Assembly: GCF_026125785.1 (NCBI RefSeq)
Contig: NZ_JAHCKL010000007.1
Span: 62,001-126,000 of the forward strand
Reading direction: 5' to 3'
DNA from: Hydrogenophaga sp.
Lineage (GTDB): Bacteria; Pseudomonadota; Gammaproteobacteria; Burkholderiales; Burkholderiaceae_C
DNA: 64,000 nt
Shown: one piece after another, positions 1 through 64,000 of the stretch
How the letters are laid out: each line of letters opens with the position of its first letter
How positions within the stretch are numbered: the first letter of the stretch is position 1
Translations under genes and position numbers: made by a program
Notes under the pieces: model-generated
Databases searched by the model: none
The model's input: only the letters and a program-made list of their open reading frames with translations
Told to the model about the DNA's origin: nothing

Positions 1-382
1 AATTTTTCGCGTAGACGTTGTAGAACGCCGGGCTCACGAACTCGGCCCGGTCACCGATGAAGGGCACTTCAATGATCTCGGTGAACACGAACTTGCCCGG
101 CGAATAGCCGGGTACCACGACCGCCACGTCGGCGAGGCCATCGCGCACCACGTCGTACTGGCCGGCCACTGTGCCCACCACCTTGGGCAGCATGTCGAAC
201 TTCACGCGGCCCGCCGTCGCTTTCTCGACCTCGACCACCCAGGGATCGAGGATCTTGGTTCGCACCGGATGTCCCGGCGGAACAAAATTGGAATACCGCA
301 ACACGGTCTGCGCCTGTGCCGTTGCCGCGATCGCCATGGTCATGACGGCCGAGGCGGCCAGCTTGCCCAACAGATGTTTCAT
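1..382 (-). CDS. TRAP transporter solute-binding protein, DctP family (3' part outside window)
   Basis: Periplasmic receptor of a tripartite ATP-independent periplasmic (TRAP) transporter; only the first 127 residues lie in the window. The start follows a good AGGAGA ribosome site. A signal peptide of about 24 residues ends at AQA, followed by the mature start QTVLRYSNFVPPGHPV, a typical DctP N-terminus that introduces the solute-binding lobe. It is the last visible gene of a minus-strand operon with a lipocalin-like protein, a kinase-like protein and a small helical protein. It is only distantly similar to the receptor in the right-hand module, so the two modules probably bind different ligands. 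The ligand is unknown. The permease subunits may lie beyond the left edge. Confidence 0.85.
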   Translation of the reverse strand, partial: MKHLLGKLAASAVMTMAIAATAQAQTVLRYSNFVPPGHPVRTKILDPWVVEVEKATAGRVKFDMLPKVVGTVAGQYDVVRDGLADVAVVVPGYSPGKFVFTEIIEVPFIGDRAEFVSPAFYNVYAKN

Positions 383-463
383 GGTTGTCTCCTGTGTCGT
401 TGATGTTCAAAACCCACTCACACCGCGAATGCCTGTCTCTCTATCCGTTCCAAGGACCGCTGC

Positions 464-1009
464 TCACCCGTCCCTTCTCGCACGTTCGGCGAAACAGCCT
501 TCCAGCGTAGGGATCGCAGCCGGATCCGGCTCCCAACCCTGCGGAAGGAACCACGCACGTTGCATGCGCAGCAGTTCGGCGGATGCTTCCAGCACAGCAC
601 GTTCGATACGGTCCCGCGCGGGGTGTGCCACACGTTGCGCGGTGCGCACCAGGGCAGTGACCACCCCCGCGAGCGCCTGGGCACGGGCCTGGAGCTCGCT
701 GGTTGCGGCGTCCGCGCTGTCCAGGCTGCGCCTGGCGGCCAGCTGCGCCTCGGCCATCGCCTGCGCTACCGCCGGCGACACCTGCTGCGCATCGGCTTGC
801 AGAGCTTCGGCCAGATCGGCGTAATGCCCCAACTCGAAACGGTTGCGCTCATGGCCGTGCAGCCAGCGTTGTCCGAACAGCTTCAGGAACCGGGTCACCA
901 GCGTGGCCTGCTCCATGGCCAGCGGATGTCCCTTGTCGACCGCGGGCAGAACGACCTGCTCCATCGCGCGCGCTGCCGCCATCAGGGCGTTGATGCTGTG
1001 GTCCGCCAT
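464..1009 (-). CDS. Small helical protein paired with a phosphotransferase (conserved unknown)
   Basis: 181 residues, predicted mostly helical, rich in Ala, Gln, Glu and Arg, with no signal peptide or membrane segment. Its start codon shares a TGATG overlap with the stop of the upstream kinase-like gene, so translation is probably coupled. A paralogue in the right-hand module has the same length, the same coupling and shared blocks: an N-terminal MAD start, LEQVV/MEQVV-AP/LPAV, and a C-terminal MQRAWFL. The family may be DUF6285-like, which I recall next to similar kinases, but I cannot confirm this from sequence alone. A role as partner or stability subunit of the kinase is inferred from the conserved pairing. 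Confidence 0.75.
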   Translation of the reverse strand: MADHSINALMAAARAMEQVVLPAVDKGHPLAMEQATLVTRFLKLFGQRWLHGHERNRFELGHYADLAEALQADAQQVSPAVAQAMAEAQLAARRSLDSADAATSELQARAQALAGVVTALVRTAQRVAHPARDRIERAVLEASAELLRMQRAWFLPQGWEPDPAAIPTLEGCFAERARRDG

Positions 1010-2271
1010 CAGGAACTCCCGAGAAGCTGGCCGCGCATTTCCTCGGCCAGTTGGTAGACGATGCCTTCGATCCAGGTCAGCAGCACGTCCTGGTGCGAGC
1101 GCCCGAGCCGCGCAACGCGGTAGGCCGTGCCCAGCGACGACGCCACCAATTGGTAGCTGTTGAGAATGCGGTAGTAACGCAGGCGCTGTGGGTCGATGGA
1201 CAGCCCTGAAAGGCGTTCGTACTCGGTGTAGAACGTCTCCAGCGGAACCAGGCCAGACACCAGGAAGGTCTTGCCGTCCTCTGCGTAGTTGCCGAATAGC
1301 GGCAGCGTGATCCAGGCCAGGTCCCGGTGGCGATCACCGATGTAGCCGCGCTCCCAGTCCAGCCAGGCGGTGATGCGCGAACTGGCTTCGTCGAACAGGA
1401 AGTTGCCCGAACGGTAGTCCCCATGCAGCACGCTCACGCGGTCCAGCTCGGGCATGTGCCGCTCCAGCCAGTTGGCGGCCACGTCCATCAACGGCAGTTC
1501 CTCTCCCCGGTCTTCCTCCCAGATGCGCCGCGCCCGGTTGAGCTGCCACAGCGCCGTCTGAGTGGTACCGACAGCGGGTACATCAAAGGCACTGAAGTCG
1601 CGCCCCTGAACATCCAGTGTGTGGATGCGTGCGAGATGCTCGACGAACTGCGAGCCCAGTTGGGCGCGGAGCATGGGTCCGAAGCTCGCGCCCACGCCAC
1701 CCACACGGCCTTCCACCTGCGTCGGTTTGGTCACGCCGCTGGCAAAGGCATAGATCAACGCGGGCTCCGGAAACCACGCACCCTCCGCATCCACCCAGTA
1801 CACACGGGGTACCGGCAGGGTGTCCGCGAAGGCCTGGATGAGCTGCGACTCGCGCAACCGGCTGGTGGCGCTCAGCGACTCCTGCGGCTCCATGCGCACC
1901 ACCAGTCGGGTCCGCGTGCGCTGGCCCTGTTGTTGCGGATCCTCCCAATCCAACAGGAAGGTGAGCTGTATCTTGGAGCCGCCGCCGGTCATCCAGCGCA
2001 GTTCGCTGACCTCGAAGTCACCTTGCACATGCGCTCGCAGGAAGCGGTCCAGGAAGCCGCCGAACTCGGCCAGTTCCACCGGGCTTCGCCTCGGCAGCAG
2101 CCGCCTGCGCATCTTGCGCGTGAGCATGGCGTCCATCTCGCGCTCGGTTGGGAACCTCTCACGCATGCGCGCGATGAAGGCTTCATCAGGTGCATCACGC
2201 AGCGCATGGTCCATGCCCCGCATGTCTTCGAGGACGTCGCGCCCCGGATCGTGGCTCATGCCGGCCCCCAT
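1009..2271 (-). CDS. APH-fold phosphotransferase of the ACAD10/11 kinase type
   Basis: 420 residues in the aminoglycoside-phosphotransferase (protein-kinase-like) fold. The Brenner motif HGDYRSGN (H283, D285, N290) gives the catalytic Asp and metal-binding Asn. The following LDWE provides the second metal-binding Asp, and GDRHRDLAW completes the block. This form is closer to the kinase domain of ACAD10/ACAD11, which acts on 4-hydroxyacyl-CoAs, than to antibiotic kinases. An ATG four codons downstream (position 2259) has a slightly better GGGGG ribosome site and is an alternative start. An upstream GTG would overlap the preceding gene. It sits between a lipocalin-like gene and the small helical protein, and is clearly paralogous to the kinase in the right-hand module. 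The substrate is unknown. Confidence 0.85.
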   Translation of the reverse strand: MGAGMSHDPGRDVLEDMRGMDHALRDAPDEAFIARMRERFPTEREMDAMLTRKMRRRLLPRRSPVELAEFGGFLDRFLRAHVQGDFEVSELRWMTGGGSKIQLTFLLDWEDPQQQGQRTRTRLVVRMEPQESLSATSRLRESQLIQAFADTLPVPRVYWVDAEGAWFPEPALIYAFASGVTKPTQVEGRVGGVGASFGPMLRAQLGSQFVEHLARIHTLDVQGRDFSAFDVPAVGTTQTALWQLNRARRIWEEDRGEELPLMDVAANWLERHMPELDRVSVLHGDYRSGNFLFDEASSRITAWLDWERGYIGDRHRDLAWITLPLFGNYAEDGKTFLVSGLVPLETFYTEYERLSGLSIDPQRLRYYRILNSYQLVASSLGTAYRVARLGRSHQDVLLTWIEGIVYQLAEEMRGQLLGSS

Positions 2272-2281
2272 GGCGATGATC

Positions 2282-3286
2282 TCAGCCGGTGGTGATGGCC
2301 GCGGGCCAGGCCTGCGCACGTCGGCCACGCAGCTTGGTCAGCGTCTTGATGGGCAGAACCTCCATCACCACGCCGTAGCCCACGCGATCCCCCAGCGTCC
2401 AGCGCATCAGCGCTGTGTAGCAGGTGGTGGCGTAGATGTTCCAGGGGGCACCCACATCGGCCATTGCATGCAGTTGGTAGACCTTGCCGCGCACGTCGGT
2501 GACCGTCATGGACATGGAGCTCACCGTCACGCCCAGGCGGACGCTGGAAATCTCCAGAGTGACCACGCCATACTGCTTGCCGTTCTCCAGCACGTAGCCA
2601 TGCGCGAGCTTCTGATCGCGTCCGCTCGGAGCCTCCATGTCCACATGGGTGATGAGGTGGAACGCGAGGTTCTCGTCGAACTGGGCGGAGATCGAATCCA
2701 TGGCCGGCAGGTCGTTCTCGCCACGCTCTCCCCAGCTGTGGTCCATGCGCTCCAGCGAGTCGACCTTGAACTCCTTGCCACGCACCTTCACCGTGCCGCG
2801 CACACGACCGGTCATGTCGAAATGGCCGTTCCAGGCACGCGCCAGGCCGGACTTGGCCATCTTCTCTTCGTGCGTGCCCACCGCGTGTGGCGTGTGCTTG
2901 ATGTCGTGCACGTCGAACGGGTCCATGATGCCGTTCCAGTCGACATGGATCTCGGTGTCGTCGAAGCCGACATAGTCGATGCGGAACTCGCGCGGCGGCA
3001 CGACGGCGCGGATGCGCAGGCCCGAAGGCGAGTCGATCTCGGACAGCTTCGTCGGCGCGGGCAGGTGCACCTGGCTGTCCACATACAGCAGTTCGGCCCG
3101 GTTGTCGGTCAGCGTGCCGTAGATGTAGATGTCGTTGAGCATCACCCCCAGCTTGGGCCGTGCTGCCACGTACACCATCACCAGGATATGTTCCTCAGGT
3201 ATGGCAATCGGGAATATGTAGGTCTCGGCCCAGCGGTGGTCGGCGCCAGGCGGCGTGTGGTATTCCACATCACGCGCAGTGATCAT
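2282..3286 (-). CDS. AttH/CrtC-type lipocalin-like protein (DUF7064/7065-like)
   Basis: 334 residues. The ATG is preceded by AGGAGA at good spacing, so this start (MITARDVEYH) is preferred over a longer upstream reading. There is no signal peptide. The central motif MDHSWGERGEND resembles the DHSWG signature of AttH/CrtC (carotenoid hydratase) tandem-lipocalin proteins. Two beta-rich halves are plausible: roughly residues 1-160 and 165-334. It is first in the minus-strand operon, divergent from the LysR gene across a 139-bp gap. A same-length paralogue in the right-hand module starts MITAKDSEFH. A hydratase, isomerase or ligand-binding role is possible, but I see no proof of catalysis. Confidence 0.7.
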   Translation of the reverse strand: MITARDVEYHTPPGADHRWAETYIFPIAIPEEHILVMVYVAARPKLGVMLNDIYIYGTLTDNRAELLYVDSQVHLPAPTKLSEIDSPSGLRIRAVVPPREFRIDYVGFDDTEIHVDWNGIMDPFDVHDIKHTPHAVGTHEEKMAKSGLARAWNGHFDMTGRVRGTVKVRGKEFKVDSLERMDHSWGERGENDLPAMDSISAQFDENLAFHLITHVDMEAPSGRDQKLAHGYVLENGKQYGVVTLEISSVRLGVTVSSMSMTVTDVRGKVYQLHAMADVGAPWNIYATTCYTALMRWTLGDRVGYGVVMEVLPIKTLTKLRGRRAQAWPAAITTG

Positions 3287-3392
3287 CTTGTCTCCTGGTT
3301 GGTTGTCCGTTGTCCGCGATCGCATCGCGTCTGCCACGCAATGTAGCCACGGCACCAGAAACGGGAAATTGAAATCTTCGGGGCTTTGTATT

Positions 3393-3406
3393 CCTACAAT
3401 GCATAC
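3393..3406 (+). promoter_or_regulatory. Shared element upstream of the first LysR gene (operator or core promoter)
   Basis: CCTACAATGCATAC lies 19 bases before the LysR start and resembles CTGCAATGACATAC, which lies 24 bases before the second LysR start in the same orientation relative to the gene. TACAAT inside it could be a -10 box, with TTGAAA upstream but at a long 20-base spacing. It may be an autoregulatory site, a promoter, or both. Confidence 0.4.
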
Positions 3407-3425
3407 CTAACTCGGAGATGCAACG

Positions 3426-4397
3426 ATGAACCATCCCGCTCCCCGGCTCGTCCCGGGTCATGTCAAGACGCGCCACATGCAACTGCTGGCGGCACTGTCC
3501 GAGGATGGATCCATCCTGCACGCTGCCGAACGCCTGGGCATGACGCAGTCGGCGGCATCGCGCCTGCTCAGCAGTCTGGAGAGCGACGTTGGCGTCGCCC
3601 TTTTCGAGCGGCACGCACGCGGCGTGACCCCCACGCCGTACGGAGACATCCTCATCCGGCGCGCGCTCTCCGCACTGGCCGAAATTCAGCGCGCGACCCA
3701 GGAGATGGACGATTTCGCGCGCGGCGACCGCGTCCCCGTCTCGGTGGGCTGCCTGCTCAGCCAGAGCGCCACCTATCTGCCCAAGTGCCTGCTGCAGTTG
3801 GCGCAGACAGCGCCCGACCTGCTGCTGAGCGTGGAGACCGACACCAGCCGCGCACTGATCGAAGGCTTGATGAGCGCGCAGTACGATTTCGTGATCGCCC
3901 GCGTGCGCGATGCCACCCTTCAACCTGAACTGTTGTTCGAACCCTTGATTGCCGAGCCGATCTGCGTGGTCGTGCGCAAGGGACATCCCTACACCCGCAG
4001 GCGCAAGCTGGTGATGGCGGACATCGTGACCTTGCCGTGGATATTGCCGCCACCCAAAAGCGATCTGCGCATCCGTTTCGATGCGGTGTGTGTGCAGCAG
4101 GGCCTGCCACTGCCTCCCAGCCTGATCGAGACGCTGTCCGTTCCCGTCATGATGGGCATGCTGCAGATGAGCGATGCGCTGGTGCTGCTGCCCGACGAGT
4201 TCGCGCGTCCGTACTGCAAGACAGGGCTTTTTTCGATCTTGTCCATCGACTTGGGTGTCCGTTCGGACAACGTGGGCATTCTCACCAGAAGACACCGCCC
4301 GCGCTCGCCGCAGGCCGAACGGGCCCTGGCGGTGTTTCGCCGGACCGCCACGCGGCTGTATGGGATGAAGTTCACCGAATCCGCACGCGATCGCTGA
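3426..4397 (+). CDS. LysR-type transcriptional regulator (left module)
   Basis: 323 residues. The N-terminal winged helix-turn-helix (about residues 15-75) contains the typical SQSAASRLLSSLE-like recognition helix (here TQSAASRLLSSLESDVG). The periplasmic-binding-like effector domain follows. It is transcribed divergently from the lipocalin-like/kinase/TRAP operon, the standard arrangement for a LysR activator of that operon. It is a close paralogue of the LysR gene immediately downstream on the other strand; long blocks around the helix-turn-helix are nearly identical. GGAG precedes the start. The effector is probably the transported compound or a derivative, which is inference. Confidence 0.92.
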   Translation: MNHPAPRLVPGHVKTRHMQLLAALSEDGSILHAAERLGMTQSAASRLLSSLESDVGVALFERHARGVTPTPYGDILIRRALSALAEIQRATQEMDDFARGDRVPVSVGCLLSQSATYLPKCLLQLAQTAPDLLLSVETDTSRALIEGLMSAQYDFVIARVRDATLQPELLFEPLIAEPICVVVRKGHPYTRRRKLVMADIVTLPWILPPPKSDLRIRFDAVCVQQGLPLPPSLIETLSVPVMMGMLQMSDALVLLPDEFARPYCKTGLFSILSIDLGVRSDNVGILTRRHRPRSPQAERALAVFRRTATRLYGMKFTESARDR

Positions 4398-4414
4398 GCC
4401 CGGCTCAGCGGGCC

Positions 4415-5389
4415 TCACGACGACCCGGCCTTCAGCTCACCCGCGGAGGAGCCGTACATGGCGGCAGACACCTCGCGGAACACCCTCAGAGCCTGGCGCA
4501 ACGGTGGGCTGGCGTCGTGATGGCGGCGCGTGATGATGCCCACGTTCTCGGTGCGGTCGCCCAGATCCACGGCCAGCATGGACAACAGACCGCTGTCGCA
4601 GAATGGCCGCGCGAACTCACGCGGCAGGGCCACCAGCGCATCGCTCATGCGCACCACGCTCAGGATCACCGGCACGGACAGCGTCTCGATCAGACCCGCG
4701 ATACGGGGCAGTCCGCTCTGCACGCAAAGCGCATCCAGTCGCACGCGCATGTCGGTCTCGGGTGGTGGCAGCACCCATTTTTCGCTGGTGACGTCCGCCA
4801 GGCCCAGGCGCCGGCGTCGGCTCAGGGCGTGTCCGGGCCGCACATAGACCTTGATGGGTTCGGTCGACAGCGGCTCGAACACCAGGTCGGGCTCCAGCGA
4901 TGCGTCACGCACGCGCGCAATCACCACGTCAAAACGAGCGGCCAGCAAGCCGTCGATCAAGGTCCGGCTGCGGTCGGTATCTACCTTGATCAGCAGATCG
5001 GGCGCCTGCCGCGCGAGCTCCAGCACCGCGCGGGGCAGGAACGTGGAACTCAGGCTGAGCAGGCCGCCGATGGACAGCGGCAGGCGGTTGCCGCGCACGA
5101 AGTCCTGGACTTCATGGCCCGCGCGCGCCATTTCCGCCAGTGCGGAGACCGCCCGGCGGGTAACGATCTCGCCCACCGGGGTGGGTGACACGCCGCGCGC
5201 GTGCCGCTCGAAAAGGGCGACGCCGACGTCGCTCTCCAGGCTGCTGAGCAGGCGCGAGGCCGCCGACTGGCTCATGTTCAGCGCCTCGGCGGCATGGATC
5301 ACAGAGCCCGTCTCCCGCAGTTGGGCCAGCAATTGCAACTGTCGCATCTTGAGATGCGAGGAAACGAGACGGGGTGCGCGGGTCGCCAT
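4415..5389 (-). CDS. LysR-type transcriptional regulator (right module)
   Basis: 324 residues, N-terminal winged helix-turn-helix (SQSAASRLLSSLESDVG) and a C-terminal effector-binding domain. The ATG after GGAGACA was chosen; an upstream reading adds 18 residues without family support. It converges with its paralogue, leaving 17 bases between the stops, and diverges from the right-hand kinase/TRAP operon, which it presumably controls. The two regulators share the DNA-recognition region almost unchanged, so cross-regulation of both modules is possible. Confidence 0.92.
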   Translation of the reverse strand: MATRAPRLVSSHLKMRQLQLLAQLRETGSVIHAAEALNMSQSAASRLLSSLESDVGVALFERHARGVSPTPVGEIVTRRAVSALAEMARAGHEVQDFVRGNRLPLSIGGLLSLSSTFLPRAVLELARQAPDLLIKVDTDRSRTLIDGLLAARFDVVIARVRDASLEPDLVFEPLSTEPIKVYVRPGHALSRRRRLGLADVTSEKWVLPPPETDMRVRLDALCVQSGLPRIAGLIETLSVPVILSVVRMSDALVALPREFARPFCDSGLLSMLAVDLGDRTENVGIITRRHHDASPPLRQALRVFREVSAAMYGSSAGELKAGSS

Positions 5390-5413
5390 GGCGTGTCTCC
5401 TGTCGATTTCGAT

Positions 5414-5427
5414 GTATGTCATTGCAG
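5414..5427 (-). promoter_or_regulatory. Shared element upstream of the second LysR gene
   Basis: Read toward the regulator it is CTGCAATGACATAC, matching CCTACAATGCATAC of the other LysR gene apart from an A inserted after CAATG and two substitutions. It lies 24 bases before the start codon. No strong -35 box was identified at standard spacing, which favours an operator reading slightly over a plain promoter. Confidence 0.4.
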
Positions 5428-5527
5428 CATAGCTCGCGTGCAAGAACGCAATTTATCGGCAAGGACAAACAACCTACATTGGAAGGGCCAAAGCCGCTGG
5501 ACGGCACACCAAGAACACGGAGACAAC

Positions 5528-5569
5528 ATGAACCTTCTGCATCGCCCGGCTGCCGCCGCTGCGCGCTAG
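5528..5569 (+). pseudogene. 13-codon minigene; gene remnant or leader peptide
   Basis: ATG preceded by CGGAGACAAC, as good a ribosome site as any real gene here, encoding MNLLHRPAAAAAR then TAG. The peptide looks like the start of an export signal, as in TRAP or tripartite-tricarboxylate receptors, cut short. It may be the leftover 5' end of a deleted receptor gene or a short leader upstream of the kinase operon. Nothing recognisable follows in any frame. Confidence 0.35.
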
Positions 5570-5698
5570 CGCCAAGTCGGCGCGCCCAGAGTCCCGCTTC
5601 CCCACCACCGCCCGCGCCAGCCGGCCCTGCCACCACACCGGTGGTATTGCCCGCCTGTGCGAGCTTGTGCCTCCCACATCCCAAGAGCCTATCGACAC

Positions 5699-6925
5699 AT
5701 GCATCCGAAGCTCCACCCCTGGCAGGTCTCCGACGAGAATCGCGACCACCCCGACCCCGCTTTCATCGAGCGCATGCGGCAGCAGTTCCCCACTGAACGG
5801 GAGGTGGATCTGATGCTGACGCGCAAGATGCAGCGGCGAGCCAGCCCGCCCTTCGACGGTGTCAGCTTCGAAGCCATGAGCGGCTACATCGCCGCTCTGC
5901 TGAAGGACCGCGTGGAAGGTCCCTTCTCCATCATGGACCAGCGTTGGTTTTCCGGCGGAGCCTCCAAGATCCAGATGGGCTTCACCCTGCATTGGGACGA
6001 GCCGGGTGTCGGCCCCACGCAAACGAAGCTGGTGGCGCGCATGGAGCCGGCCGAATCGCTGAATGCCACCAGCCGCGCGCGCGAGTTCGAGCTGCTCGAA
6101 GCATTTCAGGGTGTTCTCCCGGTGCCCAAGGTGTACTGGGTGGACCCGGATGGCACCTGGTTTCCAGAGCCCGCATTGATCTACGCATTTGCCGAGGGCG
6201 TCACCAAGCCGCGCTCACTGCAGGGCAAGGTGGCCGGCATAGGGACCAACTTCGGACCCGAGCTGCGCCGCCGCCTGCTGCCTGATTTCGTGGCGCATCT
6301 TGCCCGCATCCACACCTTCGACCCACAGAGCCGGCCCTTCGTGGCCTTTGACCGGCCGAGCGTGGGAACCACGCAAAGCGCGCTGTGGCAGCTCAACCGG
6401 GCGCGGCGCATCTGGGAGGAAGACCGGGGCGAGGAACTGCCGTTGATGGAGGTGGCCGCCAACTGGCTGGAGCGCCGCATGCCGAAGCTGGATCGCCTGA
6501 GCGTGGTTCATGGCGACTACCGGTCGGGCAATTTCCTCTTCGACGAAGACAGCGCGCGCATCACCGCGGTTCTGGACTGGGAGCGAGGCTACCTCGGCGA
6601 TCGCCACCGCGATCTGGCCTGGACCACGGCGGAGCAGTATGGCCACTGGAGCGAGGATGGCAAAACGTTCCTCGCTTCGGGCATCGCCCCGGTCAACGAA
6701 CTGCTGGAGCGCTACGAAGCGGCCAGCGGACTGCGGGTGGACCCCGCCACGCTGGACTACTACCGGGTCTTCAACTGCTACCAGATCGTGGTGACCGCGC
6801 TGGCATCGTCGTACCGCGTGGTTCATCTGGGCAAGACGCACCAGGACGTACTGATCGCCTGGATCGAGGGCGCGGCCTATGGCTCCATGGAGGAGCTGCG
6901 CCAGGCAATGGAAAGGAGCCTCTGA
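5699..6925 (+). CDS. APH-fold phosphotransferase of the ACAD10/11 kinase type (right module)
   Basis: 408 residues, paralogue of the kinase in the left module. It carries HGDYRSGN (H271, D273, N278), the catalytic loop of the aminoglycoside-phosphotransferase fold, and D293 in LDWE, the second metal ligand. GDRHRDLAW follows. The N-terminal block FPTEREVDLMLTRKMQRR matches the left copy. The ATG was chosen although its ribosome site is weak; a GTG 14 codons upstream is an alternative. Its stop overlaps the next start as TGATG. It likely phosphorylates a hydroxyl group of an imported or acyl-linked substrate, by analogy with ACAD10/11; the substrate is not known. Confidence 0.85.
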   Translation: MHPKLHPWQVSDENRDHPDPAFIERMRQQFPTEREVDLMLTRKMQRRASPPFDGVSFEAMSGYIAALLKDRVEGPFSIMDQRWFSGGASKIQMGFTLHWDEPGVGPTQTKLVARMEPAESLNATSRAREFELLEAFQGVLPVPKVYWVDPDGTWFPEPALIYAFAEGVTKPRSLQGKVAGIGTNFGPELRRRLLPDFVAHLARIHTFDPQSRPFVAFDRPSVGTTQSALWQLNRARRIWEEDRGEELPLMEVAANWLERRMPKLDRLSVVHGDYRSGNFLFDEDSARITAVLDWERGYLGDRHRDLAWTTAEQYGHWSEDGKTFLASGIAPVNELLERYEAASGLRVDPATLDYYRVFNCYQIVVTALASSYRVVHLGKTHQDVLIAWIEGAAYGSMEELRQAMERSL

Positions 6926-7467
6926 TGGCCGACAACACCCAGAACATCCTCAAATCCGCCATCAAGTCCCTGGAGCAGGTGGTGGCGCCCGCAGTGAATC
7001 CCGAAGACCCGCTGGCCAGCGAACAGCTTCGCCTGGTGATCGGTACGCTCAAGGTTCTGCGCACCCGCCTCGACCATCTGGCAGGCCGCCAGCTCTACGA
7101 ACTGGACCACTATCTGGCTCTGGCGCGCAGCCTGCGTGACGAGGCCGACGAGGTATCCCCGGAGATTGCCGAGCGCCTGTGCGCCGCCATCGAGGCCGCC
7201 GAACAGCTGCGCGCCAACCCCGACCATTCGCCCGCAGACCGCCGCCGGGTCACGCGTGCATTGGCTTCGCCCATCAGTGCCCTGGCGCGCGAAGCTTCGT
7301 CCACCCATGAGGCCTTGCGCTCGCGCATCGAGCGCAAGGTCGTGACCGATTCGCGCCGCTGGGTCGATATGCAGCGGGCCTGGTTCCTCACGCACGGCTT
7401 CGAGTTGCGCCCCTCCGAGTTGCCGGCGCTGGACACCCTCTTTCACCAGCCACCTGGCCGCGCCTGA
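6925..7467 (+). CDS. Small helical protein paired with a phosphotransferase (right module)
   Basis: 180 residues, helical, no membrane segment. The start is preceded by GGAAAGGAG and overlaps the kinase stop (TGATG), exactly as in the left module. Conserved blocks shared with the other copy are an N-terminal MAD start, LEQVVAPAV, a central heptad-like Ala/Glu/Arg region, and MQRAWFL near residue 145-150. Function is unknown. The constant kinase pairing suggests a subunit or partner. DUF6285 is a possible family, unconfirmed. Confidence 0.78.
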   Translation: MADNTQNILKSAIKSLEQVVAPAVNPEDPLASEQLRLVIGTLKVLRTRLDHLAGRQLYELDHYLALARSLRDEADEVSPEIAERLCAAIEAAEQLRANPDHSPADRRRVTRALASPISALAREASSTHEALRSRIERKVVTDSRRWVDMQRAWFLTHGFELRPSELPALDTLFHQPPGRA

Positions 7468-7571
7468 AAGTCCCCCCACCGTTCACCGACTGGCCCTTTC
7501 CGTACCGCCCCGGAACGTCAACGCGCCGCTGCCAGTCGCGGTGCCGAAGACACCCACACAAGGAGACAAGC

Positions 7572-8579
7572 ATGAGCATCCAACGCCGGACCCTTCTGGC
7601 CGCCTCCGCAGGCGCCCCTTTCGTCCTCACCGTGCCGCGCCATGCGCGCGCGGCCGAGTTCAACATGAAGTGGGGTTGCTTTGCCCCGCCTGACCACCCC
7701 TTGAGCACCAATGCGGTGGAGGCGGCCCGAAAAATCAATGCCGAGACCAAGGGCCGCGTGGAGATCAACTACTTCCCATCGAGCCAGCTCGGCGGCGACA
7801 CCGACATGCTGGCCCAGGTGCGCGCGGGTGCGCTGGACTTCTACACCACCTCCGCCTCGTTCATGACGACACTGAATCCTTCGGTAGGCCCGAGCGCGTT
7901 GGGATTCGCCTTCAAGGACTACGCGACGATCTGGAAGGCCGTGGATGGCGACGTCGGCCAGGTGGCTCGCCGCGCCGCTGCCGCCGCCAACATCCACATC
8001 TTCGAGAAGTTCTGGGACCTGGGTTTTCGCACTGTCTCGCACGGCAGCAAGCCGGTGAGCACCCTGGCCGACATGCAGGGCATGAAGATCCGCGTGCCGG
8101 TGCTGCCCATGTTCTTCAACATGTTCAAGGCCCTGGGCGCGGCTCCGGTCAGCATGAATTTCTCGGAGCTCTACACCTCGCTGCAGACCAAGCTGGTGGA
8201 CGGCCAGGAGAACCCGCTGGTCAACGTCTTCACGGCCAAGTTCTACGAGGTGCAGAAGTTCATCTCGCTCACCAACCATTGCTGGGAAGGCATGCTCATC
8301 GCCTCCAACCGCAACCGCTTCAACAGCCTGCCGGCGGACATCCAGGAGGTGATCACGCGCAACATCAACGCCGCGGCCCTGAAAGAGCGCGAGGACATGA
8401 GCAAGCTCACCGCCGACGTGCGCACCAAGCTGGAAGCCCAGGGCGTGAAGTTCAACGAGATCGATATCGCTCCGTTCCGCGAGCGGCTCAAGCAGGCCGG
8501 CTACTACAAGGAGTGGAGAGGAAAGATGGGGGATGAAACCTGGGCCGCCATCGAGAAGTACGCAGGCTCCCTGTCCTGA
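7572..8579 (+). CDS. TRAP transporter solute-binding protein, DctP family
   Basis: 335 residues. The N-terminus MSIQRRTLLAAS has a twin arginine and a signal of about 27 residues ending ARA, so Tat or Sec export is possible. The mature protein has the DctP layout: a substrate lobe beginning FNMKWGCFAPPDHPLS, then the conserved Arg-containing segment MKIRVPVLPMFFNMFKALGAAPV, where the Arg in family members salt-bridges the ligand carboxylate. AAGGAGACAAGC precedes the start. With the fused permease two genes downstream it completes a TRAP system. A carboxylate ligand is likely from the family. Confidence 0.93.
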   Translation: MSIQRRTLLAASAGAPFVLTVPRHARAAEFNMKWGCFAPPDHPLSTNAVEAARKINAETKGRVEINYFPSSQLGGDTDMLAQVRAGALDFYTTSASFMTTLNPSVGPSALGFAFKDYATIWKAVDGDVGQVARRAAAAANIHIFEKFWDLGFRTVSHGSKPVSTLADMQGMKIRVPVLPMFFNMFKALGAAPVSMNFSELYTSLQTKLVDGQENPLVNVFTAKFYEVQKFISLTNHCWEGMLIASNRNRFNSLPADIQEVITRNINAAALKEREDMSKLTADVRTKLEAQGVKFNEIDIAPFRERLKQAGYYKEWRGKMGDETWAAIEKYAGSLS

Positions 8580-8600
8580 GCATCGGAGAGAGACGACAAC

Positions 8601-9605
8601 ATGATCACCGCCAAGGATTCCGAGTTCCACCCTGTTCCCAAAAGCAACTGGCGCTGGGCAGAGACCACGCCGCTGTCCTTCTCGGTACCCCAAGCCGGCA
8701 TATTGGGCAACCTGTACATCGCGGCCCGCCCCAACCTGGGCGTGGCATTGTCGTCGGTGGGCATCGTCAAGGGCTTTCGCTTCCAGCCGCACGAGGTGGA
8801 TTTCAGTGACGCTCAGATGCACCTGCCGTGCCCGGACAACTACACCCGGTACACACTGGAAAGCGGCTTGAGCGTGCATGTGCAGGAACCGCCGCGCGTG
8901 ATGCGTTTCCAGTACGAGTACAAGCTCGGGGGGTGCTCCTTCGATCTGACGTTCCGCGGCCTGCACGAACCTTTCGACGCCGCCGACCCGACCCAGAACC
9001 CTCTTCTGGCGACGGCCGAAGGCCAACGCTTCGATGAGCGGCTGGGTACGCAATGGGGCAACCCCACGTCGGACCCCGACAACCCCAGCGGCCACTTCGA
9101 GCTGCTGGGCCACATCACCGGACACCTCGAACTGCGCGGCCAACGCTACGAGGTGGACTGCTACGACTGCGTGGACCACAGCTGGAGCCGGCGCACCGAG
9201 ACCAGCAAGCGCGCCGTGAGCTGGATTTCCGCGGCCTTTGGCGAGGACTATGGTCTGCACATGGCCATGCTGCTGGACGTGCGCAACGGAAAGACCGTGT
9301 ACGAAAGCCTGCGCAATGGCTACGCCATGGAAAACGGCGAGGTGTTTGGCTTGGTCTCCGCTACCGTGGAAGGTTATGGCAGCCACTTCTGCCCGATGAA
9401 CGTGCGCATCGTGGCCACCGACGTGCGTGGCAAGCGCCACGAGGTCAGCGGCAATGCCATCGCGGTCCACCCCTGGTACAACTACAACCCCTCGCACGTG
9501 GCGTTCCAGTCGCTCATGCAATGGCGGTGCGGCAACAGGGTGGGCTACAGCGAGATGGCCGACATCTTCGGCCTGGAGTACCTGGCCGAACGCCAGGCCC
9601 TTTGA
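8601..9605 (+). CDS. AttH/CrtC-type lipocalin-like protein (right module)
   Basis: 334 residues starting MITAKDSEFH, paralogous to the 334-residue protein of the left module. The central motif is VDHSWSRRTETSKR; the left copy has DHSWGER, so the Gly after Trp is Ser here. Beta-rich, no signal peptide, no membrane span. It lies between the TRAP receptor and permease genes, which ties it to the transported compound. It could be a hydratase, an isomerase or a ligand carrier; none is shown by the sequence. Confidence 0.7.
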   Translation: MITAKDSEFHPVPKSNWRWAETTPLSFSVPQAGILGNLYIAARPNLGVALSSVGIVKGFRFQPHEVDFSDAQMHLPCPDNYTRYTLESGLSVHVQEPPRVMRFQYEYKLGGCSFDLTFRGLHEPFDAADPTQNPLLATAEGQRFDERLGTQWGNPTSDPDNPSGHFELLGHITGHLELRGQRYEVDCYDCVDHSWSRRTETSKRAVSWISAAFGEDYGLHMAMLLDVRNGKTVYESLRNGYAMENGEVFGLVSATVEGYGSHFCPMNVRIVATDVRGKRHEVSGNAIAVHPWYNYNPSHVAFQSLMQWRCGNRVGYSEMADIFGLEYLAERQAL

Positions 9606-9619
9606 ACGGAGGCCGGACC

Positions 9620-11458
9620 GTGAACGCCCCAGCTCCCGCAACACCCTCGCCCAAGGGTCTGGCCGCCTGGCTGCTGGGCACGCTGGAGGCCCTTGCTGCC
9701 CTGCTGATGGTGGCCATCGTGCTGCTGCTGTTCGGCGGAGTGGTCTCTCGCTATGTGTTCGCCATGCCGGTGGTCTGGATCGATGAGGTCGCGTCGGTGG
9801 CGTTCATCTGGGTCGGCATGTTGGGTGCGACCATTGCGATGGCCCGCAACGAGCACCTGCGGCTCAACCTGATGGTGGACCTGCTGCCTGCACGCGCGCG
9901 TGAGTACGTGCATGGATTTTCTCTGGCTGCCATGGCGGCGCTGTTGCTGGCGCTGATCTGGCCGGCGTATCTCTACACGCGGGAGGAATGGATCATCCAG
10001 ACCCCCGCGCTGTCGATCCCCAACTCTTTCAAGGTGGGGGCCATTGCGTTCGGTTTCGCCGCCATGCTGCTGCTGATCGTGGTTTACGCCGGCCGCACTG
10101 TGCGCAGGCCGGCGCTGGCCGCAGGCGCCCTGGTGGTGGCCGCCGTGGTGAGCATCTGCTGGCTGCTGGCGCCACAGCTTGCACAGATCGGTACGGCCAG
10201 CATTCCGCTGTTCCTCGGCGGCTTCACCGTCCTCTGTCTGCTGGCCGGTGTACCCATTGCCTTCTGCTTCGGCATCGGCGCGGTCAGCCTGCTGGCCTTC
10301 ACGACATCCATGCCACTGATGGTGGTGATCGGACGCATGGACGAAGGCATGTCCAGCCTGGTGCTGATTTCTGTGCCGATTTTCGTGCTGCTGGGTTGCG
10401 TGCTCGATGCCACCGGCATGGGCAAGGCCATCGTGGATTTTCTGGCCAGCCTCCTGGGGCATGTCAAAGCCGGCATGTCCTACGTGCTGCTGGGTTCGCT
10501 GTTCATTGTCTCCGGCATCTCCGGCTCCAAGGTGTCCGACATGGCCACCGTCGCTCCGGCCCTGTTCCCGGAGATGAAGCGGCGCGGCCACCAGCCACGC
10601 GAGATGGTGGCCTTGCTGGCCACGGGGGCGGCCATGGCCGATACCGTCCCGCCCAGCATCGTGCTGATCGTCCTCGGTGCCGCGGTGGGCGTGTCCATCG
10701 CAGGTCTGTTCCAGGCCGGCTTCGTGGTCGCCATGGTGCTGCTGGCCACGCTGCTGCTGCTGGCGCGCTGGAAGGCACGCCACGAAGACATGGCGGGCAT
10801 ACGGCGCACCCCACGCGAACGCGTGGTCCGCTTCGCACTGGTTGCCACGCCTGCGCTGATCCTGCCATTCCTGATCCGCGCACTCGTCGGTGAAGGCATC
10901 GCCACAGCCACCGAAGTCTCCACGGTCGCTGTGCTGTACGCCCTGTTGATCGGCCAATGGCTCTACGGCGGCATCTCGCCGCGCACCTTCTACCGGATGC
11001 TGGTAGACAGCGCATCCCTGACCGGTGCGGTGCTGCTGATTCTGGGTGCCGCGTCGGCCATGGCATGGACCATCACGCAGAGCGGCGTCGTGCAGCAGCT
11101 CTCCGGCTTTCTGACGACCCTGCCCGGTGGCGCCTTCACCTTCATGCTGGTCACCATAGCGGCCTTCCTGATTCTGGGTTGCCTGCTGGAAGGTCTGCCT
11201 GCGGTGCTGCTGCTTGCCCCCATCATGTACCCCATCGCGCGCAAGCTGGGCATCAACGACATCCACTACTCCATGGTGGTTGTCTGTGCGATGAACGTGG
11301 GCCTGATGATGCCCCCCATTGGTGTCGGCTTCTACATCGCCTGCCGCATCGGAGACGTCAAACCCGACGAGGTGATACGCCCCATCTGGTCCTATCTGGC
11401 CGCCCTGCTGATCGGCGTCCTGATCATCGCGGCGGTGCCGGCGATATCGCTGGTCTAG
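9620..11458 (+). CDS. Fused TRAP permease, DctQ-DctM
   Basis: 612 residues starting at GTG after ACGGAGG. Residues about 15-165 form the four-helix DctQ small subunit, with WIDEVASVAFIWVGMLGA at the conserved second helix. After extra linker helices, residues about 190-610 form the 12-helix DctM large subunit, with FIVSGISGSKVSDMATVAP and MADTVPPSIVLIVLGAAVGVS as the conserved substrate/sodium-site segments. It drives sodium- or proton-coupled uptake of the ligand delivered by the receptor encoded two genes upstream. Its TAG stop overlaps the stop of the convergent methyltransferase gene within a CTAG. Confidence 0.95.
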   Translation: MNAPAPATPSPKGLAAWLLGTLEALAALLMVAIVLLLFGGVVSRYVFAMPVVWIDEVASVAFIWVGMLGATIAMARNEHLRLNLMVDLLPARAREYVHGFSLAAMAALLLALIWPAYLYTREEWIIQTPALSIPNSFKVGAIAFGFAAMLLLIVVYAGRTVRRPALAAGALVVAAVVSICWLLAPQLAQIGTASIPLFLGGFTVLCLLAGVPIAFCFGIGAVSLLAFTTSMPLMVVIGRMDEGMSSLVLISVPIFVLLGCVLDATGMGKAIVDFLASLLGHVKAGMSYVLLGSLFIVSGISGSKVSDMATVAPALFPEMKRRGHQPREMVALLATGAAMADTVPPSIVLIVLGAAVGVSIAGLFQAGFVVAMVLLATLLLLARWKARHEDMAGIRRTPRERVVRFALVATPALILPFLIRALVGEGIATATEVSTVAVLYALLIGQWLYGGISPRTFYRMLVDSASLTGAVLLILGAASAMAWTITQSGVVQQLSGFLTTLPGGAFTFMLVTIAAFLILGCLLEGLPAVLLLAPIMYPIARKLGINDIHYSMVVVCAMNVGLMMPPIGVGFYIACRIGDVKPDEVIRPIWSYLAALLIGVLIIAAVPAISLV

Positions 11459-12258
11459 GACAACTTCAAAGCGCAGAACGCAAAGGTTCGGTACGGCACC
11501 GGGACGACATCCCGTCCCCGCAGGGCCGGCTCGTCCGCGATCAGGTCCAGCAGATCCTGCCGGACCTGATCCCGTTGCGCCTGCGGCAAGGCGCTGATGA
11601 AGCTCGTCGACAGCACACGCTTGAGAATGACATCCTCCGGTGCACCGACGTGTGCGTTGGCAAACTCCCAGCCTTGTAGTACCCCCAGACCTGCATGCGG
11701 AAAGGCGTGGCGCCAGGAGCCCTTGTAGAAGCGAGGCACATCGCCTTCATAGGCATTGACCAGGCGGTCCATGCGCTGCACCCAGGGCACCTGAGCGTCC
11801 CGCAGATTCCACACCAGCACCAGGCGACCACCGGGTCGAAGCACACGCACGATCTCGTCCAGTGCAGCCGTGTTCGCAAACCAGTGAAATGCCTGGGCAC
11901 ACACCACAACGTCGGCAGAAGCGGCAGGCAGCGGGATCGAGGACGCCGATCCTTGCAGGCCAACGGCACCCGGCACATCGCGGACCAGTCGCGACAACAT
12001 GTCCGCCACCGGTTCAACGGCGATGGTCTCTGCCTGCAACGCCAGCAGAAGCCGAGTGAATTTGCCCGTCCCCGCCCCCAGATCGACCACGATACTGCCT
12101 GCCCGGATGCCCGCCACCTCGCCCAACCATGTGCTCAGTTCAGCTGGGTATTCGGGACGGCCTTGGATGTAGGTATCGACTGCACCACCCACGTATCCCG
12201 CCGCCGCAGCGGGGTGCACCGGTGAAGTGGCTGCTTGCCCGGAAAACAGCGAGGCCAT
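11455..12258 (-). CDS. Class I SAM-dependent methyltransferase
   Basis: 267 residues. Motif I VVDLGAGTGKFTRLL (about residues 56-70) binds S-adenosylmethionine. An acidic residue after IAVEP ends strand 2, and AQAFHWF then VLRPGGRLVLVWN are the later methyltransferase motifs of the Methyltransf_11 group. The HWF after motif III resembles the UbiE/YcgJ-like and trans-aconitate-type proteins, but substrate assignment is not possible. It is a single gene, facing the TRAP permease gene and separated from the tRNA by a terminator. Confidence 0.85.
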   Translation of the reverse strand: MASLFSGQAATSPVHPAAAAGYVGGAVDTYIQGRPEYPAELSTWLGEVAGIRAGSIVVDLGAGTGKFTRLLLALQAETIAVEPVADMLSRLVRDVPGAVGLQGSASSIPLPAASADVVVCAQAFHWFANTAALDEIVRVLRPGGRLVLVWNLRDAQVPWVQRMDRLVNAYEGDVPRFYKGSWRHAFPHAGLGVLQGWEFANAHVGAPEDVILKRVLSTSFISALPQAQRDQVRQDLLDLIADEPALRGRDVVPVPYRTFAFCALKLS

Positions 12259-12274
12259 GAAGGGCGGTAAGGTC

Positions 12275-12310
12275 TAAAAGAAAAGGGATGAATCTTTCGA
12301 TTCATCCCTT
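12275..12310 (-). terminator. Rho-independent terminator after tRNA-fMet
   Basis: Perfect 12-bp stem (AAGGGATGAATC / GATTCATCCCTT) with a four-base loop, followed on the minus strand by TTCTTTT. It begins 6 bases after the tRNA CCA end. It closes the whole rplN-to-tRNA transcription unit. Confidence 0.92.
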
Positions 12311-12316
12311 CAGGTT

Positions 12317-12393
<77 letters not shown>

Positions 12394-12410
12394 ACAAGCC
12401 TTATATTCTA

Positions 12411-12806
12411 TCACGCTTTGTCGGCATCAGCAGCCGGGGCCGCCTCTTCCGCACGGTCCACCAGCTCAACCAGGGCCATGGGAGCGTTGTCACCCACGCG
12501 GAAACCCATCTTCAGGATGCGGGTGTAGCCACCGGGACGTGCCTTGAAACGCGGGCCCAGCTCATCGAACAGCTTGACCACGACATCACGGTCGCGCAGG
12601 CGGTTGAATGCCAGGCGACGGTTGGCCACGGTCGGCTCCTTGGCCAGGGTGATCAGGGGTTCCACCACACGGCGCAGTTCCTTGGCCTTGGGAACGGTGG
12701 TCTTGATGGCCTCGTGCGTGAGCAGCGAGTTGGTCATGTTGCGCAGCATGGCGAGGCGGTGCTCGCTGGTGCGGTTGAGTTTGCGAAGTCCGTGTCCGTG
12801 ACGCAT
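12411..12806 (-). CDS. rplQ: 50S ribosomal protein L17
   Basis: 131 residues, near the usual bacterial length of about 120-130. It begins with the family's [17 protein letters not shown] signature. L17 lines the large-subunit face near the polypeptide exit. The C-terminus carries an Ala-rich tail ([10 protein letters not shown]) typical of beta-proteobacteria. It is the last protein gene of the alpha operon and is followed closely by tRNA-fMet. Confidence 0.98.
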
Positions 12807-12878
12807 TTGAGATGTCCTTTCAGTGTTTTGCCACCAGCCGTATCAGGTACTGGTGGTTCGTCAGACAGTTTCGTGTCT

Positions 12879-13865
12879 TCAGTGCTTGTCAAGGCCGGCG
12901 GGCGGCCAGTTTTCCAGCTTCATGCCCAAGGTCAGGCCGCGCGAGGCAAGCACTTCCTTGATTTCATTGAGCGACTTGCGACCCAGGTTGGGGGTCTTGA
13001 GCAACTCATTCTCGGTGCGCTGGATGAGGTCACCGATGTAGTAAATATTCTCCGCCTTGAGGCAGTTGGCCGAGCGCACCGTGAGTTCGAGCTCGTCCAC
13101 AGGACGCAGCAGGATGGGGTCGAACTGTTGCGAGCTGCGCTGGGCAGGCGCGTCGAAGGCGGAGAGCTCCACACCTTCGAGTTGGGCGAACACCGCGAGC
13201 TGTTCCACCAGGATCTTGGCCGAGGCACGCACCGCCTCTTCCGGTCCGATCGAACCGTTCGTCTCGATCTCCAGCACGAGCTTGTCCAGGTCGGTGCGCT
13301 GTTCGACACGGGCGCTCTCGACCGTGTAGCTCACGCGCTTGACGGGTGAAAAGGAGGCATCGAGAACGATGCGCCCGATGGAGCGGGCCTGGTCGTCGTT
13401 GCGGCGCACGCTGCCAGGCACGTAGCCACGGCCCTTTTCGACCTTGATCTGCATGTCCAGCTTGGCGCCGGCGGACAAGGTGGCAATCACATGGCCCGGG
13501 TTGACGATTTCGACATCGTGCGGAGTCTGGATATCTGCGGCGGTGACCTGGCCTTCGCCGTCCTTGCGCAGGCTCAGCGTGACTTCGTCGCGGTTGTGCA
13601 GCTTGAAGACCACGCCCTTGAGGTTCAGGAGCATGTTGACCACATCTTCCTGCACGCCATCGATGGACGAATACTCGTGCACCACACCGGCGATGGTGAC
13701 TTCGGTCGGCGCGTGGCCCGTCATGGAAGACAGCAGAACCCGGCGCAGGGCATTGCCCAGCGTGTGGCCATAACCGCGCTCGAAGGGCTCGAGCGTGACT
13801 TTGGCGCGGTTGGTCGACACTTGTTCGACGTTGATGGTCTTGGGCTTGAGCAGATTGTTCAGCAT
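12879..13865 (-). CDS. rpoA: RNA polymerase alpha subunit
   Basis: 328 residues, standard length. The N-terminal dimerisation and assembly domain (about 1-235) contains [19 protein letters not shown]. The C-terminal domain (about 250-325) has the DNA- and activator-contacting segment [21 protein letters not shown] and the helix-hairpin-helix [14 protein letters not shown]. It lies between rpsD and rplQ in the alpha operon with gaps of 91 and 72 bases. Confidence 0.99.
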
Positions 13866-13956
13866 TCAACTTCCTTCAGGACCCTCGGCTCGTTACACCG
13901 ATAAGGCAGACGGAGCATGGCCCGGTACGCACCCATGGCGCGAACCGGGAACGGAA

Positions 13957-14580
13957 TTAACGGGAATACAGTTCGACGATCAGCGATTCGTTGATGTCGG
14001 AGGCGAACTCGTCACGGTCCGGCGACTTCTTGAACACACCTTCGACCTTGTCGACCGACACATCCACCCAGCCGGGGAAGCCGATCTGCTTGGCCAGTTC
14101 CAGCGCTTCCACCACGCGGGCCTGCTTCTTGGACTTCTCGCGCACAGCCACCACGTCACCGGCCTTGACCGAGTAGGACGGGATGTTCACGGCCTTGCCG
14201 TTCACCGTGATCGCCTTGTGCGACACGATCTGGCGGGCTTCGGCACGGGTCGAGGCAAAGCCCATGCGGAACACGACGTTGTCCAGACGGGACTCGAGCA
14301 GGAACAGCAGGTTGGCACCGGTATTGCCACGGCGGCGATCTGCCTCTGCGAAGTAGCGGCGGAACTGGCGCTCAAGCACGCCGTAGGTGCGCTTGACCTT
14401 CTGCTTCTCGCGCAACTGCACGCCGAAGTCGGAGGTGCGCTGACCGGAGGTGCGGCCATGCTGGCCAGGCTTGGAGTCGAACTTGGCCTTGTCGCTGATG
14501 GAGCGGCGGGCGCTCTTGAGCAACAGGTCTGCGCCTTCACGGCGGGAAAGTTTGGCCTTGGGGCCGAGGTAACGTGCCAC
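13957..14580 (-). CDS. rpsD: 30S ribosomal protein S4
   Basis: 207 residues; [21 protein letters not shown] is the standard start, and the S4 RNA-binding domain (about 97-160, with [25 protein letters not shown]) is intact. In many bacteria S4 represses its own operon translationally. Here a 153-base gap with several stem-loops separates it from rpsK, which could host that control. Confidence 0.98.
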
Positions 14581-14657
14581 GTTGGTTTCCTTGTTTGTCT
14601 GCCGCAGCCTGTTGCTGCGGGAGCCATTCCTCGGAAGAGGACGGCAGTGGGCTTAGC

Positions 14658-14687
14658 AAAAACGCCACCGCAGGTTACTGCGGTGGC
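14658..14687 (-). terminator. Hairpin with T-run between rpsK and rpsD (attenuator-like)
   Basis: Perfect 10-bp GC-rich stem (GCCACCGCAG / CTGCGGTGGC) with a four-base loop, followed on the minus strand by GTTTTTG. It looks like an intrinsic terminator placed inside the alpha operon, so it probably trims rather than ends transcription. A second stem (CCGCAGC/GCTGCGG, 14602-14620) lies nearer the rpsD start. Confidence 0.65.
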
Positions 14688-14733
14688 TCACGAAAAAAGC
14701 TTTTGATTCTACCGCGAGTGCCGCGGTACCGCA

Positions 14734-15138
14734 TCAGATGCGGCGGCGCTTCTGAGGACGGCAGCCGTTGTGCGGCACCGGGGTCACGTCGGAGATCGAG
14801 TTGATGCGGATACCCAGGGCGCCGAGGGCGCGCACCGAGGATTCGCGACCGGGACCAGGGCCCTTGATCTCGACGTCGAGGTTCTTGATGCCTTGCTCAA
14901 TGGCCGCGCGGCCGGCCACTTCGGACGCCACCTGGGCGGCGAACGGGGTGGACTTGCGCGAACCCTTGAAGCCTTGGCCACCCGACGAGGCCCAGGACAA
15001 TGCATTGCCCTGACGGTCGGTGATGGTGATGATGGTGTTGTTGAACGACGCGTGCACGTGCGCAATGCCGTCGGCAATGTTCTTGCGGACTTTCTTGCGA
15101 ACGCGGGCGGACGCGGCGGTGGAGGGAGACTTGGCCAT
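14734..15138 (-). CDS. rpsK: 30S ribosomal protein S11
   Basis: 134 residues, full length, with [22 protein letters not shown] and the C-terminal [18 protein letters not shown] typical of S11. It forms part of the small-subunit platform near the mRNA exit. It follows rpsM by 18 bases. Confidence 0.98.
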
Positions 15139-15156
15139 GAGGGTCCTTCTTACCGA

Positions 15157-15522
15157 TTACTTCTTCAGCGACTGGGCAGCCTTGCGGGGACCCTTGCGCG
15201 TACGGGCGTTGGTCTTGGTGCGCTGACCACGCAGCGGCAGACCACGGCGATGACGGAAACCACGGTAGCACCCGATGTCCATCAGGCGCTTGATGTTCAT
15301 GGTGGTTTCGCGGCGCAGGTCACCTTCGATCGTGAACGCGCCGACCTGATCGCGAACTTTTTCCAGTTCCGCGTCGGTCAGGTCCTTGATCTTCTTGGAA
15401 TAGGCGATGCCGCAGGCTTCGCAGATCTTGCGAGCGCGCGTGCGACCAATGCCAAAGATTGCCGTCAAGCCGATTTCAGCGTGCTTGTGCGGCGGAATGT
15501 TGATGCCTGCAATACGAGCCAT
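15157..15522 (-). CDS. rpsM: 30S ribosomal protein S13
   Basis: 121 residues. [26 protein letters not shown] is the canonical start, with the helix-two-turn-helix region and the basic C-terminal tail ([20 protein letters not shown]) that reaches the P-site tRNA. First gene of the S13-S11 pair after rpmJ. Confidence 0.98.
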
Positions 15523-15545
15523 GTTGGGTCCTCTGAACTAACCAA

Positions 15546-15659
15546 TCAGCCTTGACGCTGCTTGTGACGCGGGTCGGTGCAGATGACGCGCACGACACCA
15601 TGCCGCTTGATGATCTTACAGTTGCGGCACATTTTCTTGACGGAAGCCGAAACTCTCAT
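15546..15659 (-). CDS. rpmJ: 50S ribosomal protein L36
   Basis: 37 residues ([20 protein letters not shown] at the N-terminus), the normal length. It has the zinc-ribbon ligands C11, C14, C27 and H32 of the zinc-binding form. AGGAGAA lies just before the start. It is located between infA and rpsM, the usual place. Confidence 0.96.
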
Positions 15660-15702
15660 TTTCTTCTCCTAGATATTCCTGAAACATTCAACAGCTGACC
15701 AC

Positions 15703-15921
15703 TCACTTCGAGCGGAACACGATTCGCGCCCGCGTGAGGTCGTAGGGCGTGAGCTCCACCTTGACCTTGTCCCCCGGCAGGATGCGGATGTAATGCATCC
15801 GCATCTTTCCGGAGATATGACCCAGAACCACATGACCGTTTTCGAGTTTGACCCTGAAGGTTGCATTGGGGAGGTTTTCGATCACCTCACCTTGCATCTC
15901 GATCACATCGTCCTTGGCCAT
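15703..15921 (-). CDS. infA: Translation initiation factor IF-1
   Basis: 72 residues, a single OB-fold (S1-like) domain: [20 protein letters not shown] then [26 protein letters not shown]-1 binds the A site during initiation. It sits directly after secY (8-base gap) within the spc operon, a common arrangement in beta-proteobacteria. Confidence 0.98.
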
Positions 15922-15929
15922 AAAACAAC

Positions 15930-17243
15930 TCAGTTGCCGAGGGAGGTTTTGAAATTAGCCTTCTTCAGCAGCGATTCGTATTGCTGCGACATCATGTAAT
16001 TCTGAACCTGTGCCATGAAGTCCATGGTGACCACCACGATGATCAACAGGGAGGTGCCGCCAAAATAGAACGGCACGTTGTACTCCAGGATCAGGAACTC
16101 GGGCAGCAGACAGACTGCGGTGATATAGATCGCACCGGCCAACGTCAGCCGAAGCAGGATCCTGTCGATGTAGCGCGCAGTCTGGTCACCAGGACGAATG
16201 CCCGGGATGAACGCACCACTCTTCTTCAGGTTGTCCGCGGTTTCACGGCTGTTGAAAACCAGCGCGGTATAGAAGAAGCAGAAGAACACAATGGCAGCCG
16301 CGTACAGCGCCACGTAGATCGGTTGGCCAGGAGACAGCGCTGCCGCGATGTCACGCAGCCAACGCGTGGAATCCCCGGTGCTCACCCAACTCACCACGGT
16401 GGTGGGCAGCAGGATGATGCTGGACGCGAAGATCGGCGGAATCACACCAGCCATGTTCAGCTTCAGCGGCAGGTGGGAGGATTGCCCACCATAAACCTTG
16501 TTGCCTACCTGACGCCGCGCATAGTTCACCAGGATCTTGCGCTGCCCACGCTCGACGAACACCACGAAGTAGGTCACCAGAATCACCAGGACGATGATGA
16601 AGATGGCCACCAGGATGTTCATGGCGCCCGTGCGGACCAGTTCCAGCAGGCCGCCCACGGCGCTCGGCAACCCCGCAGCAATGCCCGCGAAGATCAGGAT
16701 CGAGATGCCGTTGCCCAGTCCGCGCTCGGTGATCTGCTCGCCCAGCCACATCAGGAACATGGTGCCGGCCACCAGGCTCACCACCGCAGTCAGCCGGAAG
16801 CCCATGCCCGGCGCAATCACCAGACCAGCCTGGCCTTCCAGCGCCAGGGCAATGCCCATCGCCTGGAAAATGGCAAGCCCCAGCGTGCCATAGCGCGTGT
16901 ATTGGGTGATCTTGCGACGCCCCGCTTCGCCTTCCTTCTTCAGCTGCTCGAACGCGGGGATCACGTAGGTCATGAGCTGCATGATGATGGAGGCCGAGAT
17001 GTACGGCATGATCCCCAGCGCGAACACGGTGAACCGCGAGAGCGCGCCGCCGGAGAACATGTTGAACAGGCTCAGGATGCCACCCTGCTGCCCCTGGAAC
17101 AGCCGTTCCAGTTGCGCGGGGTCGATGCCAGGCACAGGGATGTGAGCCCCGATGCGGTAGACCACCAGCGCGAGCAGCAGAAAGACAAGACGGCGACGCA
17201 GGTCGCCGTACTTTCCGGTCTTGGCCAGGGACGTAGTTGCCAC
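15930..17243 (-). CDS. secY: Preprotein translocase subunit SecY
   Basis: 437 residues with ten hydrophobic segments, the normal SecY size and topology. Signature stretches include [11 protein letters not shown] near the N-terminus (helix 1/plug region) and [24 protein letters not shown] in the cytoplasmic C4 loop used by SecA and the ribosome. It forms the SecYEG channel in the inner membrane. It is placed after rplO as in most bacteria. Confidence 0.98.
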
Positions 17244-17266
17244 AGATCGCTTCCGTTCGCTACCGA

Positions 17267-17707
17267 TCAGGCTGCGACCACCAGGGAACCGCCTGCAGCT
17301 TCGATCGCCTGCTTGGCGCCCGCCGTGGCGGCAATATCCTTGAGAGTCACCGCACGGGTGATCTCACCGGTCTTGATGACCTTCACGCGCTTGGCCAGGT
17401 GCGGCACCAGGCCAGCCTGCTTGAGCACGAGAACGTCCACCTCGGCGACGTCGAGCTGGTTGAGGTCAGCCAGGGTCACTTCGGCGTTGAACTGCAGTTG
17501 CGCGGACTTGAAGCCGCGCTTGGGCAGCCGGCGTTGCAGGGGCATCTGACCACCTTCAAAGCCAACCTTGTGGTAGCCGCCCGAACGGGACTTCTGGCCC
17601 TTGTGGCCGCGGCCTGCGGTCTTGCCCAGGCCGGAGCCGATGCCGCGACCGACGCGGCGCTTGGCATGCTTGGCGCCCGAGGCGGGCTTGATGGTATTGA
17701 GTTCCAT
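17267..17707 (-). CDS. rplO: 50S ribosomal protein L15
   Basis: 146 residues. The Gly/Arg/Lys-rich N-terminal extension ([20 protein letters not shown]) threads into 23S rRNA, and the C-terminal globular part follows. Normal length and position between rpmD and secY. Confidence 0.98.
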
Positions 17708-17721
17708 GTCAGTGACTCCGA

Positions 17722-17904
17722 TCAGACGATTTTGACCAGGTAGCTGATCTTGTTGATCATGCCGCGCACGGCGGGCGTGTCCTGCAGCTCGCTCACGCTG
17801 TTGAGCTTGCGCAGGCCCAGGCCACGGACGGTGTCACGGTGCGACTGCTTGGTCCCGATGGGGCTGCGCACCAACTGGACCTTGACGGTGTTCTGAGTGG
17901 TCAT
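17722..17904 (-). CDS. rpmD: 50S ribosomal protein L30
   Basis: 60 residues from ATG ([17 protein letters not shown]), the usual L30 length; an upstream in-frame reading adds only five unsupported residues. The core [22 protein letters not shown] is diagnostic. Lies between rpsE and rplO. Confidence 0.97.
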
Positions 17905-17915
17905 GATCGTTCCAA

Positions 17916-18434
17916 TCAACCCAGGATTTCTTCAACCGACTTGCCACGCTTGGCAGCCACTTCGGCCGGGGTCGTCGAGTTCTTCAGCGCGTCCAGGGTG
18001 GCGCGCACGAGGTTGTAGGGGTTGCTCGAGCCGTGGCTCTTGGCCACCACGTCGGTCACGCCGAGCACTTCGAAGACAGCACGCATCGGGCCGCCGGCGA
18101 TGATGCCGGTACCCTTCACGGCGGGCAGCATCATGACGTTGGAGGCACCGTGCTCACCATGCACGCTGTGGTGCAGGGAACCGTTCTTGAGCGACACCTT
18201 GATCATGTTGCGGCGGGCTTGCTCCATGGCCTTTTGAACAGCCACCGGCACTTCGCGCGCCTTGCCTTTGCCCATGCCCACGCGGCCATCGCCATCACCG
18301 ACCACGGTAAGGGCAGCGAAACCCAGGATACGGCCGCCCTTGACCACCTTGGTCACGCGGTTGATCGCGATCATCTTCTCGCGCAGGCCGTCCTCGTTTG
18401 CTTCGTTCTTGATGTTTGCCGTAAATTTAGCCAT
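17916..18434 (-). CDS. rpsE: 30S ribosomal protein S5
   Basis: 172 residues, with the N-terminal double-stranded-RNA-binding domain ([21 protein letters not shown]) and the C-terminal GHMP-like domain ([19 protein letters not shown]). Residues implicated in translational fidelity lie in this region in E. coli; no obvious alteration is seen. Confidence 0.98.
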
Positions 18435-18451
18435 TTTTGATTCCCGTTGGA

Positions 18452-18817
18452 TCAGAACTGCAGACCGGCTTCACGGGCCGCATCTGCCAGGGCTTTCACC
18501 CGGCCGTGGTAGGCAAAACCGGAGCGATCGAAGGCCACCTTCTCAATGCCGACGGCCTTCGCCTTTTCCGCAATGCGCTTGCCGATGATGGCTGCAGCAG
18601 CGGCGTTGCCGCCCTTGCCAGCGCCACCGATCTGGGCGCGCACTTCGGCTTCTGCCGTGGAAGCGGAAGCCAGCACGCGCGAGCCGTCGTCGGAGATGAC
18701 ACTGGCGTAGATGTGCAGGTTGGTGCGGTTCACCGTCAGGCGCACGGCGCCTTGCTGGGCGATGCGAATGCGCGTTTGACGGGCGCGGCGCAGACGTTGC
18801 TCTTTTTTGGTCAACAT
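18452..18817 (-). CDS. rplR: 50S ribosomal protein L18
   Basis: 121 residues, basic N-terminus [16 protein letters not shown] and the conserved [21 protein letters not shown]-terminus. L18 binds 5S rRNA with L5. Normal length and order. Confidence 0.98.
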
Positions 18818-18828
18818 GATCCTGGTCC

Positions 18829-19362
18829 TTATTTCTTCTTGGTTTCCTTGATCACGACCTTCTCATCCGCGTAGCGGATGCCCTTGCCCTTGTAGGGCTC
18901 GGGAGGGCGAACGGCTCGCACTTCGGACGCGATCTGGCCCACACGTTGGCGGTCCGAGCCCTTGATCACGATCTCGGTCGGCGTCGGAGTTTCCACCTTG
19001 ATGCCGGCGGGCATGTCCATCACCACGGGATGGGAGAAACCCACCGTGAGGTTCAGCTTGGCGCCCTGCGCCTGGGCCTTGTAACCCACGCCGAGCAGCG
19101 TCAGCTTCTTTTCAAAGCCCTTGCTCACACCTTGAACCATGTTGTTCACCAGCTGACGCATGGTGCCCGACATGGCATTGGCTTCGCGCGACTCGTCCAC
19201 GGGGACAAAGCTCAGCACGCCGCTCTTGTTTTCCACCTTGACCAGCGCGTTTTGCGCCAGGGCCAGGGCGCCCAGCGTGCCCTTGACACTGATCTGGTCG
19301 TCTTTGACGGCGACTTCCACCCCAGCAGGGACGGCAACCGGCAGTTTTCCAATACGTGACAT
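18829..19362 (-). CDS. rplF: 50S ribosomal protein L6
   Basis: 177 residues starting [17 protein letters not shown] after GAGGAGAA; a longer upstream frame is not family-like. Two repeated L6 domains are present, ending [20 protein letters not shown]6 sits near the sarcin-ricin loop. Confidence 0.98.
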
Positions 19363-19384
19363 TAATTTCTCCTCAATGCCCGCA

Positions 19385-19780
19385 TCAGGCGACGTAACAC
19401 AGGACTTCGCCACCGACACCGGTAGCGCGCGCCTTGCGGTCGGTCATCACACCCTGGGGCGTCGTGACGATGGCCACGCCCAGGCCGTTCTGGACCTGGG
19501 GAATGGCGTTGCGGCCACGGTAGACACGCAGGCCAGGGCGGCTCACGCGCTCGATGCGTTCGATCACGGGACGGCCGGCGTAGTACTTGAGGGCAATCTC
19601 GAGTTCGCTCTTGCCGTCGGCGTTCTTGACCTGGAAACCGTCGATGTAACCCTCGTCCTTCAGGACCTGGGCGATCGCGGCCTTGACCTTGGAAGCCGGC
19701 ATCGACACGCTGGCCTTTTCGACCATCTGCGCGTTGCGGATGCGGGTCAACATGTCAGCGATAGGATCACTCATGCTCAT
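19385..19780 (-). CDS. rpsH: 30S ribosomal protein S8
   Basis: 131 residues, [18 protein letters not shown] at the N-terminus and [20 protein letters not shown] near the C-terminus. In E. coli S8 is the translational repressor of the spc operon by binding near the rplE start; whether that site exists here was not established. ATG two codons in (19774) is an alternative start. Confidence 0.98.
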
Positions 19781-19798
19781 TTGTGGTTCTCCTAGGGC

Positions 19799-20104
19799 TT
19801 ACCAGCTGGCTTTGGTGATGCCGGGGATCTCGCCGGCGAACGCCATCTCGCGCACCTTGGCACGGGCCAGGCCGAAGTGGTTGAAAGTGCCGCGCGGACG
19901 GCCCGTGATCTCGCAGCGGTTGCGCTGGCGGGTCGGGTTCGAGTTGCGGGGCAGTTTCTGCAGTGCCAGACGGGCAGCATCGCGCTCTTCTTCCGAGCGC
20001 TTGGCGTCCTTGGCGGTGGACTTCAGTTCGTTGTATTTCTTGGCGAACTTGGCGGCGAGCTTCTCGCGCTTGAGTTCACGTTGGAGTAGTGCTTGTTTAG
20101 CCAC
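19799..20104 (-). CDS. rpsN: 30S ribosomal protein S14
   Basis: 101 residues starting at GTG (read as [16 protein letters not shown]) preceded by GAGGTGG; this gives the exact S14 N-terminus. It is the long, zinc-free form: the C-terminal [20 protein letters not shown] has a single Cys, not the CxxC pair. Lies between rplE and rpsH. Confidence 0.97.
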
Positions 20105-20112
20105 GCGCCACC

Positions 20113-20652
20113 TCAGTTCTTGAACGGGAAACGGAAACCAGCCAGAAGAGCCTTGCACTCTTCATCGCTCTTGGCGGTCGTCGTGATGCTGATGTTGAGG
20201 CCGCGCAGTGCATCGACCTTGTCGTACTCGATCTCGGGGAAGATGATCTGTTCCTTGACGCCAACGTTGTAGTTGCCGCGGCCGTCGAATGAGCGGCCCG
20301 AGATACCACGGAAGTCGCGCACGCGGGGCAGCGCCACGGTGACGAAGCGATCCAGGAATTCGTACATGCGGGCGCCGCGCAGGGTCACCATGCAGCCGAT
20401 GGCCTGCTGCTCGCGGATCTTGAAGCCCGCGATGGCCTTGCGGGCCTTGGTCACCACCGGCTTCTGGCCAGCGATCTTGGTCAGGTCACCCACGGCGTTG
20501 TCCATGACCTTCTTGTCGGCCACGGCTTCGCTCACGCCCATGTTGAGCGTGATCTTGGTGATGCGCGGCACCTGCATGGTCGACTTGTAGCCGAACTTCT
20601 TCACGAGGTCGGGCGCGATGGTGTCCCGGTAAACATCTTGCAAACGTGCCAT
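20113..20652 (-). CDS. rplE: 50S ribosomal protein L5
   Basis: 179 residues starting [10 protein letters not shown]. This ATG is 7 bases after AAGGTGG; another ATG two codons upstream is only one base from it and is less likely. The core [20 protein letters not shown] and [16 protein letters not shown] are diagnostic. L5 contacts 5S rRNA and the P-site tRNA. In E. coli this start region is where S8 acts. Confidence 0.98.
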
Positions 20653-20654
20653 GG

Positions 20655-20975
20655 TCATGCCACCTTGATTTCTTCGCCGCTGGACTTGTAGACGCGCACT
20701 TTCTTGCCGTCTGCCAGAAGCTTGATGCCCACGCGATCCGCCTTGCCCGTGGCACCATTGAAAATGGCCACATTGGACTGGTGGATGGGCATGCTTTTTT
20801 CGATGATGCCGCCGGTTTCGCCCTTGGCGGGGTTCGGCTTGGCGTGCTTCTTGACGATGTTCACGCCTTCGACAACCACGCGGTCTTCGCTGCTGCGAAG
20901 CACAACCTTGCCGCGCTTGCCCTTGTCGCGCCCGGCAATCACGATGACTTCATCGCCACTACGAATCTTGTTCAT
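20655..20975 (-). CDS. rplX: 50S ribosomal protein L24
   Basis: 106 residues with the N-terminal KOW motif ([20 protein letters not shown]). L24 initiates large-subunit assembly near the tunnel exit. It ends 2 bases before the rplE start; the stop lies inside the rplE ribosome-site spacer, so the two are translationally linked. Confidence 0.98.
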
Positions 20976-20984
20976 GATGATTCC

Positions 20985-21353
20985 TCAGAGAACCTCGGGG
21001 GCCAGCGACACGATCTTCATGAACTTCTCGGTGCGCAGCTCGCGCGTCACCGGGCCGAAGATGCGGGTGCCGATGGGCTCCAGCTTGGCGTTGAGCAACA
21101 CAGCCGCGTTGCCATCGAATTTGATGAGGGCGCCGTCCTGGCGGCGAATGCCCTTGGCGGTGCGCACGACCACGGCGTTGTAGACCTCGCCCTTCTTGAC
21201 GCGGCCACGGGGAGCGGCTTCCTTGATGGAAACCTTGATGACGTCGCCCACACTGGCGTAACGACGCTTGGAGCCGCCGAGCACCTTGATGCACATCACG
21301 GACTTGGCACCCGTGTTGTCGGCAACATCGAGTCGAGATTGCGTTTGAATCAT
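20985..21353 (-). CDS. rplN: 50S ribosomal protein L14
   Basis: 122 residues: [20 protein letters not shown] and the conserved [22 protein letters not shown]. It is the first gene of this spc operon; rpsQ (S17) and the S10 operon, usually just upstream, are absent and glpD is there instead. A 158-base leader separates it from a good promoter. Confidence 0.98.
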
Positions 21354-21511
21354 TTGATTTAAGTCCCAACTTGAATCCTTCCGGCCACCACGGCTGGAAG
21401 CGATCAGTCTTGGGCCCGTCGTCGAAGGCGGACCCGGCTTGGTGCCAGCTCCAGCCCCTCTTCGGTGGGCAGATAGCTTTCCACAGTCTTCGCCTTTTCA
21501 AGCGAAGCCGC

Positions 21512-21542
21512 ATAGTATGGCACGGCTTTCGCCCGCTGTCAA
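21512..21542 (-). promoter_or_regulatory. Sigma70-type promoter for the spc operon
   Basis: Minus strand: a perfect -35 TTGACA (21537-21542) with CATACT 17 bases on (21514-21519), or the adjacent TACTAT at 19. The -35 overlaps the glpD TGA stop codon. Transcripts would start near 21505 and carry a leader of about 150 bases before rplN. The predicted strength fits a ribosomal operon that is not joined to the S10 genes. Confidence 0.7.
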
Positions 21543-23107
21543 TGGCTCGGCAAGTAGTGCTGACAAAGCGCCAGGAAAGCGGGCAGTTCGGGGTCTTGGC
21601 CGAGTTCGTCCTGCAGGATGGCGGCCACCGCCGGCGCCATGCGCGCCGCCTCGCGCGCATCCAGGAACAGCGCTCGCCAGCGCCGGGCCAGGACGTCCTC
21701 GACTGTCTGGGCGAACTCCACACGGGCGGTATGGCGCACCATGGCCTCATTGAGACCCATGCCCAGTTCGTTGCCCAGGCCCTGGCATTGCTGCACCTCG
21801 GCCCACTCGGACCCGAAGAGATGCAGGCCAGGCGGCGCATGCAGCGGCATGGTGGGCAGGCCGGTCGGGCCGGCGCCCACCAGACGGTGCGCCTCGGTTC
21901 GCCCTCCGGGGCGGCGTGGCAGCAAACCGCCGACGAAACACCGCTCCAGGACGTCCTCGGCCATGGCACGGTAGGTGGTCCACTTGCCCCCCGTGACCGT
22001 GACCAGACCATTGGCATCGGTGACGATGGTGTGCTCCCGCGACAGGGCCTGGGTGCTGCCCTCCGCCGCTTCGGGCGGCGCCACCAGGGGCCGAAGCCCT
22101 ACCCAGACACTGCGGATGTCGCTGCGTTGCACGGGCCGAGCCAGCACCCGGGCGGCTTCGTCCAGGATGAACGCCAGTTCCTCCTCAAAGGCATCGGGTT
22201 CGCGAGGCAGGTCCCGGCGTGGCGTATCGGTGGTCCCCAGCACCAGCTTGCCCAGCCAGGGCACGGCGAACAGCACGCGTCCATCGCGCGTACGGGGCAC
22301 GAGCAGAGCGTGCCCCCCAGGCATGAAGTCGCGATCGACCACGATATGGACCCCTTGGCTGGGACTGACCATATGGGAAGGCGTTCCCTGCCGGGACGAA
22401 GGCCGCGTGCGGTCGCGCAGGCTGTCGACCCAGACCCCGGTGGCGTTGACCACGCAGCGCGCCCGCAAGGGAAATGTGGATCCAGTGCGGCGGTCCATCA
22501 CCGTCAATGTGGAAACGGCGTCGTCTGTGCGCTCCACCGCCGTCACCTCGGCGTAGTTCAGCACGCGCGCGCCGGCCGCTTCGGCACTGCGCGCCAGCGC
22601 TAGCGCCAGACGGGCGTCGTCGAACTGGCCGTCCCAGTAGCGCACCCCGCCTCGCAGGCCCTCGGTCTGCACACCGGGCAAGGCCCGCACGGTCTGCGCG
22701 CGACCCAGGAGTTCGGTGCGCCCCAGGCCGGCATGGCCAGCCATGAGGTCATAGACCTTGAGCCCCAGGCCATAAAAAGGTGTCTGCCACCAGCGGTACG
22801 AGGGCATGACAAAGGGCAGCGGCTGTGCCAGGTGCGGGGCGATGCGCAGCACCGCGGCGCGCTCGGCCAGCGCCTCGCGCACCAGCGCGATATTGCCTTG
22901 CGCCAGGTAGCGCACGCCGCCGTGCAGGAGCTTGGTGGAGCGCGAGGAGGTGCCCCCCGCGAAGTCATGCGACTCCAGCAGCGCCACGGAGAACCCGCGC
23001 AGGGCCGCATCCAGTGCCACGCCCAGGCCGGTGGCGCCCCCCCCGACCACGGCCAGATCCACCACGTCCAGGCGGGAAAAGGCGTCCAGGAGGAAAGAGC
23101 GCTTCAT
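21539..23107 (-). CDS. glpD: Aerobic glycerol-3-phosphate dehydrogenase
   Basis: 522 residues. FAD-dependent, membrane-associated enzyme oxidising sn-glycerol-3-phosphate to dihydroxyacetone phosphate with electrons to quinone. The N-terminal dinucleotide fold VVGGGATGLGVALDAALRG binds FAD; FAGGTSSRSTKLLHGGVRYL is the family signature. ATG (MKRSFLLDAF) was chosen over an upstream TTG; neither has a strong ribosome site. It is divergent from glpR, with candidate GlpR half-sites between. Its stop overlaps the spc promoter. Confidence 0.95.
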   Translation of the reverse strand: MKRSFLLDAFSRLDVVDLAVVGGGATGLGVALDAALRGFSVALLESHDFAGGTSSRSTKLLHGGVRYLAQGNIALVREALAERAAVLRIAPHLAQPLPFVMPSYRWWQTPFYGLGLKVYDLMAGHAGLGRTELLGRAQTVRALPGVQTEGLRGGVRYWDGQFDDARLALALARSAEAAGARVLNYAEVTAVERTDDAVSTLTVMDRRTGSTFPLRARCVVNATGVWVDSLRDRTRPSSRQGTPSHMVSPSQGVHIVVDRDFMPGGHALLVPRTRDGRVLFAVPWLGKLVLGTTDTPRRDLPREPDAFEEELAFILDEAARVLARPVQRSDIRSVWVGLRPLVAPPEAAEGSTQALSREHTIVTDANGLVTVTGGKWTTYRAMAEDVLERCFVGGLLPRRPGGRTEAHRLVGAGPTGLPTMPLHAPPGLHLFGSEWAEVQQCQGLGNELGMGLNEAMVRHTARVEFAQTVEDVLARRWRALFLDAREAARMAPAVAAILQDELGQDPELPAFLALCQHYLPSH

Positions 23108-23162
23108 GGCGAAATGAGAAAAAGACAAGCAGGATGGAACCGTTCGTTATGCTAACGCCGAA

Positions 23163-23232
23163 ATGTTCGTTTATGTTCGTTTTCATTCGGTATTTACCCT
23201 AAAGCCAGGAAAAGGCACATCCGTTATGTTCG
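23163..23232. promoter_or_regulatory. Candidate GlpR operator half-sites
   Basis: ATGTTCG occurs at 23163, 23173 and 23226 in one orientation, the first two exactly 10 bp apart (one helical turn). CATTCGG and GTTCGTTATG nearby are weaker matches. ATGTTCG is the half-site of the E. coli GlpR operator. The location between divergent glpD and glpR is where a repressor of both would act. Confidence 0.55.
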
Positions 23233-23257
23233 AGGGTCCTTCCTGCCAGCCGCTCCC

Positions 23258-24040
23258 ATGAATCTCAATCCTCGCCATACCCAGTTGCTCGACGAAGTGC
23301 GCGCTCACGGTCCACAAAGCATCGAGGCATTGGCCGAGCGCTTTGGCGTCACGCTGCAGACCGTGCGGCGTGACGTGCAGCGCCTGGCGGAAGCCGGCCT
23401 GCTCTCCCGCTTCCACGGCGGCGTCCGCCTGCCGGGCTCCACCACGGAGAACATCGCCTACCGCCAACGCCAGGCCATGCAGGCCGAAGCCAAGTCGCGC
23501 ATCGCGCGGGCGGTGGCGAGCCGGGTGCCCAACGGTTGCTCGCTGATCATGAACATCGGCACCACCATCGAGGCCGTGGCACGTGAATTGCAGCACCACC
23601 GCGGCCTGCGCGTGATCACGAACAATCTGCACATTGCTTCGCTCATGAGCACCTATCCCGAATGCGAAGTGATCGTTGCCGGCGGCCAGGTGCGCAGTGC
23701 CGACCAGGGCATCGTCGGCGAAGCCACGGTGGACTTCATGCGCCAGTTCAAGGTCGACATCGGTCTCATCGGCATCAGCGGCATCGAGGCCGACGGGACG
23801 CTGCGCGATTTCGACTACCGCGAGGTCAAGGTGGCCAGCACCATCGTCCAGCAGTCGCGCGAAGTCTGGCTGGCGGTCGACCACAGCAAGTTCAATCGGC
23901 CAGCGATGGTGGAACTGGCCCGGCTGGATGACCTGGACGTGCTGTTCACCGACCAGCCCCCTCCGGCCCCGTTCGGTGAACTGCTCGCCCAAGGCGACGT
24001 GGAATGCATGGTGGCCAGCGAGCCCTCAGGGCACGCCTGA
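23258..24040 (+). CDS. glpR: DeoR-family repressor of glycerol-3-phosphate metabolism
   Basis: 260 residues. The N-terminal DeoR helix-turn-helix (about 5-60) contains [29 protein letters not shown]. The C-terminal sugar-phosphate sensor domain (about 75-250) has the [18 protein letters not shown] and [21 protein letters not shown] segments seen in GlpR. It lies 25 bases before glpK and diverges from glpD, so it likely represses both, with glycerol-3-phosphate as inducer. The start is preceded by a weak ribosome site. Confidence 0.93.
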
Positions 24041-24065
24041 TCCGTTCAAACCGGAAAACCGAAAA

Positions 24066-25559
24066 ATGACCTACTTGCTGGCCCTGGATCAGGGCACCTC
24101 CAGCTCACGCAGCATCGTCTTCGACCGCCAGGGCCGCGTGGTGGCCATGGCGCAACGTGAATTTCCGCAGATATACCCTCAGCCAGGCTGGGTCGAGCAC
24201 GACCCGATGGCGCTGTGGCAGACGCAGCTGGAGACCGCCAGAGAGGTGCTGAAGAAGGCGGGACTGAGCGCGGACCGCATGGCCGGTGTGGGCATCACCA
24301 ACCAGCGGGAGACCACCCTGCTGTGGAACCGGGCCACCGGCACGCCGGTGGGCAACGCCATCGTCTGGCAGGACCGTCGCACCGAGCCGTTGTGCGCGGA
24401 GCTGCGCGAGCGGGGCCATGAGGAGACCATCCGCAGCAAGACAGGTTTGCGCATCGACGCGTACTTCTCCGGCACCAAGCTGCGCTGGATGCTGGATCAC
24501 ATCCCGCAGGCGCGCGCGCAAGCCGAACGTGGGGAACTGGCTTTCGGAACGGTGGACACCTGGCTGATCTGGCGGCTCACGCAGGGACGGCGTCACGTCA
24601 CGGATTTCAGCAATGCGTCGCGCACCCTGCTCTTCAATGTGCACGAGCGCCGTTGGGACGAGGAGCTGATGACCTTGCTCGACATTCCGCCCAGCCTGAT
24701 GCCCGAAGTGCTGCCATCGAGCGCGGCCTTCGGTCGCATGGATGCCCAATGGCTGGGCGCCCCGCTGGACATCGGTGGCGTGGCCGGCGACCAGCAAAGT
24801 GCCCTGTTCGGCCAGGCCTGCTTCCAGGCCGGCATGGCCAAGAACACCTATGGCACCGGCTGCTTCATGCTGATGCACACCGGCGAGCGTTTCCAGACCA
24901 GCCAGAACGGCCTGGTCACGACCGCTGCCGCCCAGGTCGGCGGTGCGCCGCAGTATGCGCTGGAGGGGAGCGTGTTCATCGGTGGCGCGGTGGTGCAGTG
25001 GCTGCGCGACGGCCTGAGCGCCATCCGTTCCAGCAGCGAAGTGCAAGCCCTGGCCGAGAGCGTGCCAGACGCGGGCGGCGTGGTGCTGGTGCCAGCCTTC
25101 ACCGGGCTGGGCGCGCCGTACTGGCAACCCGATGCGCGCGGCAGCATCACGGGCATCTCGCGTGGCACCACCATGGCCCACATCGCTCGCGCGGCACTGG
25201 AGAGCATCGCCTTCCAGAGCGCCGCCCTGCTGGGGGCCATGGGTCGGGATGCGGTGGCTACGGGCGGCGTGCCGGTGAGCGAGTTGCGGGTGGACGGCGG
25301 CGCCTGCGTGAACAACCTGCTGATGCAGTTCCAGGCCGACCTGCTGGGCATTCCCGTGGTGCGACCAGAGGTGATCGAGACCACCGCGCTGGGCGCGGCC
25401 TACCTGGCGGGCCTGCATGCGGGCGTGTACCGCGGCACCGAGGAACTGGAAGCGCAATGGCGCGCCGAGCGCCGCTTCGAGCCGGCCATGCCGCGCGATC
25501 AGGCGCTGGAGAAGATGGCGCTGTGGGAGCGCGCCGTGCGCCAGACCACCGCACCCTGA
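24066..25559 (+). CDS. glpK: Glycerol kinase
   Basis: 497 residues, FGGY family. It phosphorylates glycerol to sn-glycerol-3-phosphate with ATP. N-terminal [17 protein letters not shown] is the phosphate-1 motif, [16 protein letters not shown] and VWQDRRT contact glycerol, and [17 protein letters not shown] holds the catalytic Asp. The C-terminal [20 protein letters not shown] is the adenosine motif. No glpF facilitator gene lies nearby. Confidence 0.97.
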
Positions 25560-25589
25560 ACACGCGGCGGCAAGGGCGACAATAGCCGC

Positions 25590-26414
25590 ATGAACACGCC
25601 TTCCTCTTCCACCATCACTTTCATCGGCGGCGGCAACATGGCCAGCGCCATCCTTGGCGGCCTGCTGAACCAGGGTCAATCCGCCGGCTCGCTGCAAGTG
25701 ATCGAACCCTGGGACGAGCAGCGCGCGCGGTTGCTGCAGCAGTTCCCTGGCATCCACGTGGTGCCGCAGGCTGGGCCTGGCCTGCGGCCCTCGGCCCTGG
25801 TGGTGTGGGCGGTCAAGCCCCAGACCTTCAAGGAAGCCGCACTGGCCAGCGCACCGCACCTCGGCACAGCCCTGCACCTGAGCGTGGCCGCCGGCATCAC
25901 CAGCGAGAGCATCGCCACCTGGCTGGGGACGCAGCGCATCGTGCGCGCCATGCCCAATACGCCGGCACTGGTCGGGCTGGGCATGACCGGGTTGTTCGCG
26001 CGTACGGGCGCGACAGCGGACGATCGCGCGCAGGTGGAAACGGTGATCAAGACCACGGGCGACCTCGTCTGGGTTGATGCCGAGGCACAACTGGACGCAG
26101 TCACCGCCCTCTCCGGCTCAGGACCGGCCTACGTGTTCTACTTCCTGGAAGCCATGCGCGATGCTGGCGCGCGCATGGGCCTGACACCAGAAATCGCCTA
26201 TCGGCTGGCGCTGGGCACCTTCGTCGGCGCCTCCACGCTGGCGCAGCGCTCGGACGACCCGCCGCAGGTGCTGCGCGAGCGCGTCACATCCAAGGGCGGC
26301 ACGACCTATGCGGCGCTCACGTCCATGGAGTCGGCGGGCGTGAAGGCAAAGTTCGAGGAAGCGCTGTTCGCCGCGCAGAAGCGCGCCGAGGAACTCGGCC
26401 GCGAATTCGGCTAG
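25590..26414 (+). CDS. proC: Pyrroline-5-carboxylate reductase
   Basis: 274 residues. Catalyses the last step of proline synthesis, reducing pyrroline-5-carboxylate with NADPH. The N-terminal Rossmann motif [16 protein letters not shown] binds the nucleotide; [17 protein letters not shown] and [20 protein letters not shown] are family signatures in the dimeric helical domain. Starts 30 bases after glpK, so it may be co-transcribed. Its stop overlaps the stop of convergent ubiA in a CTAG. Confidence 0.97.
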
Positions 26415-27289
26415 GACAAGGGCAGGCCCAGCACCACGCCGGCGAACACGGTGAAGCCCAGCCAGTGGTTGAGCCGGAAGGCCTTGAAGCAGCCCTCGCG
26501 CGTGCGGCCCCGGATCATGGCGAAGTGCCAGACCACCTGGACCAGCGCGGCCACCAAAGCCGCCCCCCAGACCCAGGGATTCAGGCGCGCCCACAGCGCG
26601 AGCGTCCAGACCCCGAGAAACACCAGGTAGAACGCCGTGACGGCGGCGACATCGGCGCGCCCCAGCGTGATAGCCGAGGTCTTCATGCCGATGCGCAGAT
26701 CGTCGTCGCGGTCCACCATGGCGTACTCGGTGTCGTAGGCCAGCACCCAGAACAGATTGCCCAGCAGCAGCAGCCACGCCAGGACCGGGACTTCGCCCCG
26801 CACGGCGGCAAAGGCCATGGGAATGCCGAAGCTGAAGGCCACACCCAACACCGCCTGCGGCATGGACACGATCCGCTTGGCAAAGGGGTAGGCCAGGGTT
26901 ATGGCCAGGGCCGCGAAGGACATGGCCACGGTGAGCAGGTTGGTGGTGAGTACCAGCGCGAAGGCCGCCAGTGCCAGCACCGCGCCCACAGCGAGCGCTT
27001 CGCGCGTGGACACCCTGCCCGAGGTGACGGGCCGCTGCGCGGTGCGCTTGACATGGCGGTCGAAATCGCGATCGGCCACATCGTTGACGCAGCAGCCCGC
27101 GCTGCGCATGAGAATGGTGCCCAGCACGAACACCACCAGCAGATGCCAGCCGGGGAATCCACCGGCCGCCACCCACAATGCGGCCAGCGTCGGCCACAGC
27201 AGCAGCAGCCAGCCGGCCGGCCGGTTCCAGCGGATCAGGTCGAGGTACAGCGCCAGTCGCGACGGCGCGGGGGACGCGGCGACAGCCAT
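26411..27289 (-). CDS. ubiA: 4-hydroxybenzoate polyprenyltransferase
   Basis: 292 residues from ATG ([21 protein letters not shown]). Inner-membrane prenyltransferase of ubiquinone synthesis attaching the isoprenoid tail to 4-hydroxybenzoate. Both Asp-rich magnesium/diphosphate sites are visible: NDVADRDFD (about 66-74) and [12 protein letters not shown]. Eight or nine hydrophobic segments. It begins 10 bases after dps and probably shares its transcript. A longer upstream frame overlaps dps and is unlikely. Confidence 0.96.
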
Positions 27290-27299
27290 CTCGCGCGGC

Positions 27300-27806
27300 T
27301 CAGTCCTCAAGCAGGGAACGCAGCATCCAGGCAGTCTGCTCATGCACCGTCAGGCGCTGCGTCAGCAAGTCGGCGGTGGGCTCATCGCCAGCCTTGTCGG
27401 CCAGGGGAAACAGGCCGCGCGCGGTGCGTGCCACGGCCTCATGGCCGGTGACCAGGATGCGCACCATCTCCAATGCCTTGGGCGGTACGCCTGGCGCGTC
27501 GGGCACCGAGGCGAGCTTGCCGAACTGGGCATAGGAGCCCGGCGCGGCATGCCCGAGGGAGCGGATGCGTTCGGCGATCGGGTCGACCGCATTCCAGAGT
27601 TCGGTGTACTGGGTCATGAACATCGCGTGCAGCGTGTTGAACATGGGGCCGGTCACATTCCAGTGGAAGTTGTGCGTGGTCAGGTACAGCGTGTAGGTAT
27701 CGGCCAGCAGGTGCGACAGCCCCTTGGCGATGGCGGCGCGGTCTTTCTCGCTGATGCCGATGTTGATGGCAGGGGCGGCGGATGCCTTGGCAGGGGACTT
27801 GGCCAT
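27300..27806 (-). CDS. dps: Dps-family DNA-protecting ferritin
   Basis: 168 residues with start after TGGAGAA. The Dps ferroxidase ligands between subunits are visible in [43 protein letters not shown] and D/E positions of the DPSBacillus signature. The N-terminus carries a short Lys/Ala tail ([13 protein letters not shown]) that may bind DNA. It oxidises and stores iron using peroxide. It lies directly downstream of oxyR, its usual activator. Confidence 0.95.
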
Positions 27807-27858
27807 GGTGTTCTCCAGAAAAAAGGTCAATGAAGGCGGAAAAAGTCTACCCAGAACG

Positions 27859-28818
27859 TCACGACAGACGTTTGACGCCGGGCAACTCGCAGGCATAAAT
27901 GGCATTGCGCAGTTCGGCGATGGCCTCGTAGCGCGTGAAGCTGCGGCGCCAGGCCAGCACCACGCGGCGCGTGGGCGCATCGCCTTCGAAGGGCAGGTAA
28001 CGCACGTACGACGAATCGCCGAAGTCCTGCCCGGGCGAGGTGGCGCCATCGATCGCCGAGGGCGGGACCGACAGGCGCGGCACCAGCGTCACGCCCATGC
28101 CGGCGGCCACCATGTGCTTGATGGTTTCCAGCGACGAGCCTTCGAAACTCTTGCGTATGCCTTCGGTGTCGTTCGAAAAGCGCGCGAACTCAGGACAGAC
28201 CTCCAGCACATGGTCGCGGAAGCAGTGCCCTGTGCCCAGCAGCAGCATGGTCTCCCGCTTGAGCTCTTCCGCCGTGATGTGGCTCTTGCTCGCCAGCGGA
28301 TGGGTGTGCGGCACCGCGGCCATGAAGGGCTCATCGTAGAGCGGCGCGATGGCCAGGTTGGTGTCCGGGAAAGGCTCAGCCAGCACGGCGCAGTCGATCT
28401 CGCCCAGGCGCAACTGCTCCAGCAGCTTGACGGTGAAGTTTTCCTGCAGCATCAGCGGCATCTGCGGGGTGCGGTCGATCACATGGCGCACCAGGTCGGG
28501 CAGCAAGTAGGGGCCGATGGTGTAGATCACACCCAGCCGCAGCGGACCGGCCAGCGGGTCCTTGCCGCGCTTGGCGATTTCCTTGATGGCCGCGGCCTGC
28601 TCCAGCACGGTCTGGGCCTGGCGCACGATCTCTTCACCCAGCGGCGTGACGCTGATCTCGGCCGCGTTGCGCTCGAAGATCTTGAGTTCGAGCTCCTCTT
28701 CCAGCTTCTTGATCGCCACCGACAGCGTCGGCTGCGAGACGAAGCAGGCCTCGGCCGCCTTGCCAAAGTGCTTCTCGCGTGCGACGGCGACGATGTACTT
28801 GAGTTCGGTGAGCGTCAT
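27859..28818 (-). CDS. oxyR: Hydrogen peroxide-sensing regulator OxyR
   Basis: 319 residues, LysR family. The N-terminal helix-turn-helix ([22 protein letters not shown]) starts at the standard position; an upstream extension is not homologous. The effector domain holds [12 protein letters not shown], the peroxide-sensing Cys pair spaced nine apart as in E. coli C199/C208. It is followed 52 bases later by dps and then ubiA on the same strand, so a peroxide-response unit is likely. Confidence 0.96.
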
Positions 28819-28908
28819 GGGGATATTGTGCGCCCGGAGCGGGAACACCCAAAGAGCAGCGTCTTGCACCGCCTGGAGCTTGAACCCGCGCGACCACCGG
28901 CGCAGCGG

Positions 28909-29355
28909 TCACAACGTGGCGCCTCCCGATGGCGAGGGCGTGCGCGCTGGCGCGGCGCTCGGAGCGGCATCGGACCAATGCACCGTCTTCCTGGGCTTCG
29001 CGTTCTGCATGGCCCGCACAACCGGCTCGGGCGCCACCATGCTCCTCGCCAAGGCGTGCTCGCCACCCAGGTAGCGGCTTGCCTGGTCCGGGGACCAGCC
29101 AACAGCCGCCGGCGGCACCGCCAGCTCCGTCAACAGCAGGCGCGCCGAACCGTGCAGGCCGTCGCGGACACTGGTGTACAGCAGACTGGCCGCGGTCTCC
29201 GCGTCCAGCCTGTGCCGCTGGCTTCGTATCTGCGCCATGCGCTGCTGGTCCGGTGTCTGGCCCTGCATGGTGGCCAGGTGCTGGCGCCATTCGGCCACCA
29301 CCCCGGGACCGGCGTGTTGCGGGGAAGACGGAGAAGGGTTGGACGGATTCGGCAT
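28909..29355 (-). CDS. Unknown protein with disordered ends
   Basis: 148 residues with a strong AGGAGATCCC ribosome site, which argues for a real gene. The N-terminal 15 residues are Pro/Ser/Asn-rich (MPNPSNPSPSSPQHAG). The middle (about 20-115) is predicted helical with MAQIRSQRHRLDAETAASLL. The C-terminus is basic and Pro/Ser-rich (KPRKTVHWSDAAPS). No cysteine, signal peptide or membrane segment. No family recognised. The Ser/Pro-rich N-terminus would fit a secreted or regulated protein but is not evidence of one. Confidence 0.6.
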   Translation of the reverse strand: MPNPSNPSPSSPQHAGPGVVAEWRQHLATMQGQTPDQQRMAQIRSQRHRLDAETAASLLYTSVRDGLHGSARLLLTELAVPPAAVGWSPDQASRYLGGEHALARSMVAPEPVVRAMQNAKPRKTVHWSDAAPSAAPARTPSPSGGATL

Positions 29356-29503
29356 GGGATCTCCTGGGAACCGAGGTCAAGGTGGAAACCGTGGTGCCCA
29401 ATATGCCCGCGATCGGAGCGGATGATGCACGCATGCACAGGCCTCGGAAATGGCCGCATGAGCCAACACCGTGCGCGCACCAGCAGTGGGTGCACGCGGC
29501 CGC

Positions 29504-31660
29504 TCAGGCCTTCAGAAACTCCGAGCGAGCTCCCAGCCAGCGCGAGATGTGCTTCTCGGCCAGCCCTCGGTGGCGCGCCAGCATCAGCGGCGCGGCGCGG
29601 CGGGCCCAGTCCAGCAGGTGCGTGTCTGTCGCCAGGTCGGCAAACCGCAGCAGGGGCGCACCCGACTGCCGTGCGCCCAGGAACTCCCCCGGCCCACGGA
29701 TCTCCAGATCGCGGCGGGCGATCTCGAAACCATCGCTGGTTTCAACCATGGCGCGCAGGCGTTCGCGCGCCGTCTCGCCCAGGCGCCCGCCATCGGGCGG
29801 CGAGTACATGAGCACGCAGGCCGAGGCCGCCGCGCCGCGCCCCACCCGTCCACGCAACTGGTGCAACTGCGACAGACCGAAGCGTTCGGCGTGCTCGATC
29901 ACCATCAACGAGGCATTGGGCACATCCACGCCGACCTCGATCACCGTGGTGGACACAAGGACGCCCATCTGCCCATCGGTAAACAGCGACATCACCGCCT
30001 TCTTTTCAGCCACCGGCATGCGCGAGTGCAGCAGTCCCACCAGCACGCCGGGCAGGGCCTCGGTCAGTTCGGCGTGTGTGGCCGTGGCATTGGACAGGTC
30101 CAGCGCCTCGCTCTCCTCGATCAAGGGGCAGACCCAGTAGACCTGCCGGCCCTGCGCCAACTGGCCGCGGATGCGCTCGACCACCTCGGCGCGCCGGCTG
30201 TCGGCCACCACCTTGGTGACGATGGGCGTTCGCCCCGGCGGCAGTTCGTCGATGGTGGAGACGTCCAGGTCGGCGTAGTAGCTCATCGCCAGCGTCCTGG
30301 GGATGGGTGTCGCGGTCATCATGAGCATGTGGGGCTCCTGCGTGGGGGCTTCGGCAGGCTCGGCCCGGACGAAGCCGCCATCCGCTCGGGCGTGGCCTGG
30401 CAAAGCCGCTGCCGTGCCCTGCATCTTCTCTCGCAGCGCCAGCCGCTGCGCCACGCCGAAACGGTGCTGTTCGTCGATGACGGCCAGCGCCAGGCGCTGG
30501 AACTGCACCTGTTCCTGGATGACGGCGTGCGTGCCCACCACCAGCGCAGCCTCGCCGCTGGCGATCAGGTCCAGCATCTCGCGGCGCTGCTTCTTTTTCT
30601 GGCTGCCGGTGAGCCAGGCCACGCGTTTGCCCAATGGAGCGAGCAGGGGTTCGAGCCAGCCGATGAGCTTGGTGAAGTGCTGCTGGGCCAGGATTTCGGT
30701 GGGGGCCATCAGGGCGCACTGCCAACCGGCATCGATGGCGATGGCGGCCGAAAGTGCCGCCACCACGGTCTTGCCCGAACCCACGTCACCCTGCAGCAGG
30801 CGGTGCATGGGCACTTGCCGCTGGAGGTCGCGCGCGATGTCTTCGACCACCCGGCGCTGTGCGCCGGTCAGGGAGAACGGCAGCACAGCCAGAAGCTGTT
30901 CGTGCAGACCGCCGGGGCGGGCTTGCAGGGCGGGCGCGTGCAGGGCATCGCGTTCCTGCTTGGCGGTGAGCTGAGAGAGTTGCTGGGCCAGCAGTTCCTC
31001 CGCCTTGAGGCGCTGCCAGGCCGGGTGGGTGCGGTCTTCCAGCGCCGCCAGCGACACCTCGGGGCCGGGATGGTGCAGGTAGCGCAAGGCTTCGCGCAGG
31101 CTCCAGGGCGTGCGCACCACCGCGTGCAGTTCCTGCAGCAGTTCGGGCGGGAGCGTCTCGCTGAGATCGGCGCGGTGGAGCCCGCTGGCGACCGCCTTGC
31201 GCAGGTAGGCCTGTGGCAAGGTGGCGCTGGTGGGGTAGACGGGCGTGAGCGCATCCGGCAGTTCGCCACCGGCGGCATGGAAGGCCGGGTGCACCATGGT
31301 CCAGCCCATGAAGCCGCCGCGCAACTCGCCGTGCACCCGCACCCGCGCGCCGACGGCCAGCGCCTTCTGGTGTGAGGGGTAGAAGGTGAAGAAGCGCAGG
31401 GTGCAGGTGTCGCTGCCGTCGTCCAGCGTCACCAGCAACTGGCGGCGCGGGCGGTGGCCGATCTGGCTGGCGGTCACCGTGCCCTCGATCTGGGCCATCT
31501 GGCCTTCGCGTGCATCGCGCAGTTTCACGATGCGGGTCTCGTCTTCGTAGCGCAGCGGCAGGTGCAGCGCCAGGTCGATGTCGCGCACCAGGCCAAGCTT
31601 GTGCAGGGCCTTTTGCGGGGCTGACAGGGATCTGGACTGAGCGGGCGCCGTTTCCGACAT
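29504..31660 (-). CDS. recG: ATP-dependent DNA helicase RecG
   Basis: 718 residues. Branch-migration helicase that remodels stalled forks and Holliday junctions. The wedge (OB-fold) domain lies in the N-terminal third. Walker A is LLQGDVGSGKTVVAALS; the helicase DEQH box is AVIDEQHRFGVAQR; TATPIPRTLAMSYYADLDVSTIDELPPGR and QLRGRVGRG complete the helicase motifs. A 25-residue low-complexity stretch (QGTAAALPGHARADGGFVRAEP and onward) sits between motifs II and III, which is unusual. ATG (MSETAPAQ) was chosen; a 23-residue upstream extension overlaps the divergent gene start. Confidence 0.97.
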   Translation of the reverse strand: MSETAPAQSRSLSAPQKALHKLGLVRDIDLALHLPLRYEDETRIVKLRDAREGQMAQIEGTVTASQIGHRPRRQLLVTLDDGSDTCTLRFFTFYPSHQKALAVGARVRVHGELRGGFMGWTMVHPAFHAAGGELPDALTPVYPTSATLPQAYLRKAVASGLHRADLSETLPPELLQELHAVVRTPWSLREALRYLHHPGPEVSLAALEDRTHPAWQRLKAEELLAQQLSQLTAKQERDALHAPALQARPGGLHEQLLAVLPFSLTGAQRRVVEDIARDLQRQVPMHRLLQGDVGSGKTVVAALSAAIAIDAGWQCALMAPTEILAQQHFTKLIGWLEPLLAPLGKRVAWLTGSQKKKQRREMLDLIASGEAALVVGTHAVIQEQVQFQRLALAVIDEQHRFGVAQRLALREKMQGTAAALPGHARADGGFVRAEPAEAPTQEPHMLMMTATPIPRTLAMSYYADLDVSTIDELPPGRTPIVTKVVADSRRAEVVERIRGQLAQGRQVYWVCPLIEESEALDLSNATATHAELTEALPGVLVGLLHSRMPVAEKKAVMSLFTDGQMGVLVSTTVIEVGVDVPNASLMVIEHAERFGLSQLHQLRGRVGRGAAASACVLMYSPPDGGRLGETARERLRAMVETSDGFEIARRDLEIRGPGEFLGARQSGAPLLRFADLATDTHLLDWARRAAPLMLARHRGLAEKHISRWLGARSEFLKA

Positions 31661-31727
31661 GGCCGGATTGTGAACGAAGCCGCGCGCGGCAAGGTCCGAT
31701 GGCACATGGCTTGCTTGATGAAGGCAC

Positions 31728-34241
31728 ATGTCTGAACAGGTGCACGCCGATACGTTCCTTCCCTACATGCGTGACGTGGCGCGTTGCGAGCAGTCCCTGC
31801 GGGAGCTGGGGCTCATGTGGCGGCTCGTCGAATCCTCTGCCCGGCTCAACTGCCCGCAGGACGCGCGCAGCATCCTGCCGATACTGAGCGCGACACAGGC
31901 CGGTTTTCGCCGGCTGGAGCACGACCTGGTGAAGAACCTGACCGACGAGAAGGTCGGCCATGTGCTGGGCGCCATCGGCACCCAGGCGCGGTTCGTCATC
32001 GACATCGTGGTGCGCAACCTGTACGAGCGCACGGCCGACGTGGGTTTCCTGGCCACGGACCGCGAACTGTGCGGCTTCGTGGCGGGCCTGCACACCGACG
32101 CGCAAGGGGTACGGCGGCGGTTGCAGGAGTACCGCAACAAGTACACGGTGTACGACGAGATCCTGCTGCTGGACACCGAGGGCCGGGTGCTGGTGCAGCT
32201 CGACGCCGATGCCCCGGTGGCGCGCAGCAGCGACCCGCTGGTGAGCGCCACGCTGGCCACCGGCCAGTACGTCGAAACCTTCAGGGCCACCGACCTGCGT
32301 CCCGGCCGGGGGCAGGCGCTCATGTATTCGCGCCGCATGCACCATCCGGACAGCGGCGCGGTGGTCGGGCTGCTCTGCCTGAGCTTCGACTTCGCGCAGG
32401 AGATGGCCGGCATCTTCCGCTCCCACGGGGACGCGGAGGGCCGAGTCAACATGCTGCTGCTGGATGCGGGGTGCCGTGTGCTCGCCAGCGCCGACGAGCG
32501 CTGGATCGCGCCCGGCACCACGGTGCCGGTCAATCCGCAGGGAACTCCACAGGTGTTCATTCACGAAGGCCGCGAGTACCTGGTGCAGACCTGCCGGGCG
32601 GAAAACTACCAGGGCTATCCCGGGCCACCGGGCTGGCAGGGCCAGGCCATGGTGCCGCTGCAGATGGCTTTTCCGCCCAGCCGGCGTCAGACGCTGGCCT
32701 CGCTGGATGCAGCCACGGCAGCCGGGTTGCTGTCCCATGCGCACAGCTTCAGCCCACCGCTGCACGAGGTGATGAATGCCACGAAGACCATCCAGCGGGT
32801 GGTGTGGAACGGGCAGGTGATCACGTCTGAGCAGCGCGAGGACGGGGCGCAGCTCAAGGCCATTCTCGACCAGATCAGCGAGACCGGCACCCGCAGCAAC
32901 GAGGTCTTCTCCCGTTCGATCAGCGAGCTCTACGAAACCGTGCTCCAGTCGCGGCAGGACGGCGCCGAGGCGGTGGCCCAGTTGCTGGTGGACCTGCTGG
33001 ACCGCAACCTCTACGAGCGGGCCAACGACTGTCGCTGGTGGGCCCTGACCCCGGAGATCCGCTCGGCACTGGCGAGCCCGCTGCCCGATGTCGACGCCGT
33101 CACCCGCATCCTGGACTACATCAATGGGCTCTACACGGTGTACGGCACGCTCTGCGTCTATGACGTGGAAGGGCGGATCATCGCCGCTTCACGCGGCATG
33201 CTGCCGCACATACAGGCCACGGCACCCCGGGTAGATGGCGCCACGCTGCAGCGGGTGCTGGCGCTGCCGGACACGCAGGCCTACGCCGTCAGCCCGTTTG
33301 AAGCCAGCCCGCTGGCCCATGGCCAACCCACCTACGTGTACCACGCGGCAATCCGGCACCCCGACGACGACGCCCTCGTCGTGGGCGGCATCGGCATCGT
33401 GTTCGAGTCCGAGCGCGAACTGCTGGCCATGCTCCAGGGCTGCCTCGTGCCAGATGCCGGCGCCACGGCGAGCTTCGTCGACCGGCAAGGCAAGGTGTTG
33501 TCGTCGACGGATACCGCGCTGACCGTGGGCAGCGCCATGGCGCTGCCGGCACATGTCCACGCCCTTGAACGGGGCAAGAGCCATGCGGCCGTGCTGGAGC
33601 AAGGGAAGCAGTATGTGGTCATGGCCTGCGCGGTCACCCAGGGCTACCGCGAGTTCAAGAATGCGGATGGCTATGTGGATGACGTGCTGGCCATCGTCTG
33701 CCTTGCGCTGGGCGAGGTCCGACCGCAGGCCGCTGCCGCGCGCGGCGTCTATGAGCCTCGCCCAGCGCCGGACGAGCCCCTGAGCATGTACGCCACGGTC
33801 TGCTGTGGCGAGCACATCCTGGGCTTGCCCGCCGCGTACGTGGCGCAGGCCGTGCCTTCGCGGCACCTCTCGGGCCAGCGCGCCGGCGACAGCCACGCCC
33901 GGGTGGGCCTGCTGGTGCCCCAGCAAGGCATGTCCATCGAGCGCTCGGTGTGGGTGTACGACCTCGGCCACCTCGTCGGCAGCCAGCGCAGCTTGCGGCA
34001 GGACAGCGGCGAGATCGTTGTTCTGCGGCGCGGAGCGCGCCAGATCGGCCTGCTGGTGGACGCGCTTCACGCCGTACCGGAATTCGGCCGCCAGCAGATC
34101 GTGCCCTCACCCGTGCGCGCGCCCCACGGCCCGGCGCTGGTGACACACCTGGTCAGCCCCCAAGGGGAGCAGCCCCTGATACAGCTGATCGACGTCGATG
34201 GCCTGTTTGAGCAAGTGGAAAGCGCCGCTCTGCCAGAATAG
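31728..34241 (+). CDS. Soluble tandem-sensor protein with C-terminal CheW domain
   Basis: 837 residues, no signal peptide and no hydrophobic segment long enough for a membrane helix. The body is an internal duplication: RNLYERTADVGFLATD (about 96-111) with YTVYDEILLLDTEGRVL (about 139-155) recurs as RNLYERANDCRWWALT (about 426-441) with LYTVYGTLCVYDVEGRII (about 468-485). Each unit looks like a Cache/PAS-type sensor. Residues about 686-832 are CheW-like (GLPAAYVAQAVP, IGLLVDALHAVPEF). CheW couples receptors to CheA, so this may be a cytoplasmic receptor-adaptor for chemotaxis or another two-component array. No che genes are adjacent. Confidence 0.8.
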   Translation: MSEQVHADTFLPYMRDVARCEQSLRELGLMWRLVESSARLNCPQDARSILPILSATQAGFRRLEHDLVKNLTDEKVGHVLGAIGTQARFVIDIVVRNLYERTADVGFLATDRELCGFVAGLHTDAQGVRRRLQEYRNKYTVYDEILLLDTEGRVLVQLDADAPVARSSDPLVSATLATGQYVETFRATDLRPGRGQALMYSRRMHHPDSGAVVGLLCLSFDFAQEMAGIFRSHGDAEGRVNMLLLDAGCRVLASADERWIAPGTTVPVNPQGTPQVFIHEGREYLVQTCRAENYQGYPGPPGWQGQAMVPLQMAFPPSRRQTLASLDAATAAGLLSHAHSFSPPLHEVMNATKTIQRVVWNGQVITSEQREDGAQLKAILDQISETGTRSNEVFSRSISELYETVLQSRQDGAEAVAQLLVDLLDRNLYERANDCRWWALTPEIRSALASPLPDVDAVTRILDYINGLYTVYGTLCVYDVEGRIIAASRGMLPHIQATAPRVDGATLQRVLALPDTQAYAVSPFEASPLAHGQPTYVYHAAIRHPDDDALVVGGIGIVFESERELLAMLQGCLVPDAGATASFVDRQGKVLSSTDTALTVGSAMALPAHVHALERGKSHAAVLEQGKQYVVMACAVTQGYREFKNADGYVDDVLAIVCLALGEVRPQAAAARGVYEPRPAPDEPLSMYATVCCGEHILGLPAAYVAQAVPSRHLSGQRAGDSHARVGLLVPQQGMSIERSVWVYDLGHLVGSQRSLRQDSGEIVVLRRGARQIGLLVDALHAVPEFGRQQIVPSPVRAPHGPALVTHLVSPQGEQPLIQLIDVDGLFEQVESAALPE

Positions 34242-34283
34242 CGGGCCGTGTTTTGGAACGGGCCCTGTCAGGCCCTCAAGCGC

Positions 34284-35393
34284 ATGTCCCCCAACACCCC
34301 TTCCTCCGCGCACGACTGGCGTGCCGCCGATTTCGATTTCCACCTCCCCCCGGAGCTGATCGCCCAGCACCCTGCGCCCGAACGCAGCGCCTCGCGCCTG
34401 CTGGACGGCGCGGGCGATGCGCCGGTGGACCGTGTGTTCCGCGACCTGCCCGCGCTGCTGCGCGAAGGCGACCTGCTGGTGTTCAACGACACCCAGGTCG
34501 TCAAGGCGCGGTTGTTCGGCCGGAAGGCGTCTGGCGGACAACTGGAAATGCTGATCGAACGCGTGCTGCTGCCGCACGAAGCCAGCGACGGCACGGCGCA
34601 CGAAGTCGTGGCCCACCTGCGCGTGAGCAAGAAGCCGCTGCCCGGCGGGCGCCTGCACATGGCTGGCGGCCTGCAGGCCGGCGGGTTCGATGCGGTCTAT
34701 CTCGGACGCTGGCCCGACGAGCGGGGCCAGCTCTTCCGGCTGCGCCTGCTGGGTCCGGCCGGCGAGACACCGTATGAGCTGATGGCGCGCCACGGACATG
34801 TGCCGCTGCCCCCTTACATCGACCACGCCGACGACACGGACGACGAGCGCCGCTACCAGACCGTCTTTGCCCGCGTGCCGGGCGCGGTCGCGGCGCCCAC
34901 GGCCGCGCTGCACTTCGACGAGGCCGTGCTGGCCGCACTGGACGCACGCGGCGTGCAGCGCGCCAACGTGACACTGCATGTGGGCGCGGGCACCTTCGCG
35001 CCCATGAAGGCCGACCGCATCGCCGACCACGTGATGCACCACGAACGCTACGCCATCCCGCCACAGACACTGAGTGCCCTCGCCGATTGCCGTGCGCGCG
35101 GCGGCCGCGTGGTGGCGGTGGGCACCACCACCGTGCGCACACTGGAGAGCTGGGCGCGGACCGGTCTGACGCAGGGCGACACCAACATCTTCATCACACC
35201 CGGGTTCGCGTTCCAGAAGGTCGACCTGATGGTGACCAACTTCCACCTACCGCAGTCCACGCTGATGATGCTGGTCAGTGCCTTCGCGGGCTACGGGCAC
35301 ATCCGCGCGCTGTACGCGCACGCCATCGCGCAGCGCTACCGGTTCTTCAGCTACGGCGATGCCATGCTGCTGCAGAGGGGAAACCGCCCGTGA
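34284..35393 (+). CDS. queA: S-adenosylmethionine:tRNA ribosyltransferase-isomerase
   Basis: 369 residues from ATG ([19 protein letters not shown]). Transfers and isomerises ribose from S-adenosylmethionine to 7-aminomethyl-7-deazaguanine in tRNA, giving epoxyqueuosine. Signatures are [67 protein letters not shown] and [17 protein letters not shown]. First gene of a tight operon ending in tgt; its stop overlaps the next GTG start. Confidence 0.97.
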
Positions 35394-36514
35394 AACCCTT
35401 GCGCATCCTGGTGCTGGGTGGCTATGGCAACTTCGGCGCGCGCATCGTGCGCTCGATGGCGCAGGACGCGGGGATCCAACTCGTGGTGGGCGGACGGGAC
35501 GCGCAGCGGGCCACGGCGCTCGCACAGGCCACAGGACCGGCGATCGAGGCGCTGCGGGTCGACGCCGCCGACGCGGACCTGCCGTCCGTGCTGCGCAGGC
35601 ACGGCATTGGCCTCGTCATCCACACCGCTGGCCCGTTCCAGGCCCAGGGCTATGGCGTGGCGCTGGCCTGCGCGCAAGCCGGCTGCCACTACACCGACCT
35701 TGCCGACGGGCGCCGCTTCGTGTGCGACTTCCCCGTGGCACTGCACGAACACTTCCTGCGCGCCGGCCGCACCGCCATCAGCGGCGCGAGCACGGTGCCG
35801 GCACTGTCCTCCGCCGTGGTCGACCACCTCACAAAAGGCTGGCAAGGCATCCACACGGTGGACATCTGCATCGCGCCGGCACAAACGGCTCCGCGCGGCG
35901 TCGCCACGCTGGAAGCGGTGCTCGGCTATTGCGGTGCCCCCATCCCGGTCTGGCGCGACGGGCAATGGGTGCAGGCCTACGGCTGGGAGACGCCCTGCCG
36001 CGAGACTTTCGCGCGCATGCCGCCCCGACTGGGCGCGCTGTGCGATGTGCCCGATCTGGAGATCTTCCCCTTGCACTACCGGGTGCGGAACCGGGTGATG
36101 TTCCATGCCGCGCTGGAGGTGCCACTGTCCCAGAAGGCATTTGCCTGGATCGCAAAGGTACGTCGATGGGGTTGGCTCAGGCAGCCGCAGCGGCTGGCAC
36201 CCTGGCTGCACCGGTTCGCGCCGCTGTTCGACCGCTGGGGCAGCGCACTGGGCGGCATGGTGGTGCGCGTGGGTGGCCTGGACGCACAGGGCGTGGCCCG
36301 GACCGCAGCCTGGCACATCAGCGCCGACCACGACCATGGCCCGGAGATTCCCACCATGCCCGCCCTCCTGTTCGCCCGGCGGCTGGCGCGGGGAGCGGAC
36401 CTGCCGCTCGGCGCGCACACCGCCACCGGGCTGCTGTCCCTCGGCGACTTCCAGGGTGAGTTCGCCCGCTGGGGCATGGTCACCGACGAAGAGGTGAACC
36501 ATGCCGGGGCCTGA
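35390..36514 (+). CDS. Saccharopine-dehydrogenase-like NAD(P)-binding protein
   Basis: 374 residues starting at GTG, GTGA overlap with queA, preceded by AGAGGGG. The N-terminal Rossmann motif [19 protein letters not shown] (about 6-24) and the following [29 protein letters not shown] are typical of saccharopine-dehydrogenase-family oxidoreductases of unknown substrate. The C-terminal half is a dimerisation/substrate domain. Overlaps the next gene by 14 bases. Confidence 0.85.
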
Positions 36515-36875
36515 TCTGCGTCTGCTGCGATGGAGTCTGGTGTGCGTGTGGTCCCTTACCGCCGTGGTCAGCGTCTGGGAGTGGAACGGGCAAAGCCAGG
36601 CCTTGCTGGCCCACCTGCGTCCGGACCTGGAGTGGGCCAAACCCTGGTTGATCGGCGCCGGAGCCGCGACCGACATGCTGCTGGCGCTGTGGATGGCGCT
36701 GCGACCCGGACGCCTGGTCTATGCGGTGGCCCTGATCGGCATGCTGCTCATGACGGCCCTGGCCACGGTCATCGTGCCCGACGCCTGGCTGCACCCCTTC
36801 GCCCCCCTGGTGAAGAATGTGCCTGTCGCCGCCATCCTGCTGGTCCTGCTGCGTCATCCGGAGGCTGACCGTTGA
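36501..36875 (+). CDS. DoxX-like small membrane protein
   Basis: 124 residues with four hydrophobic segments, for example LIGAGAATDMLLALWMALR and LVYAVALIGMLLMTALATVI. This matches the DoxX/DoxD-like family (DoxX_3 type) of quinone- or redox-associated membrane proteins. It starts within the end of the upstream gene after GAGG and is coupled to the next gene (TTGA overlap). Function is not established. Confidence 0.75.
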   Translation: MPGPDLRLLRWSLVCVWSLTAVVSVWEWNGQSQALLAHLRPDLEWAKPWLIGAGAATDMLLALWMALRPGRLVYAVALIGMLLMTALATVIVPDAWLHPFAPLVKNVPVAAILLVLLRHPEADR

Positions 36876-37341
36876 ACACCTACCTGCTGCTCAAATGGGT
36901 CCACGTGGTCTCCAGCGTGGTGCTGGTCGGCACCGGGCTGGGCACCGCGTTCTTCATGTTCTTCACCAACCGCAGCGGCAGCCTGGCGGCGCAGGCCGTC
37001 GTGTCCCGGCTGGTGGTCCGGGCCGACGCCTGGTTCACGACCCCCGCCGTGCTGGTCCAGCCCGCCACGGGCCTGGCCCTGGCGCACATGGCCGGCTGGC
37101 CCTTGGGCACACCCTGGATCGCCTGGTCCATTGCGCTGTATGTGCTCACCGGCCTGCTGTGGCTGCCGGTGGTGTGGCTGCAATGGCGCATGGCCGCCAT
37201 GGCCCGCCAGGCCCACCAGGCTGGCGCCGCCCTGCCTTCGGCCTACTGGCGGTTCGCGCGCTGGTGGGAACGCCTGGGCTATCCGGCGTTTGCCGCCATG
37301 CTGGTGGTGTTCGCTCTCATGGTGTTCAAACCCTCCTTCGC

Positions 37342-37345
<4 letters not shown>
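36872..37345 (+). CDS. DUF2269-like integral membrane protein
   Basis: 157 residues beginning at TTG after CGGAGG. Four membrane segments, starting LLLKWVHVVSSVVLVGTGLGTAFFMFF with His and Gly residues typical of DUF2269-type predicted integral membrane proteins; the same region may bind heme, by analogy only. Its stop overlaps the next start (ATGA). Confidence 0.78.
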
Positions 37346-39767
<2,422 letters not shown>

Positions 39768-39796
39768 CCGGGCGCACCACTTTGATGCCATGAGGC

Positions 39797-39816
39797 GGCC
39801 CGGTACCATCCGGGCC
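39797..39816 (+). promoter_or_regulatory. Hairpin at the MFS gene start
   Basis: GGCCCGG-TACCAT-CCGGGCC forms a 7-bp GC stem ending one base before the ATG of the transporter gene. No Shine-Dalgarno sequence is visible, and the stem occupies its place. No T-run follows, so it is not an intrinsic terminator. Confidence 0.35.
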
Positions 39817-39817
39817 C

Positions 39818-40987
39818 ATGCGCGAGGTTCCCCGCCACATCCTGCCCGTCCTGGTGATCGCCCAGTTCATGGGCACCTCACTCTGGTTTGCGGTGAACGC
39901 GGTCATGCCCGACCTGCAGCGAGAACTGGGCTGGCCGACCAGCACCGTGGGAGCCCTCACCTCGGCGCTGCAACTGGGGTTCATCGCCGGCACGCTGGTG
40001 TTTGCCCTGCTGGCCATTGCCGATCGTTTCCCCCCGCGCCGGGTCTTTCTGATCTGTGCCCTGGCCGGCGCCGCGTGCACCGTGGGCGCTTGGTGGACCG
40101 TGCGCGACCAGAACGCCCTCATGGCATGGCGCTTCACCACCGGTTTCTTCCTCGCCGGCATCTACCCGGTGGGCATGAAGATCGCCGCGCAGTGGTTCAC
40201 GCGTGGCCTGGGCGCGGCGCTGGGCCTGCTGATTGGTGCGCTCATCCTGGGTTCGGCCAGTGCACACGCCCTGCGCGCACTCGGCGACACCCTGCCCTGG
40301 CCCACCCTCATGCTGGGCGTGGCCGCCATGGCCGCGGCCGGCGGCCTGCTGCTGTTTTTTGCCATGGGCGATCCTCCGCATGCCGTGGCCCGGCCTGTCG
40401 GCCTGCAGTGGCGCGCCCTGGCGGTGATGTGGACCGACGCGCGCGTGCGCAGCTCGGTGCTGGGTTACTTCGGCCACATGTGGGAGCTCTACACCATGTG
40501 GGTACTGGTCCCGCTGATCCTGGCCACCCGGCTGCAGGGTACGGCGCTGTCGTGGGCTGCCTTCGTGGTGCTGGGTGCCGGCGCGATCGGCTGCGCCGGC
40601 GGGGGCTGGATCGCGCAGCGCCGGGGCAGCGCGCGCGTGGCGGGGGTGCAGTTGGCGCTCAGCGGCCTGTGCTGCCTGGCCGGTCCCTGGCTGATGCACG
40701 CACCCGCGCCACTCTTCTGCGCTTGGCTGCTGCTGTGGGGCATCACGGTTTCCGGGGACTCGCCGCAGTTCTCGGCGCTCACCGCCCGCAACACACCGCC
40801 CCAGATCGTCGGCAGCGTGCTCACCCTGACCAACAGCATCGGCTTCGCCATCTCCATCGCCAGCATCCTCCTGTTCGTCTCGCTGGCCGACCGCTTCCCC
40901 CTGTCGGCCCTGCTGCCCTGGCTGGCGATCGGCCCGGCACTGGGATTGTGGGCGCTGCGTCCGCTGTGGCGCGAGGAGCGCCGCTAG
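39818..40987 (+). CDS. Major facilitator superfamily transporter
   Basis: 389 residues with about 12 hydrophobic segments in two six-helix halves and a central cytoplasmic loop near residue 190. FALLAIADRFPPRRVFL is the MFS signature after helix 2, and GFFLAGIYPVGMKIAAQWF resembles helix 4-5 motifs of organic-acid/nitrate-like carriers. Substrate unknown. Its stop shares CTAG with the convergent NAGGN peptidase. Confidence 0.9.
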   Translation: MREVPRHILPVLVIAQFMGTSLWFAVNAVMPDLQRELGWPTSTVGALTSALQLGFIAGTLVFALLAIADRFPPRRVFLICALAGAACTVGAWWTVRDQNALMAWRFTTGFFLAGIYPVGMKIAAQWFTRGLGAALGLLIGALILGSASAHALRALGDTLPWPTLMLGVAAMAAAGGLLLFFAMGDPPHAVARPVGLQWRALAVMWTDARVRSSVLGYFGHMWELYTMWVLVPLILATRLQGTALSWAAFVVLGAGAIGCAGGGWIAQRRGSARVAGVQLALSGLCCLAGPWLMHAPAPLFCAWLLLWGITVSGDSPQFSALTARNTPPQIVGSVLTLTNSIGFAISIASILLFVSLADRFPLSALLPWLAIGPALGLWALRPLWREERR

Positions 40988-42183
40988 GGTGACGACACCG
41001 TGCCGTCGGCATCGAGGAACACCTGCGGATCCGGCAACGCCTGTGGCGCGACACCCATCTCCTCGGGCTTGAGCTGCTCGGTGAACCCTTCGAGCGAGCC
41101 CATGGACTTGCGATCGCGCCGGGCCACCGGGTCGGACAGCAGGTAGGCCACGCTCAGGTCGGCCAGCGCCTGCAACGCATCGCGGTGCGTGCGCTCCTGG
41201 GCGTGCGAGGCGTCGGCACCGAAGCCGATGAGCGCGGTGCGGATGTCGTTGCCGGCCTCGACCGCCGCTGCGGAGTCCGAGCGGTAGAAGCGGAACACGT
41301 CGCGCCGGTGCGCGATGCCATGCGCCTGGGCCAGGTCGATGAGCTTGTGCGTGAGGTGGTAGTCGAACGGGCCGGCCATGTCCTGCACACAGATGGTGGC
41401 GGCGCGTTCGTCGGTGTTCTGGCCAGGCGCGGCGATCGCGATGTCCAGGCTCACCATCTCCGCAATGTCGCCATGCAGCGCGGCCGACGAGCCGGAGCCG
41501 ACCTCCTCGGTGATGGTGAACAGCGGATGGGCATCCACCGGCAGCTTCGCGCCGCTGTCCACGATGGCCTTGCAGGCCGCGAGCAGCACGGCCACGGCGG
41601 CCTTGTCGTCCAGGTAGCGCGAGTTGATGTAGCCCCCCGGTTGCAGTTCGGTCTGCGGGTCGAAAGCGATCCAGTCACCCACGTGGATGCCGGCATCACG
41701 CAGGTCCTGCGCGCTGTGCGCGGGCAGGTCCACGCGCACCTCCACATGATCCCAGTCCGAGGGCTGGGTGTCGATCTCGCCGCCATACGCATGGCCCGAG
41801 GTCTTGAGCGGCAGGCAGGTGCCGCGCAGTTGCTGCGCGTCGGTGAACACGGTGAGGCGCCCGCCTTCTGCAAAGCGCGAGGACCAGCTGCCAATGGGCA
41901 CGATGCCGAGGCGGCCATTGGGCTTGATCTCGCGCACCATGGCGCCCAGGGTGTCCAGGTGCGCGACGATGGCGCGCGCGGGCCGTTGCTCGCGGCCCTT
42001 GAGCGTGGCGCGGATGGCACCCCGGCGCGTGATTTCATAGGGGATGCCGATGGCGTCGAGCCGGCTGGCGGTGTAGCGCACCACCGCATCGGTCAGGCCC
42101 ACAGGGCTGGGGATGGCCAGCAGGTGCAGCAGGGTTTCTTCGAGAAACGGGTAGTCGATCGCCGGCAGGTTCGGGGTCGTCAT
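40984..42183 (-). CDS. M42-like peptidase of the NAGGN osmolyte system
   Basis: 399 residues. Metallopeptidase of the M42/M20 fold: AIVAHLDTLGAMV carries the first metal His and Asp, RYLDDKAAVAVLLAACK the bridging Asp, and ITEEVGSGSS the catalytic Glu pair. It is found with the NAGGN synthetase and amidotransferase in other genomes and is assumed to act on the osmolyte or its precursors. Start overlaps the synthetase stop (ATGA). Confidence 0.93.
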   Translation of the reverse strand: MTTPNLPAIDYPFLEETLLHLLAIPSPVGLTDAVVRYTASRLDAIGIPYEITRRGAIRATLKGREQRPARAIVAHLDTLGAMVREIKPNGRLGIVPIGSWSSRFAEGGRLTVFTDAQQLRGTCLPLKTSGHAYGGEIDTQPSDWDHVEVRVDLPAHSAQDLRDAGIHVGDWIAFDPQTELQPGGYINSRYLDDKAAVAVLLAACKAIVDSGAKLPVDAHPLFTITEEVGSGSSAALHGDIAEMVSLDIAIAAPGQNTDERAATICVQDMAGPFDYHLTHKLIDLAQAHGIAHRRDVFRFYRSDSAAAVEAGNDIRTALIGFGADASHAQERTHRDALQALADLSVAYLLSDPVARRDRKSMGSLEGFTEQLKPEEMGVAPQALPDPQVFLDADGTVSSP

Positions 42184-43919
42184 GCGTGCACCTCCTCGGT
42201 GGCAGAGCCCGGGAACAGCAGATCGACGAAGCGCTGCGCCGTGGGCTGGGGTTCGTGGTTGGCCAGGCCAGGACGCTCGTTGGCCTCGATGATCACGTGC
42301 TCGGGCTGGTCGATGGCGCGCACCAGGAAGTCCAGCCCGGTCACCGGGATGTCGAGCACGCGGCTGGCGTGCTCGGCGGCGCTCTTGAGCGCGGGATGCA
42401 GTTGCCCGGTCACGTCGTGGATGGTGCCGCCGGTGTGCAGGTTGGCGGTCTTGCGCACCGCCAGTGTTTCACCGAAGGGCAGCACGTCCTCCAGCGTGAA
42501 GCCTTGCAGACCGATGCAGCGGCGGGTCTCGCCGTCCACCGGGATGCGCGACTCGCCGCCGGTGGCAGCCGCCCGGCGGCGGCTCTGCTTGTCGATCAGC
42601 TGGGCGATCGTGGACTGGCCGTCGCCCACCACGCTGGCGGGTTTGCGCACGGCGGCGGCGACCACCTGGTGGTTGATGACCACGATGCGCAGGTCCTGCC
42701 CTTCGCAGTACTGCTCCAGCAGCACGCGCTCGCCGAAGTGGCTCGCGTTCTCGATCGCGGTCTCCATGTCCTCCGTGGCGCTGATGTTCACGCTGATGCC
42801 CTTGCCCTGTTCCCCGTCCACCGGCTTGACGACGATGGCGCCCTGTTCACGCAGAAAAGCCGCGTTGTGGGCCGCATCGGCCGCCAGCGTCTGGCACGGC
42901 ACCGACAGGCCAGCCTGCGCGAGCAGGCGCACGGTGACGTGCTTGTCCGCGCAGCGGCTCATGGCCACCGCGCTGGTGAGCTCGGAAAGCGATTCGCGGC
43001 ACACGACGCTGCGCCCGCCCAGGCTGAGCTTGAAGTAGCCGTTCTCGGCGTCGATCACCTCCACGCGGATGCCGCGCCGCTGCGCCTCGTCGACGATGAT
43101 GCGGGCATAGGGATTGAGGCCGTCCGCCTGCGTGCTGCTGTCGGTGAACAGCGGCGCGTTGATGGCGTTGCGCCGCTTCACCGCGAACACCGGGATGTTC
43201 TGGAAGCCCAGCTTGCGGTAGAGCGCGATCGCCGAGGCGTTGTCGTGCAGCACCGAGAGGTCCATGAAGGCACGGCCGCGGGCCTGGAAGTGCTCGGCCA
43301 GGTAGCGTGCAAGCGCCTCACCGATGCCGGGATGGCTGGCCTGGGGCGACACCGCCAGCGCCCACAGGCTGGCGCCGGTCTCGGCTTCGCCAAACGCCTC
43401 CGCATGGTCCAGCCCCATGGCCACGCCAATCACCTCGCCGCTGTGGCGGTCTTCGGCCAGGGCGTAGACCACGCGGCGATCGGCGCGTTGTCCCCACACA
43501 CGGGCCGGGTCCACCGGCACCATCCGCCGCGCGCGGTAGATCGCATTGATGGCGGCTACGTCGGCACGCGAGCGCAAACGCCGGATGGTGAAGCCCCGGC
43601 GCGCGGCGCGCGGTGGCGTGTACTGGTTGAGCCAGAGGCGGAAGGTTTCCGACGGGTCGACGAAGAGCTGAGCCGGGGCGTGCGACACCACCACGTGCGG
43701 CTTGTCCAGGTAGAAGGCAATGTCGCGCTGGCCCGGCTGCTCCTGCAGCAGAGCCGCCGCCACGTCGGCCGGGTCGGCGAAGGTGTGGCCGGCGATCAGC
43801 CGCCCCCAGCCGCAGTCGGTCACGGCGTTGCTGCGCGCGGGCGACTGGCCGCGCGCCTCGGCCTGCGGTGTGCTGGCGCGGCCGAGCCGCAGCGCGCGTT
43901 GGGCTTGTTTGCGCATCAT
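42180..43919 (-). CDS. ngg: N-acetylglutaminylglutamine synthetase (GNAT plus ATP-grasp)
   Basis: 579 residues, two enzymes in one chain. Residues about 90-240 are a GNAT acetyltransferase (VSPQASHPGIGEALARYL, then DNASAIALYRKLGF). Residues about 300-575 are an ATP-grasp ligase with the glutathione-synthetase-like GAIVVKPVDGEQGKGISVNI phosphate loop and VIIEANERPGLANHE metal site. It makes N-acetylglutaminylglutamine, an osmoprotectant precursor. AGGAG lies 8 bases before the ATG, which overlaps the asnO stop. Confidence 0.95.
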   Translation of the reverse strand: MMRKQAQRALRLGRASTPQAEARGQSPARSNAVTDCGWGRLIAGHTFADPADVAAALLQEQPGQRDIAFYLDKPHVVVSHAPAQLFVDPSETFRLWLNQYTPPRAARRGFTIRRLRSRADVAAINAIYRARRMVPVDPARVWGQRADRRVVYALAEDRHSGEVIGVAMGLDHAEAFGEAETGASLWALAVSPQASHPGIGEALARYLAEHFQARGRAFMDLSVLHDNASAIALYRKLGFQNIPVFAVKRRNAINAPLFTDSSTQADGLNPYARIIVDEAQRRGIRVEVIDAENGYFKLSLGGRSVVCRESLSELTSAVAMSRCADKHVTVRLLAQAGLSVPCQTLAADAAHNAAFLREQGAIVVKPVDGEQGKGISVNISATEDMETAIENASHFGERVLLEQYCEGQDLRIVVINHQVVAAAVRKPASVVGDGQSTIAQLIDKQSRRRAAATGGESRIPVDGETRRCIGLQGFTLEDVLPFGETLAVRKTANLHTGGTIHDVTGQLHPALKSAAEHASRVLDIPVTGLDFLVRAIDQPEHVIIEANERPGLANHEPQPTAQRFVDLLFPGSATEEVHA

Positions 43920-45688
43920 GACGTGTGCTCCTGCATCCAGAGTTCGAGCAGGCCGAGCTGCCAGAGCTTGGAGCCCCGCAGTGGCGTGAGATGGGCGCTG
44001 GGGTCGTCCAGCAGACGCTGCACATAGGCAGGACGGAACAGGTCTCGCTCGCGCGCGGCGCGGCTGGCCAGGGCATCGCGCACGCTTTCCAGTACTCGGC
44101 CTCGCAAGTGCTTGAGCGCCGGCACCGGAAAGTAGCCTTTGGGCCGGTCGATCACCTCGGCGGGGATCACGCGCCGCGCCGCTTCCTTCAGGATGCCCTT
44201 GCCGCCGCCCGCCAGTTTGTGGCGCGCAGGTATGCGCGCCGCCAGCTCCACCAGTTCGTGGTCCAGGAAGGGCACGCGGGCCTCCAGGCCGAAGGCCATC
44301 GTCATGTTGTCCACGCGCTTGACCGGGTCGTCCACCAGCATCACGGTGGTGTCCAGGCGAAGGGCCTGGTCCACCGGATCGCTCGCGCCCGGCGCGGTGA
44401 GGCGTTCGGCCACGAACCGCGCGGTGTGGTCCTCGCCCAGCCATTGGGGCTGCAGCAGCTGCCCCATCTCGGCGTGGTCGCGGTCCCGGAAGGCAGCCAT
44501 GTAGTCGGCCACCGGTTCCCGGCTGCCCTGCAGCTTCGGGTACCAGTGGTAGCCACCGAACACCTCGTCCGCGCCCTGGCCGCTCTGCACCACCTTGCTG
44601 TGGCGCGCGACCGCTTCCGACAGCAGGAAGAAGCCGATGCAGTCGTGGCTCACCATGGGCTCGCTCATGGCGGCAATGGCCTCTGGCAGGCGATCGAGCA
44701 GTTGCGCCTCCGGCACAAAGATGCGTTCGTGGGTGGTGCCAAAACGCCGTGCAACGATCTCCGCATAGGCGAACTCGTTGCCGGTCTCGCCGCCCACGTC
44801 CTCGAAACCCACGTTGTAGGTGCGCAGGTCGCGCACGCCGGCTTCGGCCATCAGGCCCACGATGAGGCTGGAGTCCACGCCGCCGGAGAGCAGGGCCCCA
44901 ACCGGCACGTCCGACACCAGCCTGCGCGCCACCGCCGCCCGCAGGCCATCGAGCAGGATCTCGCGCCAGTCGTCGAACGAGCAGGCTTCATCGACAGCGT
45001 CGCGCCGGTAGTCCAGCGACCAGTAGCGGTGTTCACGGGCAGCGCCATCCGGCTCGATCTGCAGCACGGTCCCGGGGGCCAGCTTGCGCACGCCCCGCAG
45101 CAATGTGTGCGGCGGCGGCACGATGGCGTGCAGCGACAGGTAGTGGTGCAGGCCGACGGGATCTATCGAGGTGTCCACGCCGCCCGCGTCCAGCAGCGCC
45201 GGCAGGGTGGAGGCGAAACGCAGGCCGCCAGGCAGCGGCGCGAGGTACAGCGGCTTGATGCCCAGGCGATCACGACCGAGCAGCACACGGCCGCTGTCGC
45301 GCTCCCAGATGGCGAACGCGAACATGCCGTTGAGCCGCTGGACGAAATCGGGGCCCCAGGCATGGAACGCCTTGAGCAGCACCTCCGTATCGCCATGGGA
45401 AAAGAAGCGATACCCCTTGCCCTCCAGTTCGCGCCGCAGCGCCGCGTGGTTGTAGACCGCGCCGTTGAACACGATGCCCACGCCCAGCGCCGGATCGAAC
45501 ATGGGCTGTTGGGCGGCCTCCGATAGGTCCATGATCTTGAGCCGGCGATGGCCAAAACCAAAGCGGTCACTCACATGCATGCCCTGGCCGTCGGGGCCCC
45601 GGGCCCGCTGGCGGCCGTTCATGCGCGCCAGCGCGTCGGCATCGACAGCGCTGCCGTCGAAGCGTATTTCTCCTGCGATTCCACACAT
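43916..45688 (-). CDS. asnO: N-acetylglutaminylglutamine amidotransferase
   Basis: 590 residues, asparagine-synthetase-like. Cys2 of MCGIAGEIRF is the glutaminase nucleophile. The synthetase half has the PP-loop GALLSGGVDSSLIVGLM and VQSGQGADEVFGGYHWYPK. In the NAGGN pathway it amidates N-acetylglutaminylglutamine to the neutral dipeptide osmolyte. First gene of the three-gene operon, with a roughly 230-base leader after an AT-rich promoter. Confidence 0.95.
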   Translation of the reverse strand: MCGIAGEIRFDGSAVDADALARMNGRQRARGPDGQGMHVSDRFGFGHRRLKIMDLSEAAQQPMFDPALGVGIVFNGAVYNHAALRRELEGKGYRFFSHGDTEVLLKAFHAWGPDFVQRLNGMFAFAIWERDSGRVLLGRDRLGIKPLYLAPLPGGLRFASTLPALLDAGGVDTSIDPVGLHHYLSLHAIVPPPHTLLRGVRKLAPGTVLQIEPDGAAREHRYWSLDYRRDAVDEACSFDDWREILLDGLRAAVARRLVSDVPVGALLSGGVDSSLIVGLMAEAGVRDLRTYNVGFEDVGGETGNEFAYAEIVARRFGTTHERIFVPEAQLLDRLPEAIAAMSEPMVSHDCIGFFLLSEAVARHSKVVQSGQGADEVFGGYHWYPKLQGSREPVADYMAAFRDRDHAEMGQLLQPQWLGEDHTARFVAERLTAPGASDPVDQALRLDTTVMLVDDPVKRVDNMTMAFGLEARVPFLDHELVELAARIPARHKLAGGGKGILKEAARRVIPAEVIDRPKGYFPVPALKHLRGRVLESVRDALASRAARERDLFRPAYVQRLLDDPSAHLTPLRGSKLWQLGLLELWMQEHTS

Positions 45689-46036
45689 GGGTGTTCTGCC
45701 CTCCTGGCAAGGAAAGCCGACCGCCGGGTGTTGTGGGATGTTGAAAAAGGGTGGATGCCGGGCAATGCCAGCGGCCGGTTCAACAGGAAAAGGGGCGGAT
45801 CGGCTGGCGCACCACCCACGGAAACGACGCCACAGGGCGTGGCGCCCATCGGAAACCTGTCCAGGGTCTCCCAGATTCCGCAGGCTCGGGGTGCACGCGG
45901 GTTGAAAGATGAAGCGAAGCGTTCATTATATCTATTTCAATATTGATTTCAAGACTTTATCTCATAAATTCATATAATGAAATGCTGGGCCGTGTTTCAA
46001 AAGCCGGCGCCCAAACGCCGTGCTACAACACCGGGC
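45689..46036. other. Divergent intergenic region with an AT-rich promoter island
   Basis: 348 bases between asnO and a membrane-protein gene. The half nearest asnO is GC-rich leader with no recognised gene. Around 45924-45979 the sequence turns strikingly AT-rich, bounded by the inverted repeat CATTATAT...ATATAATG. It contains the asnO promoter and a possible opposite -10 TATAAT at 45973 for the rightward gene. Confidence 0.6.
45925..45952 (-). promoter_or_regulatory. Promoter of the NAGGN operon
   Basis: On the minus strand TTGAAA (45947-45952) and perfect TATAAT (45925-45930) are 16 bases apart, within an AT-rich patch in otherwise GC-rich DNA. Transcription would run into asnO. Osmotic induction is expected from the pathway but no specific osmo-element was recognised. 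Confidence 0.65.
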
Positions 46037-46726
46037 ATGGTCGAGCCCCACCACCGTCCGCACCGCCTCGTACACCTGAATGCCTGGCAACGCCAGGGTA
46101 TCGCCCTGGTACCAGCGGGCCTGGCCGGTGCCGGCGGCGCGGTCTGGGCACCCGGGATCGAGCCAGCGCCCTGGCTGATGGCCTGGATCGCCTACTGCCT
46201 GGTTTACGTCGGCCTGGTCTGGCGCCTGGCGGCGCGGCTGGGTGCCGAGGAAACCCGGCAGCGCGCGCAGCGCGAGGACCCGGGCGCGGCCATGCTGTTC
46301 GCGCTCGTGATCCTGGCCGCCTGCACCAGCCTGCTGGCGGTGGTGATGAACATCCAGGACACCCAGAGCCTGCAGGGCTGGCAGCGGCTGCTGCGCCTGG
46401 TCCTCATGGGCCTCTCTCTGGCGGGCGCCTGGCTGCTGATCCAGTGCGTGTTCACGCTGCACTACGCGCGGGTCTACTACCGCAGCAGCCTGCGCCAGGG
46501 TGAGCCGGACCGGGGCCTGGCCTTTCCCGATGGCCACGACCCCGACTACCTCGACCTGCTCTACCACAGTGCGGTGGTGGGCATGACCTCACAGGTCTCC
46601 GACGTCACGGTGCGCAGCCGTCCCATGCGCCACCTGGTGCTGATGCACGGGGTACTGGCCTTCGGTTTCAACCTGGTGGTGCTGGCTGCCGCGGTCAACG
46701 TGTTCGCCAGCGCGGGGGCGCACTGA
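46037..46726 (+). CDS. DUF1345-family membrane protein
   Basis: 229 residues from ATG (MVEPHHRPHRLVHLNAWQRQ); an earlier in-frame ATG coincides with the -10 box TATAAT and is unlikely. Five hydrophobic segments, with HYARVYYRSSLRQGEPDRGLAFP and DPDYLDLLYHSAVVGMTSQVSDVTV typical of DUF1345. Inner-membrane protein of unknown function. Confidence 0.85.
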   Translation: MVEPHHRPHRLVHLNAWQRQGIALVPAGLAGAGGAVWAPGIEPAPWLMAWIAYCLVYVGLVWRLAARLGAEETRQRAQREDPGAAMLFALVILAACTSLLAVVMNIQDTQSLQGWQRLLRLVLMGLSLAGAWLLIQCVFTLHYARVYYRSSLRQGEPDRGLAFPDGHDPDYLDLLYHSAVVGMTSQVSDVTVRSRPMRHLVLMHGVLAFGFNLVVLAAAVNVFASAGAH

Positions 46727-46730
46727 CCCC

Positions 46731-46883
46731 TCAGGGCAGCATGGAGGCAGCGGCCTTGGCCATGCCCACGACGGCTTTCACGAAATGCGCCTCGGTGTCG
46801 AACCAGGGGTGCGCCACCGCACCGGCCACCGCAATCATGAAGGTGGCCAGGTAGGCGAAGGCTGCGGCAAAGGGCAGGTGCAT
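46731..46883 (-). CDS. 50-residue putative membrane microprotein
   Basis: Starts ATG after AGGAGTTCCTC, a good ribosome site. MHLPFAAAFAYLATFMIAVAG forms a single hydrophobic segment that could be a signal peptide or membrane anchor; the rest (AHPWFDTEAHFVKAVVGMAK at its core) is amphipathic. Ends 4 bases from the convergent DUF1345 gene stop. Not homologous to a family I recognise. Confidence 0.55.
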   Translation of the reverse strand: MHLPFAAAFAYLATFMIAVAGAVAHPWFDTEAHFVKAVVGMAKAAASMLP

Positions 46884-46937
46884 GAGGAACTCCTGCCGCG
46901 CGGCAAGCACGCTTCGTGCCCTTGCGCGGAGAGCTTC

Positions 46938-46965
46938 ACTGTACGGCGCACACGGCGCGCTTCAA
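46938..46965 (-). promoter_or_regulatory. Candidate promoter for the 50-residue protein
   Basis: Minus strand TTGAAG (46960-46965) and TACAGT (46938-46943) 16 bases apart, about 55 bases before the microprotein start. Both boxes are moderate matches to sigma70 consensus. Confidence 0.4.
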
Positions 46966-47000
46966 GCCAGACAAGGACGGCGCACCGCGTAGGAAGCGTC

Positions 47001-47810
47001 CTACATCGACGGCCCCAGTTCCAGCCGCTGCGGTGCCGATGCGAGCCCTGCACGCGGCAGCCAGTCGAACACCGAATCCACCGTCACCGTCTCGATGCGG
47101 TCGGCAAAGCGCTTCTCGTTGGGGTGGTCATCGAAAGCGATGTGGGCCGAACTCACGCGGGCACCCAGCCGGGTGAGCGCGCCCAGGCGCAGCGTGGTGG
47201 GCTGGTAGGCCTTGAAGCGCAGCCAGGCCTGCGCCTGCTCGCGCGAGGCGATGCCGGGTTCGGCCGCCAGGGACAGCGTCTCCAACGCCCACTGGTTGGA
47301 CTGCTGGTAGCGCGTGCTCCAGGGGTAGCTGACCATGCTGTAGTCGCGCGTGTTCATCGCAATGCCGCGCACAGGATCGGTCAAGGCCGCATAGAGCGCT
47401 GCCTGCAGCGCCGGCACGGGAACCGCCCAGGCCGCTTCGTACCGCCAGAGATCGTCCAGGAAGAACTCGCCCAGGCCCTGCCGGTAGACCGAACCCACGG
47501 CCGAGCCACATTGGTTCAGCTTGTGCAGCACACGCCAGGGTCCTGCCGAGGTCTTGTAGGCCCAGCCCAGGTGCGAGTAGCGCAGGCCGTACTTGCCCAG
47601 GTCCTGGCCCGCACGCGCCAACACGACCACCCGCGCACCGCTGCGCGCATGTTCCGCATCCAGCGCCTCGGCCGTGCGTTGCGCCAGCGCCATGCCGCGT
47701 TCGATGCCTTGTGCGGTCAGCGGCCGGGCCTCGCAGGAGCGTCCGGCCTGGGCGAAGGGCGATGCCAGCAGGGTCAGGCAGGCCGCCAGAATGGTCAACC
47801 AGGATCTCAT
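47001..47810 (-). CDS. DUF2145-like exported protein
   Basis: 269 residues with a clear signal peptide (MRSWLTILAACLTLLASPFAQA, cleavage near residue 22). The mature part contains HLGWAYKTSAGPWRVLHKLNQCG and MNTRDYSMVSYPWSTRYQQSNQW, the family's papain-like look with a possible Cys/His pair. Predicted periplasmic, function unknown. Lies 11 bases after the upstream exported-protein gene, so the two are an operon. Confidence 0.8.
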   Translation of the reverse strand: MRSWLTILAACLTLLASPFAQAGRSCEARPLTAQGIERGMALAQRTAEALDAEHARSGARVVVLARAGQDLGKYGLRYSHLGWAYKTSAGPWRVLHKLNQCGSAVGSVYRQGLGEFFLDDLWRYEAAWAVPVPALQAALYAALTDPVRGIAMNTRDYSMVSYPWSTRYQQSNQWALETLSLAAEPGIASREQAQAWLRFKAYQPTTLRLGALTRLGARVSSAHIAFDDHPNEKRFADRIETVTVDSVFDWLPRAGLASAPQRLELGPSM

Positions 47811-47821
47811 GCGGTGCTCCT

Positions 47822-48277
47822 TCAGTAGGTGATGCGCTCGTTGTGCAGCAGCGCACGGCCCAGTTCGTTCGGGATGAAGGCGATCACCTCACCCGCAGCC
47901 GAGAGCAGCACGCCCGTGCCGATCACGCTCACGGTGAGCGCGGTCCCCACGCCCACGGACACGGCCGCACCGGCGCGGCTGGCCACTTCCACGCTGGCGC
48001 GGGCCCCGTCGGAGGCACGCTCCAGCACATAGACCGTGCCGCGCGCGCTCACCTCGACCGTCTTGACCACCAGCACCGCGCCGGCGGTGGAAAACGCCAC
48101 CGGCACCACGCTCACCGCAGCAGCGGCGGTCGACGCGGTGACCACCACCGAAGCCACCGGCAGCGCGGAGAGCGCCAGCGAAGCCTCGCTCTGCGCACGC
48201 ACAGGTGCGCTCAGGGACACGGCCATGCACGCGGCCAGAGCCGTGGTGCGCCAAAAGCGGAAAGACAACAGGTTCAT
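47822..48277 (-). CDS. Exported Ala/Val-rich unknown protein
   Basis: 151 residues from ATG after AAGGAGT. The signal peptide ends about residue 29 (SAPVRAQ). The mature protein is extraordinarily rich in Ala, Val, Ser and Thr (VVVTASTAAAAVSVVPVAFS) with a hydrophobic C-terminal region (IGTGVLLSAAGEVIAFIP). A membrane-inserted or surface protein is possible. Paired with the DUF2145-like gene. Confidence 0.7.
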   Translation of the reverse strand: MNLLSFRFWRTTALAACMAVSLSAPVRAQSEASLALSALPVASVVVTASTAAAAVSVVPVAFSTAGAVLVVKTVEVSARGTVYVLERASDGARASVEVASRAGAAVSVGVGTALTVSVIGTGVLLSAAGEVIAFIPNELGRALLHNERITY

Positions 48278-48328
48278 GACACAACTCCTTTGCATAGGGA
48301 TGAAGATGACAGCGGGCCAGCCAGGACC

Positions 48329-48814
48329 TCACTCGGCCGCGGCACGCTCCTGCAGTCCCTGTTCGCGGCCAGCCAGGTGCGCCTCGGCCAGATCCGCCTC
48401 ATGGCGATCGCGCAAAGTCTTTGCCAAAGTGAAGGCGCTGGTGACCAGGTAGAGCCAGCTCACGCCCAGGTAGGCCCGGTAGGTGTCGTTGATCTCCATG
48501 CGCAGCAGACCCCAGCCCGTCAGCCCCATGGCGACCGCGAAGCCGCCCCAGACCACCAGACCCCACATGGGCGTTTCGCGCTGGCCGGCCAGTCGGGTCT
48601 TCTGCTGGTCGCGCACCGATTTGGACAGCACGAACACCGTGGACAGACAGAACACATAGCCCATCACCATGAAGGCGCGGTCCAGCGCCTGTCCCGGCAG
48701 CCAGGCCAGGCCTGTGGCGCAAAGAAAGACCGCCAGGCCGAACGAGACCCAGACCTGCAACTGCCAGGCGCGGGTGTCGCGCATCACGATGAAAGAAGAC
48801 CGGTTCGAAGCCAT
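48329..48814 (-). CDS. YiaA/YiaB-type inner-membrane protein
   Basis: 161 residues starting MASNRSSFIVMRDTRAWQLQVWVSF after AAGGTG. Four hydrophobic segments in two YiaAB pairs: WVSFGLAVFLCATGLAWLPG, DRAFMVMGYVFCLSTVFVLSK and the second copy VVWGGFAVAMGLTGWGLL, RAYLGVSWLYLVTSAFTLAKT. Function unknown. Divergent from the ABC operon. Confidence 0.85.
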   Translation of the reverse strand: MASNRSSFIVMRDTRAWQLQVWVSFGLAVFLCATGLAWLPGQALDRAFMVMGYVFCLSTVFVLSKSVRDQQKTRLAGQRETPMWGLVVWGGFAVAMGLTGWGLLRMEINDTYRAYLGVSWLYLVTSAFTLAKTLRDRHEADLAEAHLAGREQGLQERAAAE

Positions 48815-48911
48815 GAAACACCTTGGGTGGTTGTTGAACACGGCCGCGATGTTCCGTCCGGGCACGGCAATAGGCATCCATATTCGTCACCGGTTTACAT
48901 CGGCACATTTA

Positions 48912-48934
48912 AAAGTATCTTTTTTCGATACTTT
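48912..48934. promoter_or_regulatory. Inverted repeat in the YiaAB/ABC divergent region
   Basis: AAAGTATC-N7-GATACTTT, a perfect 8-bp inverted repeat in an AT-rich patch. The loop contains six T residues. It may be an operator for a dimeric regulator or part of promoters. No regulator gene is adjacent. Confidence 0.45.
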
Positions 48935-48960
48935 CCCAACACCGGAGACCCAGCGGATCG

Positions 48961-48976
48961 CTTGACGGCCGTCAAG
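48961..48976. promoter_or_regulatory. 16-bp perfect palindrome upstream of the ABC operon
   Basis: CTTGACGGCCGTCAAG, perfectly self-complementary, about 33 bases before the ATPase start. TTGACG could act as a -35 in either direction. Looks like an operator for a symmetric dimer. Confidence 0.45.
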
Positions 48977-49008
48977 TCCGCACGGCAACGACCGTGGTCG
49001 AATGCCAC

Positions 49009-49743
49009 ATGGCCGACCCGACGACCTCCGACACCGTCTTTCACGCCCAGGGCCTGACCAAGGTGTACGGCGAGGGGGCGACCGCGGTGCATGCCCTGCG
49101 CGGTGTGGACCTCGCCATCATGCGCGGCGAGTTCGTGGTGCTGCTGGGGGCTTCGGGCAGCGGGAAATCCACCCTGCTCAACATCCTGGGCGGGCTGGAC
49201 AGTGCGAGCAGCGGCAGCGCGCGCTGGACGCACCACGGCCGGACCCACGAACTCACCGGCGCGAGCGACGCCGAGCTGACGCGGTACCGGCGCGAGCACG
49301 TGGGCTTCGTGTTCCAGTTCTACAACCTGATCCCCAGCCTGACCGCACGGGAGAACGTGGCGCTGGTGACCGACCTGGCCGACGACCCCATGGCGCCGGA
49401 AGACGCCCTGGCGCTGGTCGGCCTGGGTGGGCGGCTCGACCATTTTGTCTCGCAGCTATCGGGTGGCGAGCAGCAGCGGGTGGCGATCGCGCGGGCCATT
49501 GCCAAGCGGCCGGCCGTGCTGCTGTGCGACGAGCCCACCGGCGCGCTGGATTGCGCGACCGGCGTGATGGTGCTGGAGGCCATCGAACGCGTGAACCGGG
49601 AACTGGGCACGACCACCATCGTCATCACCCACAACGCGCCCATCGCCGCGATGGCGCACCGCGTACTGCGGCTGGCCGATGGCCGCATCGTCGACGAGCA
49701 CGTCAACCCCGAACCCGTGGCGGCAGCCACACTGCGCTGGTAA
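49009..49743 (+). CDS. ABC transporter ATP-binding protein (MacB/LolD type)
   Basis: 244 residues. Walker [10 protein letters not shown], signature [16 protein letters not shown], Walker [14 protein letters not shown] and the His switch in VITHNAP are intact. It powers the FtsX-type permease encoded next. This start ([10 protein letters not shown]) is favoured; a GTG five codons upstream is possible. No strong ribosome site at either. Confidence 0.94.
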
Positions 49744-49750
49744 GCACGCC

Positions 49751-52120
49751 ATGAAGGCCTTGCACATCAAGCTCTGGCGCGACCTGCGCCGGCTGCGCGC
49801 GCAGGTGGCCACCATCGCGCTGGTGGTGGCGATTGGCGTGGCCGGCTTTGTGGGGATGTTCTCGGTGCATGCCTCGCTGGAGCGTTCACGCGATGCCTTC
49901 TACCGCGACAACCGCCTGGCAGACGTGTTCGCCAGCGTCAAGCGTGCGCCATTGCACCTGCGTGATCGGCTGGCCGCCATCGACGGCGTGGCCGATGTCC
50001 GGCTCGACGTGGTGTTCGACGCGCAGATCGCGCTGGCCGACGCGGACGCACCGGTCACCGGTCGCTTCATGGGCCTGGATCTGGCGCAGGTGCACGCGCG
50101 GCGCCAGGGCCTGAATGCGTTGACACTGCGCGCCGGCCGGTGGCCCGAACGGGGCCAGGCGCTCGAAGCGGTGGTGAACGACCGCTTCGCCACCGCCCGC
50201 GGCCTGCGGCCTGGCGATCGCGTGGATGCGGTCCTCAATGGCAAGCTGGAGCGCGTGCACGTGGTGGGCACCGCGATATCGCCCGAGTACGTGTTCGCCA
50301 CGCGCGGTGGCGCGCCCGACGACAAGACCTTTGGCATCTGGTGGATCGACGCCGAGCGCATGCGCGATGCCTTCGACATGCAGGGTGCCTTCAACCAGGT
50401 CTCCATGCGGGTGGACACCGGCGCGTCCAGCGATGCGGTCATCGCGGCGGCCGACCGCCTGCTGGGCGCCTATGGCACGCTGGGCGCGGTGGGGCGCGAG
50501 CGGCAGCTTTCGGCCAAGATCGTCGCCGACGAGCTCGCACAGTTGCGGGTGATGGGCACGGTGCTGCCCGCCATCTTTCTGGCGGTGGCCATGTTCATTC
50601 TCAACGTGGTGATCAGCCGCCAGGTGGCCACTCAGCGCAGCCAGATCGCGGCCCTCAAGGCCCTGGGCTATGGGGACGGCGCCATCGCCTGGCACTACAT
50701 CCAGCTGGCGCAGGTCATCGCCGGCTGCGGCGTGCTGGCCGGGCTGGGCCTGAGCGTGTGGATCGGCCAGCTCATGCTGGGTCTGTACGACGAGGTGTTC
50801 CGCTTCAACCGGTTGGCGTACTTCACCGCGCCCTGGCTGGTGGCGGCATCGGCCCTGATCGCGGGCAGCGCGGCCGCGCTCGGCACCTGGAACGCGATCC
50901 GCGCGGTGGTGCGGCTCAAGCCCGCGCAAGCCATGCAGCCACCGGCGCCACCGCGCTACCGCCGCACCCTCATCGAACGGCTGGCCGGGCATCGGCGTGT
51001 GCGCACCGGCGCGCTCATGGTCATTCGCAACGTCGAGCGCCGCCCGCTGCGCGCGGCTTTCACGGTGACGGGCATCGCCATGGCGGTGGCGCTGCAGATC
51101 TCGGGCGCGTTCTGGCTGGACGCCATCGCACACATCATGGATGTGCAGTTCCGGCAGGTACAGCAGGGCGACGTGCTGATCCACTTCCACCAGCCGGTGC
51201 CGCGCACGGTCACGCGCGAGCTGCGGCGGCTGCCTGGCGTGATCGACGCCGAGCCCTACCGCAGCGAACCGGTGCGCGTGCTGGCCCGTGGCCGGACCGA
51301 GGACGCGGTGCTATTGGGTCTGGAAGACAACGCCCGCCTGATGCGCGCGGTGGACGACTCGCGCGGCGCCGTGCCCATGCCGGCACACGGCCTGGTGCTC
51401 TCCTCGCTGCTGGCGCGTGCCATCGGCGCGCGCGTGGGCGACCGCGTCACGGTGGAGTTCCGCCTCTGGCACCAGACGCTTGCCGAGGTGGAGGTCGTCG
51501 ACGTGGTGCACACGCTCATGGGCATGCAGGCCTTCATGCGCCTGGACGCCATGAACGTGCTGGCGCGCGACGGCGATGGCGTGGCCGAGGCCGCGCTGCA
51601 GGTGGACCCCGTGGCGCTGCCCGCCTTCTGGGAAGCGGTCAAGCGCGCACCGGCCATCAATTCGGTGTTTGACAAGGCGGGTGCCATGGCCAGCTTTCGG
51701 CAGACCACTTCCCGCAACATGGGCGTGTTCAGCGGCATCCTCACGCTGTTTGCCATCGCCATGGCCGTGGGCATCGTGTACAACGCCGCGCGCATCACGC
51801 TCTCCGAGCGCGCCTGGGAACTGGCCAGTTTGCGCGTGCTGGGCATGACGCGCGCGGAGGTCTCGGTGTTGCTGCTGGCCGAACTCGGCGCGGAGTTGCT
51901 GCTGGCGCTGCCCGCCGGTGCCGCCGTGGGCTGGGCGCTGGCCCATCTGCTGATGCGCCTGATGTCTTCGGACAGCATCGATTTTCCGGTGGTCATCGAA
52001 CCATCCACCTATGCCACGGCCGCACTGACCGTGCTGGCCGCTGGCGCCGCGAGCGCACTGCTGGTGCGCCGCCAGATCGACCGGCTGGACCTGGTCGCCG
52101 TCCTCAAGGTACGCGAATGA
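49751..52120 (+). CDS. ABC transporter permease, FtsX type, duplicated
   Basis: 789 residues. A membrane segment near the N-terminus ([24 protein letters not shown]) precedes a large periplasmic domain. FtsX units follow around residues 280-400 ([33 protein letters not shown]) and 670-785 ([34 protein letters not shown]). This two-unit layout occurs in exporters of the MacB/lipoprotein-release and DevC-like groups. Its stop overlaps the adaptor start. Confidence 0.93.
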
Positions 52121-53328
52121 GCAACGACACGCACATCTCCCTGGCCGCGCGCCTGCGCCGCGCACTCCCCTGGCTGCTGGCGGCTCTGGCGGTCATGGCG
52201 CTGGCCATCTGGGCCTGGCGGCCGCGGCCGATCGTGGTCGAGGTCGCCAGCGCCGTGACCGGCCGGTTTGAACAAACCATCGAAGAAGACGGTGTGCTGC
52301 GCCTGCGGCAACGCTACCTGATCGCGGCCCCCGTCACCGCCGCGCTCGCCCGGCCCGCGCTCAAGGTAGGTGACACGGTGCGCGCGGGAGAGGTGGTGGC
52401 CACGTTGTCACCGGTCGCCTCGCAGATGATCGACGCGCGCACGCGCGGCGTGCTGCAGCAGCGGGTAGGCAGCGCCGACGCGGCGCGCACGGCCAGCGCC
52501 GCGCAGGTGCAGCGGCTGGACACCGCACTCGCCCAGGCCACCCTGGAGGCCGAACGGGCCACGAAACTGGCGCGCGAACAGTTCGTCGCGCCCTCGGCTC
52601 TGGACCAGGCCACACTGGCGCAACGCTCGGCACGCCAGGCCCTGGAGGCAGGCCGCGCGGAACTGCGCGCGGCCGAATTCGCCCTGGCCGAAGCGCGCGC
52701 GGCGCTGGCCCGCAGCGAGCCGGGCGAGCGCGGTGACGGAACCTGGCTCTTGCGCAGCCCGGTGAATGGCCAAGTGATCAAGCTGCACCTGGACAGCGCG
52801 GCACCGGTCACGGCGGGACAGGCCCTGCTGGAGATCGGCGACACCCAAGCCATGGAGGCGGTGATCGACGTGCTCTCCGGCGACGCCCTGCAGATTCGCC
52901 CCGGCACGGCGGTGCGCCTGTCGCTGGGCACCAGCGTGCCGCCCATCGAGTCCCGTGTCGACCGCATCGAGCCGGTGGCCTTTACCAAGGTGTCGGCACT
53001 GGGGATCGAGGAGCAGCGGGTGCACGTGATCGCCAGCCTGCCCGCCCACCTGTCCGGGCTGGGCGACGGCTTTCGGGTCGACGCGCGCTTCACCGTCTCC
53101 GCGCAGGACGGCGTGCTGATCATGCCCAGCGCCGCGTTGGTGCGCGACGGCAGCGGCTGGCGGGTGTTCGTGCTTGAGGGTGGCCGGGCACGCACCCGGG
53201 CCGTGAAGGTACACGCCCGCCACGCCGATGCGGCCTGGATCGAGGACGGCCTGAAGGCCGGCGAGCAGGTGGTGCTCTACCCCGGCAGCACGGTGGCGGA
53301 TGGGCAGCCGGTGCGCGTGCGCGAGTGA
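52117..53328 (+). CDS. HlyD-family periplasmic adaptor
   Basis: 403 residues. A single N-terminal membrane anchor (LPWLLAALAVMALAIWAWRPRP) is followed by a barrel-sandwich domain (IAAPVTAALARPALKVGDTVRAGEVVATL), a coiled-coil hairpin of about 90 residues rich in Ala, Glu and Arg, and the second lipoyl half (LLRSPVNGQVIKLHLDSAAPV). It bridges the ABC permease to an outer-membrane channel, not encoded nearby. Substrate unknown. Confidence 0.93.
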   Translation: MSNDTHISLAARLRRALPWLLAALAVMALAIWAWRPRPIVVEVASAVTGRFEQTIEEDGVLRLRQRYLIAAPVTAALARPALKVGDTVRAGEVVATLSPVASQMIDARTRGVLQQRVGSADAARTASAAQVQRLDTALAQATLEAERATKLAREQFVAPSALDQATLAQRSARQALEAGRAELRAAEFALAEARAALARSEPGERGDGTWLLRSPVNGQVIKLHLDSAAPVTAGQALLEIGDTQAMEAVIDVLSGDALQIRPGTAVRLSLGTSVPPIESRVDRIEPVAFTKVSALGIEEQRVHVIASLPAHLSGLGDGFRVDARFTVSAQDGVLIMPSAALVRDGSGWRVFVLEGGRARTRAVKVHARHADAAWIEDGLKAGEQVVLYPGSTVADGQPVRVRE

Positions 53329-53357
53329 CTGCGCGGACGCGGGTCGCTCCCCCGCGC

Positions 53358-54968
53358 TCAGAAACCGACCGCCGCGCCATCGCGGCGCGGATCGGAGGCG
53401 GCCACGTAGCCCTCGTGCTTCGGATCGCCGGCGCGCCAGATGAACTGCCCCGCACCGAAGTCCTGGTAACTGTCGTGGATGACCTCGGCCACATGGCCCC
53501 GGTCCAGCAGGGCTTGCAGTGTGGCGGGACTCATCTGCTGCTCGACGTTGATCGCCAAGCCCTGGTTGAAGCGCCAGCGCGGCGCATCGCAAGCGGCCTG
53601 CGGGCTCTGGCCGTGGTCGAGCATGCGCACCAGCGTCTGCACATGGCCTTGCGGCTGCATGTTCGCGCCCATCACGCCAAAGGACATCACGGGTTGCCCG
53701 TCACGCGTGAGGAAGGCCGGGATGATGGTGTGAAAGGGGCGCTTGCCCGGTGCCACCTGGTTGGGGCCGGGCAGCAATGAAAAACCGTGGCCCCGGTTCT
53801 GCAGGCTGATGCCGAAGGCAGGTTCCACGCAACCGGAGCCAAACCCCATGAAGTTGCTCTGGATGAAGCTGACCATCATGCCGTCCTCGTCGGCCGCGGT
53901 GAGGTAGATGGTGCCGCCTCGCGCCGGATTGCCGGCGCCGAAGTCCTGGGCGCGCCTGGGGTCGATGAGCCTGGCGCGGCTGGCCAGGTAGGCGTCGTCC
54001 AGCAGTTGCCCGGCGCTGACTTCCATGCTGCTGGCCTCGGCCACGTAGCGGTAGGTGTCGGCGAAGGCGAGCTTCATGGCCTCGATCTGCAGGTGCTGCG
54101 CGTCCGGTCCATCCACCGGCAGGCTGGCCAGGTCGAAATGCGCCAGGATGCCCAGCGCGATCAGCGCCGCGATGCCCTGCCCGCTGGGAGGTATTTCATG
54201 CAGGGTGTAGCCGCGGTAGACCTTGCTCAGCGGCGTGACCCACTCGGGCCGGTAGGCCGCAAGGTCTTCGGCCCGCAGCGCGCCTCCCTCCGCCTTGGCG
54301 AAGCGCGCCAGCGCCTGGGCGATCTCACCCTCGTAGAAGGCCGCGCCATGCGTGTCGGCGATCTGCCGCAAAGCCCGCGCCGCCGCAGGGAAGCGGAACA
54401 GCTCACCGACACGAGGCGCGCGCCCCCAGGGCAGGAAGGCCTGCGCAAAACCGGGCAGCGGGCCCAGCTCGGGCGTGGCGGCGGCCCATTTCTGCTGCAC
54501 CACCACCGGCAGCAGGTAGCCACGTTCGGCGATCTCGATGGCCGGCTCCATCAGGTCCGCAAACGGCAGCCGGCCAAAGCGCTCCGAAAGCGCTACCCAA
54601 CCCGCCACGGCGCCAGGCACCGTCACGCTGTCGATGCCGCGCTTGGGCGGCGTCTTGCCTCCCGCCCCGTGGCGACGGCGGAAGTAATCCACGCTCCAGG
54701 CCGCGGGCGCCGGCCCCGCCGCATTGAGGCCGTGCAGCGACTGCCCGTCCCACAGGATGGCGAAGGCATCGCTGCCCAGACCGTTGCTCACCGGTTCGCA
54801 GATGGTCATGGCCGCCGCGGCGGCCACCGCCGCATCCACCGCGTTGCCGCCCTTCCACAGCATGCGCAGGCCGGCCTGGGCCGCCAGCGGGTGCGAGGTG
54901 GCAACGACGTTGCGCGCGAAGACCGGGATGCGCGTGGAGGTGTAGGGGTTGTGGAAGTCGAATGGCAT
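53358..54968 (-). CDS. Gamma-glutamyltransferase-family enzyme (cytoplasmic, YwrD/HpxW-like)
   Basis: 536 residues with no signal peptide (start MPFDFHNPYTSTRIPVFARN). Ntn-hydrolase: the precursor would cleave before the Thr of ARGGTIYLTAADEDGMMVS (about residue 350), giving the two subunits. SNGLGSDAFAILWDG and SFIQSNFMGFGSGCVEP are family blocks, the latter closer to YwrD and oxamate amidohydrolase HpxW than to secreted Ggt. So glutathione hydrolysis is not certain. Divergent from pyk. Confidence 0.88.
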   Translation of the reverse strand: MPFDFHNPYTSTRIPVFARNVVATSHPLAAQAGLRMLWKGGNAVDAAVAAAAAMTICEPVSNGLGSDAFAILWDGQSLHGLNAAGPAPAAWSVDYFRRRHGAGGKTPPKRGIDSVTVPGAVAGWVALSERFGRLPFADLMEPAIEIAERGYLLPVVVQQKWAAATPELGPLPGFAQAFLPWGRAPRVGELFRFPAAARALRQIADTHGAAFYEGEIAQALARFAKAEGGALRAEDLAAYRPEWVTPLSKVYRGYTLHEIPPSGQGIAALIALGILAHFDLASLPVDGPDAQHLQIEAMKLAFADTYRYVAEASSMEVSAGQLLDDAYLASRARLIDPRRAQDFGAGNPARGGTIYLTAADEDGMMVSFIQSNFMGFGSGCVEPAFGISLQNRGHGFSLLPGPNQVAPGKRPFHTIIPAFLTRDGQPVMSFGVMGANMQPQGHVQTLVRMLDHGQSPQAACDAPRWRFNQGLAINVEQQMSPATLQALLDRGHVAEVIHDSYQDFGAGQFIWRAGDPKHEGYVAASDPRRDGAAVGF

Positions 54969-55010
54969 GGGCTGGAGATTAGCGCCAACAGGCTGTAACC
55001 TGCCGGTAAC

Positions 55011-55034
55011 TGGTTTCATGGACAATTGAAACCA
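55011..55034. promoter_or_regulatory. Inverted repeat in the ggt-like/pyk divergent region
   Basis: TGGTTTCA-N8-TGAAACCA, a perfect 8-bp inverted repeat about 52 bases before the pyk start. A symmetric operator is possible. The direct repeat GTAACCTGCCGGTAAC sits just to its left. Confidence 0.45.
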
Positions 55035-55086
55035 AATTACATGCCGGCGCCGGGCCGGCTGACCTGTCCCAACGGAGACCGCCTTC

Positions 55087-56520
<1,434 letters not shown>

Positions 56521-56523
56521 AAG

Positions 56524-56700
56524 GGGCACCCCCCTGCGCCGCTGCGCGGCTTCCCCCCTCCGTAGCGCGCCTTCGGCGCTTCGAGGGGGGACGATGCCTT
56601 GGGCCGGCGGAGCCGGACCCTCGGCATCTCTGGTCTGGGGCGCCTCGCTTCGCTCGCTGGGTGGTCTTGTGCCTGGGGGCGGACCCTTGGCTCTGTTGGG
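56524..56700. repeat. GC-rich dispersed-type intergenic repeat with nested hairpins
   Basis: Starts just after the pyk stop. CCCCCCTC (56553-56560) pairs with GAGGGGGG (56583-56590), enclosing AGCGC/GCGCT; GCCGC/GCGGC precedes it and a GGCCGG...CCGG stem follows. I recognise this type as a multicopy intergenic element in Comamonadaceae genomes, from memory only; only one copy is in this window. It may also end pyk transcription. Confidence 0.6.
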
Positions 56701-56704
56701 GCGC

Positions 56705-57475
56705 TCAGTCCAGGCGCAGGGAGACGCCGGTGACGAACATGGCGTCGCCTTTGCGCAGGGTGCCTCCTGGGTCGCTGTCGTAGCGGTAGCTCAGGCCCAT
56801 GGTGAGGTTGACGGCCTGGGTCATGGCGACGGTGAGGCCGGTATCGAGTACGGCGCGGTACTTGCCTCGGTCGCGCAGGTCGGGGTAAAGGGCGAATTTC
56901 TGACGCAGGCTGGTGGTGTCGGTCAGTTTGTGGCTGGACTCTTCCGAGAGGACGAGCTCCATGCGGCCGTAGGTTCCGCGCACCGCGCCAGCGATGTCGG
57001 TGGGGGTGACGTAGCGGTCGTAGGTGTAGCCCAGACCGGCCGCCAAGTCGAAGAAGCCGCGCTCGTCGCGCCACACATGGCGGCCCAGGCCGGTGGCCAG
57101 CGAGGTCCGGCCAGCGATGTTGGCCAGCTTGTCGCGCAGGTACTCGCCCGCGCCAAAGCCGAACCAGTCGGGCGAGATGTCGCGGTTGTACTGGGTGCGC
57201 AGACCATATCGTTCGGTCGTGGCGACGCCGGCGCTGCGCGCATGGTCGGCCCTGGCGTCCCAGGTCCATTTGTCCCGCTCGGTCTGCCGGGCACCCTCGG
57301 CCGAGAGGTTGAGCGAACTGGCCCGGTTGTTGCCTGACGAGACGTTGGCCCCTGCCGTCAGCAGGTAGCGCCACTGGCCATCGGGTTTGAGCGTGACCTG
57401 GGCGTGGGTGAGTGCGGGTGCCAGCAGGGCGGTGGCTGCGACCGTGAATGTCGCGATGTGGAAACGGTGTGGCAT
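56705..57475 (-). CDS. DUF481-like outer-membrane protein
   Basis: 256 residues with a strong AGGAGGG ribosome site. Signal peptide of about 25 residues (MPHRFHIATFTVAATALLAP). The mature protein alternates polar and hydrophobic residues through GYTYDRYVTPTDIAGAVRGTY to a C-terminal strand ending in aromatic/Leu residues (MFVTGVSLRLD), as in DUF481 beta-barrels induced in some salt or acid responses. Function unknown. Confidence 0.85.
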   Translation of the reverse strand: MPHRFHIATFTVAATALLAPALTHAQVTLKPDGQWRYLLTAGANVSSGNNRASSLNLSAEGARQTERDKWTWDARADHARSAGVATTERYGLRTQYNRDISPDWFGFGAGEYLRDKLANIAGRTSLATGLGRHVWRDERGFFDLAAGLGYTYDRYVTPTDIAGAVRGTYGRMELVLSEESSHKLTDTTSLRQKFALYPDLRDRGKYRAVLDTGLTVAMTQAVNLTMGLSYRYDSDPGGTLRKGDAMFVTGVSLRLD

Positions 57476-57631
57476 GAAGGCCCTCCTTTCTTGTGTGTGT
57501 CGGGACGACGACATGCGGCAGCCGCCGTGCGGCTGCCACAAGAAAGAGGGATTCCCCGCGACCGCCAGACAGTTCCCCGCGGTTTTGTGAAAAATCGTGA
57601 CCAACGCCTGCGGCGCTGGCTGGCCCCGGGG

Positions 57632-58195
57632 TCAGGAATGGACCGAAGGTGCCGGGGTCCGCATCGCGCGCCTGCGGTCGAACCAGGCGAAGCCCTGGAA
57701 CACGACCAGGCCGCAGAGCGTGCCCAGGAGCAGGCCGGCTGCAATGTCGGAAACGAAGTGCAGCCCTAGAAACACACGGCTCCAGGCCACCAGCAGAGCC
57801 ACACCGCCGGTGGCCAGCAGCCAGCGGCGGACGTGCCGCTGCGCGAGCAGACTGATGCCGACCGCCCAGGCCGTTGCCAGCGTGGTGTGGGCACTGGGAA
57901 AGCCGGAGGTGGCGGCGTGGGCGATCCACTGGTGGCCCAGTCCCAGTTCAAAGGGGCGCGCAGAGTGGAACATGTCCCGCAATCCACGCATCGCCAGCCA
58001 GGCCAGACCCATGGCCAGGCAGGCGCCCAGCCACTGGCGGTGCCGCAGGCGCCCGGCCAGCACCCAGGGCAGCGGCGCCAGGAACGCCAGCGCTGGCAGC
58101 CAGGCGCTGATCCAGCGGGCCAGGGCGATGAGTCCAGCGGGCGTGGCGTCGGTGGCGTTGATCCAGAGAAAGAGGGTGGTGTCGAGCTGCGTCAT
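57632..58195 (-). CDS. PAP2-family membrane phosphatase
   Basis: 187 residues from ATG (MTQLDTTLFLWINATDATPAG). Type 2 phosphatidate phosphatase motifs are intact: RDMFHSARP (C1), SGFPSAHTT with the catalytic His (C2), and SRVFLGLHFVSD (C3, His plus Asp). Four or five membrane helices. Could dephosphorylate undecaprenyl diphosphate, phosphatidate or phosphatidylglycerol phosphate; the sequence does not decide. Confidence 0.92.
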   Translation of the reverse strand: MTQLDTTLFLWINATDATPAGLIALARWISAWLPALAFLAPLPWVLAGRLRHRQWLGACLAMGLAWLAMRGLRDMFHSARPFELGLGHQWIAHAATSGFPSAHTTLATAWAVGISLLAQRHVRRWLLATGGVALLVAWSRVFLGLHFVSDIAAGLLLGTLCGLVVFQGFAWFDRRRAMRTPAPSVHS

Positions 58196-58293
58196 GGTCG
58201 GGCCTTGCGAAAGTCCGGCGCAGTCTTGCGCGCAGACATTAAGGCTGTGTGAAATGGCACAGCCCGCAGTCACCCCGCGCACGACCCGAAAGT

Positions 58294-58299
58294 TAAAAT
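58294..58299 (+). promoter_or_regulatory. Probable -10 box of the aldolase gene
   Basis: TAAAAT, in the otherwise GC-rich 152-base gap, about 49 bases before the aldolase start. No good -35 matches at 16-18 bases, so an activator may be needed. AGGGGAATC precedes the start. Confidence 0.35.
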
Positions 58300-58347
58300 C
58301 GCCGGTTACACCACGGTTACCAACCCAACTCGACTTAGGGGAATCAC

Positions 58348-59412
58348 ATGGCGCTCGTTTCCATGCGCGAACTGCTCGACCACGCCGCCGAGAACGGCTA
58401 CGGCATCCCGGCGTTCAACGTCAACAACCTCGAACAGGTCCAGGCCGTGATGGCCGCCGCCGATGAAGTCGGTGCGCCGGTGATCCTTCAGGCCAGCGCT
58501 GGCGCCCGCAAATACGCCGGCGAGCCCTTCATCAAGCACCTGATCCAGGCCGCGATGGAAGCCTACCCCCACATTCCGCTGGTGATGCACCAGGACCATG
58601 GCACCTCGCCCAAGGTCTGCGAAGGCGCGATCAACCTGGGCTTTGGCTCGGTGATGATGGACGGCTCGCTGATGGAAGACGGCAAGACGCCGGCCTCGTT
58701 CGACTACAACGTGGACGTGACCCGCAAGGTGGTCGACATGGCCCACAAGGTCGGCGTCACCGTGGAAGGTGAGCTGGGCTGCCTGGGCAACCTGGAAACC
58801 GGCGAGGCCGGCGAGGAAGACGGCATCGGCGCCGAAGGCAAGCTGGACCACAGCCAGATGCTGACCGACCCCGAGGAGGCCGCGGTGTTCGTCAAGGCCA
58901 CGCAGCTCGACGCTCTGGCCATTGCCATCGGCACCAGCCACGGCGCCTACAAGTTCAGCCGCAAGCCCACCGGCGACATCCTGGCCATCAGCCGCGTGAA
59001 GGAAATTCACAAGCGCATCCCCAACACCCACCTGGTGATGCACGGCTCCTCCTCGGTGCCCGCCGAGTTGCTGGCCATCATCAACCAGTACGGCGGCAAG
59101 ATGAAGGAGACCTACGGCGTGCCGGTGGAGGAGATCCAGGAAGCCATCAAGCACGGCGTGCGCAAGATCAACATCGACACCGACATCCGCCTGGCCATGA
59201 CGGGCGCGGTGCGCAAGTTCCTGGCGGAGAACCCCGACAAGTTCGACGCCCGCGAATGGCTCAAGCCCGCGCGCGAAGCCGCCAAGCAGGTCTGCAAGGC
59301 GCGTTACCTGGAATTCGGCTGCGAAGGCCAGGGCAGCAAGATCAAGGGCGAGTCGCTGCAGGTGGTGGCGGCGAAGTACGCCCGCGGTGAACTTGCACAG
59401 GTGGTGAACTGA
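58348..59412 (+). CDS. fba: Fructose-bisphosphate aldolase, class II
   Basis: 354 residues. Zinc-dependent aldolase of glycolysis/gluconeogenesis. Zinc and catalytic residues are in [31 protein letters not shown] (His and Asp), the later HGSSSVP block (His), and [17 protein letters not shown] near the C-terminus. [19 protein letters not shown] is the class II (CbbA-type) start. A strong terminator follows. Confidence 0.97.
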
Positions 59413-59439
59413 ACTTGCGATAATCCACCGGAATGGTTC

Positions 59440-59470
59440 AAGGCCCGTTGACTGTTCAACGGGCCTTTTT
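59440..59470 (+). terminator. Rho-independent terminator after aldolase
   Basis: 12-bp stem (AAGGCCCGTTGA / TCAACGGGCCTT) around a CTGT loop, with a run of T residues (TTTTTCTT) running out of the stem. It lies between fba and purC on the plus strand. Confidence 0.93.
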
Positions 59471-59505
59471 CTTGTCCAGCCGCTTCTCTTCGCCGCCCCA
59501 CTGCC

Positions 59506-60417
59506 ATGCCCTCTTCCGCCCTGCACACTTCGGCCCTGACCTCCCTGCCCCTGCTGGCGCGCGGCAAGGTGCGCGACAACTACGCCGTGGGCGACGACCG
59601 CATCCTCATGGTGGCGAGCGACCGCATCAGCGCCTTCGACGTCATCATGGGCGAGCCCATTCCCGGCAAGGGCGAGCTGCTCACCCGCCTCTCGCTGTTC
59701 TGGTTCGACCAGCTCGGCCCCAAGGGCCTGAATATCTGCCCCATCCACCTGACGGGTGACGCGCCGGAAAGCGTGGTCTCGCCCCAGGAGGCGGCGCAGA
59801 TCCGTGGCCGCTCCATGCTGGTGCAGCGGCTCAAGCCGATTCCGGTGGAAGCCGTGGTGCGGGGCTACCTGGCCGGCAGCGGGTGGAAGGAGTACCAGGA
59901 GAGCCGGTCGGTCTGCGGCGTGCCCCTGCCCGAAGGGCTGCAGAACGCGTCCCGCCTGCCCGAGCCGATCTACACGCCAGCGGCCAAGGCGGCCATGGGC
60001 GAGCACGACGAGAACATCACTTTCGAGCGCACGGTCGAGATGATCGGGCCCGAACTGGCCGCGCAGATCCGCGACGTGTCGATCGCCCTGTACAAGGCGG
60101 CAGCGGCCATCGCCCTGAAGAAGGGCATCATCATTGCCGACACCAAGTTCGAGTTCGGCCTGGACAAGGCGGGCCGGCTGGTGCTCATGGACGAGGTGCT
60201 CACGCCCGACAGCTCACGCTACTGGCCGGCCGAGAGCTATGTGGTGGGCCAGAACCCGCCGAGCTACGACAAGCAGTTCCTGCGCGACTGGCTGGAGACC
60301 GCGCAGGTGAGCGGCAAACCCTGGGACAAGACGCCACCCGCGCCGCGCCTGCCGCGCGAGGTGATCGAGAAGACCGCAGCCAAGTACCAGGAGGCACTGA
60401 CGCGGCTGATGGGCTGA
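59506..60417 (+). CDS. purC: SAICAR synthetase
   Basis: 303 residues, longer than the roughly 240-residue E. coli form, as in many beta-proteobacteria and yeast. It joins aspartate to CAIR in purine synthesis. [30 protein letters not shown] is the ATP-binding start, [18 protein letters not shown] and [15 protein letters not shown] are further active-site blocks. Preceded by the aldolase terminator, so it has its own promoter. Confidence 0.97.
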
Positions 60418-60433
60418 GCGGGCGGCAGCCCGC
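60418..60433. terminator. Short hairpin between convergent purC and ybbN-like gene
   Basis: GCGGGC-GGCA-GCCCGC, a 6-bp GC stem right after the purC stop (TGA partly shared). No T-run, so termination efficiency is doubtful. Confidence 0.4.
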
Positions 60434-60440
60434 GTTCGGC

Positions 60441-61349
60441 TCAGCTCAGCACCACGCTGGAGAGGCGGCGGCGGTAGGTGGCCACCGTCGGGTCCTCCGG
60501 CGGCACCTGGCCCTCGGCCACCTTGGCCTTGGGCGGCTCGATGATGTCGAGGATGGCGATGTAGGTCTTGCGCGCCAGGTCCTCGTTCCAGGCCTTGTCG
60601 CGCATCAGGATCTCCAGCAGCTCATCCATCGCGGCGGTCCACTGGTTGTAGGCCATGAGCAGTTGCGCGAGCGCGAAGCGCGAGGCGAAGTCGCGCTTGT
60701 TGGCCGCGATCGCGGCCCGCAGTTCGGCGGCGCGCGCATCCGGATTGGCCACCTCGGCCTGGGCGTCGCGCGCAGCCATCCAGCGCTGCAGCGAATCCAG
60801 GCGGCGCACGCCTGCGGCCTTGGCGATCACCGGCGCAAAAGCCACCTTGGCGTCGTCGTCCTGGCCGAGTTCGAGCAGCAGCTTCACCAGGTCGAAACGC
60901 GCGTCGTCGTTGTCGGGCGCAGACTCCACAGCTTGCTGCAATTTTTCCAGAGCGCTGGAGAGGTCGCCCTCGGCCAGCGCATCCTGCGCGTCGGCTTCGG
61001 CCTCCTCGGCCTGCAGTTCCTCGGCGCTGGGCAGGTGCTTGTCCAGGAAGGCCTTGATCTGGCCCTCGGGCAAAGCGCCCATGAAGCCGTCGACCGGCTG
61101 CCCGTTCTTGAGCAGCACGCAGGTGGGAATGCTGCGGATGCCGAAGGCGGCGGCGAGTTGCTGTTCCTGGTCGGAATCGATCTTCACCAGCTTGAAACGC
61201 CCGGCGTAGTCCGCCTCAAGCTTTTCCAGCAGCGGTCCGATCACCTTGCAAGGGCCGCACCAGGGCGCCCAGAAGTCCACCAGCACGGGGGTGGTTTGCG
61301 AAGCTTCGATGACTTCGGCTTCAAAGTTGGCGATGGTGACGTCGATCAT
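60441..61349 (-). CDS. ybbN: Thioredoxin-TPR co-chaperone, YbbN/CnoX type
   Basis: 302 residues. The N-terminal thioredoxin domain (about 1-110) has FWAPWCGPCKVIGPLLEKL with an intact WCGPC. The C-terminal half (about 120-290) is tetratricopeptide-like (EGDLSSALEKLQQAVESAPD, LDSLQRWMAARDAQAEV). ATG (MIDVTIANFE) was chosen over a longer upstream frame. It likely protects folding clients under oxidative stress with chaperonin, from its homologues. Convergent with purC. Confidence 0.9.
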   Translation of the reverse strand: MIDVTIANFEAEVIEASQTTPVLVDFWAPWCGPCKVIGPLLEKLEADYAGRFKLVKIDSDQEQQLAAAFGIRSIPTCVLLKNGQPVDGFMGALPEGQIKAFLDKHLPSAEELQAEEAEADAQDALAEGDLSSALEKLQQAVESAPDNDDARFDLVKLLLELGQDDDAKVAFAPVIAKAAGVRRLDSLQRWMAARDAQAEVANPDARAAELRAAIAANKRDFASRFALAQLLMAYNQWTAAMDELLEILMRDKAWNEDLARKTYIAILDIIEPPKAKVAEGQVPPEDPTVATYRRRLSSVVLS

Positions 61350-61489
61350 GGGGGAGGCCTGGCTGATGGCACGCGCGGGATGCGCGGCACGCAAACGTAA
61401 AATCGACACTTTACCGGAGAGCGCCCTGCATCGGCATGCGCGCCACCGCCCGGCCCCTCAACGGGGTCGCATCGGCCATAGGCACTTTC

Positions 61490-61981
61490 ATGAACCCCAT
61501 CCAAGTGGGCGTGGTCATGGGCTCCAGCAGCGACTGGGACACCATGCAGCACGCCGTGCAGATCCTGCAGGACTTCGGTGTCGCGCACGAGGCGCGCGTC
61601 GTTTCGGCCCACCGCATGCCCGACGACATGTTCGCGTACGCCGAGAGCGCGGCCGACCGGGGCCTGAAGGCCATCATCGCGGGCGCGGGCGGCGCCGCCC
61701 ACCTGCCGGGCATGCTGGCGGCCAAGACCGTGGTACCGGTGCTCGGCGTGCCGGTGGCCAGCAAGCACCTCAGCGGCGTGGACTCCCTGCACAGCATCGT
61801 GCAGATGCCCAAGGGCGTGCCGGTGGCCACCTTCGCCATCGGCGCGGCCGGCGCGGCCAACGCGGCGCTGTTCGCCGTCGCATTGCTCGCCAACGAGAAC
61901 CCCGCGCTGCGCCAGCGCCTGCAGGCCTTTCGCGCCGAGCAGACCGCCGCTGCCCGCGCCATGACCCTGCCAACCCCATGA
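61490..61981 (+). CDS. purE: N5-carboxyaminoimidazole ribonucleotide mutase
   Basis: 163 residues from ATG ([19 protein letters not shown]), standard length; an ATG 18 codons upstream is less likely. It converts N5-CAIR to [34 protein letters not shown] (catalytic His) and [18 protein letters not shown] are family blocks of the class I enzyme that works with PurK. Confidence 0.97.
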
Positions 61982-63231
61982 ACACCGCCAAGACCCTTCT
62001 GCCCGGTGCCGCCACGCCCAGCGGGCAGCCCATCACGCTGGGCGTGATGGGTGGCGGGCAACTCGGGCGCATGTTCGTGCAGGCCGCGCAGGCCATGGGC
62101 TTCACCACCGCCGTGCTCGACCCCGACCCGGCCAGTCCGGCCGGCCTGATCAGCCACCACCACATCCGCACACCCTACGCCGACGAGCAAGGACTCGCGC
62201 AGCTCGCCCAGCGCTGCGAGGCCATCACCACCGAATTCGAGAACGTCCCCGCGCAGGCCTTGACCACGCTGGCCGCGCAGCGCACGGTCGCGCCGTCGGC
62301 CGCCTGCGTGGCGGTGGCGCAGGACCGGCTCAGGGAGAAGGCTCATTTCCTGCAGTGCGCGTCCACCAGCGGCGTGAGTCCGGCCCCGCACGCGGCCATC
62401 ACCACCGATGCGCAACTCGCCGCCGTGCCAGACGACCTGCTGCCCGGCATTCTCAAGACCGTGCGCATGGGCTACGACGGCAAGGGGCAGGCCCGCGTGG
62501 CCACACGCGCAGAACTGGCCGCTGCCTGGGATGCCATGGACAAGGTGCCCTGCGTGCTGGAGAAGCGCCTGCCCCTGCATGCCGAGTGCTCGGTCATCGT
62601 GGCGCGCGGTGCCGACGGCCAGGTGGTGAGTTTCCCGGTGCAGAAAAACACCCACCGCGATGGCATCCTGGCGCTGACCGAGGTGCATGAGGGCACGCTG
62701 GACCCGGCGCTGGCGCAGCGCGCGCAGGCCAGCACGGTGGCCATCGCCAGCCAGCTCCGGTACGTCGGCGTGCTCTGCGTCGAGTATTTCGTGGTGCAGG
62801 CCCGCGATGGCACGCTCGACCTGGTCGTCAATGAAATGGCACCGCGCCCGCACAACAGCGGCCATTACACGCAGAACGCCTGCGACATATCCCAGTTCGA
62901 GGCACAGGTGCGCGCCCTGGCCGGCCTGCCGCTGCCCACGCCACGCCAGCACAGCCCCGCCATCATGGTCAACCTGCTGGGCGATCTCTGGTTCGAGGCC
63001 AACGCGGTGCGCACTCAGCGCAGCGACCGGCCTGTGACGCCGCCCTGGGCCCAGGTGCTGGCGCTGCCGGGCACCCACCTGCACCTGTACGGCAAGCTCA
63101 ATGCACGCCCGGGCCGCAAGATGGGCCACCTCAACGTCACCGGCGCCAGCGTGGCGCAGGTGCGCGACACGGCGTCCCGCGCACTGGCACTGCTGGGCCT
63201 GGAAGGCCTGGCGGCTGGCGCGGCGCGCTGA
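61978..63231 (+). CDS. purK: N5-carboxyaminoimidazole ribonucleotide synthase
   Basis: 417 residues; start overlaps the purE stop (ATGA). ATP-grasp enzyme making N5-CAIR from AIR, bicarbonate and [39 protein letters not shown] (grasp lysine region) and [20 protein letters not shown] are diagnostic. Confidence 0.97.
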
Positions 63232-63250
63232 GCAGAAACGACCCCGTTCC

Positions 63251-64000
63251 ATGCCGCTGCTGCTGCCTGCCGACGACCCCGCCGCCATCGACACCGCGGC
63301 GCGGCGGCTGGCAGCCGGGTCCCTGGTGGGCATGCCCACCGAGACCGTCTATGGCCTGGCGGCCGACGCCGACAACGCCACGGCGGTGCACCGCATCTTC
63401 GAGGCCAAGGGCCGGCCCAGTGACCACCCACTGATCGTGCACCTGGCCGCGGATGGCCGCACCGGCGTGGACCACTACGCCCGCGCGGTGCCGCCGTTCG
63501 CCACGGCATTGATGCGGGCCTTCTGGCCGGGACCGCTCACCCTGATCCTGCCGCGCCGTGAAGGCGTGGCCGCGGTGGCCGCCGGCGGCCAGGACTCCAT
63601 CGGCCTGCGCTGCCCATCCCATCCGGTGGCCCAGGCGCTGCTGAGCGTCGCGGCAAGCCACGGCGTCACCGGCATCGCCGCGCCCAGCGCCAACCGCTTC
63701 GGGCGCGTGAGCCCGACCACCGCGGCGCACGTGGCCGAGGAATTCGCCGCGCTGGCGGACGAGGACCTGCTCATCCTTGACGGCGGTGCCTGCCCGGTCG
63801 GCATCGAGTCCACCATCGTCGATGCCACGCGCGGGCAGCCGGTGCTGCTGCGTCCCGGCATGATCACCGTCGCCCAGCTAGAGGCGGCCTGCGGCCAGCC
63901 GGTGCGCGCGCGCGACGAGGCCGCGCCCCGCGCCTCGGGCACGCTCGAATCCCACTACGCGCCGCGCGCCAAGGTGCGGCTGATGGACGCGCCCGCCCTG
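63251..64000 (+). CDS. Threonylcarbamoyl-AMP synthase, Sua5/TsaC type (3' part outside window)
   Basis: First 250 residues visible; continues past the right edge. It makes threonylcarbamoyl-adenylate for the t6A37 modification of ANN-decoding tRNAs. VGMPTETVYGLAADADN, RIFEAKGRPSDHPLIVHL, FWPGPLTLILPRR and IAAPSANRFGRVSPTTAAHV are YrdC-domain motifs. The sequence beyond residue 210 (ASGTLESHYAPRAKVRLMDA) fits the linker and Sua5 C-terminal domain, so this is probably the long form. Gap of 19 bases after purK. Confidence 0.95.
   Translation, partial: MPLLLPADDPAAIDTAARRLAAGSLVGMPTETVYGLAADADNATAVHRIFEAKGRPSDHPLIVHLAADGRTGVDHYARAVPPFATALMRAFWPGPLTLILPRREGVAAVAAGGQDSIGLRCPSHPVAQALLSVAASHGVTGIAAPSANRFGRVSPTTAAHVAEEFAALADEDLLILDGGACPVGIESTIVDATRGQPVLLRPGMITVAQLEAACGQPVRARDEAAPRASGTLESHYAPRAKVRLMDAPAL

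Follow-up and report, generated by a model that had tools for sequence, protein, structure and literature searches.

What chemistry is served by two neighboring sets of kinase, small-protein and transport genes in Hydrogenophaga sp.? The window, 64,000 nt of contig NZ_JAHCKL010000007.1 (positions 62,001 to 126,000), opens with a stretch of 11,458 nt that carries two divergent modules, each composed of an APH-fold small-molecule kinase, a partner protein of about 180 aa, a 334-aa DUF7065/DUF7064 protein, a TRAP receptor and a LysR regulator. All of these parts had been named for both sides by the original prediction, and their order differs between the modules as it claimed. On the minus strand, the left module consists of the DUF7065/DUF7064 protein, a predicted phospho-lyase (2282..3286), the kinase (1009..2271), the 181-aa partner (464..1009) and the N-terminal part of the receptor DctP1 (2..382), whose gene crosses the window start and encodes 342 aa in full (L005:14354-15382). 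Beyond the window, the left operon extends into genes identified by Pfam as acyl-CoA ligase, DctQ, DctM and an enoyl-CoA hydratase/isomerase of the crotonase family (L005). On the plus strand, the right module comprises the kinase (5699..6925), the 180-aa partner (6925..7467), the receptor DctP2 (7572..8579), the second DUF7065/DUF7064 protein, likewise a predicted phospho-lyase (8601..9605), and a fused DctQ-DctM TRAP permease identified by Pfam (approximately 9620..11458). The TRAP set of DctP, DctQ and DctM is therefore complete in both modules, with all members above the Pfam cut-offs. For three genes, those of the left kinase, LysR 2 and the fused permease, the start codon was assigned by choice.

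Both kinases retain the catalytic motifs HGDYRSGN and LDWE, as had been noted, and are single-domain proteins without a fused acyl-CoA dehydrogenase. Profile searches related them to PDB entries 3ats, 9o56, 9fsg and 3dxp and to ACAD11 (8v3v/8v3u; E 1.3e-16 against PDB sequences); 3ats is presumably Rv3168, an APH-type kinase. The Pfam APH assignment and a weak profile match to the aminoglycoside kinase 4h05 (E 7.5e-6) would also be expected of a resistance kinase of the aminoglycoside type among chance neighbors. NCBIfam APH models, however, score the window kinases at no more than 47 bits against cut-offs of at least 205, on which grounds aminoglycoside resistance was rejected; with uptake and CoA-ligase genes alongside and a gene set that recurs elsewhere, we regard this explanation as practically negligible.

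At both junctions, the kinase stop and the partner start overlap as TGATG, in line with the original prediction, which had also described the partner as helical; the right protein is indeed predicted to be all-helical. None of the 12 members of the partner alignment (A4) was assigned to a Pfam family, DUF6285 being absent at E up to 1, and no PDB relative was matched. DUF6285 is the family to which we take LvaB, the partner of the kinase LvaA, to belong. It was not detected in this genome at E <= 0.001, and comparison of A4 with a five-sequence DUF6285 alignment by hhalign gave no significant match (E 0.056). On these results from Pfam and hhalign, homology of the partner to DUF6285/LvaB was set aside as not provable. 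By analogy with LvaB for LvaA, the partner may nevertheless act as a substrate- or CoA-binding or stabilising subunit. Different partner types were encountered at other loci: one (L037) aligned with A4 over 71 columns (E 5.4e-4, probability 30%), which is at most suggestive, and gave no alignment with DUF6285, while a further type (alignment A10) was found at L032, L034, L035 and L036.

The match to ACAD11 and the kinase-partner overlap, which recalls lvaAB, invite the reading that the kinase phosphorylates a 4-hydroxyacyl-CoA, that elimination of the phosphate falls to an acyl-CoA dehydrogenase from another locus, and that the DUF7065/DUF7064 protein is accessory. Such lva-like loci do exist (L038-L040, with acyl-CoA dehydrogenase, kinase and DUF6285; SDR and ligase were named by eye), and Pfam identifies an acyl-CoA dehydrogenase gene on the opposite strand, 3.7 kb past the left operon (L005:5200-6396). 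However, acyl-CoA dehydrogenase genes are absent from both operons themselves, the kinase tree sets the kinases of L038-L040 apart as a group of their own (support 100/99), and neither Pfam nor hhalign assigns the partner to DUF6285. We consider this route rather improbable.

The DUF7065/DUF7064 protein points to a different second step. Structural evidence covers the left protein, for which the AlphaFold model has a pLDDT of 80 and a pTM of 0.82. In a Foldseek search of the PDB, its best five matches were to 25-phosphosteroid lyase (9fzn/9g4c/9g2i; E 1.6e-13 to 2.1e-12), followed by kievitone hydratase (1.1e-8) and AttH (4.1e-8), the Foldseek alignment with the lyase showing approximately 15% identity, a TM-score of 0.62 and an rmsd of 5.6. 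Of the lyase entries, 9g4c holds bound phosphate and alkene. The AttH/CrtC-like lipocalin of the original prediction is thus recovered among the fold matches, with 25-phosphosteroid lyase closer. When the DUF7065/DUF7064 profile (A6) was searched against PDB sequences, 25-phosphosteroid lyase was the sole protein found at E up to 1 (E 6.2e-4; the match is weak, with a best domain E of 0.0099), and the alignment spans the D-R-SWG-x-R motif of the latter. D-x-SW-x-x-R is present in all 12 rows of A6, with SWG changed to SWS in the right lyase only (DHSWSRR, compared with DHSWGER on the left); D-x-SWG-x-R as a motif is an observation of this analysis and not a published membership criterion. The fold of 25-phosphosteroid lyase has also been found in a hydratase and in pericyclases.

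As the closest fold is that of 25-phosphosteroid lyase, the modeled protein is likely a lipocalin-type barrel whose step is phosphate elimination. A hydratase or dehydratase in the sense of CrtC, AttH or kievitone hydratase, with a free double bond or hydroxyl as its target and the kinase serving a separate step, would fit the second-ranked folds at E of about 1e-8 as well as the CrtC-type chemistry first guessed for this protein. Against it stand the better fold match of 25-phosphosteroid lyase, by nearly five orders of magnitude when best is compared with best, its place as the only PDB protein matched by the profile at E up to 1, and the fact that the lyase genes adjoin kinase genes; we judge a hydratase unlikely.

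Taken with phosphate elimination as the second step, the gene content suggests that each module is probably an uptake and ATP-dependent dehydration cassette. The TRAP system would import a hydroxylated carboxylate, and the kinase with its tightly linked helical partner would transfer phosphate from ATP to a hydroxyl that ordinary beta-oxidation cannot remove, probably a tertiary or otherwise unactivated one. The DUF7065/DUF7064 protein would then remove the phosphate, creating a double bond. The acyl-CoA ligase of the left module may convert the acid to its CoA form before or around phosphorylation and elimination, and the crotonase-family enzyme may hydrate the product for beta-oxidation. The earlier proposal of import followed by phosphorylation and water or double-bond chemistry is supported in outline and is narrowed by the lyase fold to phosphate elimination; both the reactions and their order are inferred.

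The combination of TRAP and CoA genes points to hydroxy-carboxylates as the probable substrates. TRAP systems usually carry smaller carboxylates. DctP2 shares 47% identity over 308 residues with PDB 4oan, which we take to have been modeled with 2-acetolactate, and another receptor structure, 4p56, presumably binds mandelate; these ligands serve as a hint only. 2-Acetolactate is among newly described TRAP ligands in the available text of PMC5812351, which does not name 4oan there. As a sub-case of the dehydration cassette, the modules might be orthologues of the 25-HSK/25-PSL pair in a steroid side-chain pathway, given the shared lyase fold. Lyases adjoining kinases at L035 and L032, however, match 25-PSL at E 1.1e-45 and 2.4e-44, a level of sequence similarity not reached by the window lyases (E 6.2e-4 and approximately 15% identity). 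Since much closer 25-PSL relatives occur at these two loci, the window lyases represent a remote branch. The A6 profile finds the lyases of both loci, at E 1.5e-5 (L035) and 4e-4 (L032), and they thus bridge the window lyases and 25-PSL in sequence, in favor of the phospho-lyase reading. The size of usual TRAP substrates also speaks against a steroid, and we hold this sub-case to be decidedly improbable.

How the two modules came to lie together can be approached through their divergence. The kinases share 60% identity, the LysR regulators 61%, the partners 38% and the DUF7065/DUF7064 proteins 31%, so that the description of the modules as parallel applies to these four components. It hardly extends to transport: BLASTP aligns DctP1 and DctP2 over 63 N-terminal residues only, and the DctM parts are 27% identical over 374 residues. 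The kinase tree pairs the left kinase with one from a Comamonadaceae MAG (100/99) rather than with the right kinase, whose position is weakly supported. A recent tandem duplication as the origin of the paired modules is therefore unlikely, the unequal identities arguing in the same direction. LysR 1 (3426..4397, plus strand), divergent from the left operon, and LysR 2 (4415..5389, minus strand), divergent from the right operon, converge between the modules and may control them. A search for a common LysR operator in the two intergenic regions returned only weak 12/15 matches. Two near-palindromic T-N11-A sites were observed, both within one of these regions.

The original prediction would have been undermined if the families co-occurred by chance or if the copies belonged to different known operons in relatives. 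It was not refuted: the triad of kinase, partner and lyase recurs in the Comamonadaceae MAG, in sphingomonads and in Rhodococcus. All 19 of 19 inspected partner genes adjoin a kinase, and 15 of 19 strong lyase matches, drawn from eight records, have a partner gene no more than 2 kb away (five of nine when lyases absent from profile building are counted). Up to seven kinase-partner pairs are present on the pSA1 megaplasmid of Novosphingobium resinovorum. Kinase-lyase pairs without a partner of the window type were found in G415, and locus L023 shows a partial kinase and no lyase.

Across wider samples, the partner profile identified one of 300 genomes of the order and one of 398 genomes of the phylum, in both cases this genome, with at most 11 and 8 candidates scored per genome listed; because so few were scored, absence elsewhere is weak evidence. 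The kinase profile at E <= 1e-60 detected one of 150 genomes of the family, a wider kinase profile at E <= 1e-40 detected 11 of 398 genomes of the phylum, with a window-type partner only in this genome, and a contig search with two peptide patterns returned one relative. We give about even chances to the broader proposal that kinase, partner and lyase form a patchy, often plasmid-borne and as yet unnamed catabolic cassette for the ATP-driven dehydration of many non-steroid hydroxy-acids or terpenoid-like alcohols.

Ordinary beta-oxidation stalls at tertiary and other unactivated alcohols. If the cassette reading is true, "phosphorylate and eliminate" would be a general route that reaches beyond anaerobic cholesterol breakdown, and anaerobic-sterol chemistry would be wider than the available accounts describe. 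DUF7064 and DUF7065 would be given a reaction that can be tested, and a family of proteins without a Pfam entry would take on the role of kinase partner. Substrate identity can be approached directly through the TRAP receptors linked to these genes.

Several known systems resemble parts of the modules. Rv3168-Rv3169 of Mycobacterium tuberculosis form an operon of two genes (PMC5340868), and the NCBIfam Rv3169 family (NF053593) matches both window lyases weakly, at 28.1 and 29.9 bits, far below its cut-off of 150; no transporter genes are described for that operon in the available text (PMC5340868). ACAD10/ACAD11 share a kinase domain related in sequence and the succession of phosphorylation and elimination, but there the kinase is fused to an acyl-CoA dehydrogenase, and no lipocalin-type lyase is described in the text available (PMC12440821).

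In the lva operon of Pseudomonas putida, a phosphotransferase-family kinase likewise comes with a small partner. Pull-down recovered LvaB with LvaA, both are required for growth on levulinate, and together they phosphorylate 4-hydroxyvaleryl-CoA (PMC6692424, citing Rand et al. 2017). LvaB has a mass of 12 kDa, in contrast to window partners of about 180 residues without a Pfam family, and the phosphate is thought, according to the same partial account, to be eliminated by the dehydrogenase LvaC (PMC6692424), for which neither window operon has a gene of that type.

In Sterolibacterium denitrificans, 25-HSK places phosphate on a tertiary alcohol, which a second enzyme, the lyase 25-PSL, removes again to give an alkene (PMC8449060, PMC7411048). 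The excerpts available describe 25-HSK as active as a single recombinant protein, with little similarity to known phosphotransferases and slow turnover of non-steroidal tertiary alcohols (<0.1%; PMC7411048, PMC8449060). In these excerpts the authors saw no candidate for the lyase in the neighborhood of the kinase gene and mention no small partner, whereas kinase and lyase genes are linked in the window and are accompanied by a helical partner and TRAP uptake. The substrate there is a steroid, and the comparison drawn here is between the lyases. The original prediction had recognized no pathway for its set of three; precedents exist for kinase with lyase (25-HSK/25-PSL) and for kinase with partner (LvaA/LvaB). 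The likeness to 25-HSK/25-PSL lies in the two-step logic and in a lyase fold that is the same as the match of the left window lyase (PDB 9fzn, 9g4c).

Gene calling and Pfam searches recovered both modules within positions 1-11458, and the original prediction was right about their parts and gene order. The left module is encoded on the minus strand (DUF7065/7064 protein, kinase, small protein and TRAP receptor) and the right one on the plus strand (kinase, small protein, TRAP receptor, DUF7065/7064 protein and fused DctQM); in both, the kinase stop codon overlaps the start of the next gene as TGATG. Two convergent LysR genes are located between the modules, each divergent from one of them. The first base of the window is position 62001 of its contig (199,270 bases; genome 4.17 Mb), and the left operon extends beyond the window (locus L005) with an acyl-CoA ligase (L005:12711-14354), DctQ, DctM and an enoyl-CoA hydratase/isomerase (Pfam), the last being crotonase-like in NCBIfam, but below cut-offs among the 25 models listed. 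Also past the left module, a separate catabolic operon on the plus strand (L005:1443-8466) contains an acyl-CoA dehydrogenase (Pfam) and, named by eye, a salicylyl-CoA-hydroxylase-like monooxygenase, a MarR regulator and benzoate-CoA-ligase-like and RidA-like proteins. Just past the right module, a tRNA-Met (12317-12393) and an rpoA-like gene (12879-13865, named by eye) place the modules beside core genes.

Both DUF7065/7064 proteins score above the curated Pfam cut-offs for the two domains. A structure of the left protein was predicted from five sequences, two from the window and three from locus L016 of a Comamonadaceae MAG (pLDDT 80, pTM 0.82). Its five best PDB fold matches were all 25-phosphosteroid lyase (25-PSL; E 1.6e-13 to 2.1e-12), ahead of kievitone hydratase (1.1e-8) and AttH (4.1e-8), and further matches include the pericyclases of 7dmo. 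Searched against PDB sequences at E up to 1, a profile of 12 relatives found two distinct sequences, both 25-PSL (6.2e-4 and 0.013; best single domain 0.0099). The alignment spans the motif D-x-SWG-x-R, which is present in all 12 rows, with S replacing G in the right protein. As the left protein is only ~15% identical to 25-PSL, the reading of both window proteins as lyases rests on fold and neighborhood, not on sequence.

The window kinases have an APH fold (Pfam). A profile of 11 kinases, all of which carry LDWE and the loop H-x-D-x-R-x-GN, matched seven PDB sequences at E <= 1e-5: 3ats, 9o56, 9fsg, 3dxp, two of ACAD11 (8v3v, 8v3u) and, weakest, the aminoglycoside kinase 4h05 (7.5e-6). A role in aminoglycoside resistance was rejected, as the NCBIfam resistance models score far below their cut-offs.

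The original prediction had asked whether the three families co-occur elsewhere, and this was found to be the case. A match to the right kinase (E <= 1e-5) is present in 214 plasmid records, and one to the right partner (E <= 0.01) in seven. Six of these seven (a second Sphingopyxis record was omitted), one plasmid from the kinase list and the single MAG locus made up eight records, in which the partner profile gave 18 matches. Together with the two in the window, 19 partner genes were inspected (a second, equal-scoring copy in W03 was left out), and a kinase gene directly adjoins every one, in reversed order once and as only part of a kinase in L023. For eight of the 19 (L023, L064-L067) the kinase was not selected for, since these loci were reached via the partner. 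The lyase profile gave 25 matches in the eight records, 19 of them strong (E <= 1e-50). Fifteen of the strong matches have a partner gene no more than 2 kb away, and zones of this kind account for 1.05% of the sequence searched. The profile itself includes ten of the 19; of the nine it does not include, five lie this close, one being the second W03 copy. Seen from the partner, a lyase lies within 2 kb of 13 of 18 genes and within 6 kb of 16, the exceptions being one N. resinovorum pair and L023. One stretch of the Novosphingobium resinovorum megaplasmid pSA1 (about 80-175 kb; L018, L064-L066) carries seven kinase-partner pairs and six strong lyase matches. Phosphatase genes (His_Phos_1, Y_phosphatase3) near triads (L016:11771-12409, L021:17768-18520, L022:12011-12766) possibly clear dead-end phosphoesters.

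Across 398 genomes of the same phylum, four DUF7064 matches score above the cut-off, two in the window and two in a second genome, G415. Both G415 genes adjoin a kinase and have no window-type partner, so that kinase and lyase look like a wider unit whose partner is variable or missing. For two sub-cut-off matches (L072, L073), the ~3.3 kb inspected contained no kinase of this kind. In L035 and L032, a lyase gene is followed by a kinase gene and then by one for a small protein of another type, and the kinase-adjacent lyases match the same 25-PSL PDB entry (E 1.1e-45 and 2.4e-44, respectively). Small proteins of a family different from the window-type partner (127-144 aa) are encoded directly 3' of kinases at L032:2517-2936, L034:2463-2846, L035:2529-2963 and L036:2505-2921; the L032 member has no Pfam match.

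For the window-type partner, 12 members gave no Pfam match better than E 0.0086, PDB sequences no convincing match (best JUBO2, 0.0039) and PDB folds none at E <= 0.001 (best 1.1); the right partner is predicted to be all-helical (pLDDT 84). By gene position it resembles LvaB of the Pseudomonas putida levulinate operon. A pull-down is reported to have recovered LvaB together with LvaA, and growth on levulinate to require both proteins (PMC6692424). Alignment with DUF6285 left kinship unprovable. At L027:388-1815, a single open reading frame encodes both a kinase and a DUF6285 stretch. This may be a naturally occurring fusion between an LvaA-type kinase and the small protein that pairs with it, and it fits physical partnership for that partner type.

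Left and right copies are 60% identical in the kinase, 61% in LysR, 38% in the small protein and 31% in the DUF7065/7064 protein. BLASTP aligned only 63 residues of the TRAP receptors, and the DctM parts share 27% identity over 374 residues. In a tree of 34 kinases, the left kinase pairs with L016:9989 of the MAG (100/99) and not with the right one, whose position is weak (84/25). We infer that the module core is an old paralogous pair and that the transporters were recruited separately. Elsewhere in the genome, the 3' part of a third partner gene persists without a kinase (C2:110306-110671; L011:9289-9696, minus strand; not among the 19), directly after a truncated LysR reading frame and beside a SnoaL-like gene (by eye); it looks like a decayed third module.

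Regarding substrates, the right TRAP receptor shares 47% identity with PDB 4oan over 308 residues, which we take to bind 2-acetolactate, and the closest match of the left receptor is 4p56 (E 2.3e-59), presumably a mandelate-binding protein. The acyl-CoA ligase and crotonase genes suggest that the left module works on CoA esters. The right module lacks any CoA gene; its substrate may be the free acid, or it may borrow the left ligase. Neighbors at other loci, named partly by eye, include alcohol and aldehyde dehydrogenases, a P450, TonB receptors and branched-chain-type ABC importers, consistent with the breakdown of diverse compounds.

In Sterolibacterium denitrificans, the tertiary C25 alcohol is phosphorylated by a kinase, and removal of the phosphate by a separate lyase then leaves an alkene (PMC7411048, PMC8449060). 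The 25-PSL gene was described as unknown in 2021, with no candidate near the kinase gene (PMC8449060), and the enzyme was still termed putative in 2024 (PMC11061730). PDB entries of that name were released in January 2026, and a search of partial literature gave no paper on the enzyme itself among the matches listed. The chemistry originally proposed for the modules was close to the mark: phosphorylation followed by a step involving water or a double bond is supported, the latter now being predicted as phosphate elimination. The modules would represent the chemistry of 25-hydroxysteroid kinase and 25-PSL in operon form, coupled to carboxylate uptake. Whereas no lyase candidate was found near the kinase gene of S. 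denitrificans, kinase and predicted lyase share one operon here, and the gene set is best described as a variant of the known two-step, ATP-dependent dehydration system, to which an undescribed helical partner is added.
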